This document shows positions 1 to 64,000 of a stretch of 64,000 nucleotides of DNA, in pieces; position 1 is the first letter of the stretch; each line of letters opens with the position of its first letter. A program made the translations under genes and the position numbers. The notes under the pieces are model-generated. The model was not told the DNA's origin. It ran no database searches and saw only the letters and a program-made list of their open reading frames with translations. This DNA is from Chloroflexota bacterium (GTDB taxonomy: Bacteria > Chloroflexota > Anaerolineae > DTLA01), in contig JADBJK010000069.1 of the NCBI GenBank assembly GCA_014874485.1, positions 24,422 to 88,421 of the forward strand, written 5' to 3'.

Positions 1-220
1 CCTCCATCACCGTCCCCATCCCGCCATGCGACACGACCAGACTCGCCTGCCGATAGTACGGCTCCAGCGAGGGCGCGGAGCGGAACCAGCGCAGGTTCTT
101 CGGCTCATAGCGTCCGCGCCCGATTTGCGCCACGACCTCGTCGCCCAGCGCAGGCGCGAGGCGATCCATCGCCTCCACCAACGCGTCAAAATCCGTGGTG
201 CCGACGGTTACGAAGATCAT
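1..220 (-). CDS. Alg13-like GT28 C-terminal subunit (partial)
   Basis: The 5' part of a gene that runs off the left window edge. It begins MIFVTVGTTDFDALVEAMD and the last visible residues include VSHGGMGTVME, the donor-nucleotide-binding loop typical of GT28/Alg13 C-terminal domains. Alg13-type proteins pair with a membrane-recruiting Alg14 partner to form one glycosyltransferase. That partner is the gene directly upstream, whose stop overlaps this ATG as ATGA. By analogy with the PssD/PssE and CpsF/CpsG pairs it probably adds a sugar to a lipid-linked repeat unit on the cytoplasmic face. About 73 codons are visible; a full Alg13-like protein has roughly 160. Confidence 0.85.
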   Translation of the reverse strand, partial: MIFVTVGTTDFDALVEAMDRLAPALGDEVVAQIGRGRYEPKNLRWFRSAPSLEPYYRQASLVVSHGGMGTVME

Positions 221-696
221 CAGCACAGCCTCCCCGCGTACACGGCCCTAGGGTACTTCGCCACCAGCGGCTCCCACTGCACCAGGAACAAGTCGGCCAG
301 GCGGTACATGATGCGGCCGGTGGTGGACAGGGCCGTAACCCGCGAGCCGGTCTCCACGAAGATGACCTTGACGCCCGCGAGTTTGCAGACCAGCGCCACA
401 GGCACGGCCACGCTGGGGCCGGTGCTGATCATGGCCCGCGGGCGGAACTGCCGCACGGCGCGCCACGCCTGCCACGCGCACACCAGGAACTTGCGCACGT
501 CGTTGGGCAGGTTGTGGGCCTTGTCGCGCGGGCGGATGACGCGGAACACCGGCCCAGGCACGGTGATTTTCTTCTCCGACAGGTCATCATCGGCCACGAG
601 GACGTAGCCGAACTCGTACCCCTCGCCCAGGAGTTCCACCAGGCGCACCATCTCCTTCGTGTGCCCGCCCTCGCCCAGCACCGCCAGAATCCTCAT
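220..696 (-). CDS. Alg14-like glycosyltransferase subunit (PssD/CpsF type)
   Basis: A 158-aa protein beginning MRILAVLGEGGHTKEMVRLV; the GGHTxEM turn is the hallmark of the Alg14/EpsF N-terminal domain. A later stretch, MISTGPSVAVPVALVCKLAG, followed by IFVETGSRV, also matches the family. Alg14-type subunits anchor the catalytic Alg13-type partner at the membrane, and that partner follows with an ATGA overlap. The ORF track extends this frame to 990, but the upstream part is a shadow of the preceding gene. The ATG at 696 gives the expected family length and start motif. I infer a role in adding one residue of the exopolysaccharide repeat. Confidence 0.88.
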   Translation of the reverse strand: MRILAVLGEGGHTKEMVRLVELLGEGYEFGYVLVADDDLSEKKITVPGPVFRVIRPRDKAHNLPNDVRKFLVCAWQAWRAVRQFRPRAMISTGPSVAVPVALVCKLAGVKVIFVETGSRVTALSTTGRIMYRLADLFLVQWEPLVAKYPRAVYAGRLC

Positions 697-703
697 GCCG
701 CCC

Positions 704-1660
704 TCACCTGACCTGCGATCCCCCGCGTGTCGCCAGCACGCGCTCGTACACCGCCACAATCTGCCTGGCCGTGGCCTCCAGCGACAGGTGCGCCACGCGC
801 CGCCGACCGTCGGTGCGGCCACCGCGCGCCAGGGCCAGGCGCAACTTGGCCGCCATGTCCTCCGGCGTGCGCGCGCACAGGTAGCACCCGTCCGTGTCGC
901 CGATGATCTCGGCCACATCGCCCACGTCCACCGAGACGATGGGCAGGTTGCACGCCATGGCCTCCTTGATGACCATGGGCGAACCCTCAAAATCCGACGC
1001 CAGCGCCAGCACGTCGCAGGCGTTCATGTACAGCGGCATCTCCTCGTGCGGGCGATTGGACGCAACGACCAACTGCACGCGGCTGTCCTGCGCCGACAGG
1101 AGCGCCACCGCCGCCTGGATGATCTCCAGCCGCTTTTCGGGGCGCGGCTCGCCTGCGAACAGGACGAGTTTGGCGTCCGCGGGCAGGCCCAGGCGGGCGC
1201 GCGCCTCGGCCTGGAGCATGGGGGCGAACCGCGCCATGTCCACGCCGCACGGGATGACCACAGCATCCTCGTCGCCCAGGGCGCGCTTCACGACGCCGGA
1301 CGTAACGATAACCGCGTCCACGCGGGGCGTTACCCAGCGGCACAGTTGGCCCTGCCAGCCCAGCACGACCTCTATGCCGTGGTGGGTGAGCACCACTGGC
1401 AGGCGGCGCTGGCTCAACGCCACCAGGCCCGAGAACACGTAGTGCGCGTGAATCAAATCGTAGGGCGCGTGCCGGCGCAGGTGCCGCGGCAAATCAGCGA
1501 ACCCGCGCGCGTAGTTCAGGCGGCTGGCCTTGCCATCCATGAAAAACACGTCCAAGTCAACCCCAAGCCCGCGCAGCGATTCCACTTGATCGCGCACGAA
1601 CGTGCCGAAGGCGGGCTTGTCCGCCGTCGGGTACATGTTCGTTACCACCAGCACGCGCAT
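704..1660 (-). CDS. GT4 family glycosyltransferase
   Basis: A 318-aa GT-B fold glycosyltransferase. The N-terminus MRVLVVTNMYPTADKPAFGTFV is the usual GT4 opening with the family FVRDQV region. The middle carries LFAGEPRPEKRLEIIQAA, a nucleotide-sugar-binding loop, and the C-terminal half has FEGSPMVIKEAMACNLPIVS, the E-x7-E donor motif of retaining GT4 enzymes. It is somewhat shorter than most GT4 enzymes (360-400 aa), mainly in the N-terminal acceptor domain. Its ATG directly abuts the TAG of the upstream fusion gene, so it is almost certainly cotranscribed. Substrate unknown. Confidence 0.9.
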   Translation of the reverse strand: MRVLVVTNMYPTADKPAFGTFVRDQVESLRGLGVDLDVFFMDGKASRLNYARGFADLPRHLRRHAPYDLIHAHYVFSGLVALSQRRLPVVLTHHGIEVVLGWQGQLCRWVTPRVDAVIVTSGVVKRALGDEDAVVIPCGVDMARFAPMLQAEARARLGLPADAKLVLFAGEPRPEKRLEIIQAAVALLSAQDSRVQLVVASNRPHEEMPLYMNACDVLALASDFEGSPMVIKEAMACNLPIVSVDVGDVAEIIGDTDGCYLCARTPEDMAAKLRLALARGGRTDGRRRVAHLSLEATARQIVAVYERVLATRGGSQVR

Positions 1661-3424
1661 CTAGTCTTGCTCCAGGAACGGGCGCTTAGCCCGCGGGTTG
1701 AACAGGAACAGGCCGTTGACGAACGTCCGATAGCGCCGGTAGTAGCGCAGCAGCGTCAGGCGCACCGTCTCGCCGGCGACGGTTTCCAGAGGCTGCGCGG
1801 CATCCAGCACGTGCCAGCCCTTCGCCTGGGCCAGACGCCGATACCACTCGGCCTGCCGCCCCAGGAACGCCTCGGACTCCTGCCCGGCCTTGCGGCGGGC
1901 GGCCACGTCGGGCGGCACGTCCAGCAGCAACCGGATTGCCGGGCGCGGCGACAGGCGCTCCAGCAGGCGCAGCGCCAGCGGCACATACCCCGCCCCGGCC
2001 GCATCCAGGTACGCGGCGACCTCGGCCTGCGCGTCGGCCACGTAGCGGTCGGCGATGACCACCCACCCGCGCAGGAGCGGCCACGCGACGCGAGCCATGT
2101 ACTGCCGCCACAGGTCCAACGCGATGACCCACGGCCACACCCGCCGCACCACAGGCCGCCGCCACAGCGCCGCGCGCCGCTGCCACGGGTCGCTCGCGCT
2201 GTTGCCTGGCCCGGCGGGGGCTGCGGACGTGCCACCCAGCCACCTCTTGCCCAGGCCGATGAGCGCGTCGGTCAGCGGCGAGGACGCCCCCCGCGTCCAC
2301 ACGACCCGCGCCCGGATGTCGCACTGCGCGAAGGCGGCCTGCAACGCTTCGGCGTGGGCGGTCTTGCCCGACCCGTCTACGCCGCTGAGGACGGCCAGCA
2401 TGGGCCGCTGCGAGCGGACGTTCAACTTGCGGCGCACCCCGGCCAGGGCGTGGCGCACGGCGTCATCCAGTTTCTGGGGCCGAGACAGCCGTCGGTCTCG
2501 CGCCACTTTGGCGAAGTAGTGCCGCTTGCTGTAGGCGAAGCCCACGCGCACGGGAAGCGTCCGCGCTTCCGCAGGCGGCAGCGACGCGGGCGGCAGACGG
2601 TGCGGCACGGCGTTCGGGATGCGCGCGTCCGCAAACCACAGCGCCTCGGCCCGCGCCACGTGCCCCAGGATGACGTTCAGCCCGCGGAGCCAGCCGCGCT
2701 CTTCGGCCTGCCTCGCACAGAAATCCCAGTCAAAGTGGGCATCGCTCAGGCTATGGCGCACCTTCACGATGTCCCAGAGTTTGAACTCCTTGTCCTCGTA
2801 GAAGGCGTGGGCCAGCGTTACCAGCACCTCGTCTTCGGGGCCCAGGATGGACACGTCGGGGTCATCTGGGGACGGCCTCACCCGCTCCCAGAGCCACTCG
2901 TCCACCAGGAACCCTGTGCCCCAGCCGACCTGCGTGTGCAGGTGGATGGCCGAGACCTCTGCCCCGCCCACGAACCGCTTGAACAGGAACTTTCGCGGCT
3001 CCTCAATGTTGCGCAGTTCCACGTAGCCCAGGCCGTAGAGCGCCTGCGCCGCCGCCAGTTCCGACTCCGGCGGCACGAGCAGGTCCACGTTGTCGCTGCG
3101 GTACGGGAACGAGGGGGCAATCCCCGCCGACTTGATGAGCGCGCACGGGACGCCCAGGGACGCCAGCGCGTTGCGCACCTTCACGTACTCGCTTCGCTGG
3201 CGGGCCAGGCTGGCCTGCTCCTGCGCCAGGGCTTCGGCGAAAGGCGGCGCGTTCCAGATGGGCAGGTCTGGGCGCACGCGCCGCGCCGACAGCAGCGGCA
3301 CCTTGTTGCGCCGCAGGCACGCCACCAGCGCGTCCATGTCGGCCTGCGACCAGTCGTCGGGATTCACGGGCTTTGCGCCCGCGTCGCTGAGGAAGACGGC
3401 CAGCCGCAACGCGCGCTCGCTCAT
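1661..3424 (-). CDS. Nucleotidyltransferase (NTP_transf_5-like) fused to thymidylate-kinase-like domain
   Basis: A 587-aa two-domain protein. Residues ~1-280 resemble the NTP_transf_5 family: SDNVDLLV at ~110-117 supplies the paired aspartates expected of a polymerase-beta-type nucleotidyltransferase. Residues ~340-587 form a P-loop kinase: GVDGSGKT at 348-355, ADRY at ~458-461 (the DR[YH] of thymidylate kinases) and LLLDVPPDVAARR near the lid region. The ORF track start at 3466 is too early; the ATG at 3424 overlaps the previous stop as ATGA. The gene sits inside the exopolysaccharide operon, so a housekeeping dTMP kinase role is unlikely. I infer a nucleotide- or phosphate-transfer role in sugar modification; the substrate is unknown. 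Confidence 0.8.
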   Translation of the reverse strand: MSERALRLAVFLSDAGAKPVNPDDWSQADMDALVACLRRNKVPLLSARRVRPDLPIWNAPPFAEALAQEQASLARQRSEYVKVRNALASLGVPCALIKSAGIAPSFPYRSDNVDLLVPPESELAAAQALYGLGYVELRNIEEPRKFLFKRFVGGAEVSAIHLHTQVGWGTGFLVDEWLWERVRPSPDDPDVSILGPEDEVLVTLAHAFYEDKEFKLWDIVKVRHSLSDAHFDWDFCARQAEERGWLRGLNVILGHVARAEALWFADARIPNAVPHRLPPASLPPAEARTLPVRVGFAYSKRHYFAKVARDRRLSRPQKLDDAVRHALAGVRRKLNVRSQRPMLAVLSGVDGSGKTAHAEALQAAFAQCDIRARVVWTRGASSPLTDALIGLGKRWLGGTSAAPAGPGNSASDPWQRRAALWRRPVVRRVWPWVIALDLWRQYMARVAWPLLRGWVVIADRYVADAQAEVAAYLDAAGAGYVPLALRLLERLSPRPAIRLLLDVPPDVAARRKAGQESEAFLGRQAEWYRRLAQAKGWHVLDAAQPLETVAGETVRLTLLRYYRRYRTFVNGLFLFNPRAKRPFLEQD

Positions 3425-4467
3425 GCCGTCCTCCCCGAAATCAGCATCTGCGCGGCGGCGGCCCAACTGTACCCCTCCACGCGGGCGCGGGTGCGCACCG
3501 ACTTGTCGGCCAGCGCCTGCCGCACTGCGTCGGCCAGGGCCGCATCGTCGGCCACGTAGCGCAGCCCTTCCCCCGCAGGGAAAAGCCGCGGCAGTTCGCC
3601 AAACGGCGTGCTCACGACCGGCAGGTTGCAGGCCATCGCCTCCAGCACCGACATGGGAATCTCCACGCTCCCCTGGGCCGAACGAACGGGAAAAACGTAG
3701 CAGTCGGCCATCTGGTACAACTCGGCCAGGCGCTCTACATAGCGGGTGATGACGATAGCCCCCGCATCCTCCAGCGCGCGCACCAGCGCCTCATCCACGC
3801 CGAACGCCGAACTCCCCAGGACCACGACCTGCGCCTCGCCCCGCAAGGCCCGCTGGAGCGACACCAGCGCGTGGATGTTGCGGTTGGATAGGATGTGCCC
3901 GGCGTGGAACACGAGGGGGACATCGGGGGCCAGCCCGTACTGCGCCCGAAGCGCACGCCGCCGGGCGTCATCGGCCGGGGCGAAGGTTTCGGTGTCCACG
4001 GCGGGCGGCAGGATGCGCACGTCGCACCCCATCTCGCGCAAGGGGGCCGCCGTCGCCTCGCCCTGCGCCCAGACCGGCCCGGCGCGTAGGAGCGGGATCA
4101 GCGCCCGCGCCACGCGCCCGTACGCGCGCGGCTGGAACGCCACCATCGCCACCGGCGTCCGGGCATACGTTGCGAGGGCGCGCGCCCGCACGAAACTGAA
4201 CAGCGTGGCGCACGCCGTCGGGAAGTAGAGCGTGTACTCGGGCCTGAAGCCGCGCACGCGCCGCATGAGGCCCGCGCTGAGGAGCAAGCGGTTGGCCCGC
4301 ACGCGGTGCACGCCTGCGTCGGGGATGCCGCTGCCGCGGTTCGTCAGCGCCAGCACCTCGTGCGACGCCTGCAACGCCCTGAGCAGCAGCCACGACGCCT
4401 TCTTGATGCCCTCGTCAAACGGCGGCACCAGCGCCTCGGAGAAGTAGAGCACGCGCATCGTCCTCAT
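3421..4467 (-). CDS. GT4 family glycosyltransferase
   Basis: A 348-aa GT-B glycosyltransferase. The opening MRTMRVLYFSEALVPPFDEG is typical, with a glycine in the acceptor loop (EGIKKASWLLL). The second domain starts near VPLVFHAGHILSNRN, and the donor site carries GSVEIPMSVLEAMACNLPVV with the two spaced glutamates of GT4. Both ends overlap neighbours by four bases (ATGA at 4467 and at 3424), so it is translationally coupled in a long minus-strand operon. Probably a retaining transferase in repeat-unit assembly; sugar and linkage cannot be read from sequence. Confidence 0.9.
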   Translation of the reverse strand: MRTMRVLYFSEALVPPFDEGIKKASWLLLRALQASHEVLALTNRGSGIPDAGVHRVRANRLLLSAGLMRRVRGFRPEYTLYFPTACATLFSFVRARALATYARTPVAMVAFQPRAYGRVARALIPLLRAGPVWAQGEATAAPLREMGCDVRILPPAVDTETFAPADDARRRALRAQYGLAPDVPLVFHAGHILSNRNIHALVSLQRALRGEAQVVVLGSSAFGVDEALVRALEDAGAIVITRYVERLAELYQMADCYVFPVRSAQGSVEIPMSVLEAMACNLPVVSTPFGELPRLFPAGEGLRYVADDAALADAVRQALADKSVRTRARVEGYSWAAAAQMLISGRTA

Positions 4468-5609
4468 CCTCCCCGCGCCACGTCGCGGTACACGTCCATG
4501 TACTGCGCAACGACGCGGTGCAGGCTGTAGCGTTCTCCCACGCGCTTCTTGGCCGCTGCGCCCAGGCGGCGGCGCAAATCATCATCGGTCAGGACGCGCA
4601 CCAGGCGGTCGGCCAGGGCGGGGATGTCGTCCTGCGGCACCACGTAGCCGCTGACGCCGTCCTCAATCATGTCGCCCACGCTGCCCACGCGCACCGACAC
4701 AGACGGCTTGCCCGCCGCCGCTGCCTCCAGGATCACCCGCGGCGACGATTCCTGCCGCGAGGTCAGCGCCAGCACCGCGCACTCGGAATAGGCCCGCAGC
4801 GTCTCCTCGTAGCGAATGAGGCCGCGAAAGACCACCGCGTCGCTCAGGCCGTTCTCGGCGGCGTAGGTCTCCATGCGCTGGAGATATTGGCGGTCGTCTA
4901 TGCGCCCGGCGAAGTGGACATGGGCTTCGGGAACCTGCTCGCGCACGAGTTTGAGGGCCTGAAGCAGCGCCATGCCGTTCTTGAGTTCGGTAATCGTCCC
5001 CGCGCACAGGATGCGGCCGGGGACGGTGCGATCCGCCACGGCGAAGTAGTCGTCGGAAACCGGGATGGGGATTTCCGTCCAGCGCGGGTCGGCCTCGGCG
5101 TGGTACTCCCGGCGCACGTAGGGGTTGATGGCCACAACCTTCCGGACTCGTGGCATGGCAAATCGGTCGTACAGCATGGCCGCGCGGTAGCGCAAGCGGT
5201 CAAACCACGTCTGGCGGAAAATCTCCGCCTCGCGCCACACGATGCCGTGAATGGTCAGGACCGTCGGGAATCCCGCCAGGATGCCCGCAGCCGCATACTG
5301 GGCCATGTGCGCGTTCACCACGTCCGGCTGGATACGGCGCAACTCGCGGCCCAGTTTCCAGACCGACGTGAGCATGTTGGGCACGACGCGGCGGCGCGGC
5401 ACGTGGAGATAGTGGACGAACACCGACCCGTCCTGCACCACCAGGTTGGAATCCACCTCCTTGGTGCAGTGCACGACGTGCAGTTCCAGGTCCTCCACCG
5501 CCTTGAACCCGCGCACCAGGTCGCACGCAACCGCCTGCAACCCGCCCGACCGCCGCGATGGGTCCAGCGGGTACATGATGGCCAGCGCCACTTTGAGGGG
5601 CTTGCTCAC
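4464..5609 (-). CDS. GT4 family glycosyltransferase
   Basis: A GT-B glycosyltransferase of 381 aa from the chosen start. It has the SGGLQAVACDLVRGF acceptor loop, LCAGTITELKNGMALLQAL at the linker to the second domain, and SRQESSPRVILEAAAAGKPS as the E-x7-E donor motif. The track begins at a GTG at 5630 directly abutting the previous stop, but a second GTG at 5609 (VSKPLKVALA) has a strong Shine-Dalgarno sequence (GGGAGGGGGT) just upstream and gives the normal family N-terminus, so I prefer 5609. It lies within the exopolysaccharide operon; substrate unknown. Confidence 0.88.
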   Translation of the reverse strand: MSKPLKVALAIMYPLDPSRRSGGLQAVACDLVRGFKAVEDLELHVVHCTKEVDSNLVVQDGSVFVHYLHVPRRRVVPNMLTSVWKLGRELRRIQPDVVNAHMAQYAAAGILAGFPTVLTIHGIVWREAEIFRQTWFDRLRYRAAMLYDRFAMPRVRKVVAINPYVRREYHAEADPRWTEIPIPVSDDYFAVADRTVPGRILCAGTITELKNGMALLQALKLVREQVPEAHVHFAGRIDDRQYLQRMETYAAENGLSDAVVFRGLIRYEETLRAYSECAVLALTSRQESSPRVILEAAAAGKPSVSVRVGSVGDMIEDGVSGYVVPQDDIPALADRLVRVLTDDDLRRRLGAAAKKRVGERYSLHRVVAQYMDVYRDVARGG

Positions 5610-5630
5610 CGCACCCCCTCCCAACTGCAC

Positions 5631-6482
5631 TCACAGGTATTCCACATAAGGGCAGGTGTGTCCTTCTTTGGTGGCAATGTAGATGTACTCCGACGTAAAG
5701 CCCAGACGCTCCAGCCAGCGCCGCAGGGTGTCCAGCCCGAACCCATACCCCGATGCCACCGGGCCTTTCCTCACCCTCTCCACGCGAAAACCTGCGCGGC
5801 GGAACTCGGCGACCCAGCGAGCCTTGCGAAAGGCCCCGAACTCCTCCAGATGCCCCGACGAAACCCCGTGGGTCTCTGGGATGAACCATCGGTACACAAA
5901 CGAATGTCGGCGCTTCTGCACCTTCGGGTTGTTGTCAGGTTCCTGGGGCGACGCGCCACCGGCCCCGCCCGGCACGTGCCGCCGAACCTTGTCCGTCAGC
6001 ACCTTGCCGCCCCCTCTCGTGATCACCTGCTCAAGCAGGACGACGACGTGGTTCGGGAAGTAGAGCAGGAGTTCGCACAATTTCCAAAACGGGCTGGGGA
6101 CGACATGGATCGTTACGCCGTCGTCCTTCAGCACCCGGCAAATGCCCGCCAAAGCCCGCTCCGGCGCGGGCAGATGCTCCAGCAGATTGGACGAGAACAC
6201 CAGGTCAAACGAACCCGGCGGAAAGTGGTCGCCCACCTCCTCTGCGTCCAGCACCCGGTAGTCCAGGCCGTCGTGCGGCGGCAGTTGCAGGATGCCGGGG
6301 TTGATGTCGGTGGCGGTCAGGCGGCCCACGTACTTCCGCAGCAGGGTGCTCTGGAACCCGTCCCCCGCCCCCAGTTCCAGACCTGTTGCAAAAAGGCCAT
6401 CCGGACACCCGCCGAAGATGAGGGCAATCTCACGGGTCCTGTACCCATGCAGCCACTGAAGCCAATCGGGCTTGATCTTCAC
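5631..6482 (-). CDS. Class I SAM-dependent methyltransferase
   Basis: A 283-aa protein with a Rossmann-type SAM-binding core: motif I is LELGAGDGF at ~35-43, an acidic residue follows in TATDIN, and SFDLVFSSNLLEHLPAPERA is the motif IV region common to sugar/quinone-type methyltransferases. The C-terminal ~120 residues extend beyond the core and probably bind the acceptor. The start codon is GTG and overlaps the preceding glycosyltransferase stop as GTGA. In an exopolysaccharide operon it most likely O-methylates a sugar, perhaps at a chain end, but that is inference. Confidence 0.85.
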   Translation of the reverse strand: MKIKPDWLQWLHGYRTREIALIFGGCPDGLFATGLELGAGDGFQSTLLRKYVGRLTATDINPGILQLPPHDGLDYRVLDAEEVGDHFPPGSFDLVFSSNLLEHLPAPERALAGICRVLKDDGVTIHVVPSPFWKLCELLLYFPNHVVVLLEQVITRGGGKVLTDKVRRHVPGGAGGASPQEPDNNPKVQKRRHSFVYRWFIPETHGVSSGHLEEFGAFRKARWVAEFRRAGFRVERVRKGPVASGYGFGLDTLRRWLERLGFTSEYIYIATKEGHTCPYVEYL

Positions 6483-7645
6483 GGCGCGCTACTCCTTTCG
6501 CCGTCGCCCCGCTCCAAGCGAAGCACATCCGCATAGACATCCAGGACCTGCTGAGCGACTCCTGCACTTCGGAAGTTGGCCTCTGCATAAGCGCGAGCCG
6601 TATCGGCCACGGACTTGGCCAGAGGCGCATCGGTTAGCGCCCGCAGGAGCGCGTCGGCCAGCCCCGCCACATCCCCCGGCCTCACCAGCAGGCCGGTCAG
6701 GCCATCTTGCACCACGTCGGGAACGCCGCCCACCGCCGTGGCGACGACCGGCACGCCCGCAGCCATGGCCTGGGCGACGGCCGCCGGCAGCGTCTCCTGC
6801 CACGACGGCAGGGCGAGCGCGGCCGCATGGGCGTACTCGGCCAGGATGTCCGACTCGGACAGCGGGCCGAGAAATCGGACGTTCTCCTCAAGCCCCTGCG
6901 CCGCCACGAGTTGCCGGATGCGCGCGACGTAGTCGGGGAACGGGCGCGTGTCGCCCGCGATCCGCAGGCGCACGTCGGGCAGGCTGCGCCGCACGCGGGC
7001 AACCGCCTGCGCCAACTCGTACACCGCCTTGCGCGGGCTGACCACGCCGGCGAACAGGATGGTGCGCGGTTCAGGCGCGCGCCGCAACGCGAAGAACCGC
7101 TCGGAGATGGCGTTGGGCACGTGCCAGACGCGGGCGCGCGTCCAGCGGGCGAACTCGCGGGCCACGTAGGGCGCTATGGCTATCAGGTAGCGCGTTCGGT
7201 GGATGCAGCGGCGCTCGTACCAGGCGTCCCACAGCCCACGCGCGCGCTGCGAAAGCCCGCGCAAGTACGCCAACTCGCGGAAGGCCACGCCGTGCGCGGT
7301 GATGACGGCAGGCACGCCCGAAGCAAGCGCCGCGCCCGCGTAGAACGTTGTCCCCTGTCCGTGCACCAGGTCGGGCTGCTCCTGCTCCACGATGCGGCGG
7401 ATGGCGCGAAAATCGCCCGCGTAGCCCACAGCCCTGCCCCACCGAAGCCTGGGCAGGTAGGTGATGCGCACGGGGCCTCTTGTGCGCGTCTGGGGCGACT
7501 GCACCGATGGCAGCGACGTTACCACGTGCAGGCTCACATCCCCGCGCGCCGCCGCGCCGTCCAGGAAATACACGACCGTGGACTCCACGCCGCCGTGCGC
7601 GCGCTCCCAATCCAGCGGGAACGGGCTGAGTATCAGAACCTTCAC
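6479..7645 (-). CDS. GT4 family glycosyltransferase
   Basis: A 388-aa GT-B enzyme. The track runs it back to 7810, but the first 55 residues there are a shadow of the O-antigen ligase gene. The true start is the GTG at 7645 (VKVLILSPFPLDWERAHGG), which overlaps the upstream stop as GTGA and restores the family start. Domain 2 starts at TILFAGVVSPRKAVYELA, and the donor site reads SWQETLPAAVAQAMAAGVPV. One of a run of GT4 genes interleaved with a methyltransferase and the polymerase; substrate not predictable. Confidence 0.9.
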   Translation of the reverse strand: MKVLILSPFPLDWERAHGGVESTVVYFLDGAAARGDVSLHVVTSLPSVQSPQTRTRGPVRITYLPRLRWGRAVGYAGDFRAIRRIVEQEQPDLVHGQGTTFYAGAALASGVPAVITAHGVAFRELAYLRGLSQRARGLWDAWYERRCIHRTRYLIAIAPYVAREFARWTRARVWHVPNAISERFFALRRAPEPRTILFAGVVSPRKAVYELAQAVARVRRSLPDVRLRIAGDTRPFPDYVARIRQLVAAQGLEENVRFLGPLSESDILAEYAHAAALALPSWQETLPAAVAQAMAAGVPVVATAVGGVPDVVQDGLTGLLVRPGDVAGLADALLRALTDAPLAKSVADTARAYAEANFRSAGVAQQVLDVYADVLRLERGDGERSSAP

Positions 7646-9117
7646 GCCGACCCCTCTGCCGTTTCTCTCGGCACGATCAGGGCTTGCCCCTCGCCCAGAA
7701 TCCACCCCAGGACGCCGCCGACCAGGACATAGAACAGCACCGCGCCGAAGGAGAAGATGACGATGTCGCCGGCCATGCCGGGAAGCAGGTACGCCACAAA
7801 CGCGCCCCACGTTGCGACGATGAGGCTACGCGCCTTCGCGTCGGCGATCCTGCGATAGAACCGAAGGGTAACCCAGAATGCCGACAGAAGGAAGCCCAGA
7901 TACGGGATCAGAGTTATTAGCCCGCTCTGGACCAGGATGTACACAAAGGAGTTGTGAGGCGACATCAGCACCCTGGCGTTCGGGTCCGCGTACTGGTACG
8001 CCGCGCCCCGCGCGTATAGCGTGTACAGCGCCGCGAAATTCCCTTGCCCCACGCCCGTGAGCGGATGCGCCTGGATCATCTTCCACGCCGTGCCCAGCAC
8101 TTGCATCCGCCAGATGATGGGACCTTCGGCTTGCAGGCGTTCGCGGATGGCAGGCACCGCGCTGACCACCCCCCATGTGATCCCCAGCAGCACGACCGCC
8201 GTAAGGAACACCGGCAGGAAAACCTTCCGGAAGCGCGGGTAGAACGGCAGCATCACCAGCAGGGCCGCGATGAACGCCGCCCACCCGGCGCGGTTGTAGC
8301 ACATGAACGAGCCAACCGCAAGGACGAGGAGCGTGCCAAGCCACACCAGGCGTCGCCCGCGTGTCTTGCTCTCAATCATGCCGCGGGCCGCAAAGGGCGC
8401 AGCCATCGCGATGCAAATCGTCGTGAACGCCGGGTTCCCCAGCAGGTTGACGACCCTGCGCACGTGGGTGGAGTAGATAACGCTGCGGTCTTCGGGATAG
8501 AAAAGAATGATGCCCGTCGTTTGTTCGTGGGTTGCCAAGAGCGCCAGGTAGAAGCCGACGATGGAAAGCGTGATGGCGATGCGCTTCACATCGCGCTCCG
8601 TGGAGAAGAACTGCCGCGCCAGGAAGTAGGCAATGACCGGCACGAGGTAGATGTCCCAGTAGTTCTGCAGCGCCTTGTTCGTGGACATGGGCGAGCCGGA
8701 ATAACTGATGAGGGTGAATGCCGCGAACAGGGCCATGAAGATATCGCTCCAGATGACGCGGGACAACTTGCGCCTTCCGACGGCCACTTGCGCGGCGAAT
8801 AGGGCCAGTAACACCAGCGTAACCAGACGGCTCAGTTTGAGGTCGGGGATGCCGTGTCCCAACTGGATGTCCAGCGGGATGAACCGCGCGTAGGGCGCGA
8901 TGATGATCCACAGGAGCATCCCGATCTTCGGGTCCACGAGAATCGCGCCCAGGCAGAACGCCACACCGACGTAGGTAACCACCGCCGTAGATTGCGGCGA
9001 GACGAGCGCCGCGCCCAGTGCATATCCCACAACAAGCGCAACGGCAACGAGGGCGATCCGCCCGACGAGGCGGAGCACCTTCCCATCGCCCGAAAGCCAT
9101 TCCAACCTACGAATCAT
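7642..9117 (-). CDS. O-antigen ligase / Wzy-like polymerase family membrane protein
   Basis: A 491-aa polytopic membrane protein with about a dozen hydrophobic segments, including a Trp/Ile/Val-rich N-terminal half. The diagnostic region is HPLTGVGQGNFAALYTLY followed by SPHNSFVYILVQSGLIT, the large periplasmic/extracellular loop of the Wzy_C (O-antigen ligase) superfamily. These proteins either polymerise lipid-linked repeats or ligate chains to an acceptor. With a Wzx flippase and a Wzz-like copolymerase in the same operon, a polymerase role is more likely. It overlaps the genes on both sides by four bases. Confidence 0.9.
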   Translation of the reverse strand: MIRRLEWLSGDGKVLRLVGRIALVAVALVVGYALGAALVSPQSTAVVTYVGVAFCLGAILVDPKIGMLLWIIIAPYARFIPLDIQLGHGIPDLKLSRLVTLVLLALFAAQVAVGRRKLSRVIWSDIFMALFAAFTLISYSGSPMSTNKALQNYWDIYLVPVIAYFLARQFFSTERDVKRIAITLSIVGFYLALLATHEQTTGIILFYPEDRSVIYSTHVRRVVNLLGNPAFTTICIAMAAPFAARGMIESKTRGRRLVWLGTLLVLAVGSFMCYNRAGWAAFIAALLVMLPFYPRFRKVFLPVFLTAVVLLGITWGVVSAVPAIRERLQAEGPIIWRMQVLGTAWKMIQAHPLTGVGQGNFAALYTLYARGAAYQYADPNARVLMSPHNSFVYILVQSGLITLIPYLGFLLSAFWVTLRFYRRIADAKARSLIVATWGAFVAYLLPGMAGDIVIFSFGAVLFYVLVGGVLGWILGEGQALIVPRETAEGSA

Positions 9118-10334
9118 CGCAACTCCTCATAGACCGTTTGCACCCCCGCGACGTACTGCTGCACTGTGAAGCGCGTCTCCACTTCCTGGCGGGCGGCAGC
9201 GGACAGTCGCCGGCGCAGGTCCGGGTCGCGCATCAGCCGCTCCAGTGCCTGCGCCAGGCGGTCGGCGTCGCCGGGGGGCACCAGAAGGCCCGTGCGCTCG
9301 TCCTCCAGGATTTCGGGCACCGCGCCGGCGGCGGTCGCCACGATGGGCAGCCGCGCCGCCATCGCTTCCACGATGACGCGGCCGAACGGCTCCGGCTCCA
9401 CCGACGTATGCGCCAGCGCGTCCACCGCTTGCAGAAGCGCGGGCACGTCCGGCCGGAATCCGGCGAAGACCACACGCCCCTTCAGCGGGCCGCCCTCCAC
9501 GCGGGCACGAAGCCTCTGCTCAAAGTCGTGGCCGCGCCACCCCTCGCCCACGATACACCCGACCAGGTTCGGGTGCGACGGGGTCAACCGCTCCATCGCG
9601 TCCAAGAACACCTCATGTCCCTTCCACGGGACCAACCGGCCCAACAGCGCGACGACGAACGCGCTTTCGGGCAGGCCCAGTTCTGTCCGGATTCGGGCGC
9701 GAGTGTCCGGCTGGTTCTGGAACTCCGCCAGGTCCACACCGTTGTGGACCACGTACCACTTGCGGAGCCGCACGCCGGCGCCCAGAATCCAGTCCGCAAT
9801 GGCCTGGGAGATGAAGATGTGAGCCGTGATGCGGGGCGCAAGGAGCCGGTCAAAGCGGGTCGGCGGTTCAAAGGACCGCACGTGGCACACCACCGGCACC
9901 CGCGCCCACAGTGCCCCCAGAATCTCACCGCGGTTGAACGGAATCCCGTCGTTCACGTGTACCCAGTCGGGTCTCACATCGTAGAGCAGGTTCGCGAACG
10001 CCTCGGCCCTCTCCAGGAGGCGCGGCAGATGCTTGCCCAGGAAACCGAACCCATGATAGAGGCGGCGGCCCCACTCCCAGTCGCGCAACTTCCGCGCCGC
10101 CGAGGTCCGCGTCAGCCCTTGCAGCATCGGCGAGGTCTGGGGCGGCGTGTTGGCCCACGGGCGCGTCAGCACCTGCGCGCCCAGGTCCGAGAACCGCTCG
10201 GCGAACGGGTTGCCCTCGGCCACGAGGACAATCGGCTCAAACCGCGCCCGGTCCAGCCCACGCACCAGGTGATACAGGCTGACCAGCGACCCGCCGATCT
10301 GCGGGGCCTTGTCCACGTACAGCACGCGCCGCAT
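9114..10334 (-). CDS. GT4 family glycosyltransferase
   Basis: A 406-aa GT-B glycosyltransferase starting MRRVLYVDKAPQIGGSLVSL, with the glycine-serine acceptor loop. Domain 2 contains VVALLGRLVPWKGHEVFLDA, the donor loop, then EPEPFGRVIVEAMAARLPIV with the E-x7-E motif. Its stop overlaps the polymerase start as ATGA, and it lies 17 bases downstream of the Wzz-like gene. Close in style to many Chloroflexota/cyanobacterial exopolysaccharide GT4s; substrate unknown. Confidence 0.9.
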   Translation of the reverse strand: MRRVLYVDKAPQIGGSLVSLYHLVRGLDRARFEPIVLVAEGNPFAERFSDLGAQVLTRPWANTPPQTSPMLQGLTRTSAARKLRDWEWGRRLYHGFGFLGKHLPRLLERAEAFANLLYDVRPDWVHVNDGIPFNRGEILGALWARVPVVCHVRSFEPPTRFDRLLAPRITAHIFISQAIADWILGAGVRLRKWYVVHNGVDLAEFQNQPDTRARIRTELGLPESAFVVALLGRLVPWKGHEVFLDAMERLTPSHPNLVGCIVGEGWRGHDFEQRLRARVEGGPLKGRVVFAGFRPDVPALLQAVDALAHTSVEPEPFGRVIVEAMAARLPIVATAAGAVPEILEDERTGLLVPPGDADRLAQALERLMRDPDLRRRLSAAARQEVETRFTVQQYVAGVQTVYEELR

Positions 10335-10351
10335 CTGCGCCGACTCCGAAA

Positions 10352-11533
10352 CTACTGCGCCTTCGCTTTGGCCCTTGACCGGCCCAGCGACTCAATGAAC
10401 TCCAGGATGAACGCCAGGATGACGCCCACCGCCGCGCTGATGGCAACGCCCACCAGCAGGAGCCGCGGCAACTGCGACGGAGCGGGACGGTCCGGCTGGC
10501 GCGCGGGTTCGGCCACCTGGATGAAGCCTGCGTTCAGCGACTGGCTTTCCTTCAGTGCGGCCTCGTTCAGTTTCCCCGTCAGGAAGTCCACGTTCGCCTG
10601 GACCTTGTACACCGCCGTCTGCTTGGCGTCGTATTCCGAGGTGAGGCCGATGAGCGACAGCAGGCGGGTCTCGCGGTCGGAAATCATCTGCTCGTATTCC
10701 AGCCTGGCCACTTGGGCGGCCTCGGCGCTGATATCGGCCTCCACGGCTTTCTGGGCGTAGTCCCGCGCCAGACCGTAGTAGTACGAGGCCGTCGCGGTAG
10801 CCCCCCGCGCCGACGCCGATTCGGCCTCTACGGTCGCCTTCTGCGCTTGCTCTCGGTACAGCGTCGCCTCGCGGGTCTTCTGCTCACCCTGCAACACGGC
10901 CATGTCGCGACTGAATCGCAGTTGGCGCAGTTCATCCTGGTACGCCGTCAGTTCGCGCTGGAGCGAATCCAGGTTATGCTGCAGTTTGAACTGCAAGAAG
11001 GCCTCTTTGGCGGCGTCCAGGTTCTTCTGCTCCTTCTCCAGTTCCTGCGCGATGAACACACGCAAAACGGTGGCCCGCTTCGCCCGCAGGTTGCGATAGT
11101 AAGTCAGCGCGTTGTCCACCAACTTCGTAACGATGGTCTCGGCGTCTTGGGGAGAGTCGGCCTCGTAGGTAATGTAGATGAATTCCTCCTCGGTGCCCAC
11201 CGTCATGCGCTCTAGCAGGTCAACGGCGCTGATGCCCAGGTTCAAGTCGGCGATGGTCTGCCACGCCACGATGGGGCGCTTCAGCGCTGCGATGAAGTCC
11301 TGCTGGGCAGCGGAGACTTCCTCGGCGGCGGGGCCGGAGCGGAACTCCGAGAACAGCGCCACATCGCCAGGCTCCGATGCGATAACCTGAAGCCGCACGG
11401 TGGCCTGGTACACCGGCCCTGCAGTCAGCGATGTCATCAGGATCACGCCCACCGTCAGCACCATGATGAGCGCGATGAGCCAGGCGCGTTTCCAGATCAC
11501 CCTCAAGTACATCAGAAAATCCGTTGTTTCCAT
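10352..11533 (-). CDS. Wzz/chain-length determinant-type polysaccharide copolymerase, no kinase domain
   Basis: A 393-aa protein with two membrane segments enclosing a long extracytoplasmic coiled-coil region: an N-terminal segment near AWLIALIMVLTVGVILM and a C-terminal one near LLLVGVAISAAVGVILAFI. The intervening region is rich in Glu, Gln and Ala (e.g. EKEQKNLDAAKEAFLQFKL) as in the Wzz family. The sequence ends just after the second membrane segment, so the BY-kinase domain of Wzc is absent. The ATG at 11533 is preferred over the track start (11575) because GGAGAGGAGAAGA sits directly before it. It probably sets chain length for the Wzy-like protein. Confidence 0.87.
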   Translation of the reverse strand: METTDFLMYLRVIWKRAWLIALIMVLTVGVILMTSLTAGPVYQATVRLQVIASEPGDVALFSEFRSGPAAEEVSAAQQDFIAALKRPIVAWQTIADLNLGISAVDLLERMTVGTEEEFIYITYEADSPQDAETIVTKLVDNALTYYRNLRAKRATVLRVFIAQELEKEQKNLDAAKEAFLQFKLQHNLDSLQRELTAYQDELRQLRFSRDMAVLQGEQKTREATLYREQAQKATVEAESASARGATATASYYYGLARDYAQKAVEADISAEAAQVARLEYEQMISDRETRLLSLIGLTSEYDAKQTAVYKVQANVDFLTGKLNEAALKESQSLNAGFIQVAEPARQPDRPAPSQLPRLLLVGVAISAAVGVILAFILEFIESLGRSRAKAKAQ

Positions 11534-11596
11534 TCTTCTCCTCTCCAATCTGCGCCCCCGCAAGGTCTCAAGCAAAGGGCGGGAGCGCCTCCGTGT

Positions 11597-12769
11597 CTAT
11601 GTCTCGTGCTGCAAGAAGGCGGCCAGTTGAGACGCGATGAACTCCACGCGGGCCTCCCAGGAATGCTGGGCGGCGACACGGCGGCGCTCGGCGCGGGCTA
11701 CCTCGTCGTCCTGCGCCATCGCCGCCTCCACCGCCTCGGCGAAACGCTCGCGGTCGGCGATGGACACCCACTGCGCGAAGGCCACCGCCGCCGGTATGGG
11801 CGTGGAGACCACCGGCCTCCCGGCCGCCAGGTACTCGTACATCTTCAGCGGGTCAATGCTCCGCGTCCACTCGTTTAGTTTATACGGCATGAGGCAAATG
11901 TCCAAACCCTTGACGTAGTGCGGAACGAGCGCCACGTCCTTCTTGCCCAGGATGTGCACGTTGGGCTCCTGGCGAAGGGCAAACCCAGTGGCGTCTTCGC
12001 GGACGGCCCACGGCCCCACCAGGACGATGGCCCAGTCGCGCCGCGCCCGCGCCAAATCGCGGAGCAGGGCGTAGTCCACCTTGTCGTTCAGCGCGCCCAC
12101 GTACCCGATGCGCGGCCTGGGCAGCGCTTCCAGGTCGGCGGGCAGGGCTGGGTCTTCCAGCGCCCGCGAGAACGCCTCGTAGTCCACGCCGTTGGGCACA
12201 AGGTACGTGCGCGGGTTGTGCCCGCCCTTGCTCTCCATGAGCGCGGGCGACGTTACGAACACCAGGTCGGCGCGCTCAATCAAGCGGCGCTCCCGCTCCA
12301 GGAACGCCGCGCGGCGTTCGGGGGTCAGCCCGCCGTAGCCCGCATAGTCGTCCACGATTTGGTACACGCACGCCTTCTCGCCGAACTGGCCGATGACGTC
12401 CGCCTGGTCTGGCCGCACCAGCCACAGGATGGGCCGCCCCGCGCCCAGCCGCCGCATCGCCGCCCGCAAATCCCGACGGCGCAGGCGAGCGAACAGCGAC
12501 GCCAGCGGCTCCCGCCCGCTGATGGGCGCCCACAGCGGCGGCGTGTACACGTACAGGTTGCTCAGCACCTTGCGAAGGCGCGGGCGTGCGCGCAGGGGGC
12601 GGATCGCGCCGCTGCGCAGTCCGGCCCAGACCTGCCGCAGGTAGGGTCGCGGCTCCACGTAGATGACCAGATTCTGCCGCGCCAGGCGACTCATGATCTG
12701 GTGCCGGTTGCGCCAGATGTCGTCCCACGGGTCCGGCGCGAAGCAGAGAATCGTCTCCCCTGCGATCAT
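11597..12769 (-). CDS. TuaH-like GT-B glycosyltransferase
   Basis: A 390-aa glycosyltransferase of the TuaH/GT1-like type. The N-terminus MIAGETILCFAPDPWDDIWR and the phrase HQIMSRLARQNLVIYVEPRP are characteristic of this family, as are LWLVRPDQADVIGQF and the C-terminal KMYEYLAAGRPVVSTPIP. The track start (12976) includes a shadow segment; the ATG at 12769 overlaps the previous stop as ATGA and is preceded by GGAGGT. In teichuronic acid and exopolysaccharide loci TuaH-like enzymes transfer one sugar to the growing unit; donor and acceptor are not readable here. Confidence 0.86.
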   Translation of the reverse strand: MIAGETILCFAPDPWDDIWRNRHQIMSRLARQNLVIYVEPRPYLRQVWAGLRSGAIRPLRARPRLRKVLSNLYVYTPPLWAPISGREPLASLFARLRRRDLRAAMRRLGAGRPILWLVRPDQADVIGQFGEKACVYQIVDDYAGYGGLTPERRAAFLERERRLIERADLVFVTSPALMESKGGHNPRTYLVPNGVDYEAFSRALEDPALPADLEALPRPRIGYVGALNDKVDYALLRDLARARRDWAIVLVGPWAVREDATGFALRQEPNVHILGKKDVALVPHYVKGLDICLMPYKLNEWTRSIDPLKMYEYLAAGRPVVSTPIPAAVAFAQWVSIADRERFAEAVEAAMAQDDEVARAERRRVAAQHSWEARVEFIASQLAAFLQHET

Positions 12770-13863
12770 CGCCGCGACCTCCGCGCCTTGCGGTAGGCGT
12801 CCAGATGCTGGCGCGCCAGCCGATCCCAGCCCAGCGACTCCGCGTAGGCCAGCGTGTCGCGGCGCGCGGCGTCCCTGTCCAGCGCGGCGGCCCGACGGAG
12901 CGCATCCACGAGGCCGCGCGGGTCGTCCGGCTCGTAGAGGACACCGCGATGGCCCTCCACCAGCGACGGAAAACAACCGATGCGCGGCGCTACAATGGGC
13001 AGGCCGAACGAGAACGCCAGCAGCGCCGCGCCCGACGTGGTTACCTCGCGGTAGGGCAGCACATCCGCGTCGGCGGCCAGCAGGTAGCGATGCAGTTCCC
13101 CCTCGGGCACGTAGCCCAGCCGCAGGCGGATGCGCGAATCGCCCCGCGCCGCCGCCTCAACGCGGGCCGCGTAGTCCGCGTCCTGCGGGTTGCCCGCGAC
13201 CAGCAGGATATAGTCCTCGCCCTCCAACTGACGAAATGCCGCAATCAGTTCCTCCACGCCCTTGTAGGGCCGAATCTGGCCCAGGAACAGAAACACCTTA
13301 TGCTGCGGCGACAGGCCCAGGCGCTGGCGGGCCTCCTCGCGCGTGCCGCTCACCGGGTACGCGCCGATGTAGTTGCCATGCGGGACGACGTACACACCGC
13401 GCTTGCGCCCGTAGAGCGCGGCCAACTGCACCGCCACGCCCTCGTCGTGCACGTGCACCGCGTCGGCCAGGGCGAAGACGCACCGATTGGCCCAGCGGTT
13501 CAGGCGGGCGTTACGCCCCTCGTGGTGGGCCAGGTTGTGGACCGTGTACACGAACGTGATGCCCTCCAGTCGCGCCAGCGCCACCGCCGCAACCAGGCGC
13601 ACGAACTTCTTGAGCGCCCGCCCGCGCGACGGCGACGCGATTTGCAGTTCCACCCAATGCAGGTGAATCACGCCCAGGTGCCGACGGTGGCGCCACACCC
13701 AGCCGGGCGTGAGGTCGCGGGTGGACTCGGCACGCACGCCCGGAACGGCATCCAGCGCCCGCCGCAGCAGTTCCACGTAGGGGTTCATGGCGACCGTGGA
13801 GACCAGCGCCACGCGAAGGTCCTTATCCGCAGGATTCGGGCTTCTATCGGCCCATGCGGTCAC
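12766..13863 (-). CDS. GT4 family glycosyltransferase
   Basis: A 365-aa GT-B enzyme. It lacks the usual first-residue pattern but has IHLHWVELQI, VYTVHNLAHHEGRN (the HN-x-x-x-HE loop of one GT4 subgroup), KVFLFLGQIRPYKGVEELI at the domain junction, and TTSGAALLAFSFGLPIVAPR near the donor site, where the first Glu of the E-x7-E motif is not obvious. I chose the GTG at 13863 because AAGGAGG lies six bases upstream and it directly follows the flippase stop; the track extension to 14163 is shadow. Catalytic geometry may differ from standard GT4 enzymes. Confidence 0.85.
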   Translation of the reverse strand: MTAWADRSPNPADKDLRVALVSTVAMNPYVELLRRALDAVPGVRAESTRDLTPGWVWRHRRHLGVIHLHWVELQIASPSRGRALKKFVRLVAAVALARLEGITFVYTVHNLAHHEGRNARLNRWANRCVFALADAVHVHDEGVAVQLAALYGRKRGVYVVPHGNYIGAYPVSGTREEARQRLGLSPQHKVFLFLGQIRPYKGVEELIAAFRQLEGEDYILLVAGNPQDADYAARVEAAARGDSRIRLRLGYVPEGELHRYLLAADADVLPYREVTTSGAALLAFSFGLPIVAPRIGCFPSLVEGHRGVLYEPDDPRGLVDALRRAAALDRDAARRDTLAYAESLGWDRLARQHLDAYRKARRSRR

Positions 13864-13864
13864 C

Positions 13865-15340
13865 TCAAGCCTCCTTCGCCACCGCACCGTGCCGCCCCGG
13901 GCGCACGAATTCCCACGCAGCCTGACCCAACTGCCGCACCTCGGGGTCAATCGCCCACATGATGGCAGCGTACACGATGACCACGGCCACGCCCGCCGCG
14001 CCCAGTCGGACGATGGCGCGGGCCAGGCCCCACGTGTTCCAGTACACCAGTTTCCCTGCCAGCACGGCCACCACCGAAGCCAGCCCCTGTGGCAGCAGAA
14101 TTTGCACGTACTTGCCCCACGAAGCGTGGATGATCTTGTTGGCGAGATACACGGAGATAGCAAAGTCTATCACCGAGATAATGGCCGAGAACAGGCTCAC
14201 GCCGACGATGCCCCCCCACTTGATGGACGGATACAGGAAGATGAGCATCATGGTGAGCCGCCACAGCGCGATGTAGGTGAGCCAGCGCGGCTGCCCGCCC
14301 GCCTTGAACACGTTGCCCATGTTGGCCGCGATAGACCGCACCAGGCCGTAGATGCCCAGCAACTGCATGGGCAGGATGGCGGGACTCCATTCCTTCCCAT
14401 AGGCCTGGGTTACGAAGTTGTCGGCAAAGCCGATGGTCGCCACAGCGATGGGCACCGACAGGAGCGACACGTACTTCAACGCGCGGAAGTACACGCTGCG
14501 GAACATCTCCAAATCGCTCTGGACTTTGGAAAACGTCGGGAACATGACCTGGTTCACCAGGCGGGTGATCTGCGTCGCGGGCAGGTTGGCGATGGTGTAG
14601 GCCAGGTCGTAGAACCCCAGCGTCGCCGTTGCCAGGAACTTGCCCACGAACACGTTGTCCACGTTGGTGATGGCGAAGACCAGCGCCTGGCTCCCCACGA
14701 TGTGCTTGCCGTAGTCAAGGAGTTCCTTGGCGCGCGCCTTGCTGAAGCGCAACTTGGGCCGCCACGGCGTAACGAACCAGATGAGGCCCGCGGCGATGAG
14801 CGACACCGCCACCTGCCCGTACACCAGGCTCCACACGCCGAAGCCCAGCATCGCCAGCACGATGGACAGCCCGTTGCCCAGCACGCCCGCGGCCAAGTCG
14901 GGGAGCACCTTGCGCTTGAAGGACAACTCCTTGACCAGGAGTGCCACCGGCACCTGGGCGAACGACGACAGAAGCATCGTCAGCGCCAGCACGCGCTGGA
15001 CGGGCACCAACTGCGGCTCGCGGAAGAAATCGGCCACCCACGGCGCCGACAGGAACCCGATGATGTAGAGCACCAGGCTGCTGCCCAGCACCGTCCAGAA
15101 GGCGGTGTCGGCTGCCTCCTCCACATCCGTCTGCCGGTAGATGAGGGCCGACGTAAACCCCAACTCCTGGAACATCATCAGCAGGTTGATGGCGGGGTTC
15201 GCCAGCGCCCGCAGGCCGAAATCGCCCGGGGCCAGGAACCGCGCCAGCACCAACTTCGCGATGAACGACAGGAAGCGCGTGAAGACCACCGACAGCGCGA
15301 CCCAGATGATGGCCGAACCCACCTGCCGCTTCAGGGTCAT
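13865..15340 (-). CDS. Wzx-like oligosaccharide flippase (MOP superfamily)
   Basis: A 491-aa protein with repeated hydrophobic segments of the MATE/MOP type. Start MTLKRQVGSAIIWVALSVV, then RFLAPGDFGLRALANPAIN, the first-loop signature of Wzx/TuaB flippases, and the conserved-looking AVPVALLVKELSFKRKVLPD region. Such proteins flip undecaprenyl-PP-linked repeat units outward for Wzy. The ATG at 15340 is preceded by AGGAGGCACG and overlaps the upstream methyltransferase stop as ATGA; the track start at 15691 is shadow. Together with the polymerase and copolymerase it defines this module as Wzx/Wzy-dependent. Confidence 0.9.
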   Translation of the reverse strand: MTLKRQVGSAIIWVALSVVFTRFLSFIAKLVLARFLAPGDFGLRALANPAINLLMMFQELGFTSALIYRQTDVEEAADTAFWTVLGSSLVLYIIGFLSAPWVADFFREPQLVPVQRVLALTMLLSSFAQVPVALLVKELSFKRKVLPDLAAGVLGNGLSIVLAMLGFGVWSLVYGQVAVSLIAAGLIWFVTPWRPKLRFSKARAKELLDYGKHIVGSQALVFAITNVDNVFVGKFLATATLGFYDLAYTIANLPATQITRLVNQVMFPTFSKVQSDLEMFRSVYFRALKYVSLLSVPIAVATIGFADNFVTQAYGKEWSPAILPMQLLGIYGLVRSIAANMGNVFKAGGQPRWLTYIALWRLTMMLIFLYPSIKWGGIVGVSLFSAIISVIDFAISVYLANKIIHASWGKYVQILLPQGLASVVAVLAGKLVYWNTWGLARAIVRLGAAGVAVVIVYAAIMWAIDPEVRQLGQAAWEFVRPGRHGAVAKEA

Positions 15341-16035
15341 CGTGCCTCCTTCTTTCGGCAGACCAGTACGAAGTCGCGCGCGAACATGGACGGCCAGGCG
15401 TGAGCGAGCCACTTGTAGAGATCGCGCACGACGCGCTTGCGGAAGAAAGGCGGGTAGAAGTCCCGCGCCCACAGCGATGCGCTGCCGTCCACCTCCACCG
15501 GCTCCAGCCCCCGCGTGCGGCAGAGGCGCTTGGCCTCGCGCACGGTAAAGAACCGCAGGTGCATGGCGTCGGTGGGCGAATGCGGCACGTAGGGAAACCG
15601 CCCGAACAGCACCCACAGGCGGCACTTCCAGTGGGCGATATTGGGCAGGCACACGATGAACCGCCCGCCCGGCTTCAGCACCCGCGCGCACTCGTCAAAC
15701 GACCGCTCGTGGAAGAAGCGGTGCTCAATGGCGGAATTGGACACGACCACGTCAAACGCGGCGTCGGCAAACGGCAGGTCCTCCGTGTCTATGTCCACCT
15801 GCTGCGCGGGAATGCCCTTGTCGCGGGCGCGCTGCACGGCGACCGCCGACAGGTCCGTGGCGGTAACGTCCGCGCCCCGCTCCTGCATCTTCTTGGCCAG
15901 CACGCCCGGCCCGCAGTCCACCTCCAGCACCTTTTCGCCAGGCTTCACGCGGCTCGCCAACAGTGCCAGCCGCTCGTGGTCAAAGGTGTCGTCGGCCTGC
16001 GTCCAGTAAGCGTCGTAGTAGGCAACTAAATCCAT
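15337..16035 (-). CDS. Class I SAM-dependent methyltransferase
   Basis: A 232-aa methyltransferase. Motif I reads VLEVDCGPGVLAKKMQERGA at ~39-58 (Asp replaces the more usual Gly in E-V-G-C-G), followed by TATDLSAVAVQRAR and the post-core FDVVVSNSAIEHRFFHE. It resembles the MTase_11/UbiE group often found in exopolysaccharide loci. An upstream AGAGGAG supports the ATG at 16035. It is the first gene after a repeat-containing gap and may start the transcription unit running to position 1. Acceptor unknown; sugar methylation is inference. Confidence 0.85.
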   Translation of the reverse strand: MDLVAYYDAYWTQADDTFDHERLALLASRVKPGEKVLEVDCGPGVLAKKMQERGADVTATDLSAVAVQRARDKGIPAQQVDIDTEDLPFADAAFDVVVSNSAIEHRFFHERSFDECARVLKPGGRFIVCLPNIAHWKCRLWVLFGRFPYVPHSPTDAMHLRFFTVREAKRLCRTRGLEPVEVDGSASLWARDFYPPFFRKRVVRDLYKWLAHAWPSMFARDFVLVCRKKEAR

Positions 16036-16058
16036 GCTCGCTCCTCTGTGATTCGGTT

Positions 16059-16275
16059 CCAGTACTTTACCACAGGGATTCTTGATAGTTTGTCATTGCG
16101 AGGGCGCTGCGCGCCCGAAGCAATCCCAGCAGACTGTCATTCTGAGGCGCGAAGCGCCGAAGAATCTCGTCAACCGAGATGCTTCGCTTCGCTCAGCATG
16201 ACAGATAGAGTGTGAGATTGCTTCGCTTCGCTCGCAATGACAACAGGCAATTTTCTCTGTAGGTTACACATGCGT
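16059..16275 (+). repeat. MITE-like intergenic repeat, copy E1
   Basis: Fills most of the gap between two minus-strand genes. The left end CCAGTACTTTACCACAG and the right end (ctctgtaggttacaca) are degraded inverted copies of the family terminus CTAGTACTTGACCACAG. The core runs from GTCATTGCGAGG to CTCGCAATGACAAC and contains GCGCGAAGCGCCGAAGAATC and the CTTCGCTTCGCT motif, giving several stem-loops. No open reading frame is present. The family has five copies here, all in the same orientation. Confidence 0.8.
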
Positions 16276-16312
16276 CCTCTTCAGGTGTGTCGCACCGGAT
16301 GATTCGGTGGCA

Positions 16313-17740
16313 TCAGGCTCGGCGCAAGGCCCGCTTGGCCCTGCGCCAGACGTTCAGCACGCGCTCCATCCTGGCCTCGTCGCCGCCCAGAAGCGCGCGC
16401 AGCGCCTTCTTGGCGCGGTACTTCCAGGGATGGGTGCGGCGAAGGCTCAACTCGCTCTTGAGCGCCATGAAGCGGTCGTACTCGTAGGCCAGTTCCTCCG
16501 GCGTCAGCGTGGGCAGGTTGAGCACGCTGGTGCGCGCGTAGTAGGTAGACAGCGCGCCCGCCTGGGGCACGTAGTACCCCTTCTCCACGGCGATGTCGTG
16601 CAGTTCGGTCATCGGGTACGGGTAGAACACCGAGAACTGCAAGTCGTCAGGCTCCAGGCGGCGGTTCAGTTCAATGGTCTCCTCTATCATCTCCTTTGTT
16701 TCGCCCGGGATGCCCAGCATGTTGCACGTGTACGCCTTCAGCCCGTGCTTGCGCAGGCGGCGGAATGCGGCGATGATGTCCTCGTTGCTCATGCGGCGCT
16801 TCAGGATGTCGCGGCGCAACAGTTCATTGCCCGACTCAATCCCGATGCGCACGCCCTTGCACCCCGCACGGGCCAGCGCCGCCACAATCTCCTCGGACAG
16901 GCGCTCCACCCGCGTGTTGATCCAGAACGGCAGTTTGAACTCCCGCCCGTAGGCTTCGCAGAACTCCAGCGTCCACTTCTCGTCCAGCGTGAAGGTATCG
17001 TCCTGGAAGTTGATGGTCTTCACCTTGTAGCGCGATTGGAGTTCGCGGATTTCGGCCAGGACGTGGGGCACGCTGCGGAAGCGCACGTACTTGCCCAGCC
17101 CCTTGTAGCGGTTCTGCAGGCCCGGGTTGCAGCAGTAGGAGCACTGATACGGGCAGCCGCGCCCGCTCATCATGTCCACCCAGCCGTCGTTGGCCGCCAG
17201 GATGCCCTCAAAGTCAAACAGGTCCCGGTCGGCGAAGGGCAGTTCGTCCAGGTTGGCGATGAGCGGGCGGAGCGGGTTGCGGATGATGTCGTCGCCGCGC
17301 CGCATCCACAGGTTGGCGATGTCGTGGAACGGCTGGCCCGCGGCCACGCGCTGCACCAGTTCGCGGAAGGCATACTCGCCCTCGCCCACGCACACGGCAT
17401 CCCAGTTGGGGTTGCCGACCACCTCCTCCGGCGCGAGGGTCGGGTGCGTGCCGCCGGAAACCAGGATGAGTTCGGGCATAGCTTCCTTCAGCCACGCCGC
17501 CCATTTCTCCACAAACGGGTGCTGGTGCGTCGTGGACGAGAAGGCCACGATGGCGGGGTTGGCACGGGCCACGCGCTCCAGCAACTCTTCGCGGGTCGGC
17601 TCGCGGTCCGCGTAGTACAACTCGGTCGTGTGCCCGTCCTGCTTCACCACGGCGGACAGGTACGCGAGGCCGTGGTAGAACTTGCGCGCGCCGTAATGCT
17701 CAACACCTTCTATGTCCGGATACACAAACAGAATCTTCAT
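16313..17740 (-). CDS. B12-binding radical SAM protein
   Basis: A 475-aa protein. Residues ~1-150 form a cobalamin-binding-like Rossmann domain (MKILFVYPDIEG...ILVSGGTHPTLAPEE). The radical SAM domain follows, with GCPYQCSYCC giving the Cx3Cx2C iron-sulfur motif, then IESGNELLRRDILKR and NMLGIPGETKEMIEET, the conserved later strands. These enzymes commonly perform methyl transfer or radical rearrangements. The ATG at 17740 has GAGGAG just upstream. It lies between the exopolysaccharide methyltransferase and a secreted esterase. The substrate cannot be read; a carbohydrate or lipid-carrier modification is plausible. Confidence 0.88.
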   Translation of the reverse strand: MKILFVYPDIEGVEHYGARKFYHGLAYLSAVVKQDGHTTELYYADREPTREELLERVARANPAIVAFSSTTHQHPFVEKWAAWLKEAMPELILVSGGTHPTLAPEEVVGNPNWDAVCVGEGEYAFRELVQRVAAGQPFHDIANLWMRRGDDIIRNPLRPLIANLDELPFADRDLFDFEGILAANDGWVDMMSGRGCPYQCSYCCNPGLQNRYKGLGKYVRFRSVPHVLAEIRELQSRYKVKTINFQDDTFTLDEKWTLEFCEAYGREFKLPFWINTRVERLSEEIVAALARAGCKGVRIGIESGNELLRRDILKRRMSNEDIIAAFRRLRKHGLKAYTCNMLGIPGETKEMIEETIELNRRLEPDDLQFSVFYPYPMTELHDIAVEKGYYVPQAGALSTYYARTSVLNLPTLTPEELAYEYDRFMALKSELSLRRTHPWKYRAKKALRALLGGDEARMERVLNVWRRAKRALRRA

Positions 17741-17753
17741 GCACTCCTCGCTT

Positions 17754-20700
17754 CTACTGCCAGAAATACGGCGGCACGGAAACCACCGGCAGGAATACCT
17801 GCGGCGAAGCCCTGCGGGTGGCCGTCGGCGTGGGCGTTACCGACGGGGTCAGGGTCGGCGACGGCGTCGGTGTGGGCGACAGGGTGCCCGTCCGCGTGGG
17901 TGTGGGCGTCAGGGTCGGGCCGGCGGTGGCGGTCGGCGTCGGCGTATGGGTGGGCGCCGCGGTCGGGGTGGCCGTCGGCGTGTTGGTCGGGGTCGGCGTC
18001 ACCGTCGGCGTCGGCGTGGGCGTGGGCAGGGCGTAGGCGACCCACAAGCGCGGGCCATTGGGGTTGCCTCCGTCCGCCGACGCGATCCTGTACCACGTGT
18101 ATGCGTTGCTCTGCCCCTTCAGGAGCAACCCGCGGTTGATCTCCGGATTCGCCACCCACTGGCGGGTCATGGGTCGGACGTTCATCTCGTAGGTCTTGAG
18201 TACCTGATTGATGCTCACCGTGCTGTCGGCATCCCTGTATCGGTCGGACTCGGTGTTCTCCGCCCCGTTGGCGCCCCATGTGTCGGCGGCGGTTGCCCGA
18301 AACCAGGTGGCCTCTGCGGCGTTCCACGCGCGGCGCATCTGGTAGGCCGATACCGTCAGCGTCTCCGTGTTGCGCTGCGAGGTCGTGTAGAACCGCAACG
18401 AACTCCCCAGAATGACGGCGTTCTCCGGAATGGCGGTCGTATCAAAGCGGATGAGGGCGCGCTGGTTGCCGTCGGACTGGATGGCCAGATACGTTTCGGA
18501 GCCTTTGGGCGTGTTGTCGTTGTACACAATGTACGTGTCTTCCGCGGCGCGCAGTTCCAATTCAGTGAACTGCGGCGCGAGGGCGGGCGGCGAAATCCGT
18601 ATCTCGTGGGTGCCCCACCCCGGCGTTACCGACAGGAACCCGCCCGCCGACGATACGTTCGTGTGCGCGTATCGCCCGGTCGCGGCGTCAAAGTTCTGCA
18701 CCACCCACGTGGACGACAACCCCGCCAGCCCCATCTGCTCCAGGTTGAGGCGGAAGGTCAGCGATTGTACGCTGTCCGACGTGTTCGCAGGCTTCGGGTC
18801 TTCGGTCTTCACGGTGATGACGCCGTCGGCATCAAAAGCCGCTTCCACGCGGCTCCAGTGGTCGCTCCCCGTCTGGGTGATGGTCAGCCAGTAGTAGGTG
18901 CACGACCGGTCGGTGAAGGCACACCGGCCATCGGTCCGAATGACCAGACGCTGCGGCACTTCCACCCGGCGATAGGGCTTCAGGAAGTTCAGGACACCGT
19001 CGCTCCCACCGGGCCACGGCGTCTCGTGATGACCATCGTAGAGGGCCACCGTGGGCGGGATGTCCGCGTACAGGGCCACGGCGTCGGACAGCCGAAGCGT
19101 ATGCGAAACCGGCACAACCGTGTCCTGCAGCCCGTGCGTCAGGAGCATGGGGATGTGGGCCATGTTGGAAGCGTACTCAATGGGCGAGCGGCGCTCATAC
19201 TCAAAGGGTTTGCCCAGGGGAGACCCGCCGATTTCGGCCTCCAGTGCAGACTGTCGCCATGATACTGACTCCCAATACCACTGGTCCAAGTCCGATGGGC
19301 CGCGCTCTATGGCGGCGGCGGCGAACAGTTGCGGGTACTTGCCCGCCATGCCGCTGGCCATCATCCCGCCCATGGACACGCCCGTGATGTAAATCCGCGA
19401 CTCATCCACGCGGTAGTTCGCCTTCATATAGTTGATGGTATCCAGCAACTGCCCCTGCACGCTGAGCGAAAGCGTGTGGTTCTGCTCCAGGTCGGGCGCC
19501 ACCACCAGCCAGCCGTTGCGGTTCGCGGCATCGGCGTGGATTCCCAGCGCGTCCAGCGCCTTCCCGCTCCAGCCGTGGATGCTCACCAGAAGCGGCAGCA
19601 GCACGTCGCCCCTGTAGCCGGAGGGCGTCATGATAGACGCGCGGTAACTCCAACTCCCATTGCTGGCCTTGAACGAGACGGTGCGGATGGTCGCGGGGAC
19701 CACATCGCCCTCGGCTTCAATCTTCACGTTCACCGCGCCCCACAGGTCGGTGGGGTCGGCGTCGGCGGTGATGGTGATGTCGTTGAACCCGCTCCGCAAG
19801 ATGTGGGGGTCAAAGGGCCACGAGAACGTCCGCCCCGGCTCACAGGTGCCGCCACCCGATGGGAACGTTACGCCTACCTTCACGCCGTTCACATAGATGC
19901 TATGGCCCGCCTTGCTGTTGGAAAGGTCCATGATGAGTTTGGCGCGGGTAAGGCTTCCCGTGTACACGAGCAGAACGTTGGTGCGCGCCTCGGTTCCGAA
20001 TGTGGAACCTACCCTGACGCAGTCGGTGGCGATGGTGGACGTGATGACCGTGCCGGGCACCGGCGTTGGCGTGGGCGTCGGCGTGGGCGTGCGGGTGGCC
20101 GTCGGCTGCGGCGTAACGTCGGGCGCGAAGGTGTAGTAGATGTCCAGCAGGGGGCGCTTGCTGGCGTCAGTCCAGTCGGACGCCCAGAACCGGTACTCAA
20201 TGATGGACGAAGCCGTTGGCAGGAGCAGAAACCCGTTGTTCGTGTCCGGCGCTGCAAGCCATCCGGTAATCGCGTCGGTAACGTCCAGTGCGTATTCCGT
20301 GCTCACCTGGTCAACGGTAACCGTGGCGACAGCGCTTGCCTCGCGGTCGCCGGGGCCGTCAGCGCCCGCCTTTTCCCACGCCACGCCCGTGAGGCGGCTC
20401 TTCCATGTAGCCTGGTTCGCGTCCCACGGCTGGAGCAAACGGTACAGTTCCAGCGTCATCGGCCGGTCCGCCGAGCGGTACGATGTCGTCCACAGGTGCA
20501 GCGTGGCCGAGAGGATGCGTGCGTCAGGTGGTATCTGGCCCGCCAGGTCAAAGCGCAGCAGGGCGCGTTTGGCAGGCCCCCCGGTCCGCACCTGCAGTTC
20601 GCCCCAGTAGGTAGGACCGTTGAAGTTCGCATCAGGCACGCTGTCGTTGATGTACGTATCTGCAACCCCCGTGTACCCGTTGACGTTCTGCCGCAGTTGC

Positions 20701-20900
20701 ACGTGGTAAATCGTCTCCCCGTTCAGCACCCCAACGGGCTTGGGCGTGCCTGCGTCCCAGGTCGCGCCCGTCGCGGCGTCCGAGGACTCCAGCGCCGCGC
20801 CCCATATCAGCGCCAGCAGCGCCACCGTGCACAGGGCCACTGCCAGCGCCCACGGTTTCCGGTTGCCTTTTCGCAATGCAGGTTCGTGATGTGCGTCCAT
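17754..20900 (-). CDS. Secreted alpha/beta-hydrolase (esterase) with two DNRLRE domains and TPT linkers
   Basis: About 1,048 aa. A signal peptide/anchor ([20 protein letters not shown]) is followed by a DNRLRE-type beta domain (~75-260: [28 protein letters not shown]). [11 protein letters not shown] linker (~265-282) leads to a carbohydrate-esterase-like hydrolase (~400-640) with GVSMGG (nucleophile Ser ~509), [10 protein letters not shown] (Asp ~593) and [11 protein letters not shown] (His ~624/625). A second DNRLRE domain follows ([16 protein letters not shown]), then a ~90-residue TPT-rich linker and the tail [12 protein letters not shown]. The start could be GTG 20906 or ATG 20900; I favour the ATG behind AGGGGTGG. 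Probably an extracellular deacylase acting on a polysaccharide. Confidence 0.82.
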
Positions 20901-20923
20901 GTCCACCCCTGACTTGACCGTGA

Positions 20924-21610
20924 TTACACCTCCACTGCCCGGCGGCCCCGATAGCGGATGACCTTGGCCGGGACTCCGGCGGCGATGGCGTAGGCGGGGA
21001 TGTCTCGCGTTACCACGGAGCCCGCGCCGATGACCGCGCCCTTGCCGATACGGACGCCGTCCAGCACGTACACCCCCAGCCCCAGCCAGACATCATCCTC
21101 TATAACGATGTCGCCACGTGTAATGATACCCTGCTCGCGAATTGGACGCGACGTGTCGTCAAACTGGTGCTCGTAGGGGCTGAAGCCGCACCCAGGGGCC
21201 ATCTGCACGTTGGCCCCGATGTGCAGACTGCCGAGAAAGCCCTTCAGGTTGCAGTTGCTCTGGATATGCGTGTGCGGGCCGATGATCACGCTGCCGCCCG
21301 CGCCCACTTCCACAATTGTGCCGCGATGCAGGTGCACGCCCTCGCCCAGGACGATGCGCCCCCCATCCGGGTGGGCGTAAACGGTAACGTAGTCGTCAAT
21401 GAAGCACTGCGGCCCGATTTCCAAGTCCCTGGCCCAAATCTGCGCCTTGGGCGAGATGTACGGGTTGCGCGTCAGGTTGGCCAGGTACTTCTTGTCCTTG
21501 TACGGCCCGCGCAGCGCCGACGCCAACCGAAGGCACACCCGCCCCACGACGGGCACTGCCGACCCCTGCATCAGGACGGTGAGTATCTGCTTACGTATTC
21601 CCCAAGCCAT
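20924..21610 (-). CDS. Left-handed beta-helix (hexapeptide) acyltransferase
   Basis: A 228-aa protein. After an N-terminal amphipathic/hydrophobic region ([16 protein letters not shown]) come hexapeptide repeats ([52 protein letters not shown]). SPYEHQFDD supplies the likely catalytic His, and the C-terminal cap [20 protein letters not shown] is standard for LbH acetyltransferases such as WcaF/VioB-like enzymes. The ATG at 21610 has GAGGAG upstream; the track start at 21658 is less likely. It is probably an O-acetyltransferase of a sugar residue. It lies next to a secreted esterase, suggesting that acylation is both added and removed. Confidence 0.87.
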
Positions 21611-21657
21611 GCGACATGCTCCTCGCTCGTTGTGTCGCGCCGCGCTCCGCCCCACCA

Positions 21658-23274
21658 CTACGGCACCGCCCGCCTAAAGACCAGCAGCCCATCGGTCCCC
21701 CACGCGCGGGTCTCCACCCGCATCAGCAGCGTGTACATGCTGCGAAACTTCTCCGAAGGGAGCAGGGTCTTGCGGATGAAGATTTCCAACGCCACGATGT
21801 ACTCCGGCATGAAGGCGTAGACGAGCGGTTCCGGCACCGCGTAGTTGCTGTCGGTCAGGGCGGGATCCACCGGATTGAACGGGATGGCCTGCGGCGAGAC
21901 CAGCCCCACCGTATCCAGAATCGTCGCGTCGCAGTAGTAGCCGACAGCGCCGATTTCCGGCGCGGCGATGAGGGTGGCGGGCGTTACGACCGGGTCCAGC
22001 CTCTGCGCCACGTCGCGGTACAGGTTTTCGCGCTCCAGCCAGATGGGCCTCCGCAGGGAAAGCCACCCGCCCCCCGCGTCCGGGACCAGGTTGTAGCCCA
22101 GCAGTTGCACCGCGAGGACGGCCCCCAGCGCCGCCGCGAACGCGCCCGCCTCCGCGCGGCGAAGCGACCCGACCCTGCGCTGCACCCATCGCCCCGCTGC
22201 CACCAGCCCGACGACGATGCCTGCGATGGAGAACGGCACCGGCGGAACGAAGTACCACTCAAACATCAGCGGGTTCGTCACCGAATATGCGGCGGCGTAG
22301 GCCAGCGGGAAGGCGAAGACAGGCCAAGCCGCAGCGTGTCTCCGCAAGGCCGCCCACACGCCCACGCCCCACAGCACCGCCTGCGCGGCTCCCAGCACCG
22401 GGAACCATGGTGTGTAGTGTTCGTACAGGAGCACGCTCCGCGCCGGCCACGCGATAAGCGCGCTCAACCCCGGCAGATTGCCCATTCGCCCCGCAATCTG
22501 ATCCACGAACAGGTTGCTGAACCGCGCGCAGAAGTTGACCAGCGCCGAAAACGCCGGCATGGGCTGGTACGATTGCCCCTTCGCCCAGACCGAATTCGTT
22601 ACCGGACTGCCGAAGTATGCGAAGGCAAATGCGAACCACGGCAGCACGACCAGGGTGAACGCCGCCGCCTCGCGCCACGCGGCCCACCGCTTCGCGGCGA
22701 AGATGCCCAGGAACGCCAGCCCCGCCGCGGCGACAGCCTCGGGCCGGGTGAGCACCGCCAGGCCGAACACCGCAGCCGACGGGACGGAGTGCCCCGACAC
22801 GTACAGGTAGAACGCCGCCACAAGCAACATCGTGAACAGCGAGGTCTCCATGCCGGTAACTGCGCCGGCGACGCTCTGGGAGCACAGGGCAAACGCCACC
22901 GCGCCCAGCACAGCGCCGCGCCTGCTCCCGCTCAAGCGCCAGATGAGGCCGGCGAGCAGGATGCATGTCAGCCCGTCGCTCACGGCGTTGATGGCAAGCG
23001 ACAGATGGGCGTGCGAGACGGGCAATATGCTGCCCAACGCCAGGAGCAGGGTGTACAGCGGCGTGGTCGTCCCCAGCACCCGTTCGCCCACGTTGTACAC
23101 GAACCCCAGGCCCCCGGCCAGGTTCCGCGCGTAGCGGAACGTGATGTAGGCATCATCCACAATCTGCGGGCCTTGCAGCCAGCGCAGGGCCACAGCCGCC
23201 ATCGCAGCGAGGGCAATCGCCCGGTCGTGCCGGCGGCTCCCTTCCCATTCGCGCCCGAAAATCCTGCGCATCAT
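21658..23274 (-). CDS. GT-C fold membrane glycosyltransferase (ArnT/AftA-like)
   Basis: A 538-aa polytopic membrane protein. The first periplasmic loop has [18 protein letters not shown], an acidic DD pair in the position used by GT-C enzymes for acceptor/donor activation, followed by [13 protein letters not shown]. Roughly ten hydrophobic segments follow and a soluble C-terminal domain (~430-538). Such enzymes use polyprenyl-phosphate sugars as donors on the outer face. It starts at the ATG at 23274, overlapping the epimerase stop as ATGA. Sugar unknown. One of nine GT-C proteins here. Confidence 0.82.
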
Positions 23275-24236
23275 CGCACCGCCTCCACGTACCCGTTCCG
23301 GCGGAACCACTCCACCGCCTCGGCCAGCGCCTGCCGGATGGGGGTCTGGGGCATGCCCAGTTCCTCCACCGCGCGGCGGCAGTCGCACGTGAGCGCCGGC
23401 GGCAAGAACCCCTGGCGCGCTGCCCCGCCGCCCAGCGCCTGCCGCACCGCATGGAGCGGCGACCGACGCGGCGGCTGCGCCATCCGGACGCCCGCGACTT
23501 CGCTCACCAGGCGCAGGAACTCGTCGCGCGTCATGTTCCCCTGCACGTTGCCCAGGATGTAGCGGCGGCCCGGCTGCCCCCGCTGGGCCGCGAGAATGTG
23601 CCCCCGCGCTACGTCCCTCGCCGCCACCAGGTTCAGGCCGCCCGGCGGGAACGAGGGAACCCTACCCTGGAGCGCGTCCAGCACCCTGCGCCCGCTGGAC
23701 GACGGTTTCACGTCGCCCGCGCCGATGGGCGATGTCGGGTTGACCACGACGACCGGGAGCCCCTCCTGCGCCATGGTCAGCGCCAGGAGTTCGGCCAGGT
23801 ACTTGGACCGCACGTAGTGGCTGCACGAATCCCACAGGTTGAACTCCACATCTTCGTTGGGCAGCGAGCCGTCGGCGGGCCTGCCGATGGTGCCGATGGT
23901 GCTGGTAACCACCACGCGGGCGTAGCGCAGCGCCGAGGCCGCCTGCAGGATGTTGCGCGTTCCCACCACGTTGGTCTCGTACATCAGCGCGCTATCGGCC
24001 TCGCTGGTGGAGTAGAACGCGGCCACGTGGAACAACGTGTCGCATCCCTCCAGGGCTGCGGCCAGACTATCGCGGTCGCGCAGGTCGCCGTGGGCCACCT
24101 CTACGCCCAGTTGCTCCAGCCACTGCGTATCGTGGCCGGGCCGCACCAGCGCGCGCACCTGCACGCCATCGGCCACCAGTTCGCGCACCAGAAGCCCCCC
24201 GATGAACCCCGTCGCACCCGTAACAAATGCCTTCAC
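23271..24236 (-). CDS. NAD-dependent epimerase/dehydratase, HpnA-like
   Basis: A 321-aa extended SDR. VKAFVTGATGFIGGLLVREL gives the GxxGxxG NAD-binding motif, YVRSKYLAELLAL the YxxxK active site, and SPIGAGDVKPSSSGRRVLDA is reminiscent of hopanoid-associated sugar epimerases (HpnA). The true start is the GTG at 24236, behind AGGAGG and overlapping the radical SAM stop as GTGA; the long track extension is shadow. No squalene-hopene cyclase or other hpn gene is visible, so a hopanoid role is unsupported and a nucleotide-sugar or lipid-linked sugar substrate is equally possible. Confidence 0.82.
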   Translation of the reverse strand: MKAFVTGATGFIGGLLVRELVADGVQVRALVRPGHDTQWLEQLGVEVAHGDLRDRDSLAAALEGCDTLFHVAAFYSTSEADSALMYETNVVGTRNILQAASALRYARVVVTSTIGTIGRPADGSLPNEDVEFNLWDSCSHYVRSKYLAELLALTMAQEGLPVVVVNPTSPIGAGDVKPSSSGRRVLDALQGRVPSFPPGGLNLVAARDVARGHILAAQRGQPGRRYILGNVQGNMTRDEFLRLVSEVAGVRMAQPPRRSPLHAVRQALGGGAARQGFLPPALTCDCRRAVEELGMPQTPIRQALAEAVEWFRRNGYVEAVR

Positions 24237-25534
24237 CGCCCAAGCCTCCTCGCAACCCTCGCCAGAAGCCCGCGCCGCACCGGCGCCGATGCCGGCGTCC
24301 ACGATGCGCGGAGCACCTCCGCGTGGCGTTGCGCCTCCTCCACAGGCACCGTCCAGTCCATGGCGGTGCCTGGATACTTGTCCACAACCTTGACGTGCAG
24401 CGCCGACGGCCGCATCTCCACGACGAACCGAGCCGTCTCGGCAACGGCCGACTCGTCCTCGCGCGGGAGGCCCGTGAGCAGGAAGACGCGCAGCGCGACG
24501 CCATGGCGGGCGCACGCCGCAGCCGCCGCCAACGCACGCCCGCGGTAAACGTCCGCGCTGGCCGCATCGCGCGCGCGCCCCACCGCCGCCAGCACGGCTG
24601 CGTCGGCGGATTCCAGCCCCACCTTCACCGCCATGCACCCCGCCTTCGCCATGGCCTGCACCAGTTCCGCGTCCAGGTCGTCGGCGCGGGACTCGCACTC
24701 CCACGCCAGGCGCACCTTGCGCCGCGCGAGGGCCTCGCACAGCGCCAGCACCCGGTCGCGGTCGCGGGCGAACACGGGGTCACGGAACACCACCCGCGCC
24801 GGACGGCACTCCCGTGCCAGGTACGCCACCTCGTCCACCACCTCGTCCACCGGGCGCGGCCGAAACCGATGGCCCTGCGCCACCGCATAGGGACAGTAGG
24901 CGCACGCGTGATCGCACCCCTTGCTGCCCACCACCGTGAGCATCCCGTACCCCTGCCATCGGAACAAGTCCCAGGCAGGACGGGGCAGGTTCACCAGTGG
25001 CTGCCCCGCGTCATCCGTCGGTATGCCGGGTTGACGGAGCGCAGACAGCGACAGCGGCCCGCGCCACCGCGACGGCTCCGTTCCCAGCAGCGTGATGAAC
25101 ACCCCCAGCGTCCGCTCCGGCTCGCCCACAAGCCACGCGATGTCAGGAACCGCCCGGAGCGCATCTTCCATCCACGCCACCGATGCGCCGATGGCCACGA
25201 TGGGCGTGTTGGGCAAAGCCTCGCGCGCCGCCCGCAGGAACACAGCGTCGGCCTCCCGCGTGGCCCACGAAACCTGCGCGACCAACCACGTGGGCGACTG
25301 CGCCGCTGCCCACGCCACTGCCTGCTCCACCGAGTCGCACTCCAGCACGCAGTCGCGGGCGACGACCTCCAGGCCGCCTTCGCGCAAGGCCCCGGCCACC
25401 GTCGCCAGGGTGTGCGGTGGGTACAGGAACGCGCCCGGTTCCGGGTACACGTTGCCCATGCCGCCCGCGCCCTCGCGGTTGGCGGTGGTGCCCGGCGCAC
25501 TCGGTGGGTTGATGCACACCACGCGGCGGGTCAT
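24233..25534 (-). CDS. B12-binding-type radical SAM protein
   Basis: A 433-aa protein. The N-terminal ~150 residues look like a cobalamin-binding domain remnant (VCINPPSAPGTT, PPHTLATVAGALREGGL, IVAIGASVA) and are followed by the radical SAM motif SKGCDHACAYCPYAVAQGH (Cx3Cx2C). GLESADAAVLAAVGRARDA and LLTGLPREDESAV match later family strands. The ATG at 25534 (MTRRVVCIN) has AAGGAGG upstream and overlaps the upstream stop as ATGA. It is translationally coupled to the HpnA-like epimerase that follows, suggesting linked steps on one substrate. The B12 domain is less complete than in the other two. Confidence 0.84.
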   Translation of the reverse strand: MTRRVVCINPPSAPGTTANREGAGGMGNVYPEPGAFLYPPHTLATVAGALREGGLEVVARDCVLECDSVEQAVAWAAAQSPTWLVAQVSWATREADAVFLRAAREALPNTPIVAIGASVAWMEDALRAVPDIAWLVGEPERTLGVFITLLGTEPSRWRGPLSLSALRQPGIPTDDAGQPLVNLPRPAWDLFRWQGYGMLTVVGSKGCDHACAYCPYAVAQGHRFRPRPVDEVVDEVAYLARECRPARVVFRDPVFARDRDRVLALCEALARRKVRLAWECESRADDLDAELVQAMAKAGCMAVKVGLESADAAVLAAVGRARDAASADVYRGRALAAAAACARHGVALRVFLLTGLPREDESAVAETARFVVEMRPSALHVKVVDKYPGTAMDWTVPVEEAQRHAEVLRASWTPASAPVRRGLLARVARRLGR

Positions 25535-27183
25535 GGCGCGCCTCCTTGCAGGGCATACACCCATGTGCGGCCCTTGTTGCCCACGTATTGATACGCGAGT
25601 TTCAGTTGCGGCGGCGCGGTTTCAGGCTGGAGCAGCGCCTTCAGTTGCGGGCGGATGACGGTAACCTCGCGCTCGTCCACCACCACGTAGTCCACGCCGT
25701 GGGCGCGGGCGTAGTCCAGGAATTGCGGCATCTCGGCGCGCGGCGACGGAACCCAGTCCAACCCTGCGTACAGGGCAATGGCCAAATCCCGTGCCATGAC
25801 CACGCTCCCCTGCGGCGCGTGATGCTTCAGCCACAAGCCGGCCTCGCGGTGGCCGAAATCGGTGCCGCGCCGCCCCTCGCCCACCGCCACGACGGTCAGG
25901 CCCACAAACGCCAGGCACACCAGGGCGACCGGCAGGGCGACGAGCGCCCGCCGTAGCCACGCGGCAAGGGGCCGCTCCCCGCGCAACGTCTGCGCCGTAT
26001 CGGCAGCCCAGTCGCCCATGGCCACAGCGCCCCGCCCGACCCACGCCAGCGCAATCGGCAGCGCCGGCGCGAAGAAACGAATCTCCACGTGGAAGGGCAG
26101 GAACGCGGCAAGAAGCGGGAGCAGGCCCGCTGCCCAGTACAGTTCGGCGACGGCGCGCCGCCTGTCCCACGGCTGGGCGAACCAGCCCAGGCCCACGAAG
26201 ACAAGCAGCAGCGTGGGGAACACCGTGATGTCAAACCAGGCGTCCAGCAGCAGGCGGAAGTTGGCCCAAACGCGGCGGAGTGTCTCCATCGGGCTTTCGG
26301 CCAGTTCGGCGGCCAGGTCGCGCTGGAACCGTTCGGGCGAGTACCAGATGATCTCGCGGCCCGTGCTGTCCAGCGAGGCGGTTACGCGGTCGTATTCGGC
26401 GGGGTCGCGGGCCAGCACCGCCCGGCCGATGTCGTAGGTAACGCCCAGTTTGCCGCTGATCATCCACCGGCCAGTGTGGGCGTGAATGTACATGAGATAG
26501 GGCAGCGCGACGAGAATCGCCGCGGCGATGAACCCGCCCAGCGCCGCCCATGCCCGGCCCGACCGCGCCTGCCACGGGGCCAGGATGCCCACGACCAGCA
26601 CCGCCGCGCCGAGCGCCGCGTAGAAACTCCCCTCGGGGCGCGTCAGGTAAGCCAAAGCGAAGCACGCGCCCGCGGCGACGGCAGGCCCCACGCGCCCGCC
26701 CTCGGCAGCCGCCCACGTGAACCCCAGCCCCCCGAACACGCACAGCAGGTACAGCGGCTCGGTCATCGTGCCCCAGTAGAGCACGGAGCCGTTCAGCGCG
26801 GGGCACAGGGCCAGCAGCAGGCTCGCCGCCAGGGCCACCCGCCCGCCGAACAGCCGCCGCACCAGCGCGAAGAACGGCACGATGAGCGCCGCGCCCGCCA
26901 GGACGTACACCGCATCGCTGGCGGCCTTCAGGTCGCCCAGCAGGCGGTAGAACAGGCTTGCCACCAACGGGAACAGCGGTGCGTAGTGCAACTCCGGGTG
27001 CCCGGCCACCGAGAAGCCGCGCCCCGTGGCCAGGTTCTGCGCCAGCGTCAGGTAGTCCGGCTCATCCCAGCGGATGGCGCGGTCGGCCCACAGCACCAGC
27101 GCCAGCCGCACCGCCAGCGCCACCAGCGCGATGGCCGCAACCGCCGCATATTCCTTTCGCACCCCTCGTTTGCTCTCCGACAC
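25531..27183 (-). CDS. GT39/PMT-like GT-C membrane glycosyltransferase
   Basis: A 550-aa integral membrane protein. It has the DE pair in RWDEPDYLTLAQNLATGRGF, TMTEPLYLLCVFGG, and LTRPEGSFYAALGA, all features of PF13231-type glycosyltransferases, plus a soluble C-terminal domain (~470-550). It starts with GTG at 27183; a GTG at 27162 is an alternative. It is a clear paralogue of the gene at 29080-30774. The donor should be a polyprenyl-phosphate sugar, made by one of the GT2 enzymes nearby. Confidence 0.83.
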   Translation of the reverse strand: MSESKRGVRKEYAAVAAIALVALAVRLALVLWADRAIRWDEPDYLTLAQNLATGRGFSVAGHPELHYAPLFPLVASLFYRLLGDLKAASDAVYVLAGAALIVPFFALVRRLFGGRVALAASLLLALCPALNGSVLYWGTMTEPLYLLCVFGGLGFTWAAAEGGRVGPAVAAGACFALAYLTRPEGSFYAALGAAVLVVGILAPWQARSGRAWAALGGFIAAAILVALPYLMYIHAHTGRWMISGKLGVTYDIGRAVLARDPAEYDRVTASLDSTGREIIWYSPERFQRDLAAELAESPMETLRRVWANFRLLLDAWFDITVFPTLLLVFVGLGWFAQPWDRRRAVAELYWAAGLLPLLAAFLPFHVEIRFFAPALPIALAWVGRGAVAMGDWAADTAQTLRGERPLAAWLRRALVALPVALVCLAFVGLTVVAVGEGRRGTDFGHREAGLWLKHHAPQGSVVMARDLAIALYAGLDWVPSPRAEMPQFLDYARAHGVDYVVVDEREVTVIRPQLKALLQPETAPPQLKLAYQYVGNKGRTWVYALQGGAP

Positions 27184-27216
27184 GATTCTGAACCCTCGCC
27201 TATGGTCGCAGTGCCA

Positions 27217-28809
27217 TCACCGCCGCTGGTACACGAAGATGTCCGCCCCTTCCGTCGCCATCTTGCGGAAGCGGCCTTCGTGCTCCACCAGGTCGTACTG
27301 CGCGTCCAGTTCGGCCTTCAGCGTGCGAATCTGGCCGAAGTACGGGTCGTTCGGGTACATGTCAATCGGCGCGATGAGCCAGATGCGCCCATGCGGTGCG
27401 CCGCCGGAGGCCACGAAGTCCAGTGTGGACGGCACGGCCAGGTGCGCATCCTCCCAGCGGGCGCGCCACCCCTGCCAGATGATCTCCTCCACGCGCCCGG
27501 GCGGCTGCGGAAACGCCACCTGCGCCTGCTCGCCCTTGAAGTAGAAGTTGAACGGCGTGGCGAGGTAGTCCGGCGCGATGATGAGGATATCGTCCGGCCC
27601 GGCCGCCTCCTGGACGTACTGGGCGATCTCCCGCATCGCCGACACGGGCTTGGCGTACAGGTTCTGCAGCGGCGTGTACCAGAACAGCAGCGCGATGACC
27701 GCCAGCGCCATCAGCCCGTAGGCCGGGCGCAGGCCCGAAATCGCCCGCGCGAACAGGAAGCAAAGCGGCGGGAACACCGCCATCGCCACATACGACGGAA
27801 TCAGCCCGTGCGTCCGGGTGGTGGCGAGGATGCCCACCGCCATGGGGAACCCCAACGCCAGCACCACCAGATCCAGGGCGGGCGCGAATTCGTAGGCCAC
27901 CGCCAGGCGCTTGCGGGACACGGTGAAGGACAGCGCCCCGATGGCCAGCAGCGCCATGTAGGGCAGCGGCCGACTGCCCGGCCACGTCATGGACGTCAAC
28001 TCGTTGAAGATGCGCCAGAAGTGGCCCAGGGGCGAGTTCTCGCTGTGCACCCATGGCCCCATGACGATCCCCGGAATGCGGAACTGTTCCAGCAGCGTCG
28101 GCAGCCAGGGCAGGTACAGCAGGCCCACCCCGCCCAGCGACGCCATCCACGCGCCCAGCAGCGAAACCCGTCGGTCGCGCATGAGCCAGTGCCACGCCAC
28201 GAACAGGTTCTCGGCGGCAAACACCAGGATGCCCCAGTTGTGCGTGTACATCATGAGCGCCGACGAGAGGACCCATCCCACCCAGTAGCGCCGCATGTTG
28301 TGCCGCGTGGCGTCGTGGAGCGTCCAGATGGACAGGAGCGCCAGCAGCGGGAGCAGCGTGTACATGCGCGCCTGCCGCGAGACCAGGATGTGCATGGGCA
28401 GAAACGCCCCCACGCCCGCCGCCAGCACGCCCACGTAGCGGGTGAACAAGTCCCGCCCAACGGCGTACAGCAGCGGGATTGTGGCAATCCCCACCAGCGC
28501 AGGAAGCAGCCGAATGCCGAACTCGTTGGTGCCCCAGATTTTCGCCCAGAAATGCATGAGGAAGAAGAACAGTGGCGGGTGGCCGTCGGCGACCAGCGCG
28601 CCCGAAATCCCCGCTGGGAACGACTTGGCGGCGACGAACAGCCCCTGCGCCTCGTCGCGCCACAGGCCGTCGGCCCCCAGCCCCCACAGCCGCAGCGCCG
28701 CGCCCGCCAGGGTGAACGCCACGACCGCCCACGCTTCCCAGCGCAGCCGCGCGTTGACCTTGCCGAGCGCCCGCCCTATTTGCACGATGATCTTGCGAAG
28801 CAATTCCAT
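27217..28809 (-). CDS. GT39/ArnT-like GT-C membrane glycosyltransferase
   Basis: A 530-aa polytopic protein. GADGLWRDEAQGLFVAAKSF has the DE pair in the first loop, followed by DGHPPLFFFLMHFWAKIWG and VSRQARMYTLLPLLALLSIW, the region typical of ArnT/PMT-type transferases. The C-terminal ~110 residues form a soluble domain. I take the ATG at 28809 (MELLRK), behind a G-rich stretch; the track start at 28857 lies inside a repeat element. It belongs to a paralogous set with the genes at 42166 and 43871. Confidence 0.83.
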   Translation of the reverse strand: MELLRKIIVQIGRALGKVNARLRWEAWAVVAFTLAGAALRLWGLGADGLWRDEAQGLFVAAKSFPAGISGALVADGHPPLFFFLMHFWAKIWGTNEFGIRLLPALVGIATIPLLYAVGRDLFTRYVGVLAAGVGAFLPMHILVSRQARMYTLLPLLALLSIWTLHDATRHNMRRYWVGWVLSSALMMYTHNWGILVFAAENLFVAWHWLMRDRRVSLLGAWMASLGGVGLLYLPWLPTLLEQFRIPGIVMGPWVHSENSPLGHFWRIFNELTSMTWPGSRPLPYMALLAIGALSFTVSRKRLAVAYEFAPALDLVVLALGFPMAVGILATTRTHGLIPSYVAMAVFPPLCFLFARAISGLRPAYGLMALAVIALLFWYTPLQNLYAKPVSAMREIAQYVQEAAGPDDILIIAPDYLATPFNFYFKGEQAQVAFPQPPGRVEEIIWQGWRARWEDAHLAVPSTLDFVASGGAPHGRIWLIAPIDMYPNDPYFGQIRTLKAELDAQYDLVEHEGRFRKMATEGADIFVYQRR

Positions 28810-28820
28810 AACCCCCGTCT

Positions 28821-29072
28821 CTAGTACTTGACTACAGAGATAGTTTTCCATTGTCATTGCGAGCGAAGCGAAGTCATCCCCACGTGCGACGCACCTCGGA
28901 GGTGCGTCGCACGTGCCTTCTCACGTCATCCTGAGCGAAGCGAAGCATCTCGGTTGACGAGATTCTTCGGGCGCTGCGCACCTTCGCGCCTCAGTAGGGA
29001 TCATGAATTGTCCCTACGGGCACTTCGTGCCCTCGCAATGACGTATCATCAATTGGTGTGGTGAAGCATCAG
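28821..29072 (+). repeat. MITE-like intergenic repeat, copy E2
   Basis: The left end is CTAGTACTTGACTACAGAGA, close to the family consensus. The right end (tgtggtgaagcatcag) is a degraded copy. Compared with E1 it carries an extra module with GTAGGGATCATGAATTGTCC, a partly deleted form of the palindrome seen intact in E5. It separates two GT-C genes and ends within a few bases of both of them. No coding potential. Confidence 0.78.
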
Positions 29073-29079
29073 CGTGCGA

Positions 29080-30774
29080 TCACGAATTCGGCTTGATTCG
29101 GTACACCACAAGTCGCTCGCCCTCGCTGGTGTCCACGTGGACGAGTTCCAGTTCGGGCGGAATTTGCGATTCATCCATCAGAAAGGCCAGTTGCGGCCGC
29201 AACTTCGCCACCTCGCGGCTGTCCAGCACGAAGTAGTCCGCGCCCACGTGCCGTGCGTAGCGGAGCACTTCGGGCCAGGTGGCGTTGGGCGTCGGCTCCC
29301 ACTGCGCATCGGCGTAGAACGCGATGGCGGGGTAGCGCGCCATGATGACCGTGTCGCGCGTCGTCGCCAGGTTGTCCTTCATCCACAGGCCCACGGTCTT
29401 GTGGGCGAAACGGAACGAGCCGCGCGCCGTGTTGTCCATCACGCGCGGCAGCGCCACCACCAGCACCGCGACGATGAGCAGCGTCGGCACCCACGTCCCC
29501 CAGCGCCGCCACGCGCTGCCCCCTCTCCCCGAAGCGAACAGCAAGCACGCCGTGCCCGCGACCCAGTCTCCCAACTTGGCCAGGCCCGCCGCTAGCCACA
29601 GGATGAGCGTGGGCAGCAGCGCCGCGATATACCGCTCCTGAATGAAGAAGACGAGAAACGCCATCACGGGCAGAAGCGACAGGAGCAGCAGAAACTCCCG
29701 CTTGGCCCGTGTGCGGTTCCACGCCTCGCCGAACAGCCCCAGCCCCACCAGCGGCAGGAAGAAGTACGGGAACATGCGCGGCGAGAACGCCTGCGACAGG
29801 AACGCGAGGATGTTCTGGTACACCAGGCGGGCGAACTCGCCAGGCGCTTGCAGGATGGCCTCCACCATGCTCACGTGATAACTCTCGCGGGAGAAGAAGA
29901 ACACCTCCAGCCCCGTGGAGTCCAGCCCCCACGTGGCCTTGTCAAACGCCACCGTGTCGCCGTAGGCCAGCCGCCAACTGGTAACGAAGGTTACGCCCGC
30001 CTTCTCGCTGATCATCCACGCCCCCGTCTCCAGGCGGACGTAGACCATGTACGGCATGAAGATGAGGGCGAACCCCACGACCAGGCACAGCAGTTCCAGC
30101 GCGATGCGCCGCGCCCGTACTGCCGCCTGCCCTTCACCGCCCCGCCTGCCTGCAATCCACTCAAACAGGCGAACCACGAGCAGGTAGAACAGCAGGATGG
30201 CGAAATAGGCGATGCCCTCGGGGCGCACGATGTACGCCGCGCCCGCCGCAAGTCCCGCCAGGAACACCACCCAGGCACGGCGTCGCTCCATCCCCGCGAG
30301 GAGCGCGAACATGGCCCCGTAGGTGAAGAAGTAGTAGGGCGGTTCGGTCATCGTCCCCCAGAACAGGATGGTGCCTGTGAGCGCGGGGAACACCGCCGCC
30401 AGCAGGAGCGCGATGTACCCCACCTCGCGGCTGTAGATGCGCCGCGCCAGGCCGTACAGGGGCAGCATGAGCGCCGTGCCGAACAGGACGTAGCAGATGT
30501 CGCTGGCCGTCTCCAGGTTACCGGTGATGAGGTAGAACACGGCGCTCAGGAACGGGTACCCTGGCGTGTGGTGCACGTCCGAGTAGCCCGTGAACGAGTA
30601 GCCGCGCCCCTCAAACCAGTTGCGGCCCAGCCACAGGTAGAACGGCTCGTCGCCCCAGACCACGCGCTCCACGAACAGCACCAACGCCAGCCGCACCAGA
30701 AACGCCAGGGCGACCAGCAGCCCAACCCACAGCCATTCTCGGTTCCGCGAAATCGCCTTCGCCCGAACGGTCAT
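29080..30774 (-). CDS. GT39/PMT-like GT-C membrane glycosyltransferase
   Basis: A 564-aa membrane protein with ERVVWGDEPFYLWLGRNWF (loop DE pair), TMTEPPYYFFTYGAMFALL and IVRPEGIAYFAILLFYLL. The soluble C-terminal portion (REVAKLRPQLAFLMDE) matches the paralogue at 25531-27183 (REVTVIRPQLKALLQPE). The ATG at 30774 overlaps the DUF2304 stop as ATGA; the track start at 30942 is shadow. It probably transfers a sugar from a polyprenyl-phosphate carrier on the outer face. Confidence 0.84.
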   Translation of the reverse strand: MTVRAKAISRNREWLWVGLLVALAFLVRLALVLFVERVVWGDEPFYLWLGRNWFEGRGYSFTGYSDVHHTPGYPFLSAVFYLITGNLETASDICYVLFGTALMLPLYGLARRIYSREVGYIALLLAAVFPALTGTILFWGTMTEPPYYFFTYGAMFALLAGMERRRAWVVFLAGLAAGAAYIVRPEGIAYFAILLFYLLVVRLFEWIAGRRGGEGQAAVRARRIALELLCLVVGFALIFMPYMVYVRLETGAWMISEKAGVTFVTSWRLAYGDTVAFDKATWGLDSTGLEVFFFSRESYHVSMVEAILQAPGEFARLVYQNILAFLSQAFSPRMFPYFFLPLVGLGLFGEAWNRTRAKREFLLLLSLLPVMAFLVFFIQERYIAALLPTLILWLAAGLAKLGDWVAGTACLLFASGRGGSAWRRWGTWVPTLLIVAVLVVALPRVMDNTARGSFRFAHKTVGLWMKDNLATTRDTVIMARYPAIAFYADAQWEPTPNATWPEVLRYARHVGADYFVLDSREVAKLRPQLAFLMDESQIPPELELVHVDTSEGERLVVYRIKPNS

Positions 30775-31169
30775 TCCGTGTCCCCCGCCTCCGACTTCTG
30801 CGCGGCGCGCGCCTCGGCCAGTTCCGCCTCCAAGCGCCGCACGCGCTCCTTCAGAATCGCCACCTCCTGCGCCAGGACTTTCGTCCGCTCGCTGAAACGC
30901 GAGATATTGGTGGAAAACTGGAACAGGATGAACAGGATGCACACGGCCGCCACCAGCCCGATGAACGCGGGCGGATAGGTGATGCCCAGCGCGAACGAGA
31001 TGGCGTCCAGCAGGTCAATGACCACCGGCAGCAGCACCAGGACGATGCCGGTGAACAGCCACAGGATGGCGTACTCTTCCTTCAGTTTGCGAGTGCGCAC
31101 CAGGTTGACGACGAACACGAGTATCCCGATGCCCAGTGCGATGAGCAGAACCCTCGCAGCAAGGCTCAT
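30771..31169 (-). CDS. DUF2304 family membrane protein
   Basis: A 132-aa protein. Three hydrophobic segments (VLLIALGIGILVFVVNLV, ILWLFTGIVLVLLPVVIDLL, AFIGLVAAVCILFILFQF) are followed by a charged coiled-coil tail (LKERVRRLEAELAEARAA). The KEEYAILWLFTG sequence fits DUF2304, a small family often encoded beside DPM1-like GT2 and GT-C enzymes, suggested to be an accessory of polyprenyl-phosphate sugar synthesis. Overlaps both neighbours by four bases, with GGAGGGGAG before the ATG. Confidence 0.83.
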   Translation of the reverse strand: MSLAARVLLIALGIGILVFVVNLVRTRKLKEEYAILWLFTGIVLVLLPVVIDLLDAISFALGITYPPAFIGLVAAVCILFILFQFSTNISRFSERTKVLAQEVAILKERVRRLEAELAEARAAQKSEAGDTE

Positions 31170-32404
31170 CTCTCCCCTCCTTGCGCTGCCGGCGCGGGCA
31201 GTTTGCGCCACAGGATGTAGAAGGCCAGCGCCGCCAGCAGCAACGTCCCGAACATCACGTGCGAGCGCACGAACCGCACAGGGATGGGCGGGAACTGGAA
31301 CCACTGCCTCCCCAGCATGAAGTAGGCGATGACCAGCGCCCCGGCCTCCAGCCACGACCACGGGTAGGTGCTCACGACGCGGCACGCGAGGACGATGAGC
31401 GGCAGCAGCAGCCACACGAAAGCGTACACCTGCGAATGCGGCTGGGCGAGCAGGAGCACGACGATGGCCGCGGCAAATTCCAGGTCAAACCGCGGCGACC
31501 GCACATCCACCGGCTTGCGGGTGAACCAGGCCAGCGCCGCGCCCAGCACCGCTGCGCTCCCCAGCCACAGGCCCGTCGCCAGGCCGGGCAGTTGCAAGCC
31601 GCGCAGCGTGGGCCAGAAGATGTTGGGCCGGAACAGGCGGCTGAAGAACCCGTTGAGCGATTGGTTGAGCGGGAACGCGCTGAACGCCCCACCTGCGTAC
31701 ACCGACCACGCCTCCGTGTACGCGGCGAAGTTCTTGGGCCCGGCGATGAGGATGCTTGCGCCCAGCGCCACCGCGGCCACGCCCAGTCCCCATGCCGCCG
31801 CTTTCCACTTCCGCTTCCACGCCAGGAACAGGATAAGCGCCCCCGGAAAGAACTTGATGGCCGTGGCGAACCCCAGGGCCACGCCCGCCCAGGCATCCTG
31901 GCCCCGCTTCAGCGCCAGGAAACTCAGCGCGATGAGCAGGAACAGGAGAATCTCCACCTGGCCCAGGCGCAGGCATACTGTGGCCGGGTAATAGCCGTAC
32001 AAGAGCACCAGCGCCACGACCGCGCCCGTCCAGTCCAGCCGCCCGATGGCCGCCAGCACCGCCGCGCACGCCCCCAGCAGCAACACCGTGGTGAGGCCCG
32101 TCCACAGCGCTGCCGCGACCTCATACGGCAGGAACGTCAGCGGAACGGTCAGGATGGCCAGCAGCGGCGGGTTACCGTAGGGCCAGCGGATGCTGTCGTC
32201 GCCCATGTTGAACTGGCCGCTTTCCAACGCCGCGCGGAAAGCGGGGCTTTCCGCGTAGATGTTCTCGCCCGCCCGAAGCCGCTCGGCTGCCTGGTAGAAT
32301 ATCTCAAAGTCGTGGTTGTTGGTGATGCGGAACACGCCCACGCCCCACCAGACGACCAGCGCAGCCAGCGCGAGAATCACCAGCACCTGCACCCAGCGGT
32401 TCAT
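31166..32404 (-). CDS. GT87 (DUF2029) family polyprenyl-phosphate-dependent glycosyltransferase
   Basis: A 412-aa polytopic protein starting MNRWVQVLVILALAALVV, with NNHDFEIFYQAAERLRAGEN (acidic Asp in the first loop) and YGNPPLLAILTVPLTFLPY, both typical of the GT87/DUF2029 mannosyltransferase family. ATAIKFFPGALILFLAWKRK is the conserved K-x-x-P region. The ATG at 32404 overlaps the deacetylase stop as ATGA and has GGAGG upstream; the track start at 33037 is shadow. Mycobacterial members use polyprenyl-P-mannose; the donor here is inferred by analogy. Confidence 0.87.
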   Translation of the reverse strand: MNRWVQVLVILALAALVVWWGVGVFRITNNHDFEIFYQAAERLRAGENIYAESPAFRAALESGQFNMGDDSIRWPYGNPPLLAILTVPLTFLPYEVAAALWTGLTTVLLLGACAAVLAAIGRLDWTGAVVALVLLYGYYPATVCLRLGQVEILLFLLIALSFLALKRGQDAWAGVALGFATAIKFFPGALILFLAWKRKWKAAAWGLGVAAVALGASILIAGPKNFAAYTEAWSVYAGGAFSAFPLNQSLNGFFSRLFRPNIFWPTLRGLQLPGLATGLWLGSAAVLGAALAWFTRKPVDVRSPRFDLEFAAAIVVLLLAQPHSQVYAFVWLLLPLIVLACRVVSTYPWSWLEAGALVIAYFMLGRQWFQFPPIPVRFVRSHVMFGTLLLAALAFYILWRKLPAPAAQGGER

Positions 32405-33300
32405 GCCCCGTGCGCCTCCTTGTGGGAGTTGTTGGAGTTGACACGCGCGGCCCAGGTTTGCAGGACCTCGCGCATCGGCGCGAAGGCGAAATCCCGCAGC
32501 AGGGCGCGCACCTTGCCCAGCCCGCCCCTGCGCCCCCAGTAGGTGGCCATGCGCTCCATCGGCGTCAGCCCCTTGATCTTCGGTGTGCCCTCGTACAGTT
32601 CCCACGGGTGCACGTACACCGCAAACGGGCGCGTACGGTTGACGTCGCGCAGGAATCGGCGCACCAGCCTGTAGGGCCACAGCCGCAGGTACGCCCCGCC
32701 CGAGACGGGCAGCCGCAGCCCCGCCACCGTGCACACCGTCATGGGGAACTCCCACAGCGGGCCTCGCGGCTCCTCGCGCCGCACGTCCGCCGCCGAGATT
32801 CGGTACGGAGCCAGCGGCGCGCCCGGAACCCCATACAGCGGTGTCCGCGCGGGGAAGATGCTGGAATCGTAGGCGTAGCCGAACTCGCGCAGCACCGGTA
32901 TGGCCCAGCGCGTGTCCTGATTCAGCGAGAAGGTGGGCGCGCGGAACCCTGTCGGTCGGCCACCGCCCAGGACGCGGTCGTACAGGTCGGCGAATTCGCC
33001 CAGTTCGCGCTCCAGTTCGGCCTCGGACATCGTCCACAGCGGGCGGTGGCTCATGCCGTGGCAGGCGACTTCGTGGCCCAGGTCGTGGATGCGCCGGAAC
33101 AGGGCCGGGTGCTTCCTCATGACCTCGCCGACGACGAAGAACGTGGCGCGGACGCCCGTCTCCTCCAGCATCGCCAGCAGGGGTTCCAGCGCCTCCTCAA
33201 CTTGGTCGCGCGGCTCCACGGGCAGTTGCCGCTGGCGGATGAGTTCGGCGTGGTACCATTCCTCCACGTCCACGGTAAACGCGTTGATGACCTGCACCAT
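32401..33300 (-). CDS. Polysaccharide deacetylase, DUF3473 (XrtA-associated) type
   Basis: A 299-aa CE4 NodB-type deacetylase. INAFTVDVEEWYHAEL carries motif 1 in the variant typical of DUF3473 proteins. GHEVACHGMSHR is the metal-binding H-x3-H motif, GFRAPTFS motif 3, and AVYVHPWEL near residue 240 the motif with the late His. The C-terminal ~60 residues match the DUF3473 extension. No signal peptide is evident. GGGAGGTG precedes the ATG. Such enzymes are usually encoded with PEP-CTERM/exosortase polysaccharide loci, but no exosortase is present in this window. Likely removes N-acetyl groups from a polysaccharide precursor. Confidence 0.88.
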   Translation of the reverse strand: MVQVINAFTVDVEEWYHAELIRQRQLPVEPRDQVEEALEPLLAMLEETGVRATFFVVGEVMRKHPALFRRIHDLGHEVACHGMSHRPLWTMSEAELERELGEFADLYDRVLGGGRPTGFRAPTFSLNQDTRWAIPVLREFGYAYDSSIFPARTPLYGVPGAPLAPYRISAADVRREEPRGPLWEFPMTVCTVAGLRLPVSGGAYLRLWPYRLVRRFLRDVNRTRPFAVYVHPWELYEGTPKIKGLTPMERMATYWGRRGGLGKVRALLRDFAFAPMREVLQTWAARVNSNNSHKEAHGA

Positions 33301-34071
33301 TCACGCACCTCCCTGGTGAATCCCGTTCCGGCGGATTCCGTTTTGCGAAGGGCGGATGGCGTTGGTGTGCGTTTGTTTCCGAAGCAGGACCACGAAAATG
33401 GACAGGAGCATCTTGACCACGTAGTAGATGGGCTTCCAACCGGCGTGCATGGACGTGCCACTGATGCGCGCCCGCACGACAACGGGGACCTCCACGACGT
33501 TGAAGCCGGCATGGTGGAGCACGATGAGCGTGTCGGCGTCGGGGAAGTCGGTGGGATAGTTGTCGCGGGCGAAGAACTCCATGACCTCGCGGGTCAGGGC
33601 CTGGTAGCCAGACGTGGGGTCGGTGAAGGGCCGACGGGTAACCCGCCGCACGATGGCGCGGAAGACGCCCATGCCCGTGCGGCGCGCCCATCCGGCGTTG
33701 TACTCCATGCGGCCCAGGAAGCGCGACCCCAGCGCCACGTCCGCGCCCTCGTCCAGGGCGCGCAGGAGCGCCGGCAGGCTCTGCGGGTCGTGCTGGCCGT
33801 CGGCGTCCATCATGATGCCGATGTCGTAGCCGTGCTCCACCGCGTAGCGGAAGCCGGTCTGGACCGCACCGCCATAGCCCAGGTTGCACGGCAGGCTCAC
33901 CACCGTGGCCCCCTTGCGGCGGGCGCGCTCGGCGGTGTCGTCGGTGGATGCGTCGTCCACCACCAGCACGTCCAGCGTCGGATCCACCGCCCGAATCTGG
34001 TCCAGGACGGCTTCTATGTTGTTCGCTTCGTTGTGGGCCGGCATAATCACCAGCCGACGTTTGTCAACCAA
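33301..34071 (-). CDS. GT2 family, DPM1-like polyprenyl-phosphate sugar synthase candidate
   Basis: A 256-aa GT-A fold enzyme. IMPAHNEANNIEAVLDQI starts the family, VVDDASTDDTAERA follows, and the donor-binding DxD is MMDADGQHDP. The C-terminus has a hydrophobic stretch (YYVVKMLLSIFVVLLRK), as in GT2 enzymes paired with DUF2304. The start is an unusual TTG at 34071, supported by GAGG nine bases upstream. It most likely makes a polyprenyl-phosphate sugar used by the adjacent GT-C enzymes; the sugar is unknown. Confidence 0.85.
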   Translation of the reverse strand: MVDKRRLVIMPAHNEANNIEAVLDQIRAVDPTLDVLVVDDASTDDTAERARRKGATVVSLPCNLGYGGAVQTGFRYAVEHGYDIGIMMDADGQHDPQSLPALLRALDEGADVALGSRFLGRMEYNAGWARRTGMGVFRAIVRRVTRRPFTDPTSGYQALTREVMEFFARDNYPTDFPDADTLIVLHHAGFNVVEVPVVVRARISGTSMHAGWKPIYYVVKMLLSIFVVLLRKQTHTNAIRPSQNGIRRNGIHQGGA

Positions 34072-34137
34072 TCTTCAACCTCGCCTCACTTGGATTCACC
34101 GCAGAGCACGCGGAGAACACACAGAGAATCGTTGTGG

Positions 34138-34935
34138 TCATTTCCCTTTGGCCCCAGCGTTCTCGGCGGGGAATTCGTGCGTTCGGTGTGCGCGATACCG
34201 CGCCGCCCAACGCTCCCACGGCAGCCCCCTGAACCGCAGCCGCAGCACCGTGTACAGGGCGCGGTAGATTTCCCGTTTGGACACCTTGGACGCGCCCCGC
34301 CGTCGGTTCTCAAAGATGATGGGCACCTCGCCGACGCGATAGCCCAGCCGCTGCGTGCGGTACAGCATCTCTATCAGGAACGAATACCCCTCGGAGAAAA
34401 TCTCGTCCAAAGCCACGCGCTCCAGGACCTCGCGCCGATAGCAGCGGAATCCCGCGGTGCAATCCCGCGCCCGCAGCCCCAGCATCACCTTCGCGAACGC
34501 ATTCGCACCCCAACTCAGCACCTTGCGCGGCAGGGTGCAGAACCGCGTCCCGCCGCCCCGCACGTAGCGCGAACCGATGACGAGATCGCACTCCCGCATC
34601 TTGTCCATCATGGCCGGAATGTAGCGCGGGTTGTGCGAGAAGTCGGCGTCCATGCTCAGGATGCACTCCGCGCCGTCGGCCAGCGCCCGCCGGAACCCCG
34701 CGATGTGCGCCGTGCCCAGGCCCAGTTTGGCCGGCCGGTGAATCGGGATGACCCGCCCGTCTTCCGCAGCGAGCCGGTCCAGAATCTGGCCCGTGCCGTC
34801 GGGCGAATTGTCGTCCACGACGATGACGCGCAGGTTCAGCGGCAGCGCCAGCAACTGGCCCACCAGCGGCTCTATGTTCTCGGCCTCGTTGTACGTCGGG
34901 ATGACGACGGCGATGGAACTACGTTGACCGTCCAC
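34138..34935 (-). CDS. GT2 polyprenol monophosphomannose synthase-like
   Basis: A 265-aa GT-A enzyme close to bacterial Dpm1 (Ppm1-type): VVIPTYNEAENIEPLVGQ, VDDNSPDGTGQILDRLA, SMDADFSHNPRYIPAM, DCTAGFRCYRREVL and SEGYSFLIEMLYRTQRLGY. The start is GTG at 34935, behind GAGGAGGGG; it overlaps the upstream membrane-protein gene by 17 bases. A GDP-mannose:polyprenyl-phosphate transferase role is the best family match, but the exact sugar is inference. Products would feed the nine GT-C proteins around it. Confidence 0.87.
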   Translation of the reverse strand: MDGQRSSIAVVIPTYNEAENIEPLVGQLLALPLNLRVIVVDDNSPDGTGQILDRLAAEDGRVIPIHRPAKLGLGTAHIAGFRRALADGAECILSMDADFSHNPRYIPAMMDKMRECDLVIGSRYVRGGGTRFCTLPRKVLSWGANAFAKVMLGLRARDCTAGFRCYRREVLERVALDEIFSEGYSFLIEMLYRTQRLGYRVGEVPIIFENRRRGASKVSKREIYRALYTVLRLRFRGLPWERWAARYRAHRTHEFPAENAGAKGK

Positions 34936-36985
34936 GCACGCCCCTCCTCGCCTGGAATTCGGAGTTCCCCACGGCCACGGCAACAAGCGCCAGCGTCGCC
35001 GCCGCGCTCACCAGCCGCACCGCGCCGAAGACAGCAGGCTCCTCGTACACCAGAAGCACCTCGTGCGTCCCTGGCTCCAGGCGCACGCCCATCAGCACCC
35101 CGTCCACGCGCTCCACAGCAGCCAGCGCGCCGTCCACAAAGGCGCGCCAGTGCGGATACCAACCCTCGCTGACCACCAGAAGCGACTGGGCCTCGGGCGC
35201 GGCCTTCACGCGAATGCGCGTGGGGCTTTCGCGCAGGTACGCTACCTCGCCACCCACGGGGTCTTCGGTCGCCGCCGTGGAGCGCAGCAGGGCGAAGGGA
35301 CGGTGCTCTGGCCTCTCCAAGACCTGCACCGTGTCGGAGTCCCACGCAACCTGCACGAACCCGACGGCCTCTGCGGCGGCGCGCAGGTCGCCGTACTGCG
35401 GGTCGGCCTTGCGCAGCATGGCGTACCGCACGCTCAAGATGTCCAGCGCCGCGTTCAAGTCGCCCCAGTCCAGCAGTTCCCACGTGCGAATCGGCGCTCC
35501 CTCCACCCAGTGGCCCGAAAAACGCGGAACGGGAGCCAGCGGCAGCGAGTACGACGCCGCATACCGCACTTGATTCTGGCTTGCGGGTTCCCACAGCCGC
35601 CACTGGCCGCTCTGCTCGGTCAGGAAGGCGTAGGCGGCTCGCTCGTCGCGGGTGAAGTAGGATTCCTGCGCCCCGAACACGCCGCCAGCGGGGCGGAAGT
35701 CGGCCACGATGACCACGACGGCCAGCGCAAGCCCTACGTTCAGCGGCACGCGGCGCATGATGCGCTCCAACGTCATCATGCCAAGCCCTGCCAGCACCGC
35801 CAGGGCGAACACCACCAGCATCAGCCCGCGAAACGGGATGAGCGTCTTGAACAGCGGCAGCGCCTGGAACGGGTTGATCGGCACGGTGGGGCCGAACGCC
35901 ATCCACAGCGCCAGCGCGCCCAGCAGGGCCACCACCCACGCCCCGCGCTGCCTGCGCAACTGGGCCAGGCCCAGCGCCGCCAACCCCAGCACGGGCCAGC
36001 CCAGGTACCAGGCAAACAGGCCACCGAAGGATTTCCAAATCGTCGGCAGGGTGGCGGTATCCACAGGGATGCCCACACGCCGAATCAGCGCGCCCCACAG
36101 GAGCGCGGGCGACGCCGAGTAGTCGGCCAGGAGCGCCGTGGCCGCGCCCCCCGTGCTTGCCCGCATGTGGTACGCGCCGAGGTACTTCAGTTCCATCGCC
36201 GCGGGCAGCACCATGCCTATCGCCACCACCGCCGCGCCGACGCCCACGACGGCCAGGCGGACGACCGCCCCGCCGAACGCCGTCTCGCGCCTCACGACGC
36301 GCGCCAGTTCGCGCAGCGCCGCGTATGCCGCGAACCACACCGCCGACACCAGCGCCCGCTCGGGGCTCACCCACGGGAACAGACCCAGGCACAGCGCCGA
36401 CAGGGCCAACAGCCGCGCGCGCCTGTCGGGACGCCGCAGCGCCCACTCGTAGAACAGGAACGGCAGCGGCAACAGCGCCCAGAACGGCACGAACTCCCAC
36501 CAATCCACCGCCGTCTGGATGTGGTACGGCGCGATCATGTACACCAGCCCAGCCACAAGCGCCGCCTGCCATCGCCCCGTGAGTATCCGCACGTACTCGT
36601 ACATTGCCACGCCCGACGCCACGAAGCCGACGAACGCCAGCGCCTTCAGCGCCTGCTCCATGGGGATGCCCATCCAGCCGATGAGCGCCACGGTCGCGTA
36701 CAGCGGCCAGGCCAGCAGGCGCATCCACGGGAACCCGCCGAACTCCCACGGGTTCCACGGGGTCAGAAAGCGGCCGTGGCGCAGTTCGTCCAGCACGAAC
36801 CACGACGTGGCAAACTGGACGACCATCTCCATGCGCGGCGAGGCAGGCAGGCGGCCGTTGAGCCAGCCGCGCATGAAGCCCAGCATCACCAGGGCCAGAA
36901 AGCCCCAGTGCGCCCAGCGGCTCGTGAGTATGCGCTTGTACCCCTCGCGCCTATCGGCCGAGGTGCCAGGCGATGACCTCGTCAA
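34919..36985 (-). CDS. Large polytopic membrane protein, GT-C/YfhO-like
   Basis: A 688-aa protein with an N-terminal membrane region of about 10-12 segments and a C-terminal soluble beta-rich part (~480-660), ending in a final membrane segment. The first loop FLTPWNPWEFGGFPWMRLLA and APYHIQTAVDWWEFVPFWAL recall YfhO-type or 'membrane 6-pyruvoyl' GT-C proteins. The start is a TTG at 36985, with GGAGG six bases upstream, inside the 3' end of the epimerase gene. Function unknown; glycosyl transfer to an outside acceptor is only suggested by topology and neighbours. Confidence 0.7.
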   Translation of the reverse strand: MTRSSPGTSADRREGYKRILTSRWAHWGFLALVMLGFMRGWLNGRLPASPRMEMVVQFATSWFVLDELRHGRFLTPWNPWEFGGFPWMRLLAWPLYATVALIGWMGIPMEQALKALAFVGFVASGVAMYEYVRILTGRWQAALVAGLVYMIAPYHIQTAVDWWEFVPFWALLPLPFLFYEWALRRPDRRARLLALSALCLGLFPWVSPERALVSAVWFAAYAALRELARVVRRETAFGGAVVRLAVVGVGAAVVAIGMVLPAAMELKYLGAYHMRASTGGAATALLADYSASPALLWGALIRRVGIPVDTATLPTIWKSFGGLFAWYLGWPVLGLAALGLAQLRRQRGAWVVALLGALALWMAFGPTVPINPFQALPLFKTLIPFRGLMLVVFALAVLAGLGMMTLERIMRRVPLNVGLALAVVVIVADFRPAGGVFGAQESYFTRDERAAYAFLTEQSGQWRLWEPASQNQVRYAASYSLPLAPVPRFSGHWVEGAPIRTWELLDWGDLNAALDILSVRYAMLRKADPQYGDLRAAAEAVGFVQVAWDSDTVQVLERPEHRPFALLRSTAATEDPVGGEVAYLRESPTRIRVKAAPEAQSLLVVSEGWYPHWRAFVDGALAAVERVDGVLMGVRLEPGTHEVLLVYEEPAVFGAVRLVSAAATLALVAVAVGNSEFQARRGVRGRST

Positions 36986-37886
36986 TCTTGTCCTCCAGCC
37001 GCCCTTTCGGGTCGTATCCCAGCAGGCGGCGGGCTTTGGAGATGTCGGGCACGGAATACCGCAACTCGCCAGGATGCGCGGGCGCGTATTCGGGCCGAAT
37101 TGTGGGGTTCAACTTGCCGCACAGCAGGGCGGCGACCTCGTTGACCGACGTGGCGCGCCCCGTGCCGATGTTGAACACCTCGCCCGCCACGTCCTTCTGT
37201 GCCGCCAGCACCGTCGCGTCGGCCACGTCGCCCACGTACACGAAATCGCGGCGCTGTTCCCCATCGCCGAAGATGACGGGCGGCTCCCCCGCCAGCAGCC
37301 GCTTGATGAAGATGGTGATGACGCCCACGTAGGGCGTGTACCCCTGGCGCGGGCCGTAGGTGTTGAAATAGCGCAGGATGATCGGCTCCAGGCCCAGGAC
37401 ACCCGCCAGGCACAGCAGGTACTTCTCGCCCGCCAATTTGCCCACGCCGTAGGGCGAAATCGGCTCCGTCGGGTGGGTTTCGGGAATCGGGTCGGGCGTC
37501 GGCGCGTCGGCATAGACCCCCATGGACGACGCATAGACGAACCGCCGCACCTTCTGCTCGGCGCAGGCTTGCAGCACCGTCAGCGTGCCCATGACGTTGG
37601 TCTGCGCGTCGTCGTAGAACCCGTCCACCGAGGCGCGGATGCTCACGCGGGCGGCCAGGTGGAACACAATGTCCACGCCGTCCAGCGCACGCTCCACCGT
37701 CGCCGCGTCGCGGACGTCGCCGACGACCAGTTCGGCCCCCTGGGGCACGTTCTCGCGCACGCCCACCGACAGGTTGTCCAGCACGCGCACCTGCACGCCC
37801 AGCCCCACAAGCCGCTCGGCCACGTGCGACCCGATGAACCCTGCGCCGCCTGTTACCAGCGCTCGCTTGAATCCAGGCCCCTTCAT
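36951..37886 (-). CDS. Extended SDR NAD-dependent nucleotide-sugar epimerase/dehydratase
   Basis: A 311-aa SDR. ALVTGGAGFIGSHVAERLVG holds GxxGxxG, SSMGVYADAP the catalytic Ser region, YGVGKLAGEKY the YxxxK, and RYFNTYGPRQ the RxxNxxGP sugar-loop motif. The group includes UDP-glucose 4-epimerase and dTDP/GDP-sugar dehydratases; I cannot fix the substrate. The ATG at 37886 overlaps the nucleotidyltransferase stop as ATGA, so activation and remodelling of one sugar are coupled. The track's upstream extension (38123) is shadow. Confidence 0.88.
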   Translation of the reverse strand: MKGPGFKRALVTGGAGFIGSHVAERLVGLGVQVRVLDNLSVGVRENVPQGAELVVGDVRDAATVERALDGVDIVFHLAARVSIRASVDGFYDDAQTNVMGTLTVLQACAEQKVRRFVYASSMGVYADAPTPDPIPETHPTEPISPYGVGKLAGEKYLLCLAGVLGLEPIILRYFNTYGPRQGYTPYVGVITIFIKRLLAGEPPVIFGDGEQRRDFVYVGDVADATVLAAQKDVAGEVFNIGTGRATSVNEVAALLCGKLNPTIRPEYAPAHPGELRYSVPDISKARRLLGYDPKGRLEDKIDEVIAWHLGR

Positions 37887-38833
37887 GGTGCGGTCTCCCT
37901 CAAGTCCAGCGTTACCTCTGGCGTTACCAGTTGGCGCACCAGGTCGTGGGGCGTGTCCACGACGGTGCCCGACAGAATCAGCGAGTCCTGGATGAGAATC
38001 GGGTGCTTGATGACGACTCCGTCGCCCAGCACGGAGTTCTGCACCCGCGCGCCCTCGGCCAGCGTTACCCCTTCGCCGATGACCGAATCCACGCCCAGCC
38101 GCTTCAGTTGCTCCAGGTTGCACTCCAGCAGGTCTTTGGCCACCGTAACGTTCACGTCCATGTCCACCACTTCGGCGGGATAGACGGGATAGCCGTCCTC
38201 AATCAGAATCTGGATGGAGTTGGTGAGTTCGTACTCGTCGCGCTGGGCCGTCCGAGGCGTGCGGCGGATGGCGTCAAAGATGGACAGGTCAAAGGCGTAG
38301 ATGCCGCAGCCCTTCAGGTTGCTGGGCGGGCAGCGGGGCTTCTCAATGACGCGAGAGACCGTGCCGCTGGGGTGCACCACGACCGCGAAGTTGCGGCTGA
38401 TGCGGGCGGGGTCTTCCTCGCGCTTGACCGCCAGGACGGCCCCCGCCTTGCGCTCCCAGAACATGTCCACCATCTCGCCGAGGCGCGGCGCCATCATGAA
38501 GATGTCGCCCAGGAACAGCAGGAACGGGTCGTTCACATACGGCTCCAACTGCCCCACCGCGTGGGCGATGCCGAGTTTCTCCTTCTGCTCCACGTAGGTG
38601 ATGTGCATCCCAAGCCACGCCCCATCGCCGAACCGCGACACGATGCCCTCTTTCAAGTGGCCGACCACGAGGATGACCTCGCGGATGCCGATGCGGCGCA
38701 TGTCCTCCAGTTGGTACTGCAGAATTGGCTTGTTGCAGACGGGCAGGAGCGGCTTGGGCCGATAGATGCTCAACGGCTCAATGCGGCTTCCCTGCCCCGC
38801 CGCCAGAATCACCCCGATCATCTTGCCGTTCAT
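37883..38833 (-). CDS. Sugar-1-phosphate nucleotidyltransferase with beta-helix tail
   Basis: A 316-aa protein. MIGVILAAGQGSRIEPLS with RPKPLLPV is the GxGxRxxPxT...PK signature of NDP-sugar pyrophosphorylases, and FLLFLGDIFM holds the catalytic/metal Asp. The C-terminal ~60 residues (IGEGVTLAEGARVQNSVLGD) form a short left-handed beta-helix. GAGGTGG before the ATG at 38833 decides the start over 38863. It probably activates a hexose-1-phosphate for the neighbouring SDR. The base (dTTP, UTP or GTP) is not determinable. Confidence 0.88.
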   Translation of the reverse strand: MNGKMIGVILAAGQGSRIEPLSIYRPKPLLPVCNKPILQYQLEDMRRIGIREVILVVGHLKEGIVSRFGDGAWLGMHITYVEQKEKLGIAHAVGQLEPYVNDPFLLFLGDIFMMAPRLGEMVDMFWERKAGAVLAVKREEDPARISRNFAVVVHPSGTVSRVIEKPRCPPSNLKGCGIYAFDLSIFDAIRRTPRTAQRDEYELTNSIQILIEDGYPVYPAEVVDMDVNVTVAKDLLECNLEQLKRLGVDSVIGEGVTLAEGARVQNSVLGDGVVIKHPILIQDSLILSGTVVDTPHDLVRQLVTPEVTLDLRETAP

Positions 38834-38887
38834 GGACGTCCACCTCACGATGGCCTTTGGCATCCTGCGAATGGCAAAGGCCGAGTG

Positions 38888-39132
38888 CTAGATTGTCATT
38901 GCGAGGGCACGGAGTGCCCGAAGCAATCCCAGCAGACTGTCATTCTGAGGCGCGAAGCGCCGAAGAATCTCGCCCACCGAGATGCTTCGCTTCGCTGATG
39001 CTTCGCTTTGCTCAGCATGACAGATGACCCTGTCATTCTGAGGCGCGAAGCGCCGAAGAATCTCGCCCACCCAGATGCTTCGCTTCGCTCGCAATGACAC
39101 AACAGACTATCTTCTCCATGGTCAGGTGCTAG
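38888..39132 (+). repeat. MITE-like intergenic repeat, copy E3
   Basis: Bounded by CTAG on both sides: the left end is a shortened CTAGATTGTCATTGCGAGG, the right end ccatggtcaggtgctag, whose last CTA is the TAG stop codon of the downstream GT2 gene. The core module (CATTCTGAGGCGCGAAGCG ... GAGATGCTTCGCTTCGC) occurs twice in tandem. No coding potential. Confidence 0.8.
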
Positions 39133-39872
39133 ATTCGGTTCAGTATCCGCGCGCGGTACAGAACCTGCTTGAGTTTCAGATACACCAGAAACCACCCCAT
39201 CTGCCAGGCGGTGCGGAACGTCTTGAGTTTGGATTGCCCCGCCAGCCGCTCCGAGTGGGTAATGCCGACCTCGCCGATGCGGTAGCCCAGCGTCTGCGCC
39301 TTGACCAGAATCTCCGTCGGCGTGGGGTAGCCGCGCGCCTCAATCTGGATGGCCCGCGCCACGTCGCGCCGCAGGAGTTTCAGCGCGCAGTTGGTGTCCC
39401 GCAGGCGCAGCCCGAACATCAGCCGCACCAGGATGTTCAGCCCGCGGTCGGCCACCACGCGCACGAACGTGTCCCGCTTGCCCTTGCGGTAGCCCGTTAC
39501 CAGATCGTACCCGCCACGCTGCAATTCGGCCAGCAGCAGGCGGTACTCGGCGGCGTCAAACTGCCCGTCGGAGTCAATCGTAACGATGTAGTCCCCGTCG
39601 GCGTGGGCGATGGCCTGCGACAGGGCGTACCCGTATCCGCCGTTGGGCTTGTAGTCCACCACGACGAGAAATGGTATCTCCGCCTGGAGTGCGCGCAGAA
39701 TCTCCAGCGTGCGGTCGGTGCTGCCGTCGTTGGCGATGACGATCTGCCCGCGGATGCCGTCGCCACGGATGACCTCCGCCCAATAGCGCACGACCTGCGC
39801 GATTCCCTCCTCCTCGTTGTAGGCGGGGGCGCAGATGGAGATTTCGGGTCTGGCGTCAGTCCGCTCGCTCAT
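39129..39872 (-). CDS. GT2 family glycosyltransferase (polyprenyl-P-sugar synthase-like)
   Basis: A 247-aa GT-A enzyme. ISICAPAYNEEEGIAQVV, IVIANDGSTDRTLEILRAL and the DxD IDSDGQFDAAEY give the fold. RLRDTNCALKLLRRDVA and YPTPTEILVKAQTLGYRIGE match the Dpm1/ArnC-like branch. A C-terminal hydrophobic stretch (MGWFLVYLKLKQVLYRA) may be a membrane association helix. The TAG stop is formed by the end of repeat E3. It may make the lipid-linked sugar exported by the small flippase encoded just upstream of it (39891). Confidence 0.84.
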   Translation of the reverse strand: MSERTDARPEISICAPAYNEEEGIAQVVRYWAEVIRGDGIRGQIVIANDGSTDRTLEILRALQAEIPFLVVVDYKPNGGYGYALSQAIAHADGDYIVTIDSDGQFDAAEYRLLLAELQRGGYDLVTGYRKGKRDTFVRVVADRGLNILVRLMFGLRLRDTNCALKLLRRDVARAIQIEARGYPTPTEILVKAQTLGYRIGEVGITHSERLAGQSKLKTFRTAWQMGWFLVYLKLKQVLYRARILNRI

Positions 39873-39890
39873 GTGCCATCCCTTGCCCCG

Positions 39891-40244
39891 TCATCGGCCG
39901 ATGAGAAACGCCCCGCCGCAGATGAGCAGCACGCCGATCCACCGCGCGGGCGACACGGGCTCCTTGAGAATCAGCCACGACAGGAAGACCACGATGACGT
40001 ACCCCAAGCCCACCATCGGATACGCGAAACTCAGCGGCAGCCGCGACAGCGCCACCAGATAGACGACGGACGACAGGGCGTAGCAGAAAATCCCCAGCAC
40101 CACGTAGGGATTGGAAAACATCCGCACCAGCACGCGCAGGTTCAGCGCGTTGAGCGCGCCCACCTGGGTCATGCCCGTTTTCATCACCATCTGGCCCGCC
40201 ACGCCCAGCGCGACGGCCGCCAGCAGGAACAGTACTGGACTCAT
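39891..40244 (-). CDS. EamA/SMR-like small membrane transporter, ArnE-like
   Basis: A 117-aa protein with four hydrophobic segments: VLFLLAAVALGVAGQMVMKTG, NPYVVLGIFCYALSSVVYLVAL, FAYPMVGLGYVIVVFLSWLI and WIGVLLICGGAFLIGR. The proline-rich PLSFAYPMVGLGYV matches the SMR/EamA half-size transporters such as ArnE. ArnE/F-type proteins flip undecaprenyl-phosphate aminoarabinose; a lipid-sugar flippase role fits the GT2 and GT-C neighbours. The ATG at 40244 has AAGGAG nine bases upstream; the track start is shadow. Confidence 0.8.
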   Translation of the reverse strand: MSPVLFLLAAVALGVAGQMVMKTGMTQVGALNALNLRVLVRMFSNPYVVLGIFCYALSSVVYLVALSRLPLSFAYPMVGLGYVIVVFLSWLILKEPVSPARWIGVLLICGGAFLIGR

Positions 40245-40267
40245 GCTCGCTTTGCTCCTTGACGGAA

Positions 40268-42169
40268 TCATCTTGTCCCCGCACCTGAAAATCGGTACAC
40301 CCAGATCGTGTCCTGAATGTAAGATTTCTTGTCCCCGTTCACCCACTCGCTCGGTGGGATGGCGGGTGTCGGCGGAATCAGGCGCATCAGCGCGCCGCCA
40401 TGATACAGGCCCTCGTCCTCAAACCGCCCCGCCAACTCCCAGCCCTGGCGCGCGCCCATGAGCGCCCTGGCCTCGTCCCACGACTCGTCCAGGCTCCGCT
40501 GCGCCAGCAACACGATGCGCACGCCGTTGGCCTCCAGCCAGGCCAGCGCCTCCTCGGACGGGAAGCGGCGCAGAATCTGCTCTGCCTCCCGAAACGCTGG
40601 CGGGACGAAGGTCCCGTACCCATAGGCGATGGGCTGGCCGTGAACCCGCTGCTGGTACAGAGGATAGCCGTACCACGTGCGCTCCATCGGGAACTGGGCC
40701 ACGGGCGACGGCTTCGGCTGCGCCGCAAGCCAGGCGTCCACGGGTTGGCCCTTCGCTTCGCTATATCCTAGCGGAAACGGCACAGACGCCAAATCCAGCG
40801 CCAGGGTGAGCGCCAACCCGACGGACAGCGCAATTCGCCCCGCGCGCGCTTTGGCCCGCTCGGCAAGGGACGCAGCCCCCGCGCCCGCCAGCAAACTCAC
40901 CGACAGAATTGCCATCAGCGCGAACCGCGCCGGTACCCGCATCGCCGTGAAGAACGGGAAGAACAGGTACAACAGCAGCGTCGGCATGGGAATCAGCACC
41001 GTCCCGGCCACGTCCATCTTGCCGAACCGCAGCGGGTTCAGCGCCGCCTTCTCGGTCAGGAAGTACATCCCGCGGGCGAACGCGCGCGCCACCGCGTCGG
41101 GCACGGGAATGCGCACCGGCCCGCCCGCGACGTGCAGCGTCGTCCCCAGCGCCAGCACCAGCCCCGCCAGCCCAAGCCACATGTACGGCCGCAGGTTTCG
41201 GTCGCGCCGCCCCAGGCCAATCGCTGCCAGCGCCAGCGCCGCCCATCCCAGGTACAACACGCCCTCCTGGATGTTCGGGATGTACTGTCGCGCCAGCGCC
41301 TCGCCCCAGACGGGGTGCAGCACGCTGGGCCACAGGAAATCGGCCACGCCCGCCGACCACTGGTCAATGTAGGCCAGGTCGCGGTATTCCGTCGCGCCCG
41401 CGCCGGCGTTGCGCAGGAGCGGGATGGCCGCCGGGAGCATCACCACCCCGGCCACGACGGCGAACGCCGCCAGAACCGCCAGGGGGCGGCGTCCCGTCCA
41501 CTCGCGCCGCGTCTGCGCCCATCGGAGCGCGCCGAACAGCGCCAGGAACAGCCCCACCATGTAGGCGTAGTACCACGACGACAGCGCCGTGAGGCCCAGG
41601 AACACGCCCGCCAGCGCCCCGTCCCGGACGGCCTTCGTCCGGAAGGCCCGCTCCGCGAACAGGAACGCCAGCGGAATCCACTGCGTGCCGAGCAGGGGCA
41701 GGTGGCCCGCCCCCAGGTGCGCCATGCGGTAAGGGCTGAAGGCGAACACGGCCCCCGCCACCGCCCCCGCGAGTCGGCTGCCGGTGAGATAGCGCGCCAG
41801 GCAGTACATCGCCCACCCGGACAGCACAAACGACAGCAGGACGACCGCGTTGTAGGCCACGACCTCGCCCCAGAACGCGGCGAAAGGCAGCGCCAGCGCC
41901 ATGTTCGCCAGCGTCGTCTCCGACAAACTGACGTCGTACCCCGCCGGATAGAAGACATCCGGGTTGAACAGCGGCGACTGCCCGCGCTCCAGCAGGGCCG
42001 TCTTGACCCCCCATATCTTGTAAACGTACTCGTAGTTGTCGCCCGGCGGGCCGAGCACGGCATCGGACAGGTGCGAGGCAAGCGGCCACGTGCCGACCAC
42101 CGCAAGCGCCGCGAACACCGCCAGCACCGCCAGGTGCTCTCTCCACGACATCCGGGGCGCGGCGCTCAT
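40268..42169 (-). CDS. Large polytopic membrane protein, GT-C-like
   Basis: A 633-aa protein. The first loop VLGPPGDNYEYVYKIWGVKT carries an acidic residue, then NPDVFYPAGYDVSLSETTLA and VFAFSPYRMAHLGAGHLPLL, a pattern seen in uncharacterised GT-C-like proteins of Chloroflexota exopolysaccharide loci. About 12 hydrophobic segments are followed by a ~150-residue soluble C-terminus. The ATG at 42169 has GGAGGGGCGGG upstream and overlaps the next gene as ATGA. Probably transfers or arranges an outer-leaflet sugar; function unproven. Confidence 0.68.
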   Translation of the reverse strand: MSAAPRMSWREHLAVLAVFAALAVVGTWPLASHLSDAVLGPPGDNYEYVYKIWGVKTALLERGQSPLFNPDVFYPAGYDVSLSETTLANMALALPFAAFWGEVVAYNAVVLLSFVLSGWAMYCLARYLTGSRLAGAVAGAVFAFSPYRMAHLGAGHLPLLGTQWIPLAFLFAERAFRTKAVRDGALAGVFLGLTALSSWYYAYMVGLFLALFGALRWAQTRREWTGRRPLAVLAAFAVVAGVVMLPAAIPLLRNAGAGATEYRDLAYIDQWSAGVADFLWPSVLHPVWGEALARQYIPNIQEGVLYLGWAALALAAIGLGRRDRNLRPYMWLGLAGLVLALGTTLHVAGGPVRIPVPDAVARAFARGMYFLTEKAALNPLRFGKMDVAGTVLIPMPTLLLYLFFPFFTAMRVPARFALMAILSVSLLAGAGAASLAERAKARAGRIALSVGLALTLALDLASVPFPLGYSEAKGQPVDAWLAAQPKPSPVAQFPMERTWYGYPLYQQRVHGQPIAYGYGTFVPPAFREAEQILRRFPSEEALAWLEANGVRIVLLAQRSLDESWDEARALMGARQGWELAGRFEDEGLYHGGALMRLIPPTPAIPPSEWVNGDKKSYIQDTIWVYRFSGAGTR

Positions 42170-43620
42170 CCCGCCCCTCCGCGCCGCCGGAAGTGCAGGA
42201 TGGTGATGTCGCGGAACTCGCGCTGCTCCACCACGTCCCCGTAGCGCCGCAGGTACTGCTCCAGCGCGTCGTTGTCCGTGTGGCTGACCACGAGCCAGAA
42301 ATCGGGCACATGCGCCACCACAGGCGCGACCTTCGGCTCCAGGTCGGCCTCGCTGGTGTGCCCGCGCCAAACGGGGTGCAAATCGGCATCCACCTGGTAG
42401 TAGTGCACCAGCGGCACGCGGATGTCCTCATCCACCAGGAAAATCGTGCTCCCCGCAGGCGCGTTCTGGGCCAGGTAGGCCCCTGCACCGCGCCAGTCTT
42501 CCTTCTGCGGCACGGTGTACAGGATGAGCAGCACCGCGGCGACCCCCGCCAGGTAGGGAATCATCACCGTCCATCGCAGGGCCGTGCGCCGAATCTGAGT
42601 GAACCCCCTGCCCGCGACAATGGCAAAGGCCGGCGCAAAAGGCACCATGTAGCGCAGGACGAACATGGGCTTGAACTGCGCCGCAACGAACGCAACGACC
42701 GCCGGCAGCACCATGAGCAGCACCGCGCACGCCCATTCGCGCCCGCCGCCCTGCCACCACGATTCGCCGCGCCGCCGCAGCGGTGGCACCAGGCCCAGAA
42801 TCAAGCCCAGCCCGAAGCATCCCGCCGCCAAGTAGAAGACCCAGACCCAGGGCGGGCGAATCGTGCCCAGCGCGAAGTCCACCGGCAGCAGGAACAGTTG
42901 CTTCAGGCCGGGCGCGCCGTACTTCTGGGCGATCCAGGTCCACCAGCCCGCGCTCTGCTGGGCGGTGATGCCGACGAACCACGGCACGGCCAGGACCAGC
43001 AGCGCAGCATTGGCCGCCAGGTACGCCCCTATCGCCTTCCGCCGCTGGGGCTCCAGGATGAACACAAGGATGGCCCAGACGTTGACCGCCGCAACGACGA
43101 GGATGGCGAACGTGTGGGTGTACAGGCCCAGCGCCGCGCAAAGGGCGTACATCGCCCATAGGGCGGGCGTGCGCCTGCTTCGGATGACTTCCACCACGGC
43201 CAGGACGGCCAGCCAGGCGAACAGCCCCGCCAGGACGTACATCCGCGCCTCGCGCGAGTACCAGATGTGGAACGGCGACACCGCCAGCAATCCCGCCGCC
43301 CAGGCCGCAGGCCGCCTGCCGAACAGCCGCCGCGCCACGCCCATGACCACCAGAACCGTTGCAACCCCGCAGATGACCGACAGCAGGCGGATCATGAACT
43401 CCGTGCGGCCCAGGTCCAGCCAGAAGTGCAGCAGGATGTGGTACACGTTCTTGTCGGTGAAGGCGAACCCGCCCGGCCGCAGGAAGTTGAGCAGCGACAG
43501 ATCCGCGCTGGCGAAGGCGACGCTATACGCCTCGTCAAACCACAGGCTTTCGGCCCCCAGCCCGATGAGGCGCAGGAGCGCGGCCAGCCCCACCAGTTCC
43601 ACCAGAATCCACCGATCCAT
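42166..43620 (-). CDS. GT39/ArnT-like GT-C membrane glycosyltransferase
   Basis: A 484-aa polytopic protein. GAESLWFDEAYSVAFASADL (DE pair), HILLHFWLDLGRTEFMIRLL and WYSREARMYVLAGLFAWLAV are typical of PF13231 enzymes. A C-terminal soluble part (~385-484) follows. It lies immediately downstream of repeat E4 and is coupled to the GT-C-like gene after it. Paralogous in sequence style to the genes at 27217 and 43871. Confidence 0.83.
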   Translation of the reverse strand: MDRWILVELVGLAALLRLIGLGAESLWFDEAYSVAFASADLSLLNFLRPGGFAFTDKNVYHILLHFWLDLGRTEFMIRLLSVICGVATVLVVMGVARRLFGRRPAAWAAGLLAVSPFHIWYSREARMYVLAGLFAWLAVLAVVEVIRSRRTPALWAMYALCAALGLYTHTFAILVVAAVNVWAILVFILEPQRRKAIGAYLAANAALLVLAVPWFVGITAQQSAGWWTWIAQKYGAPGLKQLFLLPVDFALGTIRPPWVWVFYLAAGCFGLGLILGLVPPLRRRGESWWQGGGREWACAVLLMVLPAVVAFVAAQFKPMFVLRYMVPFAPAFAIVAGRGFTQIRRTALRWTVMIPYLAGVAAVLLILYTVPQKEDWRGAGAYLAQNAPAGSTIFLVDEDIRVPLVHYYQVDADLHPVWRGHTSEADLEPKVAPVVAHVPDFWLVVSHTDNDALEQYLRRYGDVVEQREFRDITILHFRRRGGAG

Positions 43621-43698
43621 CGGGAGAGCCGGTCCCCAGTATGAAATCAGCGCATCACGCCGACGTCCACGCCAATCCGAAAGTTTCAGATGCGCCTC

Positions 43699-43874
43699 CT
43701 ACTACTCTGCTACAGTGAGTCTTGATGACGTGTCATTGCGAGAGCGCGCAACGCCCGTAGGACAATTCATGAATTGTCCCTACTGGGGCGCGAAGCGCCG
43801 AAGAATCTCGTCAACCGAGATGCTTCGCTTCGCTCGCAATGACAACGGGCATTCCCTCTACGGGCAACTCCTAC
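43699..43874 (+). repeat. MITE-like intergenic repeat, copy E4
   Basis: Left end CTACTACTCTGCTACAG and right end ctctacgggcaactcctac are imperfect inverted copies of the family terminus. The middle holds the GTAGGACAATTCATGAATTG palindrome (one base short in the left arm) and the CTTCGCTTCGCTCGCAATGA arm. The last CTA is the stop codon (TAG) of the glycosyltransferase gene at 43871. No open reading frame; separates two paralogous GT-C genes. Confidence 0.78.
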
Positions 43875-45349
43875 TTCGCGGTCAGGTTGTACAGTGCAAC
43901 GCCGATAGGCCCGCGAAACTGCCGCTCATCCACAAGCGTGTAGTGCTTGTCCATGTACCGCTTGACCAGGCCGTTGGGATCTCCGTAATGCCCCACGGAC
44001 CAGATGAGCCACGCCCGGCGATGTCCCTCAAGCCCAGGCTGCACGCTGGATGCCACCTCTTCCGGCGGCAGCGGGACCTTGAACCACGTCCACGCGGGCA
44101 GATTCGCCGTGGCATAGTACCCGAACGGCTTCTCGTTCCATCCCGGGTAGAACACGGCCACGTCGCCGTCCGCGGCCCGCTCCGACACGTACGCCGCCGC
44201 ACTGCGCCAGTCCTCGGTTTGCAGGACGCTACCCATTTGTCCGAGGCCGAAGGCCAGCGCCACGACGAGCACGGCCACAGCGCCGCGCCGCAGCCACGCC
44301 CCAGGCACCGCCCTGATGCCACCCGCCGCCAGGAGCAGGTAGCCCGGCAGGAACGTCAGCAAGTAACGCTCCGAGTACAGCGGCTTGACCTGGGACACGA
44401 GCCACGCCGTGCCCACCGGCGCAACAAGGTACGCCGCGGCAAAGAACACCCCCCGCCCACGACCGGCGTCGCGCGCGCGGATGGCCGTCCACACCGCCCA
44501 CAGGCCCAGCCCGGCCAGCAGCGCATACGCCAGCCACCGCAGCCACACCGGGTAGAACGCCCGGACGTTGCCGACGCTGAACCCCACCAGGATGTCGGCC
44601 AGGGCGCGGGGGCCGGGCGTGCCGCCGCGGGCCACCCATCCGCCGCCACCCGACGTAACCTGAAACCACATCGTCGGAATCCACGGCGCGAACAGCGCCA
44701 CGCTCGCCAGCACCCCCGCCGCGAACTCGGCCACATGTCGCCAGCGGCGCACGCGCCACGCCTCGTACAGCACGTACACGCCCTGCGCCAGGAACACGAA
44801 CACCGTGTAGTAGTGCGTGTACAGGGCCGCCGCGCTCGCCAAGACATACCCGACGGCGAACCTCGCCTTGCGCGAGTCCAGATAGGCCACCAGGCACAGG
44901 CTGGACAGCAGCGCCCAGAACCCAAGCCACGTGTACATCCGCACCTGCTGCGAGTACCAGACGTGAATCGGGGCCAGCGCCAGGAGCGCACCCGCAACCA
45001 GTCCCGTGCGGCGGTCAAACAGGCGCGCGCCCAGACCGTACAGCACCGCCACGCTCAGCGCACCGGCGACGGCGGACAAACTCCGCAGCGCGGCCTCGCT
45101 CTCGCCGAAGACGCGCCAAAAGTGCAGCAGCAGGTAGTACAGCGGCGGGTGGATGTCCTTCGCCGTCCACGCGATGACCTCCGGCACCGACTTGCGGGCC
45201 AAGAACAGGCTGGTCGCCTCATCCAGCCACAGGCTCTCGGCCCCGATGCGCCACATCCGCACCGCCAGCGCCAGCAGGAACAGGGCCAAAGGCGCGATCC
45301 AGGTTGTCTGAGCCGCTTTCTTCGCGGCGGCGGTGAAGGTCTTCAGCAT
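43871..45349 (-). CDS. GT39/ArnT-like GT-C membrane glycosyltransferase
   Basis: A 492-aa protein with GAESLWLDEATSLFLARKSV, a DIHPPLYYLLLHFWRVFGES loop and HVWYSQQVRMYTWLGFWALL. About 11 hydrophobic segments precede a soluble C-terminal domain (~400-492). Its stop codon TAG is provided by the end of repeat E4. It follows a radical SAM/SPASM gene by nine bases and is probably cotranscribed with it. Donor expected to be a polyprenyl-phosphate sugar; acceptor unknown. Confidence 0.83.
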   Translation of the reverse strand: MLKTFTAAAKKAAQTTWIAPLALFLLALAVRMWRIGAESLWLDEATSLFLARKSVPEVIAWTAKDIHPPLYYLLLHFWRVFGESEAALRSLSAVAGALSVAVLYGLGARLFDRRTGLVAGALLALAPIHVWYSQQVRMYTWLGFWALLSSLCLVAYLDSRKARFAVGYVLASAAALYTHYYTVFVFLAQGVYVLYEAWRVRRWRHVAEFAAGVLASVALFAPWIPTMWFQVTSGGGGWVARGGTPGPRALADILVGFSVGNVRAFYPVWLRWLAYALLAGLGLWAVWTAIRARDAGRGRGVFFAAAYLVAPVGTAWLVSQVKPLYSERYLLTFLPGYLLLAAGGIRAVPGAWLRRGAVAVLVVALAFGLGQMGSVLQTEDWRSAAAYVSERAADGDVAVFYPGWNEKPFGYYATANLPAWTWFKVPLPPEEVASSVQPGLEGHRRAWLIWSVGHYGDPNGLVKRYMDKHYTLVDERQFRGPIGVALYNLTAK

Positions 45350-45358
45350 AGCCTCGCG

Positions 45359-46351
45359 CTACCCCTGCGGGCGGTTGCCAAAGGACTGGAACGGCGTCGG
45401 CTTCCACCACGCCCACTCCACGCAATTGCGGCAGGAAGGCACATCGTCCAGTTTGCGGGCCAGGTGCTTGCGGCGCAGTTCCTGCATGGCCGGGCCGTTC
45501 CACGCCTTCATCACGCCGCCCGCCACGTTCCCCAGCGGATACAGCGCGTCAAAGTCGCGGTCGCAGCAGACCAGCGTGCCGTCCCAGTAGATGTGCACGT
45601 GGAACCACAGGTTGGGGCAGTGCCAGCGCTTGGGGGGCACGTTGGCCTCGGCGGCCCGCAGGCTGGCGATGGCGTCCACCTGATTGCCCCACGAGTCAAA
45701 GGGCTTGACGCTGACACGGGACACCCCCGCCTGCCGCCACTGCTTGGTGAACTCCTCCACCTCCGGCAGCGTCGGCTGCATCTCTATGATTTGCACGTTG
45801 ACCTGGGGATCCGCGCCGGGCACCTGGCGGCGCAGTTCAATGAACCGCTGGATGTTGGCCCGCGTCTGCTCAAAATCCCCGCGGCGGCGGATGGCCTCGT
45901 AGGTCTCGGCGGACGCGCCGTCCAGACACATGTAGATGGTCCCCAGCCCCGCCTTCAGAATCTCCTTGCTCAGGTCCTCGGTGAGCAGCGTGGCGTTGGT
46001 GGAGATTTCGGGGCGGATGCCCTTCTGGTGGGCGTAGGCGATCATGTCGGGCAGTTTCGGGTGCAGCAGCGGCTCGCCCCAGATGTGCAGCGTGGTAACC
46101 GGCACGTGGCCCGCCATCTCGTCCACGATCTGCCGGAACAGGTCCCAGTCCATGTAGCCCCGCTTGCGCTTCATCGTGCCGATGCCGTTGGGACACATGA
46201 TGCAATTCAGGTTGCAGGCGTTGGTGGACTCCAGGTACATCCGGTCGGGATAGTAGGGAAGCCGCACCAGCCCGGCCTTGTAGCCCATGTACTTGACCAG
46301 GGAAGCCGCCCGCTTGCGCAGTCGGCGGCCTCGCGGAATCCTTATGCCCAT
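45359..46351 (-). CDS. Radical SAM/SPASM domain protein
   Basis: A 330-aa protein. STNACNLNCIMCPNG has the Cx3Cx2C cluster motif near residue 46, HIWGEPLLHPKLPDMI and STNATLLTEDLSKEI follow, and the C-terminal SPASM-type cysteines are in HCPNLW, VCCDRD and SCRNCVEW. AAGGAAGG precedes the ATG, which overlaps the upstream B12 radical SAM gene by ten bases. SPASM proteins modify peptides or sugars; here an unusual sugar or lipid-carrier modification is plausible, but a peptide maturation role cannot be excluded. Confidence 0.87.
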   Translation of the reverse strand: MGIRIPRGRRLRKRAASLVKYMGYKAGLVRLPYYPDRMYLESTNACNLNCIMCPNGIGTMKRKRGYMDWDLFRQIVDEMAGHVPVTTLHIWGEPLLHPKLPDMIAYAHQKGIRPEISTNATLLTEDLSKEILKAGLGTIYMCLDGASAETYEAIRRRGDFEQTRANIQRFIELRRQVPGADPQVNVQIIEMQPTLPEVEEFTKQWRQAGVSRVSVKPFDSWGNQVDAIASLRAAEANVPPKRWHCPNLWFHVHIYWDGTLVCCDRDFDALYPLGNVAGGVMKAWNGPAMQELRRKHLARKLDDVPSCRNCVEWAWWKPTPFQSFGNRPQG

Positions 46352-47811
46352 GTATGCTTTCCTTCCTTTCGTAGGGATGCGAATCGCCTGAACAGCCCGA
46401 GGCGCGTCAGGTAGCGCCCCGCCGCGCGGATGGGCTTCACCCGCGAGATGGCCCAGGCCACCGCCCCCAGGCGCGGGCCGAAGGCCTTGAGGTAGCGACG
46501 GCGTTGGCGGCTTTCCTCAAACCGCCGCCGCGCGACCAGGGCCAACTTGCCCAGCCGCGAGTCCGACACCTCCGACACGTTTAGGAAGGGCGCGATCTCC
46601 TCGGTGTAGGCGTTGTAGTAGTAGGCGCGGGTGAAGTCGGCGTTGTACTGGGTCTCGGGCCGCCTCTTGACCAGTTCGTCCCACAGGCGCGTGCCCGGGA
46701 ACGGCGTCGTGATGCTGAACATCGCCTCGTCCAGTTCCAGTTCGCAGGCGAAGCGGATGGTCTGCTCCATCGTCTCTTCGGTATCGCCCGGCAGGCCCAG
46801 CATGAAGTACCCCTTGCTGCGGATGCCGGATTCGGCGGTCCACTTCACCGCCTGGCGCACCTGGTCCAGGGTGATGTTCTTGCCGGTTCCCGCCAGGATT
46901 TCGGGGTTGCCCGATTCAATCCCGTAGTGGATTTCGCGGCAGCCTGCGCGGTACATCATGGCGAGGCTTTCGGGCGTAACGCGGTCCACGCGCCCCAGGC
47001 ACTGCCAGCGGATGTCCAGGCCCTCGTCAATGATCATCTGCGAGATGGCCATGAGGCGCTTGGTGTTGATGGTGAACAGGTCGTCAATGAAGTAGAAGTT
47101 GCGCACGCCGTACTGCTCGCGGAGCAGGCGCAGTTCGTTGACGACGTTCTCGGCGCTGCGCTGGCGGTAGGTGCGCCCGACGATGCCCTTGAAGCAGTAA
47201 CTGCAATTGAAGGGGCAGCCGCGGCTGGACAGGACGGTGAGCATTCGCCCGCCGTCGGGCGCGGCCAGCGGGTACTTGTCCAGTTCCAGCAGGTGGCGGG
47301 CAGGCAGCGGCAGCGCGTCCAGGTCGGCGATGAGCGGGCGCTCGGGCGTGCGGACCACGTGCCCGTCGCGGGCGTAGGCCAACCCGCGAATGCCGGAGAA
47401 GTCCTCGGCCCCGGCCTCCAGCGCGGCCACCAGTTCCATCAGCGTCTCCTCGCCCTCGCCGTAGACGACGAAGTCCACGCCCGGGTCGGAAGCGACCGCT
47501 TCGGGGAAGACGGTGGGGTGCGGCCCGCCCAGCACGATGGGCACCGACGGCAGGGCCTGCTTCAGCAGCGCGATGCTCTGGGTTACGCTGTGGTAGCCGC
47601 CGGTCATCACCGTGAACCCGATGAGGTCGGGGGCGTAGGCCACCACGTGGGCCACGTCTTCATCCTGCGGACGGTGGGGGCGCAGGCCGAAGTCAAAGAT
47701 GCGCGCCTCGTGCCCGCCTCGCTCCAGCACCGCGCCCAGGTAGGCCAGGCCCAGGGGCGGGTAGTCGGTAACCTTCTCGTGCCACTTTGGCGCAATCAGC
47801 GCAACTCTCAA
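46342..47811 (-). CDS. B12-binding radical SAM protein
   Basis: A 489-aa protein with an N-terminal cobalamin-binding-like domain (LRVALIAPKWHEKVTDYPPL, then VLGGPHPTVFPEAV) and a radical SAM core: SSRGCPFNCSYCFKG (Cx3Cx2C), YGIESGNPEIL, GYFMLGLPGDTEETME. The start is a TTG at 47811 behind AAAGGAG; the only nearby ATG is out of frame. It heads the unit that includes the SPASM gene and a GT-C gene. Family members include methyltransferases and hopanoid or BchE-type enzymes; the reaction is unknown. Confidence 0.87.
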   Translation of the reverse strand: MRVALIAPKWHEKVTDYPPLGLAYLGAVLERGGHEARIFDFGLRPHRPQDEDVAHVVAYAPDLIGFTVMTGGYHSVTQSIALLKQALPSVPIVLGGPHPTVFPEAVASDPGVDFVVYGEGEETLMELVAALEAGAEDFSGIRGLAYARDGHVVRTPERPLIADLDALPLPARHLLELDKYPLAAPDGGRMLTVLSSRGCPFNCSYCFKGIVGRTYRQRSAENVVNELRLLREQYGVRNFYFIDDLFTINTKRLMAISQMIIDEGLDIRWQCLGRVDRVTPESLAMMYRAGCREIHYGIESGNPEILAGTGKNITLDQVRQAVKWTAESGIRSKGYFMLGLPGDTEETMEQTIRFACELELDEAMFSITTPFPGTRLWDELVKRRPETQYNADFTRAYYYNAYTEEIAPFLNVSEVSDSRLGKLALVARRRFEESRQRRRYLKAFGPRLGAVAWAISRVKPIRAAGRYLTRLGLFRRFASLRKEGKHTWA

Positions 47812-47894
47812 ACCCTCATCTCCTTTGGATTCGGTTGTGCGAGGAAGGGCAAAGCGTCGGGCCGCGTGCTCTCCGCCAGCCCCCTGCACAAGTA

Positions 47895-47922
47895 CGTCGG
47901 CCCCGAGTGCCGGGAGCCGACG
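47895..47922 (-). other. Hairpin in the 5' leader of the radical SAM operon
   Basis: CGTCGGC and GCCGACG arms enclose inner CCCG/CGGG pairs with one bulged T, giving a stem of about 11 base pairs and a five-base loop. It lies between a candidate -10 and the TTG start at 47811, so it would be in the untranslated leader. No U-tract follows, so it is not an obvious terminator. Confidence 0.5.
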
Positions 47923-47963
47923 CAGGGAGCGGCCCGTTCGTGATGGTAGGTCTCCTTATCCAA

Positions 47964-47969
47964 ATTATA
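47964..47969 (-). promoter_or_regulatory. Candidate promoter -10 (TATAAT)
   Basis: On the minus strand GTGTATAATTTGG contains a perfect TATAAT about 150 bases upstream of the TTG start. A TTGTCA lies 22 bases further up, too far for a normal -35, and no good hexamer occurs at 17. A start here would give a ~150-base leader containing the hairpin at 47895. It would separate the radical SAM unit from the sensor kinase gene. Confidence 0.45.
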
Positions 47970-48067
47970 CACAACCTTGATGAAAAACGGATGACAAAGC
48001 CATTCGGTGCGCATGACAAACTGTTCATGATGAATCGGGCCGTCGGCGGGCGCAGGAGCACCGGGCC

Positions 48068-50374
48068 TCACTGCCGCGAGGCATCCGAGGGAAGTGTGGT
48101 GAAGTCCAGGGACAGGTCGCGCCCGCCCTCCAGGCGCTTGGGGAGGATGAACTTGAACACGCTCCCTTGCGGTTCCGCGCCCTCCACCCAGATGCGCCCA
48201 CGGTGGTGCTCCACGATGTGCTTGCAGATGCTGAGGCCCAGCCCCGTGCCGCGGTAGGGACGGGTCGCGCCGCTGTCCACCTGGTAGAAGCGCTCAAACA
48301 CCTTCTCGCGCTCCGATGGGGGGATGCCGATGCCCGTATCCGCCACCGAGATGAGCACGCGGTCGCCCAAATCCTCGCCGCTGATGACGATGCGGCCGCC
48401 CGCAGGCGTGAACTTGATGGCGTTGTCCACCAGGTTCGTGAGCACCTGCTCCATGCGGGTCGTGTCTGCCTCCACCGTGGCGAAATCGGCGGGTATCGTC
48501 GTCTCCAGCGCGATCTGCGCCTCCTGCGCCTGGGGCGAGAGTTTCTCGGCGACCCGCGCGGCGATGTCTGCGAGGGACACCTCCTCTATCCGCAGGCGAA
48601 TCTGCCCCGACTCTAGCCGCGAGAACTCCAGCAGTTCGCTGATGAGGTTCTGCAACTGGTCGGTCTGCTCACGCACCGTGGTCAGGAAATCACGCTGCAG
48701 GTCGTTGATCTTGCCCGTCTTGCCCATGAGGATGATGTCCACGAACCCCTTGATGGAGTGGAGCGGCGTCTTCAACTCGTGGGACACGACGGACAGGAAG
48801 TTGGACTTCATCTGCTCCAGTTGCTTCTGGCTGGTGATGTCGCGCAGGACGGTAACGACGCCGCGCGCCTCGCCTGCAGCGCCCGGCACGGTGGTCGCCA
48901 GGGCCTGGTAGATCATCTCCGGGTGCTCGCGGGTCATGGGCACGCGAATCTCGCGGATGACGGGCTTGCCCGGGGCCGCCAGCGCCTCGCGCATCACGTC
49001 GTGGAGTTCGCGGTGGCCCACGGTCTCCGCCAGGGGCCTGCCGAGGAGCGGATCATCTTCCACGCCGAAGATGCGCACGGCAACCGGGTTCATCATCACC
49101 AGGTTCAGGTCGGTGTCGGTAACCAGAACGCCGTCGCCGATGCCCTGCAGGACGGCTTCCAACTCGTTGCTCTTCTCCTGCACGCTGCGGTAAATCTGCT
49201 CCGTCTGGCGCTTCTCGCGGGCCAGGTCTTCGTACAGGCGCGCCTTCTTCACGGCGATGGCGGCCTGGTCGGCGAACGCTGCCAGCAGGTTCAGGTCGTC
49301 GGGCGTGAACGCATTGGCTTCCGGGCTGGTGGCGCTGAGCGCGCCGATGGCCTTGCCGTCGGACATCAGGGGCACGCTGACGATGGACTGTACCGGCAGT
49401 TGCCCCAGCCGAATGTAGCGGGAATCCTGGGCCACATCGCCGATGAGCACCGGCGCGGCATGGGCGACCACCCACCCGGCGACGCCCTTGCCCACAGGGA
49501 AGCGCGACCCCCACAGGTTCTGCGGCGGCACGCCCGACGCGGCCAGCGTTACCACCTCACCCGAAGCCTCATCCAGCAGGGCGATGGAGCAGCGCGTGCC
49601 CCGCAGCACCTGCGAGGCGTTGGCCACGATCATCGCCAACAGCGACTCCAGCGCCACCGCCGAGTTGATGGTCTTGATGCCCTCTTGCAGCGAGCGCAAC
49701 TGCATGACCCGGTCGCCCAGGTCTGTCGCCGTGCGCTGGAGCACCGAGGTCTTGCGGCGCAGTTCTTGCCCTTGCTCTTCCAAAGCCAGGTTGAGACCGC
49801 GAATGAGCCGATAGCGGCGTTCCAGCAGCCACGCCACGTACAGGGCGGCCAACACCATGGCGAACAGGATGAGATACCGAAGCACGAAAGCGGGCGACAG
49901 CAGAAACAGCAGCGACTGAATCTGTAGGTACACGCCCAGGATGTACAGCGGCCCGTACAGGAACGGCAGGAAGATGAGCCAGTGCACAAACGGATAGCCC
50001 AGCGCCACCTTGACCGCGAGGACGAAGTAGAGCAGGTACAGTTCGCTGCCCACACCGCCCGAATGAGGAATCAGGAACAGCACGGCCAGCGAGTCCACAA
50101 TGGTGGCCATCGGCACGAGCCACACGGGCATTTTGTCGCGCCACGGGCCGTACACCAGCACCGACATGGTGAACGCGAAGGCCATGAACACCGCCAGGCC
50201 CAGCGCCGCAACGCGCGGAAACGGAGCCTGCTGCGTGGTCCACACGCTGATACTGCCCACCAGGAACATGCCCCAGCGGAACGGCGCGCCAAAACGCCGC
50301 TCCAGGCGCAGAAGGCCATCCTTGCGGTATTGAACCGTCGGCGGCGGTATGAAGATGGTGCTGGACGCGCTCAT
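48068..50374 (-). CDS. GAF-PAS sensor histidine kinase, membrane-bound
   Basis: A 768-aa kinase. About six membrane segments occupy residues 35-185 with very short loops, so no large external sensor domain is present. A coiled coil follows, then GAF (~230-380), a second coiled coil, PAS (~405-515), HisKA with H532 in SHELKTPLHS, and HATPase_c (NLVDNAIKF, DTGIGIPPSE, GTGLGLSI). No receiver domain is attached. The ATG at 50374 has AGAGGGG upstream; the track's extra 63 residues are shadow. It is the last gene of the unit begun by the response regulator at 60266, which is its most likely partner. Confidence 0.9.
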   Translation of the reverse strand: MSASSTIFIPPPTVQYRKDGLLRLERRFGAPFRWGMFLVGSISVWTTQQAPFPRVAALGLAVFMAFAFTMSVLVYGPWRDKMPVWLVPMATIVDSLAVLFLIPHSGGVGSELYLLYFVLAVKVALGYPFVHWLIFLPFLYGPLYILGVYLQIQSLLFLLSPAFVLRYLILFAMVLAALYVAWLLERRYRLIRGLNLALEEQGQELRRKTSVLQRTATDLGDRVMQLRSLQEGIKTINSAVALESLLAMIVANASQVLRGTRCSIALLDEASGEVVTLAASGVPPQNLWGSRFPVGKGVAGWVVAHAAPVLIGDVAQDSRYIRLGQLPVQSIVSVPLMSDGKAIGALSATSPEANAFTPDDLNLLAAFADQAAIAVKKARLYEDLAREKRQTEQIYRSVQEKSNELEAVLQGIGDGVLVTDTDLNLVMMNPVAVRIFGVEDDPLLGRPLAETVGHRELHDVMREALAAPGKPVIREIRVPMTREHPEMIYQALATTVPGAAGEARGVVTVLRDITSQKQLEQMKSNFLSVVSHELKTPLHSIKGFVDIILMGKTGKINDLQRDFLTTVREQTDQLQNLISELLEFSRLESGQIRLRIEEVSLADIAARVAEKLSPQAQEAQIALETTIPADFATVEADTTRMEQVLTNLVDNAIKFTPAGGRIVISGEDLGDRVLISVADTGIGIPPSEREKVFERFYQVDSGATRPYRGTGLGLSICKHIVEHHRGRIWVEGAEPQGSVFKFILPKRLEGGRDLSLDFTTLPSDASRQ

Positions 50375-50402
50375 GGCGAAGCCCCTCTCATCGGCGCACC
50401 CC

Positions 50403-51785
50403 TCATCGCGGCGGCAGGGTCGGCGTGGCGGTGGGCGCCGGCGTGGCCGTGAACGTCGGCCCAGGCGTGAATGTCGGCGTGGACGTGGGCGCAGGGCGAG
50501 TCGGCTCGGGAGCGGCCTCCGTCGGCGTCGCGGTCGGCGAGAAGGTGCGCGTCGGCGATGGCGCAACGGTTTCGGCCTGCGCCTGCGTGGCCGTCGGCCG
50601 CACGGTGGCCGTGGCGGTCGGGCTGGGCAGGTGCGTGCGGGTCGGCGTGAACGTCCGCGTGGGCGAGCGCGTCGGCGTCGGCGACTCGGTGGGCGGCAGC
50701 GGTGTGGGCGTGTACGGCGGCGGCACCGTTACCCCCGCGCCGCTCCGAAGCCACGACAGCGACCGCGCCCACACGCCGTTATCGGTTCCCGCCAGCAGCG
50801 TCTCGTTGTCCACAGGGTCCAGGGCCAGACCGTTGACCGCCAGGCGTCCCATCCCCTCGCGGAAGGGCTGCCAGGTCCGCGCGTAGTCGGTGCTCCAGTA
50901 CACGCCGTCGGGGTTCGCGCCCAGGAACACCGTGCCGCGCCTGGCCGGGTCCACGAGCAGCGCGACGGCGAACCCCGTGCCCAGGCCGACAGATCGGCGG
51001 TTCCAGGTCTGGCCGCCGTCGGTGGTGGCGTAGACGCTGGCCCCCGCGGCCATGTACGCCATGTCGGGTTCCACCGGATCAATGGCAATGGAACTCACCA
51101 CGCGCTCCAGAGAAAGGCGCAGCGACAGGGCCCACGTCTGCCCCCTGTCCCGCGAGATGTACACTTCGCCCCGCGACGTGCCCAGCCAGAGTTCGCCGGG
51201 CCTGCGTGGGTGCACCACAAGCGCCGAGGGCGCGCCTGCGGCAGGCGGGCTATCCAGCCGCTGCCAGGTCAGGCCGCCGTCGGCGCTGCGGTAGACGTTT
51301 TCGGCGGTGGCGGCGTAGAGCAGCGCCGGATCTGGCTCAAACGCGATGGCCCGCACGATGTCTTTTCCGAAGTCTGCCCGCAAAAATGTCCAGGAACCGG
51401 GATACTTTTGCGCGTAGAACCCCGCCGAGTCGGCCCGCTCTCCGAGAGCCAGGTAGAGCCGCATCGGCTGGCCCTCCTGCGCCGCCATGCGCACCTGCGG
51501 GAGTTGCCCCCATGCGCCGGTGGGCAACCCGTCGTTGAGCGCGTGCCAGCGCCCGTTCACGAAGTGCCAGACGCCCTGTCCCGAAGCGACGCAGAGGTAC
51601 CGCGACTCCTCACCGCTCCGCAGGGCGTAGACGGCCTCCACCTTGCTGCTCTCCATGCCGATCGGACGCCAGGCATTCGCCAGCGAGTCCGCCGGAACGG
51701 CCAGCACCAGCAGCAGGGGTGCGAAGAAGACCAGGCAAGCCACTAGCGCCTGAATCACTCTCGCCCTGGTTATCGGGACTTGCAT
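50403..51785 (-). CDS. Secreted BNR/Asp-box beta-propeller protein with TPT-rich tail
   Basis: A 460-aa protein. The N-terminal hydrophobic segment (VIQALVACLVFFAPLLLVLA) is a signal peptide or anchor. Residues ~40-350 contain Asp-box repeats: YRSADGGLTWQRL, YISRDRGQTWALS, YATTDGGQTWNRR and YWSTDYARTWQPF, a sortilin/YCF48-like propeller. Residues ~355-460 are a Pro/Thr/Ser-rich tail of the kind that spans the envelope in Chloroflexota. No catalytic residues were identified; binding or sensing is the likely role. It lies 28 bases upstream of the histidine kinase, so could be its extracytoplasmic partner, which is inference. Confidence 0.82.
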   Translation of the reverse strand: MQVPITRARVIQALVACLVFFAPLLLVLAVPADSLANAWRPIGMESSKVEAVYALRSGEESRYLCVASGQGVWHFVNGRWHALNDGLPTGAWGQLPQVRMAAQEGQPMRLYLALGERADSAGFYAQKYPGSWTFLRADFGKDIVRAIAFEPDPALLYAATAENVYRSADGGLTWQRLDSPPAAGAPSALVVHPRRPGELWLGTSRGEVYISRDRGQTWALSLRLSLERVVSSIAIDPVEPDMAYMAAGASVYATTDGGQTWNRRSVGLGTGFAVALLVDPARRGTVFLGANPDGVYWSTDYARTWQPFREGMGRLAVNGLALDPVDNETLLAGTDNGVWARSLSWLRSGAGVTVPPPYTPTPLPPTESPTPTRSPTRTFTPTRTHLPSPTATATVRPTATQAQAETVAPSPTRTFSPTATPTEAAPEPTRPAPTSTPTFTPGPTFTATPAPTATPTLPPR

Positions 51786-51794
51786 GGGTATCCC

Positions 51795-53261
51795 CTAGCG
51801 CGGCGGCCTCGTGGGCGTGGGCGGCACCGGTGTGGGCGTTGGCGGTGCCGGCGTCTTGGTCGGCGGCACGATCGGCGGAGGCGCCTGAGTTGGCGGCACC
51901 GGCGTTGCCGTGGGCGGGACGGGCGTGTTGGTCGGCGCGCGGGTGCGCGTGGGCGTCCGCGTCGGGGTGGCCGTCGGCGTCGGCGTCGCGTAATTGGTCA
52001 GGATGTCCTCTATCCGCGCCTGGGCCTCGGCCGTGTCCACGCCGACAACGGTCAGCGCCTGGCGGTACTGGGCCAGCGCCTCGGTGTAGCGGCCGCCATC
52101 CTTGAGCGCGTCCCCGCGCGCGATGTACGTCTTGTACAGCCAGGTGGCCGCGTTGCGAATCGGATACTCGCCTTGCGATGTGTACAGTCGGCTGAACCGT
52201 GCCTGGGCCAGGTCAAACTCGCCGTTGCTGAAAGCCACGAGGCCCGCCAGGTACGATTCGGCGTCGCTCTTGATGGCGGCGGTTTTGCTCTCCTGCGGGT
52301 TGATGGTGAGCGCGCTGGACAGGTGCTGGATGGCGAGCCGAATGTCGGCGGCCTGGCTGGCGGGGTCATCCAGCAGGCGCTTGGCCTCGTTGACGTAGGA
52401 CTCAAACAGCATCTTGCGAACCGACTGGGCGTTGTAGGTGGCGTCCAGGCTCCGGGTGCGCTCCAGGCGGTCAATGGCCTTGCCCCACTCCCCGTTCTCG
52501 TAGTAGGTCTGGCCCTCTTTGTACAAGTCGGCAACGGTCTTGCGCCGCTCTACGAACGACGCCAGGGTGCTCGCGTCGCTGTAGCCGGGGTCTATCTCCA
52601 GAATCTTGTTGAGTTCCGTCCAGGCCAAATCCCACTGCTCGTTGGCGATGTACGTCCTGGCGTTCTGGTACAGGAGGCTCAGGTTGGCGAGGCGGCGGGC
52701 CTTGTCCAGGCCGAACTGCGCGCCCTTGTGATTGGGATCGCGCTCCAGAATCTGCTGGTAAATCTGGATGGCCTCTTCGTAATCTCCCACGGTCATCTTG
52801 GCCTGGGCGCGGTTGTAGAGCACGTCAATCGGGTCGGGCTGCTGCGTCTTGAAGATGAGATAGGCCCCGAAGGCGACGACGAGCAGCACCAGAGGCCAGA
52901 TGAGCACGCGCCAATTGAAGCGGATGGGGGCGCGGCGCGCCTTGGGCGGCCTCGGCGCTACCTCCCGAACCTCCGGCTCTGCGGCCGCTCCGGCCTGCGC
53001 GGTCTCGGCCTCGGCCGCCTGGCCCTCAGGCCCCATGGCCTGGAGTTGGATGAACCAGTCCAGTTCGTCCAGCAGGGCGTCAATCCCAGGGCGGTTGGGC
53101 TCCATGGCCTTGAGGCGCACGAAGTACTCCATGGCCCGCTGCCATTCGCGGCGGCGGTAGTGGGCCATCCCCCGCGCATAGAGCGCCTCTGCGTCCAGTT
53201 GCTCGTCGGGATTGGGGTCTCCTTCCACTCCCTGGGCCATCTTGTTCAGGGTGTCGTCCAT
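51795..53261 (-). CDS. Membrane-anchored TPR protein with TPT-rich tail
   Basis: A 488-aa protein. One N-terminal TPR-like pair (DAEALYARGMAHYRRREWQRA) lies in the cytoplasm. A single membrane segment (VLIWPLVLLVVAFGAYLIF, ~117-135) follows, then at least six TPR-like helices outside (AKMTVGDYEEAIQIYQQIL, EWGKAIDRLERTRSLD, RYTEALAQYRQALTVVG). The last ~85 residues are Pro/Thr-rich (TPTPTATPTRTPTRT). The ATG at 53261 follows GGGAGGGG. It is encoded just downstream of repeat E5 and in the kinase/surface protein unit; a scaffold for an envelope complex is plausible. Confidence 0.82.
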   Translation of the reverse strand: MDDTLNKMAQGVEGDPNPDEQLDAEALYARGMAHYRRREWQRAMEYFVRLKAMEPNRPGIDALLDELDWFIQLQAMGPEGQAAEAETAQAGAAAEPEVREVAPRPPKARRAPIRFNWRVLIWPLVLLVVAFGAYLIFKTQQPDPIDVLYNRAQAKMTVGDYEEAIQIYQQILERDPNHKGAQFGLDKARRLANLSLLYQNARTYIANEQWDLAWTELNKILEIDPGYSDASTLASFVERRKTVADLYKEGQTYYENGEWGKAIDRLERTRSLDATYNAQSVRKMLFESYVNEAKRLLDDPASQAADIRLAIQHLSSALTINPQESKTAAIKSDAESYLAGLVAFSNGEFDLAQARFSRLYTSQGEYPIRNAATWLYKTYIARGDALKDGGRYTEALAQYRQALTVVGVDTAEAQARIEDILTNYATPTPTATPTRTPTRTRAPTNTPVPPTATPVPPTQAPPPIVPPTKTPAPPTPTPVPPTPTRPPR

Positions 53262-53396
53262 AGCCCCTCCCGACGCCCAGGCGTGCTGGAACATCTCGCA
53301 ACCTGCATTCTTCTCCCCCCAAGCATTCCGAAACCTCAAACGGCGGCTTTCTTTCGGCCTCATGCCGCCGGCACGACACGGTTCAATTGGGCCGGG

Positions 53397-53573
53397 CTAG
53401 TGCCCCCACCACGGCAATTCTTGACGGCGTGTCATCGCGAGGGCACGCAGTGCCCGTAGGGACAATTCATGAATTGTCCCTACTGAGGCGCGGAGCGCCG
53501 AAGAATCTCGTCAACCGAGTTGCTTCGCTTCGCTCGCAATGACAACGGACGATCCTCTGTGGTCAAGCGCTAG
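53397..53573 (+). repeat. MITE-like intergenic repeat, copy E5
   Basis: The only copy with CTAG at both ends and an intact internal palindrome. The right end reads cctctgtggtcaagcgctag; its inverse CTAGCGCTTGACCACAGAGG is matched imperfectly by the left end (CTAGTGCCCCCACCACGG). The TAG stop codon of the 2,216-aa protein gene falls in the terminal CTAG. The other ~135 bases of this 308-base gap (53262-53396), upstream of the TPR gene, show nothing recognisable apart from its ribosome binding site. Confidence 0.82.
53456..53483. repeat. Perfect 28-bp palindrome inside E5
   Basis: Arm GTAGGGACAATTCA followed directly by its reverse complement. It is also present in E4 (one base short) and in E2 (with a small deletion), but absent from E1 and E3, so it is an optional module. 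As RNA it would form a strong hairpin; as DNA it could be a protein binding site. Confidence 0.85.
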
Positions 53574-56500
53574 CGCCCCGGAGCCCCCTCCCCGATGGGA
53601 ATGTCCGGATACACTTCCACAGCCCTGTCCTCCGCGAGTTGCAGGGAGCGCACGGTGCGCGTGCCGTCAAAGTTCACCATCGCCGCCGGCAGGTAGGCCT
53701 TGGGCGAGAGTCGCGTGCGCACCTGCACCAAATCCACCAGCGTCCACGTGTTGTACCAGCCTAGCCCCACGTTCGGATCGTAGTCGTACTCGCGGTTCCA
53801 GTTGGCAAACTCCACGGTGATGGTCTGCCCCGCATATGGCGACAGGTCTATCTGGGCGTAGCGCCAGCCCAGGTCCCGCAGCACCAGCACCGACGTAATC
53901 GGCTCGGTGAAGTTGCCATCCCGCAGGACCAACTGCGGCGAACCGCCCTGGCGCGTGATCGTTACGTCAAACGAGTCGTAGAGCCTGCCGTCGCTCCCCA
54001 CGACCACGTCATACGTGTAGATATGATACCAGAAACTCAGGACAGGGGTCAACATCTGGCTGGCGGGCGGAACGGCAAACGTCTGGGACATGCAGGCCGC
54101 GCCCACCGGCACGCTGGGCAACGTGTCCATGCGCGTGTAGGCGGGGTCACCCAGGCGCGCCACCCACCCCTCCACGCCGCGATAGTCGGCCGCGCGCACC
54201 ACGCTGCGGTTGAACGTCGGCGTGCAGCCCAGGTTCCAGCCGTTGAAATTGCCGGTCTCCAGGTCCCCATTGACGATAGGCGACACCTGCACGAGAATCT
54301 GGGCCGAGGGCGGATAGTCGCCCTGGTTGCCGGCCAGGTCGCGCGCCCGCGCCCGGAACCCGTAGGTGTGCCCGCGCTGGCCCACATACGGGGCCGACGT
54401 TTGGTCGGTGTTGGTGAGCCAGTCCACCCATGCGCCGGTCAGTCCATCGGCCACCTGCACGTCGTAGCGTGCCAACCCCGATCCAGGCAACGGGTCCGTC
54501 CCCGCCCACGAGATGGTGAACGACGTGCTGGTTTGGAACGAGCCGGTCGGGATGAAGGACACGAACGGCGCCGTGCGGTCAATGCGGAACGACACCGTGA
54601 TCACACTGGACTCGTTGCCGGCCACGTCCGTCGCCTTGTAGGCCACCGTGTGATCGCCATCCGTGCTCACAGCGACGGAATTGCCCACCTGCCAAGAGCC
54701 TCCATTCACGCGATAGCGGATGGCGGCCAGGCCCGACAGCGTGTCGGTCGCCGTGAGGGTTACCGTAACCGGCGAGACGTACCAGTTCTCGGAGCCCAGC
54801 GTGCCCACCAGGGCGTGGGTAACGGTCGGCGGCAGCGCATCCCGCCGGATGGCCTTCGGAAGCCACGCGTAGTTCTGATACCCGACGTTGCCCGCCTCAT
54901 CTTCTAGCCACACGTAAAGGTCATGCTCGCCGTTGGCCGTAACGTTGATGGCGGCGCTTGGTGCGATGATGGCGATGCGCGTGCCGTCCGTCGGGCCTGA
55001 AGGCGGGCTGTTGAGTTTGTAGTACATGGCGACAATGCCCGAATCATCGGCGGGCACAGGGTTCTTCCAGGTTACGGTGAACGTGCTGCCCCTGGACCAG
55101 CCGGACGGCGTTACCCGCACGTCCGTCGGGGCGGCGGGCGGACGATTGTCCACTCGGACGGTGAGCGAGCGCACGGTCTCCACGTTGCCCGCGGCGTCCA
55201 AACCCCTGTACTCCACCACGTGCTTGCCAGATACGCTCACCACTGTGGCTGCTGTGGCCACACCGGTCTCGGTAACCCAGGCCGAGCCGTCCACGCGGTG
55301 GGCCACGCCGGCGACGCCGGAAAGGCCAGCCTGATCCTGCGACACAAGGGTAACCGTAACCGGCGAGGTGAACCAACCGTTGTTGCCCAGCACCCCGCCC
55401 AAGTAGGCGTTCGTGGTGGGCGGCAGCGGGTCGTACAGGAATGCATTGATACGCGCCGCGCGGTTCACGAAACTCACGTTCCCCGCCATGTCGCGCAGCC
55501 AGACGGTGATGCTGTGCCTGCCCTCGCCCGAAACAGCGATGTCGTCTATGCGGGTGCCGCCGGGCACATAGGTGCCGTCGGTGTTGAACAGAGGCTCGGC
55601 GTCCAGTTTGTAGTACGCGCCGGCGATGCCCGACGTGTCCGCCGGGGGCGTCCACGAGATGCTGAAGCGGTTGACGTTGGTCCAAGCCGTGGGCGATGGC
55701 GTCAGGTCCATCGGCATGCCGGGCGCTGTCGTGTCCACGCGGACGGGGCTTTCCACAGGCACGCCCCGGTTCCCGGCCACGTCCACGCCGTAGTGCTCCA
55801 GGACGTGATCGCCGTCGGTGGAGATGCCCACGGTGTTGCCCTTGACCCATGGGCCGCCATCCAGGCGATAGTACACCTCGCCCTCGGCGGGGCCCGACGT
55901 GGTATCCGTAACCGAGATGGTAACGCCGACCGACGAGCGGTACCAACCATTGTCGCCCACCGCGCCGCTAATCTGGATGCTGCTTGTGGGCGGGACAGTG
56001 TCTACCTGCACCGTGCCCGACATGATGTCGCTCTGGTTGCCCGCGCGGTCAATGGCGTAATAGTAGAACGTGCGCGTCCCCTCGCCGCCGACGACAAACG
56101 TCTTGCCCGACAGCCACGGGCCGATGGTGCCCATGCGATAGCGGTATCCCGTGTCGTCCACGCCCGATGTGGCGTCGGTCCCGTCCAGGATGACGGTAAC
56201 CGGCGAGGTGTACCACCCCGTCGCGCTCAACGTGCCCGACAGCGTGTGCGTTACCGACGGCGCGGCGGTGTCAATGCCCACGGTGTACGTGTGGGTGGGT
56301 TCTATGTTGCCCGCGTTGTCCGTCGCGTAGTAACTGAACGTGTGCACGCCATCGCCCGACATCAGGAACGAGGCTGTGGTGGTCAGCCACGCGCCACCGT
56401 CCACCTGGTAGAACCGCTGACTCACGCCCGAAAGCCCCGGCTGATCCGTAACAGTGAGGGTCGCCGTAATCGTGCCCAGGAACCAGCCGTTGGTCCCGGC

Positions 56501-59500
56501 CGGCCCCACCAGGGCGTGGGTCGTCTGGGGCGGCGTCGCGTCGTACTTGAACATGGCGGGCCACACCAGGCGGCGGTTGTGGTTCACGTTGCCCGCGTTG
56601 TCCTGGAGCCACAGGTGCAGGTCCCACATTCCCTCGGCGGGGACGCTGATGTCCGTGATGGCGTTGGTCGTGCTCACAAAGCGGACAGCATCGGTGGGCG
56701 AGGTAGGTGGCGTGAACTTGTAGTACGCGCCGGCAATGCCCGACAGGTCGGGCGCGTTGGTCCACGTTACGGTGAAGACGTTGGTGTTCTTCCAGCCGTC
56801 GTAGTACTGCGGCTCCGTCGGCGCGTAGGGCGCGGTGTTGTCCAGGACGAACGTGGCGGGAGTCGGCGGGTCTTTCACGTTGCCCGCCTTGTCCGTCGGG
56901 CGCATCTGCACGGTGTAGATGGCTTCCACAGGCGGCGTGAAGGTGTAGCCCCAGGTCTCCGCGCCGGTGGCCCGCAGCCAGACCGGGGAGTTTGCCCAGG
57001 CGCTACCGCCGGCGAAGTACTTGTTGTCCGAACTCCGCTGCAGGGTGAAGTCCACGAAATCCACACCCACGCCCGCGTCGGCAGCCAATCCGGCGATGGC
57101 TCCGGGCCAGGTGGCGGTGCGGTAGGCCGCGGACGTGGTGAGGGTCGCGGTCGGCGGCGCGCTGTCGTAGATGAACTGGCCCGTCCCGTATGTAACTTCG
57201 GGGACGCCCGACACGCTCCACGCCCGGGACTGCACCGTGTACGTTACGGACTCGGTGGGGCTGAAGGGGTAGGTCCAGTTCAGCGTGCCCGTCGCCGTGA
57301 GCCACTGGGACGCCAACTGCCAGCCCGTCCCGTTGTAATACTTGTCGTCCGTGCTCCGCTGCACGGTGATCTCCACGCGCGCCACGCCCGAAACTCCCGC
57401 CGAGGCCGTGCCGGTGATGGCCCCCGTCCAGGTGGCGGGGCGGTAGAACCCCGACGTGCCGACCACAGAGTCCGGCTCTTGCAGGTCTAGGGCGAAGGAG
57501 CCCGTGCCGTAGGTGATCTCGGTGTTGCCCGCCTTATCCACGGCACGCGAGGTTACGGTGTACACCACGCCCGAGTCGGGAGCGAACGGATAGGACCAGG
57601 TTACCGAGCCGGTGGCGGTGATCCACGTCTGGGCGGCCTGCCAGATGGTGCCGTTCCAATAGTGCGGCGCAACGGACCGCTGCAGGATGATGGCCACGCC
57701 CAGCACGCCCGACGTGGCGTCGGTGGCCGTGCCCGTGATGGCGCCCGTCCACGTCAGCGCGTTGTAGTAGCCACCGGTGCCCACCTGCGAATCGGGCGGC
57801 TGGAGGTCGTAGCAGAAGGAACTGGTGGCATAGACCGCCTGCACGTTCCCCGCGGCGTCCAGCGCGCGCGACCGCACGGTGTAGGTCATGCCATCCGTCG
57901 GCGCGAAGGTGTACTGCCAGGCGTCCGTGCCCGTCGCCGCGAGCCAGACCTCGGTATCCTGCCAGCCCGTGCCGTTGTAGTACCGGTTGTCGGGCCGCTG
58001 GATTGTCAGTTCCACCCGCTGGAGGCCCACGCCTTCGTCCGAGGCCGTCCCGTCAATCTGCCCCGGCCACGTCTCCAGGCGGTAGAACCCCGACGTGGTG
58101 ATGGCCGAGACCGGAGAAGCGGCGTCGTAGGTGAACGTGGATTGCGACGGCGTCGCCTGCTCGTTGCCCGCGCGGTCGGTGGCCTTGGCGCGCACCGTGT
58201 ACGTCTCGCCGTGCTGGGGCGCGAACGGGTACGACCAGTTGGCCGTGCCGGTCGCGGGCAGCCAGACCTCAATCGCCTGCCAGACGGTGCCGTTCCAGAA
58301 CGTGTTGTCGGACTTCTTGATGGACAGCACGACGGACTGAAGCCCCGACTCGCCATCGGCCGCCGTGCCGGTGATGGCCCCCGTCCAGGTCGCGGGGCCG
58401 TAATATCCCGACACGCCCACCGTGGACGTGGGGTCGGTGCCGTCGTAGGAGAAGGCCGCCGAGCCGAAGGTCGTCTGCATGTTGCCCGCGCGGTCGGTGG
58501 CCCTGGACTGCACGGTGTAGGTGAGGCCCTGGGTGGGCGTGAACGCATAGGTCCACGCGGTCGTGCCCGAAGCCGTGAGCCACGTGGTGGACGTAACCCA
58601 GCCCGAGCCGGTGTAGTACTGGCCGTCAGGCCGACGCACGGTGATGTGCACGACATCCACGCCCGCGAAGTCATCCGACGCCAGGCCCGCGATGGTGCCC
58701 GTCCAAGCCGTCTTGCCCAGCAGGCCGCTGGTGGTAACCGAGGACGTGGGGGCGCCGCTGTCGTAGATGAGCGTGCCCGTGCCGTAGGCGATCTGCTGGT
58801 TTCCGGCCATGTCCTGGGCACGGGACTGGATCGTGTACGTGCGGCCATGCTCGGGCGTGAACGGGTAGTGCCAGTTTGCCGTGCCGCTCGCCAGCAGCCA
58901 GATAGGGGTGGTCTGCCACCAGGATCCGTTGTAGTAGTACGTGGTGCCCCCGTCCTGCCGCTGGATGGTGATGTCCACGCGGGCGACACCCGATTCGGCG
59001 TCGCTGGCCGTCCCGGTGATGTTGCCGGTCCACGTGAGCGTCCCGTAGTAGCCGCTGGTGCCCACAGATGAGGTGGGCAATCCGGTGTCCAGCATGAACG
59101 TGGCCGCCGCGGACGGAGCGGTCTGCACGTTGCCCACGTTGTCCGTCGCCCGCGAGCGCACCTCGTAGGTCATCCCCGGCGTGGGCGCGAAGGCGTAGGA
59201 CCAGGCAGTGGTTCCCGAAGCGGGGAGCCAGACGGCCGACCCCACCCAGCCGCTGCCGTCGTAGTACAACTCGTCGTTCAGGCGCTTCAGCGTGATCTCC
59301 ACCTTCTGGACGCCCGAGCCCACGTCGCTGGCCGTGCCGGTGATGAAGCCCGTCCACGTGGCGGTGCGATAGTAGCCGCTGCTGCCAACGGCAGAGGTCG
59401 GGGGAGTGTTGTCAAAGTAGATGGTGCCCGTGCCCAACGCCGATTGCACCAGGCCCGCCTGGTCTGTGGCCCGCGACGACACGGTGTACGTTACCGTCTC

Positions 59501-60220
59501 GGTGGGCGCGAAGGGGTAGGACCAGTTCGTGGTGCCGGTGGCCAGGAGCCACACCTGGGATGTCCCCCAGCCCGAGCCATCGTAGTACTGGCCGTTATCG
59601 CCGCGCCAGATGAGGACGTCCACCCGCGCGACGCCGGAAGTGGCGTCCGACGCCGTGCCCGTGATGACCGACAGCGTCTTGAACCAGCCGTTGGTCAGTA
59701 CCAGGGACGAGGGCGCGGTAGAATCCACCGCCAGCGGGTAGGCCGGGCTGGTCTCGGTCATGGCCGCGCCGTCCAAGATGCGGAACATGATGAGGTTGTT
59801 GGTGGCGGAGTCGGGCAGGAACAGGTTAGTAACCGTCATCCGCTTGGTGGTGGTCAGGTCGCCGGAGACGGTCAGGCCCGTTTGGCCCCACGAGAACCAG
59901 GACCCGCCGCCGTCGGTGGAGTACGAGTACTGCGCCGTCGTGTCCTGCAGGCCGTCCGAGTCGGTAACCGAGACGCTGGCCGACACAAGGCTCTGGGTGA
60001 TCCAGCCCGTGGGCCTGAACTCGTTCCACGTCGCGGCTTCGGCCGCCTGCGGGGGCACTGCCGGGGCCGCGGGAGCGTCCATGAAGCCCGCATGAGGGGC
60101 GATGCCGGCGCGGGCCGACTGGCCACCCAGGAAGAAGACCGCCAGCAGCAGAAGCCCGGCGATGCCCAGTGCGACAACGACGCGAACGCCCTGCTGCCGA
60201 ATCGTTCCGAAATCTCTCAT
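53570..60220 (-). CDS. Giant secreted repeat protein (OmpL47-like/Ig-like repeats)
   Basis: A 2,216-aa protein from the ATG at 60220 (the track's earlier start is a TTG). A signal segment (VRVVVALGIAGLLLLAVFFLGG) is followed by an Ala/Pro-rich stretch. Nine ~108-residue repeats (~170-1150) each carry WTGxITGTASDxxSGV, a YYNGxxW motif and a TYTVxSRAxDxAGN strand. Next come ~7-8 OmpL47-like units (~1150-1900: DGDHTVAYKATDVAGNES, GWYTSPVTVILDGTD). A C-terminal jelly-roll-like domain (NGDLETGNFNGWN ... DLVQVRTRLSPKAYLPAAM) and a 35-residue tail end it. No catalytic motif was found; it is likely an adhesin or surface-layer fibre. It is coupled to the regulator upstream by a 45-base gap. Confidence 0.86.
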   Translation of the reverse strand: MRDFGTIRQQGVRVVVALGIAGLLLLAVFFLGGQSARAGIAPHAGFMDAPAAPAVPPQAAEAATWNEFRPTGWITQSLVSASVSVTDSDGLQDTTAQYSYSTDGGGSWFSWGQTGLTVSGDLTTTKRMTVTNLFLPDSATNNLIMFRILDGAAMTETSPAYPLAVDSTAPSSLVLTNGWFKTLSVITGTASDATSGVARVDVLIWRGDNGQYYDGSGWGTSQVWLLATGTTNWSYPFAPTETVTYTVSSRATDQAGLVQSALGTGTIYFDNTPPTSAVGSSGYYRTATWTGFITGTASDVGSGVQKVEITLKRLNDELYYDGSGWVGSAVWLPASGTTAWSYAFAPTPGMTYEVRSRATDNVGNVQTAPSAAATFMLDTGLPTSSVGTSGYYGTLTWTGNITGTASDAESGVARVDITIQRQDGGTTYYYNGSWWQTTPIWLLASGTANWHYPFTPEHGRTYTIQSRAQDMAGNQQIAYGTGTLIYDSGAPTSSVTTSGLLGKTAWTGTIAGLASDDFAGVDVVHITVRRPDGQYYTGSGWVTSTTWLTASGTTAWTYAFTPTQGLTYTVQSRATDRAGNMQTTFGSAAFSYDGTDPTSTVGVSGYYGPATWTGAITGTAADGESGLQSVVLSIKKSDNTFWNGTVWQAIEVWLPATGTANWSYPFAPQHGETYTVRAKATDRAGNEQATPSQSTFTYDAASPVSAITTSGFYRLETWPGQIDGTASDEGVGLQRVELTIQRPDNRYYNGTGWQDTEVWLAATGTDAWQYTFAPTDGMTYTVRSRALDAAGNVQAVYATSSFCYDLQPPDSQVGTGGYYNALTWTGAITGTATDATSGVLGVAIILQRSVAPHYWNGTIWQAAQTWITATGSVTWSYPFAPDSGVVYTVTSRAVDKAGNTEITYGTGSFALDLQEPDSVVGTSGFYRPATWTGAITGTASAGVSGVARVEITVQRSTDDKYYNGTGWQLASQWLTATGTLNWTYPFSPTESVTYTVQSRAWSVSGVPEVTYGTGQFIYDSAPPTATLTTSAAYRTATWPGAIAGLAADAGVGVDFVDFTLQRSSDNKYFAGGSAWANSPVWLRATGAETWGYTFTPPVEAIYTVQMRPTDKAGNVKDPPTPATFVLDNTAPYAPTEPQYYDGWKNTNVFTVTWTNAPDLSGIAGAYYKFTPPTSPTDAVRFVSTTNAITDISVPAEGMWDLHLWLQDNAGNVNHNRRLVWPAMFKYDATPPQTTHALVGPAGTNGWFLGTITATLTVTDQPGLSGVSQRFYQVDGGAWLTTTASFLMSGDGVHTFSYYATDNAGNIEPTHTYTVGIDTAAPSVTHTLSGTLSATGWYTSPVTVILDGTDATSGVDDTGYRYRMGTIGPWLSGKTFVVGGEGTRTFYYYAIDRAGNQSDIMSGTVQVDTVPPTSSIQISGAVGDNGWYRSSVGVTISVTDTTSGPAEGEVYYRLDGGPWVKGNTVGISTDGDHVLEHYGVDVAGNRGVPVESPVRVDTTAPGMPMDLTPSPTAWTNVNRFSISWTPPADTSGIAGAYYKLDAEPLFNTDGTYVPGGTRIDDIAVSGEGRHSITVWLRDMAGNVSFVNRAARINAFLYDPLPPTTNAYLGGVLGNNGWFTSPVTVTLVSQDQAGLSGVAGVAHRVDGSAWVTETGVATAATVVSVSGKHVVEYRGLDAAGNVETVRSLTVRVDNRPPAAPTDVRVTPSGWSRGSTFTVTWKNPVPADDSGIVAMYYKLNSPPSGPTDGTRIAIIAPSAAINVTANGEHDLYVWLEDEAGNVGYQNYAWLPKAIRRDALPPTVTHALVGTLGSENWYVSPVTVTLTATDTLSGLAAIRYRVNGGSWQVGNSVAVSTDGDHTVAYKATDVAGNESSVITVSFRIDRTAPFVSFIPTGSFQTSTSFTISWAGTDPLPGSGLARYDVQVADGLTGAWVDWLTNTDQTSAPYVGQRGHTYGFRARARDLAGNQGDYPPSAQILVQVSPIVNGDLETGNFNGWNLGCTPTFNRSVVRAADYRGVEGWVARLGDPAYTRMDTLPSVPVGAACMSQTFAVPPASQMLTPVLSFWYHIYTYDVVVGSDGRLYDSFDVTITRQGGSPQLVLRDGNFTEPITSVLVLRDLGWRYAQIDLSPYAGQTITVEFANWNREYDYDPNVGLGWYNTWTLVDLVQVRTRLSPKAYLPAAMVNFDGTRTVRSLQLAEDRAVEVYPDIPIGEGAPGR

Positions 60221-60265
60221 CACGTTACCGCTCCGCAATGCGAATACCCGCGGAATCCACGGGCG

Positions 60266-60946
60266 CTACGCCTCAAACCGATACCCCAGCCCCCGGACCG
60301 TGAGCAGGTACTCCGGATTGGCGGGGTCAACCTCTATCTTGTTGCGCAACCGCCGGACGTACACGGCGACCTGGTTGCTCCCCCCTTCGTAATCGTAGCC
60401 CCACACCGCCGACAGCAGGAAATCCTGCGACAGGACCCGGCCCGCATTTCTGGCCAGACAGTACAGGAGCCGGAACTCAATGGGCGTGAGGTCAATGGTC
60501 TTGCCGCGCACCGTCGCCTTGTTCTCCAGCGGGTCCAAGACGAAATCGCCCACTGCGAGCCGCCCCTGCGGTTCGCTGCTGGCGTAGGCTTCGGTGCGCC
60601 GCAGCACAGCCTTCACGCGGGCCAACAACTCCGCCGGCTCAAACGGCTTGGCCAGGTAATCGTCTGCGCCCAGTTCCAACCCCTGCACGCGGTCTGCCGT
60701 CTCGCCCCGCGCCGAGAGGAAGATGATGGGCACCTTCTTCTTGCTGCGGATGCGGCGGCACACCTCGTGGCCGTCCATGCGCGGCATCATCACGTCCAGG
60801 ATCACCAGGTCGGGCGACTCTTTCTCAACCAGTTCCAGGGCCTTGATTCCGTTGTCGGCCGTGCTCACCGTATAGCCTTCCTCACGGAGAAGGAAGGCGA
60901 TCATCTTCACGCTGGGGGCGTCGTCATCTACGACCAGAACGTGCAT
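60266..60946 (-). CDS. OmpR/PhoB-family response regulator
   Basis: A 226-aa protein. The receiver domain (1-115) has the acidic pair DDD at 7-9, the phosphoacceptor D51 in VILDVMMPRMDG, and K100 in YLAKPFEPAELL. The winged helix (130-226) ends VRGLGYRFEA, the classic OmpR ending. GGAGGAAAGG precedes the ATG at 60946; the track's extra 77 residues are upstream noncoding sequence. It leads the unit that contains three envelope proteins and a histidine kinase, and probably regulates them. Confidence 0.92.
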   Translation of the reverse strand: MHVLVVDDDAPSVKMIAFLLREEGYTVSTADNGIKALELVEKESPDLVILDVMMPRMDGHEVCRRIRSKKKVPIIFLSARGETADRVQGLELGADDYLAKPFEPAELLARVKAVLRRTEAYASSEPQGRLAVGDFVLDPLENKATVRGKTIDLTPIEFRLLYCLARNAGRVLSQDFLLSAVWGYDYEGGSNQVAVYVRRLRNKIEVDPANPEYLLTVRGLGYRFEA

Positions 60947-61037
60947 TTGCCTTTCCTCCGTGGTCGCAAACACACCCTGAGTTCGGTGCAGACTGCGTGG
61001 GGTGAGGTGGGCGACCCCGCAACTGCTTTGTCCTCGC

Positions 61038-61066
61038 ATTATACCACGCCTGACATAACGACGCAA
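61038..61066 (-). promoter_or_regulatory. Promoter for the regulator/surface-protein unit
   Basis: Minus strand: TTGCGT (-35) at 61061-61066, a 17-base spacer, then TATAAT (61038-61043) preceded by TGG, so an extended -10. The predicted start is about 61031, giving an 85-base leader to the ATG at 60946. The -35 matches consensus in three of six positions, the -10 in six of six. Confidence 0.65.
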
Positions 61067-61136
61067 CCAGCGCCCGGCTTTCCACCTCCTGCCATCGGTG
61101 CAAGTGGCGGGCCACGCCACCCATCGGCTCGCCCAC

Positions 61137-61165
61137 TTGTCCACGACGGCCACCCGTGTTAGAAT
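61137..61165 (+). promoter_or_regulatory. Promoter for the MoaD/ThiS-like operon
   Basis: TTGTCC (61137-61142), a 17-base spacer and TAGAAT (61160-61165) preceded by TGT, an extended -10. The predicted start is near 61172, about 60 bases before the ATG at 61235. Together with the minus-strand promoter it makes a divergent arrangement about 70 bases apart. Confidence 0.6.
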
Positions 61166-61234
61166 GCAACCACACACAGGCCTCTACCTAGTCAACGAGG
61201 CTGCATAACCCTGGATACGGGGACGGACGACCGT

Positions 61235-61507
61235 ATGCGCGTTACTCTGAAACTAGACCCGCTGTTCCGCTCCAAGATTGACGCCGAGGGGCCTATCACG
61301 CTGGAACTGCCGGACGGGGCCACGGTCGCGGACTGCCTGGCGGCGATGGCAGCCCGCTGGCCCGACCTGGAGCCGATGCTGGCGGCCCCTGCCGTGCCCT
61401 ACTCGCTGTTCGTCAACAGTCGCATCGTGCCGCGGGGACGGCGGGCGTCGTTCCCGCTCAAGGACGGAGACACGCTGTACCTGTTTGAGCCGGTGGCAGG
61501 CGGATAG
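61235..61507 (+). CDS. MoaD/ThiS-family ubiquitin-like protein
   Basis: A 90-aa protein. TLELPDGATVADCLAAMAAR is the central strand-helix of the beta-grasp fold, SLFVNSRIVPRGRRASFPLK the second half, and the chain ends in DTLYLFEPVAGG, the C-terminal Gly-Gly used for adenylation and thiocarboxylation. MoaD acts in molybdopterin and ThiS in thiazole synthesis, but neither MoaE, ThiG nor an E1-like partner is visible. The 573-aa gene downstream on the same strand may be its functional partner. The spacing to the next gene is 79 bases. Confidence 0.85.
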   Translation: MRVTLKLDPLFRSKIDAEGPITLELPDGATVADCLAAMAARWPDLEPMLAAPAVPYSLFVNSRIVPRGRRASFPLKDGDTLYLFEPVAGG

Positions 61508-61586
61508 GCGCACGCCGTTTTTCGCACCGCGGAGCCGCAGAGAACGCCAGACCGCAGGAAAGACACCAGGGCTGGGAGGCAGGTCT

Positions 61587-63308
<1,722 letters not shown>

Positions 63309-63330
63309 GAGGTTGGGAGCGGCGAAACCG

Positions 63331-63490
63331 CGCGGGGCTAGACCCCCGCCGCGTGTAGGGGCACAGCATGCTGCGCCCCTACGCCCAGCCCGCAGGGCTT
63401 CGCCCCTTCAGCCCGACGGCTTCAACCTCGGGCGGCTGGGCGGCGTTTGGACCACGAAACCCGCGAAAGAGCACGAAAGGCGCGAAAGGC
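63331..63490 (+). repeat. 160-bp GC-rich repeat, copy A1
   Basis: From cgcggggctagacccccgcc to cgcgaaaggc. It includes a 28-base inverted repeat at 63355-63382 (arm gtaggggc.cagca) and a run rich in gaaag at its end. It is near-identical to copy A2. The stretch 63309-63330, directly after the previous stop codon, shows nothing notable. Confidence 0.85.
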
Positions 63491-63604
63491 GCGCGGGGCT
63501 GAACCCCCGCGCTGAAGGGACAAAGCCCCGTTGGGGCTATCCCAGCCCGCAGGGCTTCGCCCCTTCAGCCCGGCGGCTTCAGCCTCGGGCGGCGGGCTGG
63601 CCCG
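63491..63604 (+). repeat. Linker unit with internal hairpins between A1 and A2
   Basis: It starts with the same GC-rich head as the A copies but then carries agccccgttggggct, a perfect hairpin, and rejoins the shared agcccgcagggcttcgcccc segment. It therefore looks like a shortened or recombined relative of the A repeat. No coding potential. Confidence 0.7.
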
Positions 63605-63764
63605 CGCGGGGCTGAACCCCCGCCACGTGTAGGGGTGCAGCACGCTGCGCCCCTACGGGCAGCCCGCAGGGCTTCGCCCCTTCAGCCCGACGGCTTCAGC
63701 CTCGGGCGGCTGGGCGGCGTTTGGACCACGAAACCCGCGAAAGAGCACGAAAGGCGCGAAAGGC
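63605..63764 (+). repeat. 160-bp GC-rich repeat, copy A2
   Basis: Aligns end to end with A1 with about ten differences and no length change. Its 28-base inverted repeat is at 63629-63656, and compensating changes (gtgcagcacg versus gcacagcatg) keep the stem mostly paired, which suggests the structure matters. Confidence 0.85.
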
Positions 63765-63765
63765 G

Positions 63766-63857
63766 CGCGGGGCTAGACCCCCGCCGCGTGTAGGGGCACA
63801 GCATGCTGCGCCCCTACGGGCAGCCCGCAGGGCTTCGCCCCTTCAGCCTCGGGCGGC
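63766..63857 (+). repeat. GC-rich repeat, truncated copy A3
   Basis: Matches the first ~90 bases of A1 and A2, with the hairpin at 63790-63817, then stops at cagcctcgggcggc. The array ends about 90 bases before the next promoter. Sequence between 63858 and 63949 is less GC-rich and has no clear features. Confidence 0.8.
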
Positions 63858-63949
63858 AACACCCCACACGAACGGGGCAAATTGACAGCCCCCGCCCGCG
63901 GGCATACAATTCGCCCTGCTAAATGGTTTTCTCGCCAAGAGATTTGTGG

Positions 63950-63955
63950 TATAAT
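63950..63955 (+). promoter_or_regulatory. Extended -10 promoter
   Basis: TGGTATAAT is a perfect extended -10. The -35 region at a 17-base spacing is only TTTTCT. The predicted start is near 63962, giving a ~20-base leader that already contains the ribosome binding site GGAGGAAG. Confidence 0.68.
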
Positions 63956-63981
63956 TCCCTCCAAAATGTGTGGAGGAAGTT

Positions 63982-64000
63982 ATGCCGAGACGGATACGGT
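63982..64000 (+). CDS. Start of an unidentified gene (partial)
   Basis: Only MPRRIR is visible before the window ends. GGAGG five bases upstream and the promoter at 63950 make it a convincing start. No function can be given. Confidence 0.6.

Follow-up and report, generated by a model that had tools for sequence, protein, structure and literature searches.

What does a protein do that joins a nucleotidyltransferase (NTase)-like half to a thymidylate kinase (TMK)-like half within an exopolysaccharide (EPS) operon? The protein is encoded in a 64,000-nt stretch of DNA from a Chloroflexota bacterium (the window), and an earlier note made from the sequence had suggested that it couples nucleotidyl transfer and phosphorylation on one substrate. 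TMK-like proteins of polysaccharide loci and NTP_transf_5 proteins are usually annotated from fold alone, as 'thymidylate kinase' or 'nucleotidyltransferase family protein'. The fusion family offers a compact, testable system for asking what glycan-locus kinases phosphorylate and whether the nucleotidyltransferase fold has gained new chemistry.

The fusion gene and its relatives

The fusion is encoded by a single unbroken open reading frame of 587 residues on the minus strand (positions 1661-3424), running from an ATG at 3424 to a stop at 1661; the plus strand across this interval contains only an antisense frame. Pfam identified NTP_transf_5 (PF14907) at residues 27-256 (2657-3346, minus strand) with 53.7 bits against a cut-off of 31.2, and Thymidylate_kin (PF02223) with 46.1 bits against a cut-off of 27. 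The TMK-fold kinase domain covers residues ~342-563 (1736-2401, minus strand), and the ~335 residues before the TMK part form an N-terminal extension relative to dTMP kinase. AlphaFold2 models, which were built from 24 sequences and are unrelaxed and ligand-free, were confident both for the whole protein (pLDDT 87.9, pTM 0.87) and for the N half modelled alone (pLDDT 91.0, pTM 0.90). Structure comparison of the whole chain by Foldseek returned dTMP kinases as best matches (E 2e-7, TM-score to target up to 0.78), and dTMP kinases were the only PDB matches to a profile of the C half. For the N half, the top PDB matches were the nucleotidyltransferases ANT(2'')-Ia and LnuA (5kqj, 4wqk, 4fo1), with a probability of 1.00 and a TM-score to target of 0.55-0.62 but an E-value of only 0.018. 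These are the closest solved folds; however, sequence identity was 12-13% and their catalytic triad is not kept in the fusion. Profile-profile alignment (hhalign) of the N half with ordinary Chloroflexota NTP_transf_5 proteins gave 99% and an E-value of 1e-18.

Sampling 301 genomes from the phylum turned up full-length fusions in 5. A scan of the genomes of 84,980 species recovered 25 fusion loci, a lower bound because the scan was motif-based. Most are in Chloroflexota metagenome-assembled genomes (MAGs), single cases carry the labels Rubrobacter, TA06 and WOR-3, and one locus (L060) is a contig-edge fragment from a near-identical genome. A MAG labelled 'Proteobacteria' (L058) was considered as a transfer to that phylum and is not clear evidence for one, as it carries the same contig as genome G003, which was placed in the phylum of the window. 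The comparisons below use 27 distinct fusion-bearing loci, nearly all from Chloroflexota. The window protein is 29-43% identical to its relatives, and fusions in two genomes of the same genus are 82% and 90-94% identical to it. Within the genus, dN/dS (NG86) was 0.17-0.24 for the N half and 0.19 for the C half, and values near 0.2 in both indicate that both are maintained by purifying selection. Given two domains above cut-off, confident folds and low dN/dS in each half, the fusion is neither a chance nor an annotation product, and the architecture described in the earlier note stands. It is a genuine, conserved and rare variant of known domains. A literature search on the fusion, on NTP_transf_5/PF14907, or on EPS together with HprK and a nucleotidyltransferase gave nothing on point.

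TMK-like proteins in which another kind of domain precedes the TMK part were also seen (L020:592-1878 and L014:514-1896). L020 has SDMDVIG and a later Asp and resembles an NTase; the N half had no Pfam match. This is possibly an independent NTase-TMK fusion.

The kinase half

Eighteen bona fide TMKs from related genomes were compared with the 27 fusions. The P-loop (GVDGSGKT in the window protein, residues 348-355, positions 2360-2383, minus strand; GxDGxGKT in general) and the DRY motif (residues 459-461) were universal in both sets. Three other motifs of dTMP kinase, REPGG, LLFxAxRAQ and S-x-AYQ, were found in 18/18 TMKs and in 0/27 fusions. All fusions instead carry WxR after the P-loop and DRYxxDxxx[E/D], neither of which occurs in any of the 18 TMKs. 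In the window protein these are W376-T-R378 (2291-2299, minus strand) and DRY followed by the family-specific D464 and E468 in place of S-x-AYQ (2021-2050, minus strand). R378 is invariant among the fusions and aligns with the Arg of TREPGG in a profile alignment.

In solved TMKs, the TREPGG Arg, the DRY Arg and the P-loop Asp touch the acceptor phosphate or sugar, and Phe/Arg and S-x-AYQ residues touch the base. Since the phosphate-contact residues are kept and the base motifs lost, the acceptor is probably phosphate-bearing, or phosphorylated in the same geometry, and is not read as thymine. The protein scored 35 bits against the NCBIfam dTMP kinase equivalog, for which the cut-off is 83.25, and a separate strong TMK (170 bits) is encoded on another contig of the same genome. 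On these grounds identity as a dTMP kinase was rejected and dTMP is probably not the substrate, in line with the earlier note, which had called dTMP an unlikely target for a TMK fold in a glycan operon. The motifs suggest a kinase half that is apparently competent and retargeted away from thymidylate.

The two retained acceptor-phosphate Arg residues would fit a nucleoside monophosphate kinase too. The TMK-like half could then recycle the UMP or CMP freed by sugar-phosphate transfer, for which both the fold and the acceptor-phosphate Arg would be suited. We consider this very improbable: base-recognition motifs are lost, no alternative base motif was recognised, and salvage leaves the fixed neighbours of the fusion (below) unexplained.

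Free-standing kinases resembling the C half of the fusion occur in EPS-type loci (L010:1498-2220 and L011:1462-2169), with DRYxYDT and, in L011, VWxR. One of the two adjoins a gene that resembles a type I phosphodiesterase by eye. Near the standalone TMK-like kinases (L010-L012), no obvious partner NTase gene was seen by eye in L039-L041.

The nucleotidyltransferase-fold half

The 27 fusions were aligned with 35 rows of ordinary NTP_transf_5 proteins; these rows came from Chloroflexota and one Rubrobacter MAG and include a few duplicates. K98, G99, D112, D114, E/D161 and H163 were each present in 35/35 ordinary members. The fusions showed K98, N112, D114, H161 and H163 in 27/27 and S or A at position 99 in 26/27. 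The catalytic D-x-D is thus represented by N112-V-D114 (3083-3091, minus strand), and the E/D-x-H that supplies the third carboxylate by H161-L-H163 (2936-2944, minus strand). This change from D-x-D...E/D to N-x-D...H was seen in all 27 fusions and in none of the 35 ordinary members, and profile-profile alignment gave the same register for N112-x-D114 and H161. K98, D114, H163, H206 and D218 are common to both groups, and so is the location in glycan loci.

The earlier note had read both halves as keeping their key motifs. This holds for the P-loop and DRY of the kinase half but not for 'SDNVD' in the N half, which is no kept D-x-D: the catalytic motif aligns with N112-x-D114, the third carboxylate with H161, and D111, the first Asp of 'SDNVD', is present in only 23/27 fusions. 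The normal mechanism of the superfamily uses two metals, and with two of the three metal-binding carboxylates gone, conventional two-metal nucleotidyl transfer is unlikely. The coupled nucleotidyl transfer proposed earlier is not borne out, and loss of catalytic residues across orthologues, named beforehand as counting against it, is what the NTase half displays.

The same residues bear on a form of the earlier note's idea in which the protein is a bifunctional kinase and nucleotidyltransferase making an activated donor, either an NDP-sugar or an NDP-substituent. Fused kinases and nucleotidyltransferases have precedent in HldE and Fkp, which carry both functions on a single chain and serve the making of glycan precursors, and the N half has the NTase fold with K98, D114, H163, H206 and D218 as in ordinary members. 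However, HldE and Fkp are built from kinase and NTase families that are not known to be related to those of the fusion and have both sites intact; the NTase site of the fusion is two carboxylates short in 27/27, and KG has become KS or KA in 26/27. A donor-making enzyme of this kind is quite unlikely.

Loss of metal ligands might also mean that the N half is catalytically dead, serving only as a structural element or as a nucleotide sensor that acts allosterically, and that the kinase alone matters. The free-standing kinases of similar sequence in L010 and L011, which lie in EPS loci and lack an N half, are consistent with this. Against it, every full-length relative has the N half, its dN/dS is about as low as that of the kinase half, and the fusion-specific invariant residues N112 and H161 cluster at the old active site. 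We regard a dead N half as unlikely. Further residues invariant and specific to the fusions are E142, K145, W168, E210, K212, W245 and G248, and this set argues against simple decay. Together with dN/dS near 0.2, conservation of N112, D114, H161, H163, W168, E210 and K212 suggests a rebuilt or repurposed site. The N/D/H/H set could itself catalyse some other reaction instead of serving as a binding module.

Operon context

The window places the fusion in an EPS operon with GT4 glycosyltransferases, a Wzy/ligase, a flippase, Wzz and an Alg13/Alg14 pair, confirming the setting given in the earlier note. Directly upstream, and overlapping the fusion by 4 nt, is a GT4 glycosyltransferase, GT1 (3421-4467, minus strand). 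Directly downstream is a second, TuaC-like GT4, GT2 (704-1660, minus strand), followed by the Alg14-like subunit (220-696, minus strand) of an Alg13/Alg14-type transferase and by the start of the Alg13-like subunit (1-220, minus strand), which continues past the window (L067:19169-19642).

Neighbouring genes were predicted by a simple finder that relies on coding scores, and the predictions were then grouped into clusters. In 25/27 distinct loci, GT1 (~350 residues) lies upstream on the strand of the fusion, no more than three genes away. GT2 (~318 residues) was downstream in 26/27, a count that includes one fused copy, one read-through with N bases, one copy behind an intervening gene and one tblastn match. 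Gaps in the GT1-fusion-GT2 series were frequently -4 nt. In the TA06-labelled MAG, the NTP_transf_5-like, TMK-like and GT4 (GT2) parts are in frame in one ORF of 902 residues (L056:3384-6092). GT2 is followed by an Alg14 and Alg13 pair, as in the window, or by another GT4. Recurrent wider neighbours were a DegT aminotransferase, Gfo/Idh/MocA, a hexapeptide acyltransferase, an epimerase, a methyltransferase, an initiating sugar transferase and a Wzy/ligase; such a set makes up an assembly line for lipid-linked EPS that includes the synthesis of amino sugars. A pairing of NTase and P-loop kinase for PAPS or phosphoramidate donors was also considered and rejected: no conserved sulfo- or phosphoramidate transferase, the cognate enzyme, was found among the recurrent neighbours scanned.

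In four distinct loci, the operon of the fusion includes, a few genes further downstream, an ordinary NTP_transf_5 gene that has both D-x-D and E-x-H (L054:5831-7093, L037:9105-10262, L063:11337-12542 and L035:5233-6414), so that the N half of the fusion has NTase-fold company there. The genome of the window has one PF14907 match only, the fusion gene.

A proposed glycan-assembly kinase

One site of the fusion family has been stripped of dTMP recognition, the other has been rebuilt in a strictly conserved way, and the gene is locked between two specific glycosyltransferases. The near-invariant order of GT4, fusion and GT4 supports a role in glycan assembly, and the near-constant company of the same two glycosyltransferases suggests that the fusion probably phosphorylates a sugar intermediate. 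Our preferred explanation, to which we give an even chance, is that the protein is a kinase of glycan assembly whose remodelled NTase-fold domain binds the acceptor, and that it acts between GT1 and GT2. The C-terminal TMK-fold domain would bind ATP through its P-loop, and D350, R378 and R460 would bind a small or lipid-linked glycan acceptor, probably one bearing a phosphate. The gamma-phosphate would then pass from ATP to this acceptor, the thymine pocket having been lost. The N half, of NTP_transf_5 descent and with its two-metal site rebuilt as N-x-D...H-x-H, most likely no longer transfers nucleotides; its probable role is to recognise or present an acceptor made by GT1 and handed on to GT2.

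A kinase and a nucleotidyltransferase-like protein act in one modification in the lasso peptide pseudomycoidin, where the pair is PsmK and PsmN (PMC9266682, PMC8498205). As described in these reviews, PsmK makes a phospho-Ser to which PsmN attaches one or two hexoses, and PsmN may be a glycosyltransferase with homology to nucleotidyltransferases. By analogy, a hydroxyl of the acceptor might be phosphorylated by the kinase half of the fusion, and the N half might add a sugar to that phosphate, giving a phosphodiester-linked glycan. The proposed hexosylation of phospho-Ser, the conservation of the N half and its position between two glycosyltransferases favour such a module. So do two records of ordinary NTP_transf_5 genes near GT4 and lasso-type genes, which make a link to PsmK/PsmN plausible. 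According to the same literature, however, PsmK and PsmN are two separate proteins with a peptide substrate, and PsmK is HPr-kinase-like and not TMK-like. The fusion also lacks the DxD...E/D of ordinary members, and no lasso peptide genes were among the recurrent neighbour clusters scanned at the fusion loci. We think phospho-glycosylation of this kind has a small chance of being correct. A version confined to one protein seems rather improbable: the TMK-like half would phosphorylate a sugar of the lipid-linked glycan as it grows, and the rebuilt N-x-D...H-x-H half would perform a different transfer, such as sugar to phosphate, yielding a phosphodiester between the GT1 and GT2 residues. The NTase fold would then have turned glycosyltransferase.

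The two records are on plasmids, one from Halopiger, an archaeon (L128), and one from Thalassobaculum (L129), and in each the ordinary NTP_transf_5 gene is near GT4, lasso-type B2, PqqD and asparagine synthase genes. A match on a Priestia plasmid was not inside a lasso cluster.

Two further genes of the window were noted. A B12-binding radical SAM protein (16313-17740) adjoins the EPS operon, and positions 17754-20900 encode a large protein that combines CBM96 and S9-peptidase/esterase-like domains and has a C terminus of PT-rich repeats.
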